This document shows, piece by piece, positions 1 to 24,810 of a stretch of DNA of 24,810 nt. This stretch comes from a virus. The stretch is from positions 1 to 24,810 of the IMG/VR virus record IMGVR_UViG_3300021962_000610; one strand, given 5' to 3'. The position numbers were made by a program, and so were the translations under genes. Within the stretch, counting starts at the first letter, position 1. Each line of letters starts with the position of its first letter. The notes below the pieces were generated by a model. It saw only the letters and a list, made by a program, of their open reading frames with translations, was not told the DNA's origin and ran no database searches.

Positions 1-2
1 GG

Positions 3-224
3 CTTAGTGTCACCCACAATGACAGAGATGTGGAATTTATACAATTCAAGCGATGGCTCGAAAAACTGTATTCTAGCAACGAAGGTGTATTGTCGCTAGA
101 CTACAAAAGTTGTGAGATGATGAGCGACGATTTATATGCTCAGATTCACGCAAAGTATCCAGACCGTGAGGTTTGGATTGAGGTCTCCGAAGACGGAGAA
201 AATGGTTCATTTATCAAGTACTAA
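3..224 (+). CDS. C-terminal part of a possible QueD-type 6-carboxytetrahydropterin synthase (5' truncated)
   Basis: The frame is open to the left edge without a stop, so the gene begins outside the window; the GTG at 30 is probably internal. The visible 73 or so residues end in REVWIEVSEDGENGSFIKY. Placement of the acidic VSEDGENGSF segment just before the C-terminus, after a helix containing MMSDDLYAQI, resembles the end of the 6-pyruvoyl/6-carboxytetrahydropterin synthase fold, where a conserved Glu follows a beta-strand. QueD uses the FolE product to make 6-carboxytetrahydropterin, the QueE substrate, and folE and queE both lie downstream, so context supports the idea. The catalytic Cys and zinc-binding His residues would be upstream and cannot be checked. 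The call is an inference; an unrelated phage protein remains possible. Confidence 0.4.
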   Translation, partial: LSVTHNDRDVEFIQFKRWLEKLYSSNEGVLSLDYKSCEMMSDDLYAQIHAKYPDREVWIEVSEDGENGSFIKY

Positions 225-240
225 CTTAAAGGAAATAAAA

Positions 241-489
241 ATGGCAAATCCTTCCTGGCTTAACAAATATCTAACGATGAAGCCTGAAGTCACTAGAGTA
301 TTCGACGATCTGGATGCATATCTAGATTACTGTCGATTTAATCTACTACCATTTAACCCAGCGGACATGTATAACAGTCCGCAATATAAGGCGTTCCAGC
401 AATCGAAACGTCCTTATCATAATACGAGGTACAACAAACCTCGTAGAGATTTTAACAGATCCGGTCGCAATGAAAATTTTTCTCGTTGA
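241..489 (+). CDS. Small basic phage protein, unknown function
   Basis: This 82-residue protein starts at the ATG at 241, preceded by AAAGGAA (229-235) at good spacing; a longer in-frame start at 136 would overlap the previous gene heavily and has no ribosome binding site. The N-terminal half is ordinary (MANPSWLNKYL, then an acidic VFDDLDAYLDY helix). The last 30 residues are rich in Arg, Lys, Asn and Tyr (KRPYHNTRYNKPRRDF and similar) and lack hydrophobic stretches, so they look like a disordered nucleic-acid- or partner-binding tail. It overlaps the next gene by 20 bases. I do not recognise a family. The coding call is well supported by start signal and packing; the function is unknown. 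Confidence 0.72.
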   Translation: MANPSWLNKYLTMKPEVTRVFDDLDAYLDYCRFNLLPFNPADMYNSPQYKAFQQSKRPYHNTRYNKPRRDFNRSGRNENFSR

Positions 490-1543
490 TCTAGAAGCTG
501 TTGAAACACGTTACACAGGCGAGTGGAAAATCCACTTGCCTGCGTTACTACGAAAGAGAGGTTACGATGTTCAAGTTATCGATGGCCCTACGGATATTCC
601 TAATGCCACTACTCCTGGCGCCTTTCTTAATTTTGGGGGGACTAACATATATAAGTCTAGCCAAGTTGAGCAGATGGGGCGTTTATTTTGTAACGGAGCC
701 GTTCATCCCGGCGATCACTTTATCTTTACTGATGCTTGGCACCCTGGTATCATAAATTTAAAATACATGAGTGAACTGTTACAGATTCCTGTAACAATAC
801 ACGCATTATGGCATGCCGGCAGTTATGATCCTCAAGACTTTTTAGGTCGACTAATTGGTGACGCTAAGTGGGTTCGACACGCCGAGAAAAGTTTCTTTTA
901 CGCTATTGATCATAACTACTTTGCTACAGAGTTTCATATTGATATGTTTGGTCTTGAATTGTTAAGACTCGACAGAAATTTGCTAGATGCATCCCATATA
1001 GCAAAAGGTAAGATTGTTCGCACAGGTTGGCCTATGGAATATATGGCCGATACTCTGTTAATGTATAAGAACATGCCCAAGCGTGATCTCATCCTATTCC
1101 CACACAGACTCGCTCCAGAAAAACAAGTCGAGATCTTCCGCGATCTTAAGACTCATCTTCCACAATACGAATTTGTAATTTGCCAAGAGCAACAACTAAC
1201 AAAGAATGAATATCATAATTTGTTAGGCGAAGCTAAAATGGTATTCAGTGCTAACTTACAAGAAACACTTGGCATTAGTTGGTACGAGGGCGCATTAGTT
1301 GATGCTATTCCTATGGTCCCAGATCGTCTTAGCTACAGTGAAATGGCTATGGATGTTTTCAAGTATCCTAGCAAATGGACTGAGAGTTATGATTCATATA
1401 CTGTATATCGTCCGGACTTATGTAGAAAAATTATCGAACACATGGATAATTACAAAACTCGTTTACCTAGCCTAAATAAACAGGTAGATTTACTAAAAGA
1501 AAACTTCTTCAGTTGTAATAATCTACTAGAGAATTTAAAATAA
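470..1543 (+). CDS. GT-B fold glycosyltransferase (GT4-like)
   Basis: This 357-residue protein reads as a two-domain GT-B enzyme. The C-terminal Rossmann domain has FPHRLAPEKQVEIF (about 210-223), matching the 'GR..PEKG' donor-site strand of GT4 enzymes, then ANLQETLGISWYEGALVDAIPMVPDR (about 261-286, quoted in parts), which corresponds to the E-x7-E nucleotide-sugar binding region; here QE and YEG supply the acidic residues. The N-terminal half begins MKIFLVDLEAVETRYTGEWK, as in other phage members. It transfers an activated sugar; the acceptor is unknown. Its place just before folE and a base glycosylase makes DNA or modified-base glycosylation conceivable, but a virion or host glycan is equally possible. 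It overlaps the upstream gene by 20 bases and ends 41 bases before folE. Confidence 0.78.
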   Translation: MKIFLVDLEAVETRYTGEWKIHLPALLRKRGYDVQVIDGPTDIPNATTPGAFLNFGGTNIYKSSQVEQMGRLFCNGAVHPGDHFIFTDAWHPGIINLKYMSELLQIPVTIHALWHAGSYDPQDFLGRLIGDAKWVRHAEKSFFYAIDHNYFATEFHIDMFGLELLRLDRNLLDASHIAKGKIVRTGWPMEYMADTLLMYKNMPKRDLILFPHRLAPEKQVEIFRDLKTHLPQYEFVICQEQQLTKNEYHNLLGEAKMVFSANLQETLGISWYEGALVDAIPMVPDRLSYSEMAMDVFKYPSKWTESYDSYTVYRPDLCRKIIEHMDNYKTRLPSLNKQVDLLKENFFSCNNLLENLK

Positions 1544-1584
1544 TAATAACGGCAATCCACTGCCTAAACATCGGAGAATAATAA

Positions 1585-2424
1585 TTGGCAAAACCAGAAT
1601 TTAAACCAGATCCAGTGCTTACTGCACAAATAGATAGAACATTCGTCGAAGAAACATTTGAGGACAAGTATGTACCCTTGCCACAAAAGGTTTATGTAAA
1701 AGCCGGCGAAATGATGAGTGATAAGGGATATGAAGAATCATATCTCGCAGATGCGATACGTGCTAAAATGAAACGTGACAAGAAACGTTTCTGGGCCGGA
1801 GATAACATCAGCGATTACATCTCAGAAGAAGATAAGTCAAAGTTAATTGACGAAGCAACAGAAGCATTTGAACTAGTGCTTGACCGTTTGCTAATTGATC
1901 GGGAAAGTGATCCTAACAGTCAAGGTACTGCTCGTCGTTTAGCTAAAATGTACTTTAATGAAATTATGGCAGGACGGTATGAACCTGGCCCAAACGCTAC
2001 AGCGTTTCCTAATGATAGTGAGGAAAGATATGAAGGCATGTTGGTTGTTCGTAGTGAGTTACGTAGTATGTGTAGTCATCATCACCAACCCGTTGTTGGC
2101 GTTGCTTATATTGGCATTATTGCCGCTAGTAAACTTATCGGCTTATCTAAGTACACACGCATCGCCCAATGGTGTGCCAGAAGAGGCACTCTCCAGGAGG
2201 AACTTTGTAATGATATTGCTAGGGAGATCGAAAAGGCCACAGGAGCCAAAGATCTAGGAGTATACGTACAAGCCACTCACGGATGCTGCGAGAATCGCGG
2301 CATTATGGCACATTCTAGTCTTACACAGACTACTGTACTCAAAGGTGCATTTAAAGATGATCCTGGCACAAAGAAAGAATTCTTTGACAACATTAAAATG
2401 CAACAGGAGTTTGCTCCGCGATGA
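1585..2424 (+). CDS. folE: GTP cyclohydrolase I (FolE), phage type with N-terminal extension
   Basis: FolE converts GTP to 7,8-dihydroneopterin triphosphate, the first step shared by folate and 7-deazaguanine (preQ0/queuosine) synthesis. The catalytic domain is clear in residues 150-270: SMCSHHHQPVVG (161-172) carries the zinc Cys163 and the following His residues, LIGLSKYTRIAQWCARR (185-201) matches the conserved GLSK..RI...ARR segment, QEEL follows, and QATHGCCENRG (229-239) carries the third zinc ligand Cys plus the 'ATH.C...RG' signature. About 100 residues precede the core, longer than bacterial FolE. The start is TTG at 1585, with CGGAG (1572-1576) eight bases upstream; no ATG fits better. 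Its last bases overlap the next gene as ATGA. With QueE downstream, a deazaguanine role is more likely than folate supply. Confidence 0.95.
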   Translation: MAKPEFKPDPVLTAQIDRTFVEETFEDKYVPLPQKVYVKAGEMMSDKGYEESYLADAIRAKMKRDKKRFWAGDNISDYISEEDKSKLIDEATEAFELVLDRLLIDRESDPNSQGTARRLAKMYFNEIMAGRYEPGPNATAFPNDSEERYEGMLVVRSELRSMCSHHHQPVVGVAYIGIIAASKLIGLSKYTRIAQWCARRGTLQEELCNDIAREIEKATGAKDLGVYVQATHGCCENRGIMAHSSLTQTTVLKGAFKDDPGTKKEFFDNIKMQQEFAPR

Positions 2425-2864
2425 TCACCCCATTGCGTGACGACTTAATGGTTCAGCAACAGCTACCGGCACATCCCCAGGATGTTAGGGCTAAAATGTG
2501 GCAACACATGGTAGCTGTAATAATGCTAAATCAGACAGGAAGAAAGGCAGTCAAATATGTTCTACCTATCTTCTTGAATCGTTGGTACGATCATATTTCG
2601 TTTACTTGTGCATCAGAAGAAGATGTCAAGGATGTAATATGGCCTTTAGGAATGGTAAATGTTCGATATCAACGAATTAAAAAAATGACCAATGATTTTT
2701 TAATCTGGGACGGTATCGATGCTACAGATTTATACGGCATTGGAAAGTATGGTTCTGATAGTTACGAAATCTTTTTTAAACAGAACTATAATGTTGTACC
2801 AACAGATAAAGAATTAAAAAGATATTTAGAAGAAGAGGTTTTCAATGTTTCTAAAATTGCTTGA
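2421..2864 (+). CDS. MBD4-like HhH-GPD DNA glycosylase, stand-alone catalytic domain
   Basis: This 147-residue protein matches, along nearly its whole length, the glycosylase domain of methyl-CpG-binding protein MBD4 as I remember it. Residues 27-42 (MWQHMVAVIMLNQTGR) parallel the start of the MBD4 domain with its LNRTSG motif. PLGM and an RI..M helix follow (75-90). The helix-hairpin-helix LYGIGKYGSDSYEIFF (104-119) is nearly the MBD4 LHGIGKYGNDSYRIFC. The catalytic Asp is Asp129 in PTDKELKRYL (128-136), aligning with the catalytic Asp of MBD4 (PEDHKLNKY). MBD4 removes T or U mispaired with G. No methyl-CpG domain is present. The gene overlaps folE by ATGA, suggesting coupling to base-modification genes. 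The substrate is unknown: a deaminated base, a modified base of phage or host DNA, or ordinary repair. Confidence 0.82.
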   Translation: MITPLRDDLMVQQQLPAHPQDVRAKMWQHMVAVIMLNQTGRKAVKYVLPIFLNRWYDHISFTCASEEDVKDVIWPLGMVNVRYQRIKKMTNDFLIWDGIDATDLYGIGKYGSDSYEIFFKQNYNVVPTDKELKRYLEEEVFNVSKIA

Positions 2865-3282
2865 AAAAATTGGAAGAAAACGTATCATAATGGATCGTCT
2901 AAGTGACGAGCCATATCTAGAAAGATACTATCTATTCCTTAAGGACCGAGAGAAATTTCCATTTAATATCTTTTTACACAAATTCTTAAAAGGAGATCCA
3001 GACGATCTCCACGATCATCCTTGGCCATATGCCACATTAATTTTAAAAGGCGGGTACTGGGAAACAACTCCAGAAGGTCGTTTTTGGAGAGGACCTGGTC
3101 ATTTCAGAGTCTGCAAAGCAGAAAGCTTTCACAGAGTTGAACTAGATCCTAATGTTACTTGCTGGACATTGTTTATGCCAGGTCCCCATAAAAGAGAGTG
3201 GGGATTTGATGTTAACGGAAAATGGATACAACACGAACAATATTTGAAAGGGAGATATGAACAAGCGCATAGTAAAGTTTAG
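2845..3282 (+). CDS. Cupin-fold metal-binding protein
   Basis: The 145-residue protein has a single-domain cupin pattern: LHDHPWPYATLILKGGYWE (about 55-73) gives His56, His58 and Glu73 in the spacing of cupin motif 1 (HxH...E), and KAESFHRVEL (91-100) gives the motif 2 His96. The glycine- and proline-rich turns between the strands also fit. Small cupins bind Fe, Mn or Zn and range from dioxygenases to sugar epimerases, so the reaction cannot be assigned. The start at 2845 has GAAGAGG (2832-2838) six bases upstream and overlaps the glycosylase gene by 20 bases; it overlaps the next gene by 26. Such long overlaps suggest translational coupling in this nucleotide-metabolism run. Confidence 0.75.
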   Translation: MFLKLLEKIGRKRIIMDRLSDEPYLERYYLFLKDREKFPFNIFLHKFLKGDPDDLHDHPWPYATLILKGGYWETTPEGRFWRGPGHFRVCKAESFHRVELDPNVTCWTLFMPGPHKREWGFDVNGKWIQHEQYLKGRYEQAHSKV

Positions 3283-3811
3283 TGATTTTAGAAATCATGT
3301 CAGCACCATTTGTAGACAGGTTCAATTTTCAAGTTGGAAACCAGATTACGTTGTTGGCATTACTCGCGGTGGACTTTTGCCAGCTGTAATGATTAGTCAC
3401 TGGTTAGGTGTACCTATGCACACACTTGCTGTATCTCTTAGAGACGGCGGAAGCTGTGAGAGTAATTTGTGGATGGCTGAAGATGCCTTCGGTGCTGTTC
3501 CACTCGATCACCAAGAAACAATACGTAGCCGCTGGGACATTAGTTTTAGAAAAAATATTCTAATAGTCGATGATATTAACGACAGCGGATCGACTATTAA
3601 CTGGATTAAGCAAGATTGGGAATCGGGTTGTTTTCCAAATGAGACTAGTGTATGGAACACAGTCTGGAATAAAAATGTAAGATTTGCAGTTGTGTTTGAT
3701 AACTTAGCCAGTAAGTCTGAAATTAAAATGGACTATACCGGAGAAGAAATCAATAAAGCAGAAAACGATCTATGGATTGAATTTCCATATGAAGAATGGT
3801 GGTCAAAATGA
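3257..3811 (+). CDS. Type I phosphoribosyltransferase (purine PRTase-like)
   Basis: The 184-residue protein has the hallmark PRPP-binding loop ILIVDDINDSGSTINW (101-116), a hydrophobic strand followed by two acidic residues and a small-residue turn, plus the upstream strand-loop YVVGITRGGLLPAVMISHWLG (31-51) seen in hypoxanthine/xanthine-guanine PRTases. Type I PRTases join a base to PRPP to give a nucleotide, or act in reverse. The usual flexible loop and hood are short or divergent, so the base is not predictable. In a neighbourhood that can make 7-deazaguanine bases, salvage of a normal or modified purine base would make sense, but that is inference. The last bases overlap the next gene as ATGA. 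Confidence 0.85.
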   Translation: MNKRIVKFSDFRNHVSTICRQVQFSSWKPDYVVGITRGGLLPAVMISHWLGVPMHTLAVSLRDGGSCESNLWMAEDAFGAVPLDHQETIRSRWDISFRKNILIVDDINDSGSTINWIKQDWESGCFPNETSVWNTVWNKNVRFAVVFDNLASKSEIKMDYTGEEINKAENDLWIEFPYEEWWSK

Positions 3812-4197
3812 AAAAAGAAGTTATTATGGAGGGGCAACCTCCTTTTATCGAAGATAGCACAGCACCCTGGGATAATCTTCTAGAAGAAGATTTTCACGTA
3901 AAAGTATTTTATGACAAATATCCTGTAACAGAAGGACACTTGTTATTCGTGCCTAAATATAACACTGTAGCTGTTCTAATGGATGCATTCGAAAGTGCTG
4001 TCCGCGACGGAATGCGCATGGTCGAAGAAGGTGACTGCGACGGATTCAATGTAGGATTTAACTACGGTAAAGCAGCAGGTCAAACCGTAGGTTGGCCTCA
4101 CGTACATCTCATCCCGAGACGTACTGGAGATATGGAAGACCCCACAGGAGGCGTTCGTCACGTTATTCCTGAAAAGGGCAATTATAGGAAATGGTAA
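3808..4197 (+). CDS. HIT-family nucleotide-binding protein with variant histidine triad
   Basis: The 129-residue protein (start 3808) has the HIT layout: FHVKVFYDKYPVTEGHLLFVPK (29-50, in parts), where the T.GH.L..PK turn precedes the long helix, then NVGFNYGKAAGQTVGWPHVH and LIPRRTGD (81-108). The triad normally reads HxHxH after QTV; here the first His is Trp96, while His98 (the nucleophile position) and His100 remain. HIT proteins hydrolyse or transfer nucleotidyl groups of dinucleotides, AMP-lysine and similar substrates. I prefer 3808, which forms ATGA with the PRTase stop, over the in-frame ATG at 3796, which has no useful ribosome binding site. Pairing with the PRTase suggests a nucleotide salvage or clean-up role. 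Confidence 0.82.
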   Translation: MKKEVIMEGQPPFIEDSTAPWDNLLEEDFHVKVFYDKYPVTEGHLLFVPKYNTVAVLMDAFESAVRDGMRMVEEGDCDGFNVGFNYGKAAGQTVGWPHVHLIPRRTGDMEDPTGGVRHVIPEKGNYRKW

Positions 4198-4400
4198 TGA
4201 GACAAGAAATTATTGGCGTTTTAACACAGCACTTCGAGGCACACATTCTAAAGCATAAAATGAATGTAGACATTATGCTAAACAATCCTATGGCTATTCA
4301 CGAGCATACTGATTTAATGGATGCCATTGAAAAAGAAATTGATCAAATTTCTGAATACATGGATAAGTTAGAAGTAATACAAAAATATTTTAAGGAATGA
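4197..4400 (+). CDS. Small helical phage protein, unknown
   Basis: This 67-residue protein starts at the ATG at 4197 that overlaps the HIT stop codon as TAATG, with AGGA (4186-4189) seven bases upstream; an ATG at 4191 is in frame but sits only one base from that site. The sequence is highly charged and almost wholly helical by composition, with a C-terminal heptad-like run ending in ISEYMDKLEVIQKYFKE that could form a coiled coil. No cysteines or membrane segment are present. No family is recognised. Confidence 0.68.
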   Translation: MRQEIIGVLTQHFEAHILKHKMNVDIMLNNPMAIHEHTDLMDAIEKEIDQISEYMDKLEVIQKYFKE

Positions 4401-4402
4401 TT

Positions 4403-4570
4403 ATGCAAGTGAGAGTTGAACAAAACGAAAGCGAAATTGGTAAATGTGGGTGTGGTCGTAGTCCAACTGGTAAGTGCATAGGTTGGCACGGGTTATCTGA
4501 GGATGAGTTTCAACAACGTAAAGAACTTTACGAAACAGGCAAAGCAGATCTCAATGGCGATCCAGTATAA
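4403..4570 (+). CDS. CDGSH-like iron-sulfur miniprotein
   Basis: A short gene of 55 residues, found by reading the gap between its neighbours. The ATG at 4403 has AAGGA (4392-4396) six bases upstream; the ATG at 4397 in the same frame directly abuts that site and is less likely. Residues 14-29 read KCGCGRSPTGKCIGWH: Cys15, Cys17, Ser20, Cys25 and His29. This closely follows the CDGSH 2Fe-2S signature C-x-C-x2-(S/T)-x3-P-x-C-D-G-x-H with one residue less before the third Cys. The rest is a charged helix (LSEDEFQQRKELYETGKADL). If it binds 2Fe-2S, it could be an electron-transfer or redox-sensing partner for the QueE or oxygenase enzymes nearby, but a zinc knuckle is also possible. It overlaps the next gene by 17 bases. 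Confidence 0.72.
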   Translation: MQVRVEQNESEIGKCGCGRSPTGKCIGWHGLSEDEFQQRKELYETGKADLNGDPV

Positions 4571-4760
4571 TAATCAAATATTAGTTCCCTGGAAACAACC
4601 AAGTACTCCCTGGAACGAAATATGTGCAGGCGTAGTAGAAAGATTCGGTTTACCAGGTGATCGTTGGACATATCATCCTACAGAAACTAAAATGAAATTC
4701 CTTTTTCGAACTGAAGAAGATGCTCTGCTCTGTAAAATATTTTTAAGCGAGTATCTATGA
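4554..4760 (+). CDS. Small phage protein, unknown
   Basis: The 68-residue product begins MAIQYNNQILVPWKQ at the ATG at 4554. A longer reading from 4503 would run inside the CDGSH-like gene, so the internal start is chosen. The protein is compact and mixed alpha/beta by composition, with PSTPWNEICAGVVERFGLPGDRWTYHP in its first half (quoted as 14-40) and KFLFRTEEDALLCKIFLSEYL at the end. It has two Cys far apart and no obvious metal site. It overlaps the next gene as ATGA. No family is recognised; the gene call relies on packing and reading frame. Confidence 0.65.
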   Translation: MAIQYNNQILVPWKQPSTPWNEICAGVVERFGLPGDRWTYHPTETKMKFLFRTEEDALLCKIFLSEYL

Positions 4761-4960
4761 ATAAAAGTTGGTTATTAGATGTTCAAGAAGATAAAAGTAC
4801 AGGTGATTGTTATATCGAACTTACAGATGAGATTTTAAAAGAATCTGGTTTTAAAGTTGGTGATTCGCTTTATTGGATTAACAATGGAGACGGTTCGTAT
4901 ACATTAACAAAAGAAGACTTGACAACGTTTATTAATAAAGGTATAATAAGGAATGAGTAA
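4757..4960 (+). CDS. AbrB/MazE/SpoVT-like swapped-hairpin protein
   Basis: This 67-residue protein has LTDEILKESGFKVGDSLYWI (22-41), the amphipathic helix followed by G-x-x-x-G-D-x-L that marks the AbrB/MazE beta-alpha-beta hairpin, then GDGSYTLTK. Proteins of this shape are usually dimeric DNA-binding transition regulators or antitoxins. No toxin gene is adjacent, so a stand-alone regulator or accessory protein is more likely. Its stop codon (4958-4960) lies inside the first codons of the queE relic (ATGAGTAA), which shows that abrB-like and queE genes were originally overlapping neighbours. Confidence 0.7.
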   Translation: MNKSWLLDVQEDKSTGDCYIELTDEILKESGFKVGDSLYWINNGDGSYTLTKEDLTTFINKGIIRNE

Positions 4961-5036
4961 GTTAAAAATTGCAGAATTGTTTTATAGTGTGCAAGGCGAA
5001 AGCCACTGTGAATACAATGAGGATCTATTTGTATGA
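4953..5036 (+). pseudogene. Truncated queE relic (27 codons) upstream of the oxygenase
   Basis: From the ATG at 4953 the frame reads MSKLKIAELFYSVQGE and then SHCEYNEDLFV before a stop at 5034-5036. The first 16 residues are identical to the start of the complete QueE at 5626. After base 5000 the similarity ends. The stop overlaps the ATG of the oxygenase gene (5033) as ATGA, so if translated the relic would couple ribosomes into that gene. Its AAGGA (4948-4952) touches the ATG with no spacer, so initiation is probably weak. It looks like the broken 5' end of queE left by an insertion. Confidence 0.8.
4954..5000 (+). repeat. 47-bp direct repeat, left copy
   Basis: Bases 4954-5000 are identical, without a mismatch, to 5627-5673. 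The copies are 673 bases apart and enclose the 2OG-Fe(II) oxygenase gene. The repeat covers codons 1-16 of queE from the second base of the start codon: the left copy has ATG and the right copy GTG. Identity stops sharply at 5000/5673. Confidence 0.97.
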
Positions 5037-5608
5037 CAGACTTTTGCATTGATAAATTATTTCCTAGTAATGTTATCTATAAAGACTATCAGATTGAAAA
5101 CAAAGATAGTGTAGTAGATAAAGCAATGGAAATAATTAATCAGTTAGGAGAGAAACCATTTTACTCTCCTTGCGTTAGTACGGTTCACACTTCAAAAGAT
5201 TTACTTAACCTTGATGAATTTGAGTCTATCAAAAAACAAATAGTAGAAACGGTAACAGTTTTTTGCGATGTTCACAAAATTGTCACAAAAGATTTACAGA
5301 TAAAGGATGCATGGTTAAATTACTATAATACTAATGGTTATCAAGATTTACATCATCATCCTGACAGTATGATTTCGGGTGTCTATTATATAGACGGAAC
5401 AGAAACCAAAGATTTCATATTTCAAGCTCCGTGGTATTTTCATCAACCATGTTTCCCAGAATATAGCGAAGTCAATATAGAGAATTGTTGTAATGTTGAA
5501 TATGAAAGTGTCACTGGAAGATGTATTGTGTTTATGAGCCATTTAATGCACAGAACTCTCCCAGCAGTCAAACCAAGATTAAGTTTGTCATTCAATGTTA
5601 GATATTAA
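5033..5608 (+). CDS. 2OG-Fe(II) oxygenase (inserted between queE copies)
   Basis: The 191-residue protein has the double-stranded beta-helix iron site: HHHPDSMISGVYYIDG (107-122) gives His109-x-Asp111, IVFMSHLMHRTLPAV (165-179) gives the distal His173, and KPRLSLSFNVRY (180-191) gives Arg182 for 2-oxoglutarate. This layout, with WLNYYNTNGYQDLHHHPDS before it, fits the phage/bacterial putative 2OG-Fe(II) oxygenase family (the TIGR02466-like group). Such enzymes hydroxylate proteins, nucleobases or small molecules; the substrate is not known. GAGGA (5019-5023) lies nine bases before the ATG. The whole gene sits in the segment between the two 47-bp queE repeats, so it looks like an acquired cargo gene. 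Confidence 0.85.
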   Translation: MTDFCIDKLFPSNVIYKDYQIENKDSVVDKAMEIINQLGEKPFYSPCVSTVHTSKDLLNLDEFESIKKQIVETVTVFCDVHKIVTKDLQIKDAWLNYYNTNGYQDLHHHPDSMISGVYYIDGTETKDFIFQAPWYFHQPCFPEYSEVNIENCCNVEYESVTGRCIVFMSHLMHRTLPAVKPRLSLSFNVRY

Positions 5609-5625
5609 ACAGATAAGGATTAGTA

Positions 5626-6480
5626 GTGAGTAAGTTAAAAATTGCAGAATTGTTTTATAGTGTGCAAGGCGAAGGACGGTACATGGGTGTTCCGTCTGTT
5701 TTCTTACGTACATTTGGTTGTAACTTTAAGTGTGCTGGCTTTGGTATGCCTAAAGGAGAGCTCAGTACAGAAGTAGAGGCTATTGCCGAAAGAATTACGG
5801 ATTTTAAAAAGTATGAAGAACTTCCATTGGTTTCTACAGGTTGTGATAGTTATGCTAGCTGGGATCCTCGTTTTAAGGATCTTAGTCCAATGCTTACTTC
5901 CGACGCCATCGCAGAAAGAATCTCTGAGATTCTACCGTTCAATGAATGGCGAGATGAACATTTGGTAATTACAGGCGGCGAACCATTACTAGGTTGGCAA
6001 CGTGCATATCCGGATTTACTGCGTCATCCTAAAATGGCAGGTCTCAAAGAAATCACTTTTGAAACAAATGGAACTCAGCCATTAACTGAAGATTTTGCAA
6101 ATTATTTGTTAGAATGGCTGATGCCTCATCCAGAATATCACAAAGAGATCACATTCAGTGTTAGTGCTAAACTAAGTTGTAGTGGTGAGGCGAAACACGA
6201 AGCTATCCGACCAGATATAGTTTGCGACTACGAAACATTAGGATATACATATCTTAAATTTGTAGTAGCCACAGAAGAAGATGCAGAAGAAGCAATTGAA
6301 ACAGCAGAGATTTATAGAGCCGAAGGATTTACAGGACCAGTTTATCTTATGCCAGTTGGTGGTGTAGAATCTGTTTATACTCTTAACAATCGAAGAGTCG
6401 CTGAACTAGCAATGAAGAATGGTTTGCGCTATTCGGATCGTTTGCAGGTTCCGTTATTTAAAAATGAGTGGGGAACTTAA
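5626..6480 (+). CDS. queE: 7-carboxy-7-deazaguanine synthase (QueE), radical SAM
   Basis: QueE contracts the ring of 6-carboxytetrahydropterin to 7-carboxy-7-deazaguanine using a 4Fe-4S cluster and SAM. Evidence: FYSVQGEGRYMGVPSVFLR (10-28) is the QueE N-terminal signature, GCNFKC (31-36) gives the first two cluster cysteines, GCDSYASWD (72-80) the third, and ITGGEPLLGWQRAY (115-128) the SAM-binding GGEP strand. About 36 residues separate Cys36 and Cys73, far more than the usual two; as I recall other marine phage QueE proteins share this. Later ETNGT and PVYLMPVGG also fit. The start is GTG at 5626 with AAGGA (5615-5619) six bases upstream. It overlaps the next gene as TAATG. The 5' end is duplicated upstream (4953-5000). 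Confidence 0.95.
   Translation: MSKLKIAELFYSVQGEGRYMGVPSVFLRTFGCNFKCAGFGMPKGELSTEVEAIAERITDFKKYEELPLVSTGCDSYASWDPRFKDLSPMLTSDAIAERISEILPFNEWRDEHLVITGGEPLLGWQRAYPDLLRHPKMAGLKEITFETNGTQPLTEDFANYLLEWLMPHPEYHKEITFSVSAKLSCSGEAKHEAIRPDIVCDYETLGYTYLKFVVATEEDAEEAIETAEIYRAEGFTGPVYLMPVGGVESVYTLNNRRVAELAMKNGLRYSDRLQVPLFKNEWGT
5627..5673 (+). repeat. 47-bp direct repeat, right copy (start of intact queE)
   Basis: Perfect match to 4954-5000. Here it forms codons 1-16 of the complete queE gene. The ribosome binding site is better placed than in the left copy (six bases rather than none before the start), although the start codon is GTG rather than ATG. Confidence 0.97.
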
Positions 6481-6932
6481 TGAAAAAGATTATTAAAAAA
6501 GTCTTAGGACTAGATAAATTAGAAGATTCTATTGCTAAAGCAGAAGCAGAATTAAAAGCTGCCAATGAAAGATTGGCTCAGGCCGAACAAGCTGCCGCGG
6601 AAGCTAAAATTAAAGAAGAAGAAGCCAAACTTACTCCAAAAGAACGTGCCAGCAGAAAAGGCGAACCTTGGGTAGGTGTTTTGGAAACTCACGTAAACAA
6701 AGAAAATCTTCGTAACGGTTTTTTTGAACTTGACTGGAATGATGAATTTATTGTACAATTGAGACAAGCAGGATACGGTTACGAGGGAGATCCTGATGAA
6801 GAAGTAGTCGATCGCTGGTTTAGAGCCCTTTGCGGAGATGTTGCAGGAACAGAAGGAATCAACATGGATCGTAGAGGCGCAGGTTATATTAACGTACAAA
6901 AAATCGCTGAAGGCAAATCGCAAGTTTCATGA
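6480..6932 (+). CDS. Coiled-coil phage protein of unknown function
   Basis: This 150-residue protein starts at the ATG at 6480, which overlaps the queE stop as TAATG and has a GTGGGG run (6468-6473) seven bases upstream. Residues 12-50 are an Ala/Glu/Lys-rich helix (KAEAELKAANERLAQAEQAA and onward) predicted to be a coiled coil. The C-terminal 90 residues form a conserved-looking globular part beginning GEPWVGVLETHV, with GYGYEGDPDEEVVDRWFRA and NMDRRGAGYINVQKIAE. I recall similar proteins in marine T4-like phages but know no function. Not a histone- or nucleotide-binding motif that I can name. Confidence 0.75.
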   Translation: MKKIIKKVLGLDKLEDSIAKAEAELKAANERLAQAEQAAAEAKIKEEEAKLTPKERASRKGEPWVGVLETHVNKENLRNGFFELDWNDEFIVQLRQAGYGYEGDPDEEVVDRWFRALCGDVAGTEGINMDRRGAGYINVQKIAEGKSQVS

Positions 6933-7915
6933 CATATATTCTAGTAGATACTGCTAATACTTTTTTTAGAGCAAGGCACGTTATCAACGGTGATACTGAA
7001 ATAAAGCTAGGAATGGCTTTTCATATCACCCTTAATTCTATTAAAAAAGCCTGGAAGGACTTTAACGGTTCTCACGTTATCTTTTGTCTCGAAGGACGCA
7101 GTTGGCGTAAGGACTATTATGCTCCTTATAAGCGTAATAGAGCAGATGCTAGAGCTATTCTTACTCCCGCAGAACAAGAAGAAGACAAATTGTTTTGGGA
7201 AGCATTTGACACGTTTAAAGAGTTTATCAGCGAAAAGACTAACTGTACTGTTCTTAGACACGAGCAGTTAGAAGCAGACGATCTTATTGCAGGCTGGATC
7301 CAAAGTCATCCTAACGATGATCACGTTGTGATTTCTACTGATACAGATTTTGTTCAGTTAATTGCAACTAATGTAAAACAATACAACGGTGTTACTGAAA
7401 CTACAATTACACACGAAGGTTTCTTTGACGAAAAAGGCAAACCTGTAATCGACAAAAAAACTAAAGAACCAAAAGCAGCACCAGATCCACAATGGTTGTT
7501 GTTTGAAAAATGTATGCGAGGCGATACTAGCGATAATGTCTTTAGTGCATTTCCTGGCGTTCGAACTAAAGGATCTAAAAATAAAGTAGGTCTTATGGAA
7601 GCATATGAGGATCGCAACTCTAAAGGATTTAACTGGAACAATCTAATGCTACAACGTTGGGTAGACCATAACGGTCAAGAACATCGTGTATTTGAAGATT
7701 ACGAAAGAAATCGCAGATTGATTGATTTGTCTGCACAACCAGATGACATTAGAGAAATTATCAAGAACACTATCGACGAGGCGATTAAGAAAAATAAAAA
7801 TATCGATCAAGTCGGAATAAGATTGATTAAATTTTGTAATATGTTTGATCTCAAAAAAATTGCAGATCAAGCACAAATATATGCAGAACCACTTAATGCG
7901 AGGTATACACAATGA
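6929..7915 (+). CDS. FEN-type 5'-3' exonuclease (phage RNase H-like)
   Basis: This 328-residue protein is a 5'-nuclease that removes RNA primers or 5' flaps in lagging-strand synthesis. Metal-binding acidic residues appear in order: Asp7 (ILVDTANTFFRAR), EGRSWRKDYYAPYKRNR (55-71) as the arch/'EGRxxR..Y..YK.NR' segment, LEADDLIAGWI (114-124), VVISTDTDFVQLI (133-145), and MRGDTSDNVFSAFPGV (196-211), the H3TH helix-loop region. The C-terminus is charged. It begins with ATGA overlapping the previous stop and ends with ATGA overlapping the next start. It corresponds to the T4 rnh type protein rather than a PolA-fused domain. Domain order and length fit the family. Confidence 0.92.
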   Translation: MTYILVDTANTFFRARHVINGDTEIKLGMAFHITLNSIKKAWKDFNGSHVIFCLEGRSWRKDYYAPYKRNRADARAILTPAEQEEDKLFWEAFDTFKEFISEKTNCTVLRHEQLEADDLIAGWIQSHPNDDHVVISTDTDFVQLIATNVKQYNGVTETTITHEGFFDEKGKPVIDKKTKEPKAAPDPQWLLFEKCMRGDTSDNVFSAFPGVRTKGSKNKVGLMEAYEDRNSKGFNWNNLMLQRWVDHNGQEHRVFEDYERNRRLIDLSAQPDDIREIIKNTIDEAIKKNKNIDQVGIRLIKFCNMFDLKKIADQAQIYAEPLNARYTQ

Positions 7916-8388
7916 CTGAACTACATGCAAAACCAATAATTCCTAACAAATATTGGGTAGTAGAACAAAACGGTTTACGTTATGCTACTTTAAGAAAAAA
8001 CGAAGACAACAGATTTGTTATGTCTAACGAAACAGGAATTGAAATTTTTGAAACTAAAGAAAGTTTAATTCGACAATACGGCAAAGGTTTCTTTATAGCA
8101 AAAATCTTAAAAGAAGCGGACGGTAGTCCTGTTAATGAAGTCCATGGCTATTCTACTAGTACCGAACCTCATAACTCAGTTTTTGATATCAAAAATAAAC
8201 TTCCCTTATTCACTAAAAGTGAAGATAGTAAAAGTCTTTACTGTGCAGGATATTACATCATACGCTTTGATAAAGGTTGGGTCAAAAGTTTCTGTCCTAA
8301 ACTAATTACATTGCAGAGATACGAATATCAAGGTCCTTTTAAGACCGAAAATGAAATGAAGCAGGCACTGTCAAATGCATCAAAATAA
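7912..8388 (+). CDS. Conserved marine-phage protein, unknown
   Basis: The 158-residue product starts with ATGA overlapping the exonuclease, with GAGG eight bases upstream. The C-terminal half has strong-looking blocks: HGYSTSTEPHNSVFDI, KLPLFTKSEDSKSLYCAGYY and FDKGWVKSFCPKLITLQRYE. I have the impression of having seen similar blocks in other T4-like marine phages, always without function. Alternating hydrophobic residues suggest a beta-rich fold; the Cys and His residues do not form a clear metal site. It overlaps the next gene by 14 bases. Confidence 0.78.
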   Translation: MTELHAKPIIPNKYWVVEQNGLRYATLRKNEDNRFVMSNETGIEIFETKESLIRQYGKGFFIAKILKEADGSPVNEVHGYSTSTEPHNSVFDIKNKLPLFTKSEDSKSLYCAGYYIIRFDKGWVKSFCPKLITLQRYEYQGPFKTENEMKQALSNASK

Positions 8389-8623
8389 ATTACCAGATAG
8401 ATTGGGCAGTGTTGAAAGATTGGCACAACGACTCAAATCTGCCGAAGCTTCGCAACAAAAAGAAATAAAGTTAACTATTCAAGAAGCACGTGAACTTGTA
8501 ATGGATTTAGGTTTATTGACTGCCAAAATGGGTAATCATATTCAGGAAATACATGAGATGATTACCAAAATACAATTAAACAACGAAACTATCGAAGTAA
8601 AATTCGATGGCGGAACATTTTAA
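8375..8623 (+). CDS. Small helical phage protein, unknown
   Basis: The 82-residue product is almost all helix by composition: RLGSVERLAQRLKSAEASQQ, then a second helix ending GNHIQEIHEMITKIQ and a final short strand EVKFDGGTF. It is acidic and lacks Cys. It overlaps the previous gene by 14 bases and is followed by a gap with a promoter-like box and a hairpin. A role in transcription or replication accessory functions is possible from its position but nothing in the sequence shows it. Confidence 0.7.
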   Translation: MHQNKLPDRLGSVERLAQRLKSAEASQQKEIKLTIQEARELVMDLGLLTAKMGNHIQEIHEMITKIQLNNETIEVKFDGGTF

Positions 8624-8625
8624 AG

Positions 8626-8633
8626 GATAAATA
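8626..8633 (+). promoter_or_regulatory. T4-late-promoter-like box GATAAATA
   Basis: GATAAATA lies three bases after the preceding stop codon and 26 bases before the ATG at 8660. It differs at one position from the second half of the T4 late box TATAAATA. Similar boxes stand before the genes at 12080, 12013 (-) and 23999 (-). Its end overlaps the hairpin that follows. AT-rich DNA makes chance matches common, so support is moderate. Confidence 0.45.
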
Positions 8634-8659
8634 TATACGTACTTTTCTGGACGTATATA
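8632..8659 (+). promoter_or_regulatory. Perfect 9-bp hairpin abutting a start codon
   Basis: TATATACGT (8632-8640) and ACGTATATA (8651-8659) are exact inverted repeats around a 10-base loop, ACTTTTCTGG. The right arm ends at the base before the ATG at 8660. The only Shine-Dalgarno-like bases (CTGGA, 8647-8651) lie in the loop and first stem base, so the fold would control access to the start. No T-run follows, so it is not a terminator. Confidence 0.6.
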
Positions 8660-8947
8660 ATGAGCAGACCTAAACCTAAAGTTTTACTTGAGATAGCTAA
8701 CAAGGAAACTTTTAAGATTGAACAAATTTTAGAAAGCGAAGCCATTTGGGCTGTTTTCTATAAGGGTCAACCATTCAACTTAAAGAGCGGAAGTTTGGTA
8801 TCGAGTTACCCTGGACCTAAATATAAAAAAGTTTCTTTTAGCAATCCCGGACACGCACACAATCTTGCTAAAAAACTAAATCGTCTATTTAAAACTACAG
8901 ACTTTGATGTAGTTAAATTAACACAAGGCGAAATTCTTAAGAAATAA
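8660..8947 (+). CDS. Conserved small marine-phage protein, unknown
   Basis: The 95-residue protein has a basic start (MSRPKPKVLLEIANKET), a central AIWAVFYKGQPFNL strand pair, and YPGPKYKKVSFSNPGHAHNL (50-69), then a helix and a final strand. The PGPKYKKVSFSNPGHA block looks like a conserved family core; I recall similar proteins in T4-like marine phages without a known role. It is one of the few genes in this run preceded by a real gap, which carries a late-promoter-like box and a hairpin, so it may begin a late transcription unit. Confidence 0.78.
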   Translation: MSRPKPKVLLEIANKETFKIEQILESEAIWAVFYKGQPFNLKSGSLVSSYPGPKYKKVSFSNPGHAHNLAKKLNRLFKTTDFDVVKLTQGEILKK

Positions 8948-8948
8948 A

Positions 8949-9335
8949 ATGGATCCAAAAGATAACTACACGTTATTATTTTTACGTGCAGCTAATCAAG
9001 ATGAGAATAAAGATTTTATTTCTTCGAGATCCATTTGGTGGTATAACCAAAGAAACAAATCCGAAGGCGGTCTTAGATTAACCGAACAAGGATATACTTT
9101 TGTAATCGAACAAGCACAGATCAAAGAATATGTTGTTCCATTTCCCAATGATCTAAAACTAACTCCACAAATACTCATTTGGCTTGACAAATTCATTGCT
9201 GGTCCGTATTATATTAATAAAAAATCTATAATAGTTTTTTCAGAAAAAGTAGCATTTGAACTGTACCTATTTTCTGGCGATGTTCATAAAATGGGTGCTG
9301 CAAAAGCTCTCTCCAAACACATGGCTCAGGATTAA
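8949..9335 (+). CDS. Phage protein of unknown function
   Basis: The 128-residue product begins one base after the preceding stop. It includes SIWWYNQRNKSEGGLRLTEQ (28-47), YVVPFPNDLKLTPQILIWLD (71-90), AGPYYINKKSIIVFSEKVAF and a final short helix, AKALSKHMAQD. The 'LTPQILIWLDKFI.GPYYI..K.I..FSE' layout looks like a compact alpha/beta domain, and the next gene contains a similar segment (DTDLIKWIDTKLNGRYTIV), so the two may be distant relatives. No enzyme motif is visible. Confidence 0.75.
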   Translation: MDPKDNYTLLFLRAANQDENKDFISSRSIWWYNQRNKSEGGLRLTEQGYTFVIEQAQIKEYVVPFPNDLKLTPQILIWLDKFIAGPYYINKKSIIVFSEKVAFELYLFSGDVHKMGAAKALSKHMAQD

Positions 9336-9368
9336 CTGGGCATTCATATATCAAGTTTAAATAAGTTT

Positions 9369-9644
9369 ATGTTTAAAATCAATCCACTGAACATTTTAAA
9401 GAAAAGAAGGTTAAGCTTTGTTCCTCCTCATTTCTCAAAAATACAAATTCAAAATCACGATTTATTCTTTGATACTGATTTGATCAAATGGATTGATACG
9501 AAATTAAACGGTAGGTATACGATTGTAAATCTACCGTATGTTACCAGCGAAGGCAAAAGTCAAACAGGAACATTTGCTGCCTTTGAAGACCCAAGAGAGT
9601 TAACATACTTTATGTTAGCCTGCCCACATTTAAGGAGAAACTAA
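9369..9644 (+). CDS. Small phage protein, possible relative of the preceding gene
   Basis: This 91-residue protein follows a 33-base gap that contains TTTAAATA (9356-9363) but no convincing ribosome binding site. Its N-terminus is basic (ILKKRRLSF). The middle, FFDTDLIKWIDTKLNGRYTI (33-52), matches in pattern the TPQILIWLDKFIAGPYYI segment of the previous protein, followed by ..EDPRELTYFMLACPHL where the other has FSEKVAFELYLFSGD. This suggests an old duplication with divergence. Function unknown. It overlaps the next gene as TAATG. Confidence 0.7.
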   Translation: MFKINPLNILKKRRLSFVPPHFSKIQIQNHDLFFDTDLIKWIDTKLNGRYTIVNLPYVTSEGKSQTGTFAAFEDPRELTYFMLACPHLRRN

Positions 9645-9868
9645 TGACTGAAGAAGTTCAAAATCAAGCACAGACACCACCTCAAGAGCAACCACAACAA
9701 CCTCAAGAGCAAGGTGCAGATCTAAATATCAGCGATCTACAAGCGTTAAAAAATATCATTGATATCGCTAGCACCAGAGGTGCTTTTAAAGCACCAGAAT
9801 TAGCAGCAGTAGGAGCGGTTTACAATAAGTTGACCAATTTTTTAAATACGGTCGCTAAAGGACAATAA
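9644..9868 (+). CDS. Small protein with Gln/Pro-rich N-terminus
   Basis: The 74-residue product starts with AAGGAG (9632-9637) at good spacing. The first 25 residues are Gln-, Pro- and Glu-rich (QAQTPPQEQPQQPQEQ), probably disordered. The rest, DLNISDLQALKNIIDIAST and RGAFKAPELAAVGAVYNKL, forms two or three helices and looks like the conserved core; I recall such proteins in marine T4-like phages. No function is known to me. The next gene starts two bases after its stop. Confidence 0.75.
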   Translation: MTEEVQNQAQTPPQEQPQQPQEQGADLNISDLQALKNIIDIASTRGAFKAPELAAVGAVYNKLTNFLNTVAKGQ

Positions 9869-9870
9869 TT

Positions 9871-10494
9871 ATGGCAATTCTAAAACACGTAGGTAAAATG
9901 AAAGCAAACGGAGCTAAAGTTCTAGTGGCTTTCAGAACTGTACCTGGAGATCCTTATTACGCTTTAGTTATAGGAACCGCCAATCTTTCTGATACATATC
10001 ACAATGCTATCATTAGTCTAGTTGAAAGTCAACAAGCACAGGATTCTAATGAATTCGGAGATATTTTAAGTATCAGACATTTTCCAGACGGACGCACTAT
10101 GTTGAATGCTTTACACGTTGATGGAAAATTAATAAAAGTTCCAACTACCGACGTGATTATGACTCCGGATACTTCTAACACTATTCCGTTAGATCAATTG
10201 AATACTTTGATTGCTGAACAGAAAGGTGTAGCAGTTGATGAGCTAGCCGGTCTTATTGGCCAAGATCCTAATACACAAATACAGAATGTAGGCGATGTAA
10301 AAGATCTATCTCCGCAACCTCAAACAACACCCAAGGAAGAAAGCGGTGTCTTAAGTGATAGAGATCTTGCTAAATCTTATCGTAGTCAAGCAGATGCTAT
10401 GTACAAAGAAGCTGCAAGATTACGCAAACAAGCAGACGAAATCGATCCTCCTGCTAAGAAGACAGCAAAGATAAAAGAAGAAACCAGTGCCTAA
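9871..10494 (+). CDS. Phage protein with beta-rich N-terminus and charged tail, unknown
   Basis: The 207-residue protein starts at ATG 9871 with AAAGGA (9857-9862) upstream. Residues 1-100 look beta-rich (HVGKMKANGAKVLVAFRTVP, then YYALVIGTANLSDTYHNAII). The middle is a linker rich in Asp, Gln and Pro. Residues 155-205 form a charged helix with LAKSYRSQADAMYKEAARLR and KKTAKIKEE, like a coiled coil. The layout suggests a protein that binds a partner through its tail. I recall similar proteins in marine T4-likes but know no function. It overlaps the next gene, which begins with GTG, by eight bases. Confidence 0.75.
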   Translation: MAILKHVGKMKANGAKVLVAFRTVPGDPYYALVIGTANLSDTYHNAIISLVESQQAQDSNEFGDILSIRHFPDGRTMLNALHVDGKLIKVPTTDVIMTPDTSNTIPLDQLNTLIAEQKGVAVDELAGLIGQDPNTQIQNVGDVKDLSPQPQTTPKEESGVLSDRDLAKSYRSQADAMYKEAARLRKQADEIDPPAKKTAKIKEETSA

Positions 10495-10792
10495 AAAATT
10501 ATTCAGACCGCCCAAAAATGTCATAAATGAGTGGCCTGAAATTTTTGAAGATATGTACATGAGTACTATGCCCCTCTATTATACTAAGAAAATGCAAATT
10601 AAATTTGAAGACGGGCGCATCTGGGAAATCAACATAACAGATCTTTTAAAAGAAGTCCATTCGGATGAGTTAGCAGGAAAGTTGGTGGAAACGTTTAACG
10701 AATATCGAGACGAAATCAAAGGAATAGAATTCGATATCGATATCGCTAAACTGAAAAAAGATATTAAAAGATCTACTAAAAGAATCTTATAG
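10487..10792 (+). CDS. Small phage protein, unknown; last gene of the + operon
   Basis: The 101-residue protein starts with GTG at 10487, inside the end of the previous gene. It contains RPPKNVINEWPEIFEDMYMS (7-26), a strand pair YTKKMQIKFEDGRIWEINI, and a charged helical end with a basic tail (KKDIKRSTKRIL). Its TAG stop (10790-10792) overlaps the TAA stop of the opposing dehydrogenase gene within TTATAG. Transcription from this operon must run into that gene, and a terminator lies 60 bases further on. Confidence 0.75.
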   Translation: MPKKLFRPPKNVINEWPEIFEDMYMSTMPLYYTKKMQIKFEDGRIWEINITDLLKEVHSDELAGKLVETFNEYRDEIKGIEFDIDIAKLKKDIKRSTKRIL

Positions 10793-12013
10793 TCTGGTAT
10801 TTCCGTAATGTATAACTGTGTAATCTAGGTTATCTTTATTAAAAGTTCTCCAAGGGTCAACAATGATTGACCCTTTTTCTATTTTGCAATAAAGACCTTG
10901 GCTTTCTTCAAAACCTCTATATTCATAAGTAACTCTACGATTATGTGCCAATAACACAACTCCGTAGCATCCATTTATATCGTCACCTGTGAGAGGATCT
11001 ATATAGGTAGGAGCATATCCTGCTTCTTGGCAAAAATGTCCTATAAGTAAACTATAACTACCGTCTATATAAGGAACATCAGGTTTATACGCCTTTCCAT
11101 GTATAAAGATGCTCATAGAATTTTCTTTTGCTAGTCTTACTAATTCTAATGCTAGATTCTTTGCTTGTATTTCTCTCGCATTCATTATTGCATCAAACAA
11201 GTCGTATCCGAGATCTAATTTTTGTGCTAGGTATCTCAATGCGATATTGTCTCTAGGATGGCAAGAGCCTCCGTCGCCCATTCCTGCTTTCATGTATTGC
11301 GGGCCCATTATACGCATTGTACTTTTTGCCAATGCATCAGTCACTACATCGACATTGATATTTCCTTGCTTCACTGCAACGTCTTGAATCATGTTCACAA
11401 GACCAATTTTAGTAGAAATAAAGGTATTGTAGAATACTTTGATACACTCACATTCGTCCCAGGTGCCTACTACATACCTGGGATTATTTTCCATTACAGT
11501 TTTATAAAAATCAATTAATTGTTTAGCATCTCCAGTTTCACTACCATCTTCTGTTCCTATCATAACCATTTCTGGATTAATCATGTCCCAAGCTACACTG
11601 CCCATAGCGATTAGATACGGATTGTAAACAAATCGAGGATTTGTAATATAAGGAATAAAATGTTTTCGTACAGTTCCTGGTAACACTGTGCTTATCAACA
11701 CTAACAATTGATCTTTCTTCATATGATAGTTTGCTTCGATAATTACATCTGTCACTATATCATATTGAAAATCTTTTGGTTCTAAATGTGCTGTTGGTGC
11801 TTTACCGTCATATAGAGGATCGTGTGGAGTAGGTACAGCTATGAATACTATGTCTTTATCTTTAACCGCTTCTTCTACTGTTTTACATATTTTTACCAAC
11901 ATAGTCGGATCCACTAGGCTAACATCATAGCCCGAGACCTTGTGGCCTTTCTTAGCAATTTCTTCTGCACAAGGTAACCCCAATTTACCCAGACCAATAA
12001 AACCAATACGCAT
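10787..12013 (-). CDS. UDP-glucose/GDP-mannose 6-dehydrogenase family protein
   Basis: The 408-residue protein oxidises a nucleotide sugar to its uronate with NAD, or a close variant. The Rossmann motif MRIGFIGLGKLGLPCAEEIA (1-20) has GLGKLG; IVFIAVPTPHD (55-65) is the family PTP segment; LLVLISTVLPGTVRK (103-117) is the STV.PGT segment; CIKVFYNTFISTKIGLVNMI (190-209) holds the conserved Lys202; and GMGDGGSCHPRDN (244-256) holds the catalytic Cys251. The family usually has FGGSCFPKD, so His and Arg are changes beside the Cys. The C-terminal domain reads SIFIHGKAYKPDVPYIDGS, also typical. GGGGG (12018-12022, - strand) precedes the ATG. It probably supplies an acidic sugar donor for the glycosyltransferases nearby. 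Confidence 0.88.
   Translation of the reverse strand: MRIGFIGLGKLGLPCAEEIAKKGHKVSGYDVSLVDPTMLVKICKTVEEAVKDKDIVFIAVPTPHDPLYDGKAPTAHLEPKDFQYDIVTDVIIEANYHMKKDQLLVLISTVLPGTVRKHFIPYITNPRFVYNPYLIAMGSVAWDMINPEMVMIGTEDGSETGDAKQLIDFYKTVMENNPRYVVGTWDECECIKVFYNTFISTKIGLVNMIQDVAVKQGNINVDVVTDALAKSTMRIMGPQYMKAGMGDGGSCHPRDNIALRYLAQKLDLGYDLFDAIMNAREIQAKNLALELVRLAKENSMSIFIHGKAYKPDVPYIDGSYSLLIGHFCQEAGYAPTYIDPLTGDDINGCYGVVLLAHNRRVTYEYRGFEESQGLYCKIEKGSIIVDPWRTFNKDNLDYTVIHYGNTRL
10852..10878 (+). terminator. Intrinsic terminator of the + operon, inside the opposing gene
   Basis: AAGGGTCAA (10852-10860) and TTGACCCTT (10867-10875) are exact inverted repeats around the loop CAATGA, followed by a run of five T (10874-10878). 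On the + strand this is a textbook rho-independent terminator 60 bases after the last + stop codon. On the - strand the same bases encode the GSIIVDP part of the dehydrogenase, and that strand has no T-run at the far side, so it stops one direction only. Confidence 0.85.
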
Positions 12014-12022
12014 AAAACCCCC

Positions 12023-12032
12023 AAATAAATAA
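12023..12032 (+). promoter_or_regulatory. Late-promoter-like box CAAATAAATA for the + sugar operon
   Basis: CAAATAAATA lies 47 bases before the ATG at 12080 and shares AATAAATA with the box at 24018-24025 (-). It is the left arm of a perfect 10-bp inverted repeat whose right arm (12042-12051) is the same box on the other strand. Read as a T4-like late promoter it would start transcription near 12043. It could also be half of a protein-binding palindrome. Confidence 0.5.
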
Positions 12033-12041
12033 TAGCAGCAT

Positions 12042-12051
12042 ATTTATTTGA
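12042..12051 (-). promoter_or_regulatory. Late-promoter-like box CAAATAAATA for the dehydrogenase gene
   Basis: On the - strand this is CAAATAAATA, the exact inverse of 12023-12032 across a nine-base centre (12033-12041). It stands 28 bases before the dehydrogenase start at 12013, leaving room for a short leader with the GGGGG ribosome binding site. The two boxes face each other, so transcripts would overlap at their starts. Confidence 0.5.
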
Positions 12052-12079
12052 AAAATATTTTATTTTATACAGGTCTGAA

Positions 12080-13321
12080 ATGGAGAAAATTACTAACTTT
12101 TTAACTGACAACGCCTATGTCCAAGATCCAAGAAGTTCCTGTCTCACAGTGTCATTGAACGATTTTTTAAATGATGATTTAAAAAACGATTTAAAGAATG
12201 TGTCATATGCCGATGTTCTAATCAAATATCCGAATTGGGAAAAGAATTCTGATTTTTTTAAATTTATAAACGAATCAACCCTAGACGAATTAAGGAATAA
12301 TAAAAGATTTTTTCTTTTCTTTGATTGTACAACTGAAGGTTATTCCCCGTTGTTTGAATCTCCGTATTTTGATATACTATATTACAACTGTAAAAAATAT
12401 AATATCTCACCAAATAAAATATTCTATGTATCATCAAACGCACAAGATTCAAAAAACATAAAAAATTTTAATAAAAAAAATCAAATAACAGAATCAATTA
12501 ATGTTTTTAGTTTTCCTGCATTTGAGCTTGCAACTAAAGATATCGTCATCGGAACTCCAAGACGTATGAATCTTGATGCTTACTTACAAACAACATTATC
12601 TAATGTGAACTCTCAATTCACCGGTGAGAAACTTTTTATCAGTCTAAGTCGAGTTAACAGAGATTATAGATCGCTAGCACAGTATCTATTATCTCAGAGT
12701 GAATCGTCAAAATATGCCATAATTAGCCATGATATTTTTAGAGAAAATTTAGATTTTTTAGCAGACCGATGGAGGCATCAATTTAAGGTACTAAGAGACG
12801 AGCCTAAAGAAAATATTAGATCCTGGTTAAAATCTTTACCTATAATTGCTGATACTAGAGATTTTCAAACTAATCACGCATTAAACAGTAATAGTCATTT
12901 ACATCATCAAACTCTGTTTCAAATAGTTAACGAAACAAAAGTCGAAGATTTGTATAGAACTACTCTTTTTTATAGTGAAAAAACATTCAAGCCCATAGCG
13001 CATTTTCAACCTTTTTTAATCTACGGTCAACAAGGTTGCAATAGAGGACTTCAAGAATTCGGTTACAAATTATATACAGATTGGTTTGATTATAGTTTTG
13101 ACGACGAAGTAGACCACGAATACAGATATGTTAAGCTACTTAAAGAAGTAGAAACAGCAGTTAACAAATTAAAAAATTTATCTAAAAAAGAACAAATCCA
13201 GTGGAGATTTAAAAATTTAGAAATATTAAAACATAATTACACAGTATTAGAAAATAATGAATATACTAAAAAAGTTATTAACCAAATCGGTCAAACAATC
13301 TCCACCTACATTAATCAATAA
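12080..13321 (+). CDS. Phage glycosyltransferase-like protein (YSEKTFKPI motif)
   Basis: The 413-residue protein has a C-terminal half like a GT-B-type donor domain: KLFISLSRVNRDYRSLAQYL (184-203) recalls the 'S.NR..R.HR' strand, and YSEKTFKPIAHFQPFLIYG (298-316) followed by GLQEFGYKLYTDWFDYSFDDEVD (323-345, quoted in part) is the pattern 'S-E-K-T-x-K-P-I ... pF...G ... GF' that recurs in phage and giant-virus glycosyltransferases. The N-terminal 180 residues are AT-rich in codon use and divergent. The gene at 14159 has the same C-terminal pattern and is a paralog. It begins the three-gene + island and overlaps the SGNH gene by 65 bases. Activity is inferred; no acceptor is known. Confidence 0.68.
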   Translation: MEKITNFLTDNAYVQDPRSSCLTVSLNDFLNDDLKNDLKNVSYADVLIKYPNWEKNSDFFKFINESTLDELRNNKRFFLFFDCTTEGYSPLFESPYFDILYYNCKKYNISPNKIFYVSSNAQDSKNIKNFNKKNQITESINVFSFPAFELATKDIVIGTPRRMNLDAYLQTTLSNVNSQFTGEKLFISLSRVNRDYRSLAQYLLSQSESSKYAIISHDIFRENLDFLADRWRHQFKVLRDEPKENIRSWLKSLPIIADTRDFQTNHALNSNSHLHHQTLFQIVNETKVEDLYRTTLFYSEKTFKPIAHFQPFLIYGQQGCNRGLQEFGYKLYTDWFDYSFDDEVDHEYRYVKLLKEVETAVNKLKNLSKKEQIQWRFKNLEILKHNYTVLENNEYTKKVINQIGQTISTYINQ

Positions 13322-14162
13322 ACCTGTCCAACGAATTTTTACATTCGGTTGCAGTTTTACGAAATATCATTGGATGACTTGGCCAGAGATAGTTGCTTAC
13401 GAATTAAATGTTCCTCTTTTTAATTACGGAAAAAGCGGCGCAGGAAATCAATATATTGCAAACATGATCTGTCAGGCAGATGCCATACATAAATTCAACG
13501 AAAACGATTTAGTAATGATTTGTTGGACAAATGTCTGCAGAGAAGATAGATATAAAAATCAGAGTTGGATTACACCTGGAAATATTTTTACACAAGGAAT
13601 TTATAGTGAAGAATATGTTAAAGAGTGGGCAGATCCAGTTGGGTATATGTTAAGAGATATCTGCACAATAAAATTAAGTATAAATTTTTTAGAAAATGTA
13701 AAATGTCAATTTCATATGTTCTCTATGTGTAACATTATAGATATCGTTGATCAAAGTCAAAACAACCTTCTAAAAAATTTATTCTTTAAACAAAAAATAA
13801 AAGAGATGTACAAGAATGAATTAAATCAATTACATCCTGATTTTTTTAGTACGTTATGGAAGAATGATTTACAAGCTCATAAATTTCCAAGAGACGAAAA
13901 ACAAATTTCAAAATTTTTTAAAGATGGTCACCCCTCTCCCGAAGAACACCTTGAGTACTTACAACATATATTCCCTAATAGTTTTAGCGAAAAAACTGTA
14001 AACGCAGTAAACGAAAAACATTCTTTTTTTGTAAAACATTTAAAATTTCTTTCTTCTCATTATAATAGACCATTTACAGTATACGAATTAGATCATCGAG
14101 AAAATAATTTGTTAGCTAAAGGTACTACACTAGTAGAATCACAAGAAACAACATTTATATGA
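13257..14162 (+). CDS. SGNH/GDSL-like hydrolase or esterase
   Basis: The 301-residue protein has an SGNH block I near its N-terminus: RIFTFGCSFTKYHWMTWPEI (26-45) with Ser33 in GCSFT, then YGKSGAGNQYIANM (57-70), where Gly and Asn fit blocks II and III, and DGHPSPEEHLEYL (223-235), where Asp223 and His225 fit the C-terminal catalytic dyad. Such proteins remove or transfer acyl groups, often on polysaccharides. The ATG at 13257 is the only start in the frame ahead of the domain, so the overlap of 65 bases with the previous gene seems real. Placement between two glycosyltransferase-like paralogs suggests acyl editing of a glycan. The end overlaps the next gene as ATGA. Confidence 0.8.
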   Translation: MNILKKLLTKSVKQSPPTLINKPVQRIFTFGCSFTKYHWMTWPEIVAYELNVPLFNYGKSGAGNQYIANMICQADAIHKFNENDLVMICWTNVCREDRYKNQSWITPGNIFTQGIYSEEYVKEWADPVGYMLRDICTIKLSINFLENVKCQFHMFSMCNIIDIVDQSQNNLLKNLFFKQKIKEMYKNELNQLHPDFFSTLWKNDLQAHKFPRDEKQISKFFKDGHPSPEEHLEYLQHIFPNSFSEKTVNAVNEKHSFFVKHLKFLSSHYNRPFTVYELDHRENNLLAKGTTLVESQETTFI

Positions 14163-15250
14163 AAATATTTAAAAGTTCAAATTTAAATTTATTAATGAAA
14201 GATAATCACTTTCATTTTTTACCGTTTGAATTTGAAAATAAAAAATGGACTATTGTTGATAAAATATCAGATAGCGATGTAGTACCAGTATTGTTTACAT
14301 ACGGGGAAGAGTTAATAAAAAAAACAGTCAATGAAATGAAAGAGTTAGGGCATACCGATCAACCGGTAATAGTCCTAAATTTATTTCATTTAATGGATAA
14401 TGAAAATAATAAAATTGCTAACCGAACATATTTAGAACTTTGGAAGAAATACCTAAACTGTCCGGTTTTTATGATACACTCTAACTTAGACGAAACTTCT
14501 GAGGATTGTATTTTTAACGATATACTATGGAACAGACAAAAAGCATACTGTACCGAATATCAGATGTTTGATTTAAAAAACAGAGCCTGGTCATTATATG
14601 CAACAAAGAAAATGTACAACATAGGACAGTTTGAAAAAAATGATCACTGTAAAATATTTCTATCTCCAATAAGGATATACAGTGACTCTAATCATATTAG
14701 AATGACTTATCGAGCTAAGTTACTAAGTTTGATAAAAAACAAAAACGGTTATTATAGCGACAATACTAATGGAATGGTTTTAGAATCTGAGGAAGGTTTA
14801 AAGTTCAATAATAGACTATTGTCAGGTGGCGGAACTTGGTGGCCCGTTGCTAATAAATTTTACGAATCTTCTTATATCAGTATCTATGTAGAAACAATTC
14901 TAGAAAGAGATAAGCTGAGAAGTATAACTGAGAAAACCTGGGATCCTTTAATTAAAGGACATTTTATTCTACCTTTCGGATATCAGGGACTAATAAAAGA
15001 TATTGAGTCCTATGGTTTTAAATTACCCAACTGGATTGATTATTCTTACGACGATATCGAAGATATCGAAGACCGGTGGAATCAGTACGAAAAAGAAGTT
15101 AATCGAATTTTATCTCTTAGAATGCAACAGCTTAATCTTTTATGGAAACAAGATTTAAATCTGTTAAAATATAATAGAGATTTATTTTTTAAAAGAAAGT
15201 ACGATAGTCTGTATGATAAAATTCTTTTAAAATTAAAAAACAGAACATAG
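14159..15250 (+). CDS. Phage glycosyltransferase-like protein, paralog of the gene at 12080
   Basis: The 363-residue protein ends with SITEKTWDPLIKGHFILPFG (255-274) and GFKLPNWIDYSYDD (286-299), the same motif order as in the 12080 product (YSEKTFKPI ... PFLIYG ... GYKLYTDWFDYSF). A preceding FLSPIRIYSDSNHIRMTYRA (167-186) corresponds to the FISLSRVNRDYRSLA strand. The N-terminal 150 residues differ. Function is inferred as glycosyl transfer. It overlaps the SGNH gene by ATGA and its last 18 bases overlap the 3' end of the opposing radical SAM gene. Confidence 0.68.
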   Translation: MKIFKSSNLNLLMKDNHFHFLPFEFENKKWTIVDKISDSDVVPVLFTYGEELIKKTVNEMKELGHTDQPVIVLNLFHLMDNENNKIANRTYLELWKKYLNCPVFMIHSNLDETSEDCIFNDILWNRQKAYCTEYQMFDLKNRAWSLYATKKMYNIGQFEKNDHCKIFLSPIRIYSDSNHIRMTYRAKLLSLIKNKNGYYSDNTNGMVLESEEGLKFNNRLLSGGGTWWPVANKFYESSYISIYVETILERDKLRSITEKTWDPLIKGHFILPFGYQGLIKDIESYGFKLPNWIDYSYDDIEDIEDRWNQYEKEVNRILSLRMQQLNLLWKQDLNLLKYNRDLFFKRKYDSLYDKILLKLKNRT

Positions 15251-16600
15251 TTTGTAAAATTGTTCCATTTCAGGAAATGTTTTTAGAAAATTAGTTCCCC
15301 GTCTGCGATCGTACTCATTGAACCAATTATAAAAATCTTTTCGACCTTCTTTTAATCGTTCTTCGCTATAGTTAGTTGTTTTCATATAATCAACTACACG
15401 CCTAAATTTTTCAAACTCAAGATCGGAGAATTTAGTACGATCCAGATCATCCAAGTTATCTTTGATGAATTTTAGATGCGATTCCATGTAAGGAATGTAA
15501 TCTTCCTTGGGCAGTATATTCATGTCATACTGCAAAGGTTCTTTTAAAAACGGTGTATCAAATCTAATGCGTTGCCATTTATTTTGTTCTAAACCGTTAT
15601 ATCTCTTTCTCCACTCTAATATCTTTTCCAGCAAACTCTGAAAATTTGTCACTGTAAGAATATTAAAAGTTATCATAAAAGTAATAGGCAATGCTGTCTT
15701 GGTAAGATAGGTATTTAAATTTGTTTCCCACACAGATAGATCCAACCCTGTACGAATATACTCTGCAGAATCTCCCCATGTATCTATACTAGTAAAAATT
15801 TTAAAATCTTTTATTTTACCGTTATTAACTAAATTATTAACTTTTTCTACTAGTCTACTGATTAGTAAGGGCTTAACACCAAAATTGCTGTTGATGTTTA
15901 ATTCTAAATTTGGTAGGGGATTCTGTTCTAAATCATCTAGCAATTTCCAAGTACTCTGTTGCAATAAAGGTTCGCCACCAGTAATACGCAAGATAGTTAA
16001 TGTCTTACGAACTTCTGGCCACCACTCCCACCAAGCAGCAACATATGGATTTGTTTCTTCTTCGTAGATTTGAAACCAATTGATATCATTCCGATGATTA
16101 CGAACCATAGTATACGGTCCGTGATCTTTGATCTCTTTATAATAGCTGCTGCTGTGTTTAGGATGACAATATCCGCACTTGAAATTGCATTCATTTCCAA
16201 AAGAAATTTCAATATACTGTGGGTTAACAGGACTCATTGGATTTTCGACAACATTTTTAAAACGTTGCTCTGTGTAGATACTAGCATTACGCTCGTGTCG
16301 ATCACTGATGTATTCAGATCCTAATGCTTCTATATTCCAACAATATTGACACCCTGACGGTTTCTTGCCTTCTAACATGTCAAATCTCTCTGACATCTTT
16401 TGTGGTGTATTATGCAATACGCTAGGATTGTGTGATAACTGATCTAGAGGAATCTTATGAGGAGGGGGATGATAACAACTATGTGTTTCTCCCGTCTGTA
16501 GATATATTGTAGTATGATGCCATTTGGCCATACAGAATGTAGGACTAACTTCATTCATTATCGGAATGAACTTTTTAATCCTCGATATGTCTTGCATCAA
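15233..16600 (-). CDS. Radical SAM protein with twitch/SPASM-like extra cysteines
   Basis: The 455-residue protein has the SAM cluster motif FGNECNFKCGYCHPKHSS (134-151) with Cys138, Cys142, Cys145, and the SAM-binding ILRITGGEPLL (203-213). The N-terminal 90 residues have FCMAKWHHTTIYLQTGETH (22-40) with Cys23 and then Cys42, Cys84, Cys87 (GCQYCW), which could bind an auxiliary cluster or zinc; in most twitch proteins such cysteines are C-terminal, so their N-terminal place is notable. Typical substrates of this family are peptides or sugars. It sits between glycosyltransferase genes, so sugar dehydrogenation, epimerisation or an unknown group attachment is possible. It overlaps its upstream neighbour by 26 bases. 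Confidence 0.86.
   Translation of the reverse strand: MMQDISRIKKFIPIMNEVSPTFCMAKWHHTTIYLQTGETHSCYHPPPHKIPLDQLSHNPSVLHNTPQKMSERFDMLEGKKPSGCQYCWNIEALGSEYISDRHERNASIYTEQRFKNVVENPMSPVNPQYIEISFGNECNFKCGYCHPKHSSSYYKEIKDHGPYTMVRNHRNDINWFQIYEEETNPYVAAWWEWWPEVRKTLTILRITGGEPLLQQSTWKLLDDLEQNPLPNLELNINSNFGVKPLLISRLVEKVNNLVNNGKIKDFKIFTSIDTWGDSAEYIRTGLDLSVWETNLNTYLTKTALPITFMITFNILTVTNFQSLLEKILEWRKRYNGLEQNKWQRIRFDTPFLKEPLQYDMNILPKEDYIPYMESHLKFIKDNLDDLDRTKFSDLEFEKFRRVVDYMKTTNYSEERLKEGRKDFYNWFNEYDRRRGTNFLKTFPEMEQFYKLCSVF
15266..15284 (+). terminator. Weak intrinsic terminator candidate for the + sugar operon
   Basis: CATTT (15266-15270) and AAATG (15275-15279) pair around CAGG, followed by five T (15280-15284), 16 bases after the + stop at 15250. 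The five-pair, AT-rich stem is weak, but the position mirrors the strong terminator at 10852-10878: just past the last + gene and inside the 3' end of the opposing gene. Confidence 0.35.
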
Positions 16601-17618
16601 ACTGTTCCTTTAACCAAATAAAATCATTAATCTTTGCTAATTTTTCAGGATCATCTTGCCATTCAACACCGAATGATCTACCAGAGACTGCTCCATCTAT
16701 AGCATACTTTCCATAAAGACTATGTTTGCCTAGAGTACACCATGCTTCTAGTCTCTCTTCTGATTCTTTACTTACTTGTCCGTGGAGTCTTTTACTGGCT
16801 AATTTGACACATTCTCTAAATGCGCTACGCCAGGTACTGAATGGATCTGTGTTAAATGCTGTAACATTGCTAACCTGTTCCATTGCTTTAAATTTTTTAC
16901 TGATACTAGTAGTCATGTCAGGGCTAGAAACATCAACTTCTAATGTCAGCTGGGTAGGTAAAAGTTTAACGCCGCCGTAACCATACTCAAGATCATTTAT
17001 AGGATTACGGCTGCGCCATACGTGAACTACATCTCTATCGTGCTTAGGAACATAATAATCTAAATTAAAATCTTCTAGCAACTCTGCATCAGCATCTACG
17101 ACCCAGAACATAGGTGTTGATACTAATTTTGCTGCTTCTATATGGGCTTGATGGATTCCTTTTACACCGTGAACACGTTTAGAATCAGGGTAACGATTTA
17201 AAAGTTTTTGATAGTTTTCATCTGCAAAAGTTTCATTATAACTTATAAAAACAATTTCAGACGGGATTGAATAGGTTGCATTTATGTCAAGGTCTTTAGT
17301 CTTACCAGTAAAAAACTGATATTGCCATTCTCGCTTGGTGATATTGGTTCCTCTAGGAATCAAATATACGCCAAGTCGCCTTCCATTATCTTGCAGAAAT
17401 CTGTGTATGTATTCTTTATCCCAAGCAGGAACAATATAGTCGAAATCGTAAAAAATAGTACAGTCATCATCTATTATCCAAGCAAATTTAGTAAATGTAT
17501 CTGATAGTGCTTGCTGAACACTTTCTCTTTTTTGAGCGTGTGAAAACTTTTTCTTTATCTGTTGCCATCTAGATTCAGAACCGGGAGTTTTTTGATCGAT
17601 AAAAAATAGATCATACAT
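16575..17618 (-). CDS. Glycosyltransferase with a degenerate duplicated N-terminal domain
   Basis: The 347-residue protein belongs to the same family as its upstream neighbour. Residues 121-222 hold the good copy: EIVFISYNETFADENYQKLL (121-140), KRVHGVKGIHQAH (147-159), FWVVDADAEL (171-180; DxD-like DADA) and NPINDLEYGYGGVKLLP (205-221). Residues 1-75 look like a worn copy of the same start: DLFFIDQKTPGSESRWQQIK (3-22) resembles the EIVFISYNE..ADENYQKL segment, and FAWIIDDDCTIFYDF (45-59) stands where FWVVDADAELLEDF should be, while the VHGVKG signature is lost. The C-terminus has FRECVKLASKRLHG and YGKYAIDGAVSGRSFG, matching the neighbour. It probably transfers a sugar using the second domain; the first may bind or regulate. 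It overlaps the radical SAM gene by 26 bases. Confidence 0.8.
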   Translation of the reverse strand: MYDLFFIDQKTPGSESRWQQIKKKFSHAQKRESVQQALSDTFTKFAWIIDDDCTIFYDFDYIVPAWDKEYIHRFLQDNGRRLGVYLIPRGTNITKREWQYQFFTGKTKDLDINATYSIPSEIVFISYNETFADENYQKLLNRYPDSKRVHGVKGIHQAHIEAAKLVSTPMFWVVDADAELLEDFNLDYYVPKHDRDVVHVWRSRNPINDLEYGYGGVKLLPTQLTLEVDVSSPDMTTSISKKFKAMEQVSNVTAFNTDPFSTWRSAFRECVKLASKRLHGQVSKESEERLEAWCTLGKHSLYGKYAIDGAVSGRSFGVEWQDDPEKLAKINDFIWLKEQFDARHIED

Positions 17619-18516
17619 TTGTATAGTAGTAAGTAGCGCAAAGATTTATTGTTTCGTTATAAACATCAGAGACATATTTGCTTTGATCTTTATCAAAATT
17701 TAAATATTCGAATCCTAGATTGTAACGGATTTTTTCTCCCAGATCTTTGATAGCATCAACAAGACCGTTGTCGTTATCTTCTTCATACGGCTTACCGTAC
17801 TGTTCCCAAATGCCTTTTAATATTTCAAAGTCTCTTACATCTACATAATTCCAATCAGTGCAATTAGTTAACCAGGTACCTAATCTTGCACCGTAAATGG
17901 CATATAGTCCGTTATCTACGTGTGCTCCAACTGTTGACCAAATTTTTAATCTATGTAAATTATGCCACCAAACACGTTGTCGTATTTCTTGAGGCGGAAC
18001 TTTGACTCCATTATATAATGTCATTTTAACACCCTCTCTAAAGCCAGCTCTCCAGGCCTGATACGGTGTTACATTAATAATACTCTGGCTGAAAGATTTA
18101 GGATGATTCCTATATCCGTCTTCCCAACAAAAGTCCACTTGTGCTTGGTCACTTTCTGCGGCTTCGTGTGTTTTCATGTTTCTAATAAAATCTTTATTCC
18201 AGATTTTTAGGCCGCCGTTGCCGTATCGAAGGTTGTTTACAGAATTAATTCCGCACCAGCCATAGACTTGTATCTTAGGATCATCCATGCTAAGATCTAA
18301 ATCAAAAAAACTAGTATCAACTATATTATCACCGTCGACTGTAATAAGCCAATCCGTGTCTGATAATTCTGCCGCAGCCTTGTGTGCAGCATCAGAACCC
18401 TTAACACCGTGAATACGTTTAGCCCAGGGTGCTTTAGTTAAAAGATCCGCATAATTTAAATCTGCGTTTGGTTCGTCATAGGAAATAAAAACGATGTCGT
18501 GCTCAATTACTTTCAT
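17611..18516 (-). CDS. GT-A-like phage glycosyltransferase
   Basis: The 301-residue protein starts MKVIEHDIVFISYDEPNADL (1-20), then RIHGVKGSDAAHKAAAE (34-50), WLITVDGDNIVD (56-67; DGD as the metal/nucleotide-sugar DxD) and NSVNNLRYGNGGLKIWNK. The same motifs in the same order occur in the adjacent 16575 product. The C-terminal part has FREGVKMTLYNG and VDNGLYAIYGARLGTWL, again shared. It is one domain shorter than its neighbour, so the pair shows tandem duplication with domain gain or loss. The sugar and acceptor are unknown. It overlaps both neighbours by a few bases. Confidence 0.8.
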   Translation of the reverse strand: MKVIEHDIVFISYDEPNADLNYADLLTKAPWAKRIHGVKGSDAAHKAAAELSDTDWLITVDGDNIVDTSFFDLDLSMDDPKIQVYGWCGINSVNNLRYGNGGLKIWNKDFIRNMKTHEAAESDQAQVDFCWEDGYRNHPKSFSQSIINVTPYQAWRAGFREGVKMTLYNGVKVPPQEIRQRVWWHNLHRLKIWSTVGAHVDNGLYAIYGARLGTWLTNCTDWNYVDVRDFEILKGIWEQYGKPYEEDNDNGLVDAIKDLGEKIRYNLGFEYLNFDKDQSKYVSDVYNETINLCATYYYTNV

Positions 18517-19130
18517 TTGACCTCAAATGCTATCTTATCAACAAACTTCAGGTAGTACATACTAATGTCAACAGGAAGATGACTGCTATTGAAGAACATC
18601 CTATGTTCTCCGTGAGTGATTAGAGTTTGTAAATCTAATTTTATTGTATTATAAATTACCGTAGCGTCGTTGTAATCAGTTATCCAAATATTGTGATCGT
18701 ATTCGATCCATTTTTCTAATAATTGAATTAAATCTTTATTATGTAATTTAATTACTAACTCTTTTGGTTCTAGTAAAATAGAAATTCCAATATCTACTGT
18801 ATTATCAAGTATCTCGTTTTGGAATTCAATTCTTGACAAATCACCCCAATCCGAAACTTTCTGTGGTTTTAATTTAATATGATTTGTTTTCAAATCATTA
18901 CAATATCTATACATTCCGGCATTTACTAACGGATCTAAAAATTCCATTTCGGACTCGTGCATCTTTCTTACTTCACTGTGCATAATGTGAGTACGATTTT
19001 GATATTTCCTAGGATCCTTAGGATGAACTCCCACAATATCTCCGTTAAAAATATTGTAACTAATATGCCAATCCTCTTTTTGCGCTTCGGCAAATTCTGT
19101 TAATAATTTTATAAAATTTGTGTTATCCAT
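18513..19130 (-). CDS. Unknown protein in the glycosyltransferase cluster
   Basis: The 205-residue product lies between glycosyltransferase genes and overlaps both. The N-terminal half has WHISYNIFNGDIVGVHP and charged helical segments; the C-terminal half is strand-rich (ELVIKLHNKDLIQLLEKW, IWITDYNDATVIYNTI, TLITHGEHRMFFNSSHLP). I see no DxD-glycosyltransferase site, SAM motif or metal site. Its only Cys (in YRYCNDLK) is single. Tight packing and normal codon use support a real gene; the function is not recognised. Confidence 0.7.
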   Translation of the reverse strand: MDNTNFIKLLTEFAEAQKEDWHISYNIFNGDIVGVHPKDPRKYQNRTHIMHSEVRKMHESEMEFLDPLVNAGMYRYCNDLKTNHIKLKPQKVSDWGDLSRIEFQNEILDNTVDIGISILLEPKELVIKLHNKDLIQLLEKWIEYDHNIWITDYNDATVIYNTIKLDLQTLITHGEHRMFFNSSHLPVDISMYYLKFVDKIAFEVK

Positions 19131-19977
19131 CCTTTATCCTTTTTCGATTGATACGATTATATGTATTAATATCGTCCATTGTTATAACACTCTTATTTAC
19201 ATAATGTACGATGTCGGTTTGCGAATAATTTCCAATTTTAAGCTGAGCTTCTCGATTTAGAAAGAATTTTAGGTATCTTGTCCAATTTTCATCAACTAAA
19301 TTAGCATCTTGCACATTGGATTTCATATGGACTATGCGAGGGAATCCTAAATCGAATGATATTTCATCTGTTATTCCTAAAATCTTAGAAGATAGTGCAA
19401 ATGCTTCATCTGTTCCTATAGGTGATCCCACATCCTGATCTATCATTAAATTTTTAAACTCTTTAGGATACTTGGTTATGTATCGCACCATTTTAAAAAA
19501 CTCTCTAGATATTTCAGAGTCCTTTTTAAAAAATGTAAAAGCAGAGTATAAATCTGGAAGATCGTTTTTAGTGAACATTCGACGATAAAAATCAGACTTT
19601 ATTTTATCTCCTCTAAAGTTATATGCCCCTTTGGTTACATACAAATCTGTAAATTCTCTAAGTTTATCTATCCAATGACTGTAATCCGACATAAACAACA
19701 TGTCTGCATCAAGGCAAACGGTATCGTCCCAAGGACTCAGTTGATCCATCCAACTTCTTCCGTCCCAATGAGTTTCTTTATTCCAAAATTGAATCTTATC
19801 GAACACCCAGATATTGTTTAATATCGGAAGCCAATTCTCATCATCGGTGACTATTGCTACGTTGTCGTATCCTGTTGGCTGTGTCTTTTTAATAGACAAT
19901 GCTAATGCATGCGCCATTCTATGATAATTATGACTCTGATGTTTAGCAACAATGATCAAATAACCAAATGATCTCAT
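19123..19977 (-). CDS. GT-A-like glycosyltransferase (GT8-like)
   Basis: The 284-residue protein has a GT-A layout: a start with GYLIIVAKHQSHNYHRMAHA (5-24), VAIVTDDENWLPIL (40-53), then SPWDDTVCLDADMLFMSDYS (81-100) with the DAD triplet (90-92) that binds metal and the nucleotide-sugar in GT8 and related families, and a C-terminal part with IVHMKS, like the His that often completes the metal site. TFFKKDSE near 150 matches the neighbour at 19974. It should act in the cytoplasm of the infected cell; the acceptor is unknown. It overlaps both neighbours. Confidence 0.78.
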   Translation of the reverse strand: MRSFGYLIIVAKHQSHNYHRMAHALALSIKKTQPTGYDNVAIVTDDENWLPILNNIWVFDKIQFWNKETHWDGRSWMDQLSPWDDTVCLDADMLFMSDYSHWIDKLREFTDLYVTKGAYNFRGDKIKSDFYRRMFTKNDLPDLYSAFTFFKKDSEISREFFKMVRYITKYPKEFKNLMIDQDVGSPIGTDEAFALSSKILGITDEISFDLGFPRIVHMKSNVQDANLVDENWTRYLKFFLNREAQLKIGNYSQTDIVHYVNKSVITMDDINTYNRINRKRIKDG

Positions 19978-20819
19978 AATTCTAAAATTGTGTCTATGTT
20001 ATCAATTAAAAACTGTTTATTCATAAAATGAAGATCAGTATCTTTAACTTTTATGGGGTAAATTTTATCAGTCTTTGGTAAAAGAAATTTTAATAAAGAG
20101 TTTTTATTAAATTCTTGAACTATAACTGCTTCGTGAATCGTTTTAATCGGAGGTAATTCATATTTTACGTTCTTTTTAAAACCATCAATTATATGTAGAG
20201 CAACCGTAAATGCTATATCATTTCGAAACTGTTTAGTATCAAACTTGTAAATAGAACCAAAATAAAAATAATTGTTCTTTATAAATTTAACTAGATCAAA
20301 TATAGCTTTCGATTCTGCATCTTTTTTAAAAAAAATAGTTGTAGCCCATTTTAAATCTAATGATGTAGGACTAAGTCGATAATCTAATATTCCTTTAACT
20401 TCAGGATCAAAAAAATCTACAGCTGAAGATATTAAAAAACTTTGATCTACATCCCAATACCTGTTTAGCTCTTTAGTAAAAATTAAAAAATCAGAATCAA
20501 ATAGCAATGTCTGATCGTATGGAGTTAAATCGTATGCAGAATCTCTGTTTAGATTTAAAAAAGAAGTTTGCTCACCAGTTACAAGGCTTTTCCTCTTATT
20601 AGTAGCAACTACATCATCTGTTAATACAATAGACTCAAAAACTTGATCTAATAAAGTCTGATACTTTGTATTAGTTAAACTCTCAAGAGACTTCGAATCA
20701 GTTACTAAAGAAACAGGATAACCTAAATTGTCTTTAGCTAACTTAGCTGACCCTAACGCCATTAACAAATAATTTGTCTTTTCGTTATTATGAGCGTAAG
20801 TTAATAAACCACGTTTCAT
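19974..20819 (-). CDS. GT-A-like glycosyltransferase, paralog of the adjacent gene
   Basis: The 281-residue protein resembles the 19123 product in order of elements: GLLTYAHNNEKTNYLLMALG (4-23), VSLVTDSKSLESL (36-48), YDQTLLFDSDFLIF (101-114) with DSD (108-110) in the DxD place, ATTIFFKKDAESKAIFD later against the other's TFFKKDSEISREFF, and LHFMNKQF near the end. Identity is low, so the duplication is old or the two were acquired separately. Sugar transfer is inferred. It overlaps its neighbours by ATGA on both sides. Confidence 0.72.
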   Translation of the reverse strand: MKRGLLTYAHNNEKTNYLLMALGSAKLAKDNLGYPVSLVTDSKSLESLTNTKYQTLLDQVFESIVLTDDVVATNKRKSLVTGEQTSFLNLNRDSAYDLTPYDQTLLFDSDFLIFTKELNRYWDVDQSFLISSAVDFFDPEVKGILDYRLSPTSLDLKWATTIFFKKDAESKAIFDLVKFIKNNYFYFGSIYKFDTKQFRNDIAFTVALHIIDGFKKNVKYELPPIKTIHEAVIVQEFNKNSLLKFLLPKTDKIYPIKVKDTDLHFMNKQFLIDNIDTILEL

Positions 20820-21166
20820 AGATCTACCAATCCAGAAACAGTTCGTTGTTTTTTTAATTTTTCAAATTCTAAGATGTAATCAGTAGTCGATGCAAAATAT
20901 GCATCAAGGATTTTATCCATAAAATCACTGACGTCTTTTATTAGGATAGGATTTTGATTAACATCGAGAACGGGAACATTTTCTAATCGATTCTTTCTAA
21001 TTAAAAAATCAATAAAATTAATTAGATTACTATCAATGTAAAAAATTCCGCCGTCGTGCCCTATAGTAAGATTTGATTGAAGCTTATCCTTTAGAATCTT
21101 TATTTGAGATTCTAAAGTTTTTCTATAATTGGCAAAATCTAATGCTCGTTTTAATGTTTCATCCAT
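20816..21166 (-). CDS. Conserved small phage protein near the fibre genes, unknown
   Basis: The 116-residue product begins with a helix (MDETLKRALDFANYRKTLES), then GHDGGIFYIDSNLINFIDFL (36-55), PVLDVNQNPILIKDVSDFMD and a helical end with EFEKLKKQRTVSGLVDL. I recall proteins of this kind in marine T4-like phages near structural genes, with no assigned role. A hairpin lies three bases before its ATG and no ribosome binding site is visible there. Confidence 0.78.
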   Translation of the reverse strand: MDETLKRALDFANYRKTLESQIKILKDKLQSNLTIGHDGGIFYIDSNLINFIDFLIRKNRLENVPVLDVNQNPILIKDVSDFMDKILDAYFASTTDYILEFEKLKKQRTVSGLVDL

Positions 21167-21169
21167 GAT

Positions 21170-21195
21170 AGTACAGTCTGTTAATAAACTGTACT
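21170..21195 (-). promoter_or_regulatory. 8-bp hairpin just upstream of a start codon
   Basis: AGTACAGT (21170-21177) and ACTGTACT (21188-21195) are exact inverted repeats around a 10-base loop. On the - strand the fold ends three bases before the ATG of the 20816-21166 gene. No T-run follows, so it is not a standard terminator. Loop size and placement match the hairpin at 8632-8659. The rest of this 63-base gap holds CATAAATC (21221-21228, -), a poor late-promoter match. Confidence 0.5.
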
Positions 21196-21229
21196 TAGTG
21201 AGGATTTAGATATGCGTTGAGATTTATGA

Positions 21230-22171
21230 TTACGAACCAGTCCAATCGACTTGGCCGTAACCACCGGGACCGGGACCAACGATAGTATTAAAGCTCTTAC
21301 GCTGAGTTACCTGGCACTGAGCTAGGCCACCTGCACTGTCGCCGTAACCTACACCCTGGCCAATTGCTGTTCCACCGCTATAACTATCTCTAAATCTCAC
21401 AATAATGGTAACTTGAGAGGATAGACCGGGAACACCGTTATTGTTAACTGCGATTAGTTGAAGTTGATTTCCACTATAGCTTCCAGAACCATTTAATGTA
21501 TAGAATGCTCTTTCAGTGACGCCTGTTGCATAGTAGTCTGTGGCTCCAAAAAACTGAGGACCACCGTTTAAAGATTGATTAGCAGTATCGCAAATCGTTT
21601 GCCAGCTGTTCGAATGAGGAGCATTGTTTCCTGTAATAGATGGAGAAAATGTAGGTCTAACAAAGAAACCACCGCCCGCATTAAAGAAAGCGTTGGCGTC
21701 TGATGCTGTTGCAAATGAAATTACTGCGGAGTACTGAGCTTGAACGCTGAAAGTTATCGACTTAGGTGGCAATGCTGCTAGATTTGTTGGAATAGTATCT
21801 TCATATTCACCAACTGCTACTGAGAATCTTGAGCTATTAATAGTATCTGCTAGTGTATTATATGCATCATACGTAGACCATTGAATTGTACTATACAAAG
21901 CAACGTTAGTTAGTGTGCCACTTCCTGCCTGGTGTGTTCTTGCTTTCAGTATATCGAGACGCATAGCATCCCATTGTGATTCTCTTACCTTTGTATCTGT
22001 ATTTACAGCAACGTTTGACGCATCTAATGCAACACCATATCCGTACTGATATCTAGCAGAATATTGGGTGTCTCCGCTTGCTATGTAAGTTTGACCAGAA
22101 TCTAATACCCTGCCTGTCTTATTTCTTAAGGTATTCCAATCACTAACTGAAATTTTATCATATTGTGCCAC
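21230..22171 (-). CDS. Phage structural protein, probable tail-fibre component
   Basis: The 313-residue protein is rich in Ser, Thr, Gly, Asn and Gln with few charges or Cys, as usual in fibre or baseplate-associated proteins. It begins MAQYDKISVSDWNTLRNKTG and has a Gly-rich C-terminus (GYGDSAGGLAQ, VGPGPGGYGQVDW). A weak repeat of the 'Q.D..R..IL' type occurs near residue 70. Related structural proteins occur beside fibre genes in marine T4-likes as far as I recall. The start is GTG at 22171 with GGGAG (22179-22183, - strand) upstream. It follows the 604-residue fibre gene with a 13-base gap. Confidence 0.75.
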   Translation of the reverse strand: MAQYDKISVSDWNTLRNKTGRVLDSGQTYIASGDTQYSARYQYGYGVALDASNVAVNTDTKVRESQWDAMRLDILKARTHQAGSGTLTNVALYSTIQWSTYDAYNTLADTINSSRFSVAVGEYEDTIPTNLAALPPKSITFSVQAQYSAVISFATASDANAFFNAGGGFFVRPTFSPSITGNNAPHSNSWQTICDTANQSLNGGPQFFGATDYYATGVTERAFYTLNGSGSYSGNQLQLIAVNNNGVPGLSSQVTIIVRFRDSYSGGTAIGQGVGYGDSAGGLAQCQVTQRKSFNTIVGPGPGGYGQVDWTGS

Positions 22172-22184
22172 TATATACTCCCGA

Positions 22185-23999
22185 TCATAATATTACACAT
22201 TCTACTAATTTAATATCTTCATTATCGCTCGATTCTAGAGCTATTGCAAAAACATCATTTGAATGAGGGACTGCTGCTGAAGCACAACCATTATTTGCTG
22301 CGATGAGTCTATCACCCTTCTTAACTCTTCCTATAACCTTAACAGGCACACGTCCCTTTAATGCTATATATGTTCCTCCTTCAAGATCACTATTCATCTT
22401 GAACGCAGGTTTTTCGGAAACTGCTCCAATAGCACGTTGTCCCCAAGAGCTAGCAGTAACTTCCTTTTCTCCTCCGACTACAACAACTGTTCCGACAGCA
22501 TATTCCTGATCTGCTAGATATTTTTCTGCCAAGTCAGCATATCTAGCTGCTGTAGCTGTACCCTGGAACAATTCTGCGTCGATGTTTCCGTCTGAACTTC
22601 TAGCTACTACTGAAGTTTTATCAACTGCAACTGGCACACTTATGCTAGTTGAATAATATAAAGATCCAACCTTTAGTTGATCTGCCTTATCTGCTACACC
22701 CACGAACTGATTAGCAAAAACATTACCAGCTGCATTTCTAGAAACAATAGATGACTTATCAATCGAAGCTGGTATAGCAGTGCTATCACTCTTATTATTA
22801 AGTTTGTCAGCATTTCCAGCTGAACCTGTTACAGATCCAAAGATAGTAGCAGGATTATTTGAGTCACCGACAGTACCAAAAAACGATCCATAGAAGGATT
22901 TAGTTGAAGCGACAAACGCATTTGAGTCGTCAGACGCTTTAATATTTCCTTTATGGATACCGGTAGTATCACCGTAAACCATTGTTATAGGTGATTGTGA
23001 AGATCCTACATTAGTAGCGTATACATTTCTTAGATAAATGTCTCTATATTTGTAAGATGTACTACCAATATCGTATGTTAGACCTGCACCCGGAGCAATG
23101 CCCGAACTACTTACTATCATAATATCTCTGTCTACGCCACCATCCACGATCCTATGTATCATTTGACCAGGAGAATTTGTAGTTCTTCCCTTTTGATTTT
23201 CAAAAATTACATATTCGCCGCCTTGGATATAATTTCTAAATTCGCTATCTTGACCTACTTTTAGGCCAACGTCAGCAAAACTAACTTCTTGATTAAAGGT
23301 TGCATTAGTTTTTTGTATGTATTCGCTGGCCAACACTCCGCCTAATCTTAATGCATTAGAAGTAGTTCCCCAGAATCTCCAGTCGTTACTAGATTCACCA
23401 GTAGTTGCATTAGTATCAGGTAATGTTACACCCTTCTTTAGAGTACTGAACCCTGATATCCCTTCTGCAGGATCAATGACGAATGCTTGTTTGCTTATTA
23501 TCGCTACTACTGTATCTGCTACTAAAATTTTTAGAATAGCATAATTTGTATTAGTATCTTTTTCTTTTACAACTGACGCTTGGAAAGTCGAAGCCCCAAA
23601 CGCTGGCGCAGTTGGAGGGCCAATTAAAGTAAAGTCTGATCCGTTCCAGGCTTTTAATTGATTAGTACCAGTGTCAAACCAAAAATCTCCAGTAGCTAAA
23701 CCAGTAGGTGGAATATCTCCAATTTCACAACCGCCTGCTACCTTCCATCTAGCACCGTTATAAAATCTTAATTTCTTTGCACCGCTATCGTACCAAATCT
23801 GTCCATCAATCCTTTTAGGCGGTGCTGTGGTATTTGCAAAATTTTGAAGCAAATGTAGGAAGTTTTCGTTTTGAATTTCACCGTAACCGGCATAGTTTTT
23901 ACCCACAAATCTTATATCTGTAGATGTGTCTACTGTCCCTTCGTTGACAGTAGCTTTTAAAGTTCCGTTAAAATTATTAATTGGGTATGAATACGCCAT
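22185..23999 (-). CDS. Tail-fibre-like structural protein
   Basis: The 604-residue protein begins MAYSYPINNFNGTLKATVNE and has two related segments of the type RIDGQIWYDSGAKKLRFYNG (63-82) and ATGDFWFDTGTNQLKAWNGS (102-121), beta-strand repeats common at the base of phage fibres. The middle is Ser/Thr/Asn/Gly-rich with NVYATNVG- and GSVTGSAGNADKL-type repeats, where 'ADKL' and 'ADQL' recur (NADKLNNKSDS, KADQLKVGSLY). The C-terminus (YADLAEKYLADQEYAVGTVV, then GAVSEKPAFKMN and VPVKVIGRVKKGDRL) looks like the family's end domain. Such fibres mediate host adsorption. GGAG (24006-24009, -) sits six bases before the ATG and a late-promoter-like box lies just upstream. Confidence 0.85.
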   Translation of the reverse strand: MAYSYPINNFNGTLKATVNEGTVDTSTDIRFVGKNYAGYGEIQNENFLHLLQNFANTTAPPKRIDGQIWYDSGAKKLRFYNGARWKVAGGCEIGDIPPTGLATGDFWFDTGTNQLKAWNGSDFTLIGPPTAPAFGASTFQASVVKEKDTNTNYAILKILVADTVVAIISKQAFVIDPAEGISGFSTLKKGVTLPDTNATTGESSNDWRFWGTTSNALRLGGVLASEYIQKTNATFNQEVSFADVGLKVGQDSEFRNYIQGGEYVIFENQKGRTTNSPGQMIHRIVDGGVDRDIMIVSSSGIAPGAGLTYDIGSTSYKYRDIYLRNVYATNVGSSQSPITMVYGDTTGIHKGNIKASDDSNAFVASTKSFYGSFFGTVGDSNNPATIFGSVTGSAGNADKLNNKSDSTAIPASIDKSSIVSRNAAGNVFANQFVGVADKADQLKVGSLYYSTSISVPVAVDKTSVVARSSDGNIDAELFQGTATAARYADLAEKYLADQEYAVGTVVVVGGEKEVTASSWGQRAIGAVSEKPAFKMNSDLEGGTYIALKGRVPVKVIGRVKKGDRLIAANNGCASAAVPHSNDVFAIALESSDNEDIKLVECVIL

Positions 24000-24017
24000 T
24001 CTCTGCTCCGTTTTTAG

Positions 24018-24025
24018 TATTTATT
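24018..24025 (-). promoter_or_regulatory. Late-promoter-like box AATAAATA before the fibre gene
   Basis: On the - strand AATAAATA follows directly after the stop codon of the upstream gene and ends 18 bases before the fibre ATG at 23999. The space fits a late promoter with a very short leader that includes the GGAG ribosome binding site. It matches the boxes at 12023 and 12042. The fibre gene would be expected to be transcribed late. Confidence 0.5.
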
Positions 24026-24026
24026 C

Positions 24027-24509
24027 TTATACAATTTGATTAACACCGCGTTTTTTCTCGATTTCTGCTTTCTCTTCCTCGGTGCTAACCCAATGATATA
24101 CATCAGTATTAGAATAATTTTGCAATTTTGTCTGATGTTTTGTTCGCTGTGCATCCAGAAAATCTATCATTTCTTGAAATTCCGGTGTCAAATTTAAGGA
24201 AGGATTGGCTCGTAGCATACCAATAATGATATTAATCTGCTTGTGTACAGGATACTTGTCTATAATTTTTTGATTAGTACCGTACTTTACCAAAGATTCC
24301 GAAATAATAGGCTTTTGAAATCTATTTCTAATTTCGCCTGTTTCGTAATCTCCGTACCAAAATTCCCCAGCATCCTCATCTATATCAATAGATTTGATGT
24401 GAAATTTACTTTGAAAAGCCGGCTCGTTTCTAGGAGTATCATCTGTGACTTCCCCAATTAATGCTCCAGTGCTTTTTAAGAATATCAGTTCTCTTAACAA
24501 TTTTGCCAT
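24027..24509 (-). CDS. Conserved phage protein beside fibre genes, unknown
   Basis: The 160-residue product starts MAKLLRELIFLKSTGALIGE with GAGGAAT (24515-24521, - strand) upstream. It contains SIDIDEDAGEFWYGDYETGE (40-59), a Tyr/Asp-rich strand pair, then a helix with HKQINIIIGMLRANPSLNLT, EMIDFLDAQRTKHQTKLQ and an acidic/basic tail. It looks like a small structural or assembly protein given its position, though no motif shows this. Nine bases separate it from the preceding oxygenase gene. Confidence 0.72.
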   Translation of the reverse strand: MAKLLRELIFLKSTGALIGEVTDDTPRNEPAFQSKFHIKSIDIDEDAGEFWYGDYETGEIRNRFQKPIISESLVKYGTNQKIIDKYPVHKQINIIIGMLRANPSLNLTPEFQEMIDFLDAQRTKHQTKLQNYSNTDVYHWVSTEEEKAEIEKKRGVNQIV

Positions 24510-24518
24510 TTTTATTCC

Positions 24519-24810
24519 TCACAATCCCCAATGTAAAACTAAGCTATACTTGGGTCTTTCGTCCTGTTCAATCTTAGTAACTTCATGTTCTATATGTATT
24601 GGCATATCTAACATTGCTCCCGGTTCTTCTTCGACTAGGTGTGCACCGGTTTCATCATAGTAAACAAAGTGAGGTTTATCACTTCTTAAGAAAATTAATT
24701 TAAATTTCCAATAACCGCCTGCACTATCTCTATGTCGTAATAGATAATCACCCGGATCATATCTATTGATAACAAATCCTTCTATGTCATCTTTATCGTC
24801 TGGTATAGTT
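24519..24810 (-). CDS. 2OG-Fe(II) oxygenase, C-terminal part (runs off the window)
   Basis: On the - strand an open frame enters from the right edge and ends with TGA at 24519-24521. The visible 96 residues read NRYDPGDYLLRHRDSAGGYW, then FKLIFLRSDKPHFVYYDETG, PGAMLDMPIHIEHEVTKIEQ and RPKYSLVLHWGL at the end. HRD gives the HxD iron ligands, IEHEV the distal His, and RPKYS the 2-oxoglutarate Arg, in the right order for a prolyl-hydroxylase-like domain. Substrate unknown. It is unrelated in close sequence to the oxygenase at 5033, so the phage carries at least two. The start codon is outside the window. Confidence 0.75.
   Translation of the reverse strand, partial: TIPDDKDDIEGFVINRYDPGDYLLRHRDSAGGYWKFKLIFLRSDKPHFVYYDETGAHLVEEEPGAMLDMPIHIEHEVTKIEQDERPKYSLVLHWGL

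Follow-up and report, generated by a model that had tools for sequence, protein, structure and literature searches.

The closest described system is that of the CDGSH proteins (PF09360; NEET/CISD), whose consensus and architecture, with an N-strand, a P motif and a beta-sandwich pairing two clusters, are described in two papers (PMC3174974; PMC5859297). Like them, the family described here carries three Cys and one His, with C-x-C-[G]-x-S as the first half and C-x-G-x-H as the second half, so that the ligand pairs are the same. However, the family is one residue shorter between the two halves, lacks the Pro before the third Cys and lacks the Asp; where CDGSH proteins have C-D-G-S-H, the locus studied here has C-I-G-W-H, with the Gly retained. 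A second comparison is offered by SEC-C (PF02810), the C-terminal appendage of SecA, which shares the short C-x-C-G loop and the use as an optional C-terminal appendage. There, the last two ligands are adjacent (C-[CH]), whereas they form C-x3-H in the family; in addition, SEC-C has GSGKK in place of GRSPTG and no trailing helix motif. DUF1289 (PF06945) also comprises small Cys proteins, in which GC-x-R-[ST] is followed by a W...[LM]-[ST] stretch, but these contain four Cys in another order (C-x3-C ... C-x-G-C-x-R) and no His in the ligand place.

The window, i.e., the whole stretch of DNA that was analysed, is a virus record of 24.8 kb. Its miniprotein gene lies directly 3′ of a phrog_1811 gene, within a cluster extending from folE to queE (Table 1). 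The translation is MQVRVEQNESEIGKCGCGRSPTGKCIGWHGLSEDEFQQRKELYETGKADLNGDPV* (55 aa), and the segment CGCGRSPTGKCIGWH within it fits C-x-C-x2-S-x4-C-x3-H. The first-pass annotation had described a 55-residue frame with a good ribosome binding site and a ligand spacing one residue under that of CDGSH; the frame and its ribosome binding site (AAGGA) were confirmed, as was the spacing in CGCGRSPTGKCIGWH, and relatives were found in hundreds of loci. An additional in-frame ATG is present at 4397. The start at 4403 is preferred because viral relatives mostly keep the MQVRV start and because of the Shine-Dalgarno statistics: Met occupies this position in 56 of 57 distinct viral cores, and across the collected loci a Shine-Dalgarno-like word precedes 94 of 112 distinct MQ.R starts, compared with 18% in shuffles. 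Many relatives read further upstream, with an in-frame extension of the KGSxPRP type in 51 of 81 loci (the window and the first 80 viral loci). As the Shine-Dalgarno-like word before the internal MQ.R start is retained in 41 of 51 distinct extended starts, long and short products are both possible. Where it is present in L002-L081, this extension is a small N-terminal module of the form MxKGSRPRPFSVSQ..F..IFGKK or alike. The frame is short and the family libraries searched contain none of its relatives, as might be expected of a spurious frame; given hundreds of conserved loci, synonymous variation and Shine-Dalgarno sites, we consider this explanation negligible.

Table 1. Features of the window around the miniprotein gene.
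Feature	Position	Strand	Remarks
GTP cyclohydrolase I (FolE)	1606..2424	+	Pfam PF01227, E 4e-38; phrog_2197; near the miniprotein in many phages
Phosphoribosyltransferase	3257..3811	+	PF00156, E 2.2e-11
HIT-domain protein	3796..4197	+	PF01230, E 7.7e-9
phrog_1811 protein, directly upstream of the miniprotein	4191..4400	+	E 4e-23; unknown function
Shine-Dalgarno AAGGA	4392..4396	+	6 nt upstream of the ATG
Miniprotein ORF	4403..4570, stop included	+	55 residues; start backed by relatives and Shine-Dalgarno statistics
Signature CGCGRSPTGKCIGWH	4445..4489	+	Residues 15-29; Cys15, Cys17, Cys25 and His29 are the likely metal ligands
Predicted helix after the metal-type site	4499..4537	+	Residues 33-45; AlphaFold2 model, mean pLDDT 74.3, pTM 0.50
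2OG-Fe(II) oxygenase	5033..5608	+	PF13759, E 4.9e-13
QueE-like radical SAM enzyme	5626..6480	+	phrog_2076, E 3.8e-52

The family signature is C-x-C-G-R-S-P-x-G-x-C-x-G-[WLM]-H. A scan of viral contigs gave 279 relatives and a broader viral scan at least 576 stretches encoding them, with 80 kept in each case; among 84,980 bacterial and archaeal genomes, 203 stretches with relatives were found (80 kept). Both viral and bacterial loci contain near-duplicates, e.g., L084/L085 (one contig), L095/L099/L100 and G765/G766/G782. The family, which is unnamed in the libraries searched, occurs both in planktonic bacteria and in many uncultured phages. Isolates carry it on large contigs or a complete chromosome (HTCC2083, HTCC2255, IMCC1909, HIMB11, HTCC2181, LSUCC0665 and XHP0102), and further carriers are SAR116, SAR86, Halieaceae, Burkholderiales, Opitutia and marine archaeal genomes, which are largely bins or single cells, so that contamination is possible. 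In bacteria the family mostly takes a short form, M(x)n-CGCGRSPTGxCxGWHxLSEEEYxxK, with about 36-60 aa counted from the nearest Met. Carriers are sparse: profile searches recovered 6 carriers among 385 genomes of the HTCC2083 class, with the centre genome counted, and a single one among 369 genomes of the HTCC2181 class, namely the centre genome itself, although only 17-18 candidates were scored per larger genome and some carriers may be missed. One genome of eight that were searched (G008, that of L094) has two family matches, the second being weaker (E 6.9e-13).

Searches elsewhere were mostly negative. Among 50,697 GenBank phage records no convincing relative was found: the first query gave three matches at E 5-7, a longer query two matches (E 5e-3 and 3e-4) that fall mostly on its own N-terminal extension, and a further query none. 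In a control on the collected loci, the low-complexity filter left the window protein unaffected (380/380 loci) and lowered recovery by the further query (307 vs. 379 loci). Plasmids (72,556 records) contained no relatives, and in the cyanophages reached via a neighbour gene no product named like the family was present among the annotated products. Pfam, NCBIfam, PHROGs and PDB gave no convincing match. By sequence, the sole PDB match had E 1.1 with a 16-member profile, and none was returned with an 81-member profile, while a true CDGSH query returned 23 CDGSH-type chains from the same database. The motif strings tried occur in none of the papers searched, and among the papers listed on CDGSH proteins and phages, on small CDGSH, 2Fe-2S or phage proteins, and on DoxX, LysR and GST, none is plainly on the family.

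The four ligand-type residues are nearly invariant. A pattern that leaves the Cys free matched 125 of 141 newly fetched loci, and 78 of 81 distinct motif segments keep C1, C3 and C11; of the three exceptions, L292 and L322 were judged to be chance matches and L277 has Ser in place of the second Cys. Similarly, with Trp and His left free (118 of 141 newly fetched loci matched), the His is kept in all 108 distinct peptides, the adjacent Trp being replaced by Leu in 14. Each of the two pattern scans matched at least 120 stretches. Among collected segments chosen by CGRSP-x-[GE], C1, C11 and H15 are kept in 281 of 281 distinct ones, many of these loci having been fetched with patterns that already demand some of the three; conservation of GRSPTG is also partly imposed by the search patterns, which the free-position tests escape for the freed positions only. 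At the DNA level, 267 distinct sequences in the collected loci encode 56 distinct motif peptides. The pN/pS ratio is ~0.53 over the 15 codons after the motif, a rough value because synonymous sites are near saturation, and 0.15 within the motif, partly forced by the collecting pattern. The first-pass annotation had proposed an alignment of homologues that might reveal freely varying cysteines or histidine; they do not vary freely, and this near-invariance together with the synonymous DNA variation gives the motif the look of a metal site, without naming the metal. Two variants may be mentioned here. Leu variants (GLH) occur within phage frames of 128-223 aa (L366, L367, L369, L372, L373, L375 and L377), several of which have Lys/Ala-rich tails and some of which start with a hydrophobic stretch. 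In a SAR116 copy (L117:4998-5125), TGA replaces the motif Trp codon; as this is the sole stop within the 15-residue motif across the collected loci, the copy is either broken or contains a sequence error.

Judged by its sequence, the conserved Cys3-His mini-domain very probably binds a metal. Our preferred reading, to which we assign a probability of roughly 0.45, is a minimal Cys3-His metal or Fe-S site in a small redox accessory protein, with Fe-S as the first choice and zinc close behind. In this architecture, one helix would follow a glycine-rich loop that contains C-x-C and C-x-G-x-H; the three Cys and the His would together form a single metal site, for which a small Fe-S cluster is the likeliest occupant. 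The pairs CxC and CxGxH would then act as the ligand pairs do for 2Fe-2S in CDGSH proteins, on a different minimal scaffold. Such a protein could serve its partner enzymes as an electron relay or in protection or sensing. Candidate partners on the phage side are QueE and further radical SAM enzymes; in bacteria, quinone/GST/DoxX systems could play this part. This reading is favoured by the near-invariant ligands, selection after the motif, fusions to radical SAM and DoxX proteins, proximity to queE and folE, and bacterial redox neighbours.

The relation to CDGSH proteins is more distant than the first-pass annotation suggested; it picked out a genuine feature and was roughly right on the radical SAM neighbourhood, but was too bold in naming the class. 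One alternative is a true CDGSH/NEET protein that has lost a single residue, and some observations point that way. In a comparison with CDGSH domains from bacterial loci (E 0.0058, probability 6.4), C, C, G, S, C, G and H are aligned over 27 columns with one gap, all four ligands included, and the global hhalign E value (0.069) is somewhat better than those of the controls SEC-C (0.49) and DUF1289 (0.68). However, the local hhalign values are close to one another (CDGSH 0.0057 over 27 columns, DUF1289 0.0065 over 22, SEC-C 0.0082 over 9) and come from small alignments of sequences from the genomes reached here (8 CDGSH, 7 SEC-C, 8 DUF1289); CDGSH is the best-scoring of the three profiles, yet all three are near chance. 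The consensus itself is not reproduced, as the spacing is one residue shorter and Pro and Asp are missing throughout the collected motifs, while Ser, Gly, His and the three Cys are retained. The earlier statement that Asp-Gly is missing was half right: of these two only the Asp is absent, the Gly being present, and a further loss is the Pro that precedes the third Cys. Pfam zf-CDGSH matched one of 81 members at E 0.055, in a member table that shows no cut-off, and gave nothing at E ≤1 for the window protein; true CDGSH domains were detected by the same library. The shortest members, moreover, are 36 aa (L336) and 39 aa (L095) long, with an upstream stop that leaves only M or MD, i.e., 1-2 residues, before the first Cys. 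Members of 36-39 aa therefore have no room for the N-strand, the P motif and the beta-sandwich of NEET proteins. We therefore reject CDGSH membership: the motif differs, Pfam gives no convincing match, the shortest members cannot accommodate the fold, and the profile scores hardly exceed chance. The slight advantage of CDGSH in the global profile comparison makes us hold membership slightly likelier, and zinc slightly less likely, than we otherwise would; membership is still very improbable. The family may nevertheless work like CDGSH proteins, with the same ligand pairs, though not classed as a member.

The two controls were rejected as kin in the same way. For SEC-C, the profile comparison is near chance and PF02810 (motif CxCGSGxxxxxC[CH]G) is absent among the matches up to E 1 for the 81 members. 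DUF1289 (PF06945) matched two of the 81 members (best E 0.01), its profile comparison is near chance as well, and the family does not qualify as a member.

From the members of 36-39 aa, the domain can be taken as a loop of ~15 residues plus a helix of ~20. The AlphaFold2 model of the window protein contains one helix and no strand of three or more residues; a PDB fold search with this small model (pTM 0.50) gave 12 matches, the best at E 4.5 and none with Z ≥2. These dimensions bear on the choice of metal. An Fe-S cluster would be exposed in a 36-aa protein, which counts against our reading, as does the fact that the identity of the metal is read from the motif, with no PDB sequence match below E 1.1 and no usable fold match; the CDGSH-like local score, too, is nearly matched by SEC-C, a zinc domain, and by DUF1289. 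Zinc knuckles are usually small with one helix. The miniprotein could be such a structural knuckle, its Cys3-His binding Zn(II) in a docking or adaptor module for protein or nucleic acid that has no redox role. The small size with one helix fits, the C-x-C-G start is like that of SEC-C, and the Leu variants in longer phage frames, several with Lys/Ala-rich tails, would suit a nucleic-acid or adaptor role. Nevertheless, no convincing Pfam zinc family was found in the 81 members (best zf-CDGSH at E 0.055 and a TFIIS ribbon at E 0.28), the SEC-C comparison is near chance, and the partners that can be named are often redox enzymes. A zinc knuckle is a close, if somewhat less likely, alternative. 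As only ~36 residues and four nearly invariant ligand-type residues are needed, a synthetic peptide would be enough to identify the metal. A cluster, if held, would show how small an Fe-S protein can be and give a clue to the electron supply of phage radical SAM enzymes; zinc, if held, would mean a new mini zinc knuckle.

A redox role, and with it the Fe-S reading, is suggested by fusions. In L294, a radical SAM protein (PF04055, E 2.7e-15) ends in the domain. Among close relatives of this protein (80 loci, L294 counted), 19 carry the domain, with CGWH in 15 and CNGMH in 4 (as in L415-L418, where the His is retained), 60 end before it and one is cut off. No separate miniprotein copy was seen in the flanking DNA of the 80 loci, which extends up to 3 kb on either side, and the L294-type enzyme therefore does not need the domain; that 60 relatives manage without it is a point against the reading. 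A second type of fusion is found in L082, where the miniprotein reads in frame into a DoxX protein (E 2.3e-11). This is the sole such case, on a single bin contig that could hold an error. By eye, L106 resembles a read-through into cytochrome b561 caused by a frameshift, and we left it out of the fusion count.

In phages, the miniprotein keeps company with a limited set of genes. The commonest nameable neighbours within 2.5 kb in 201 de-duplicated viral loci are folE (79), phosphoribosyltransferase (57), cupin-type (53), HIT (53) and queE (52), the names being given by likeness to window proteins and larger antisense-frame clusters over the miniprotein gene being set aside. In 30 hand-picked contigs of 37-400 kb, related ones among them not being independent, the miniprotein is present as a single copy in every case. 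QueE matches occur in 16, of which 15 are strong (one cut by the contig end) and one is weak and partial; queE lies within 5 kb of the miniprotein in 13 of the 15 contigs with strong matches, where 1.4 would be expected from random placement. Likewise, folE is present in 20 contigs and within 5 kb of the miniprotein in 13 of these, compared with 1.9 expected. Partial matches to QueC occur in 9 of the 30, above the cut-off in 4. The link to QueE proposed by the first-pass annotation, namely that the protein could feed electrons to this enzyme, gains from this proximity and from the fusion to another radical SAM protein in 19 of 80 loci, but QueE is not an obligate partner: 14 of the 30 contigs, four of them >140 kb, have no QueE match, and half have no strong one, which weighs against our reading. 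FolE enzymes of the class found in the window use zinc, and the proximity of folE suits a zinc site equally. A bolder form of the Fe-S reading would make the family the smallest natural kind of Fe-S protein, a 36-55 residue Cys3-His 2Fe-2S carrier with no beta-fold. Distributed among planktonic bacteria and the phages that infect them, it would dock on radical SAM enzymes (the adjoining QueE, another by fusion) as a dedicated electron donor in infection; we regard this version as unlikely.

Several minor features of the window and of related contigs accompany this cluster. PF04055 scores 27.7 bits on the window QueE, slightly under the cut-off of 29.5, and the cluster also includes a cysteine-dioxygenase-like protein, which we take to be a cupin. 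A 55-nt direct repeat (4946-5000 and 5619-5673; 95% identical, 673 bp apart) copies the start of queE and flanks the 2OG-Fe(II) oxygenase gene, an arrangement that looks like an insertion at the beginning of queE accompanied by a duplication. The contig of L002 has a second match to QueE residues 1-26, i.e., the same duplication of the queE start. Further away, positions 15233-16600 on the minus strand encode a second radical SAM protein (455 aa; phrog_14086) of unknown function, on which PF04055 is weak (23.8 bits vs. a cut-off of 29.5). A phrog_1811 homologue (40% identity, E 7e-12) is also encoded near position 2266 of L091, close to a miniprotein copy in an alphaproteobacterial bin; this is possibly a viral contig within the bin.

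In the 80 bacterial loci, no relative of the window QueE was found. With neighbour families named by Pfam from one representative each, the genes within 5 kb are LysR (18 loci), GST (10), glutamate-synthase-type (8), DoxX (7), cytochrome b561 (6), DCC thiol oxidoreductase (4), YceI (4 clear cases, after L097 and L134 were dropped from six as short frames overlapping the miniprotein) and phosphoribosyltransferase (3). LysR is the nearest upstream gene in 17 loci and divergent in 15, and CDGSH motifs are present in 7 of the 8 glutamate-synthase-type neighbours. With one spurious YceI frame discounted, 28 of the 80 loci have one or more genes of the set LysR, GST, glutamate synthase, DoxX, b561, YceI and DCC near the miniprotein; all are absent nearby in the other 52, so the redox context is not universal, which tells against our reading. 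That some bacterial copies adjoin LysR regulators, GST or DoxX and many phage copies adjoin folE would also be compatible with a redox switch or metal chaperone, in which a reversibly bound metal is released on oxidation or zinc or iron is handed to FolE or radical SAM enzymes. Given the same lack of a universal context, we consider this idea improbable. The pairing with GST appears to be old. In three near-identical SAR86 loci a GST, presumably a glutathionyl-hydroquinone reductase, directly follows the miniprotein, and it shares 48-50% identity with GSTs from seven further loci, of which five are alphaproteobacterial and two come from bins named only Proteobacteria; this level of identity indicates that the pairing did not arise by one recent transfer and argues for an old association of the two genes.
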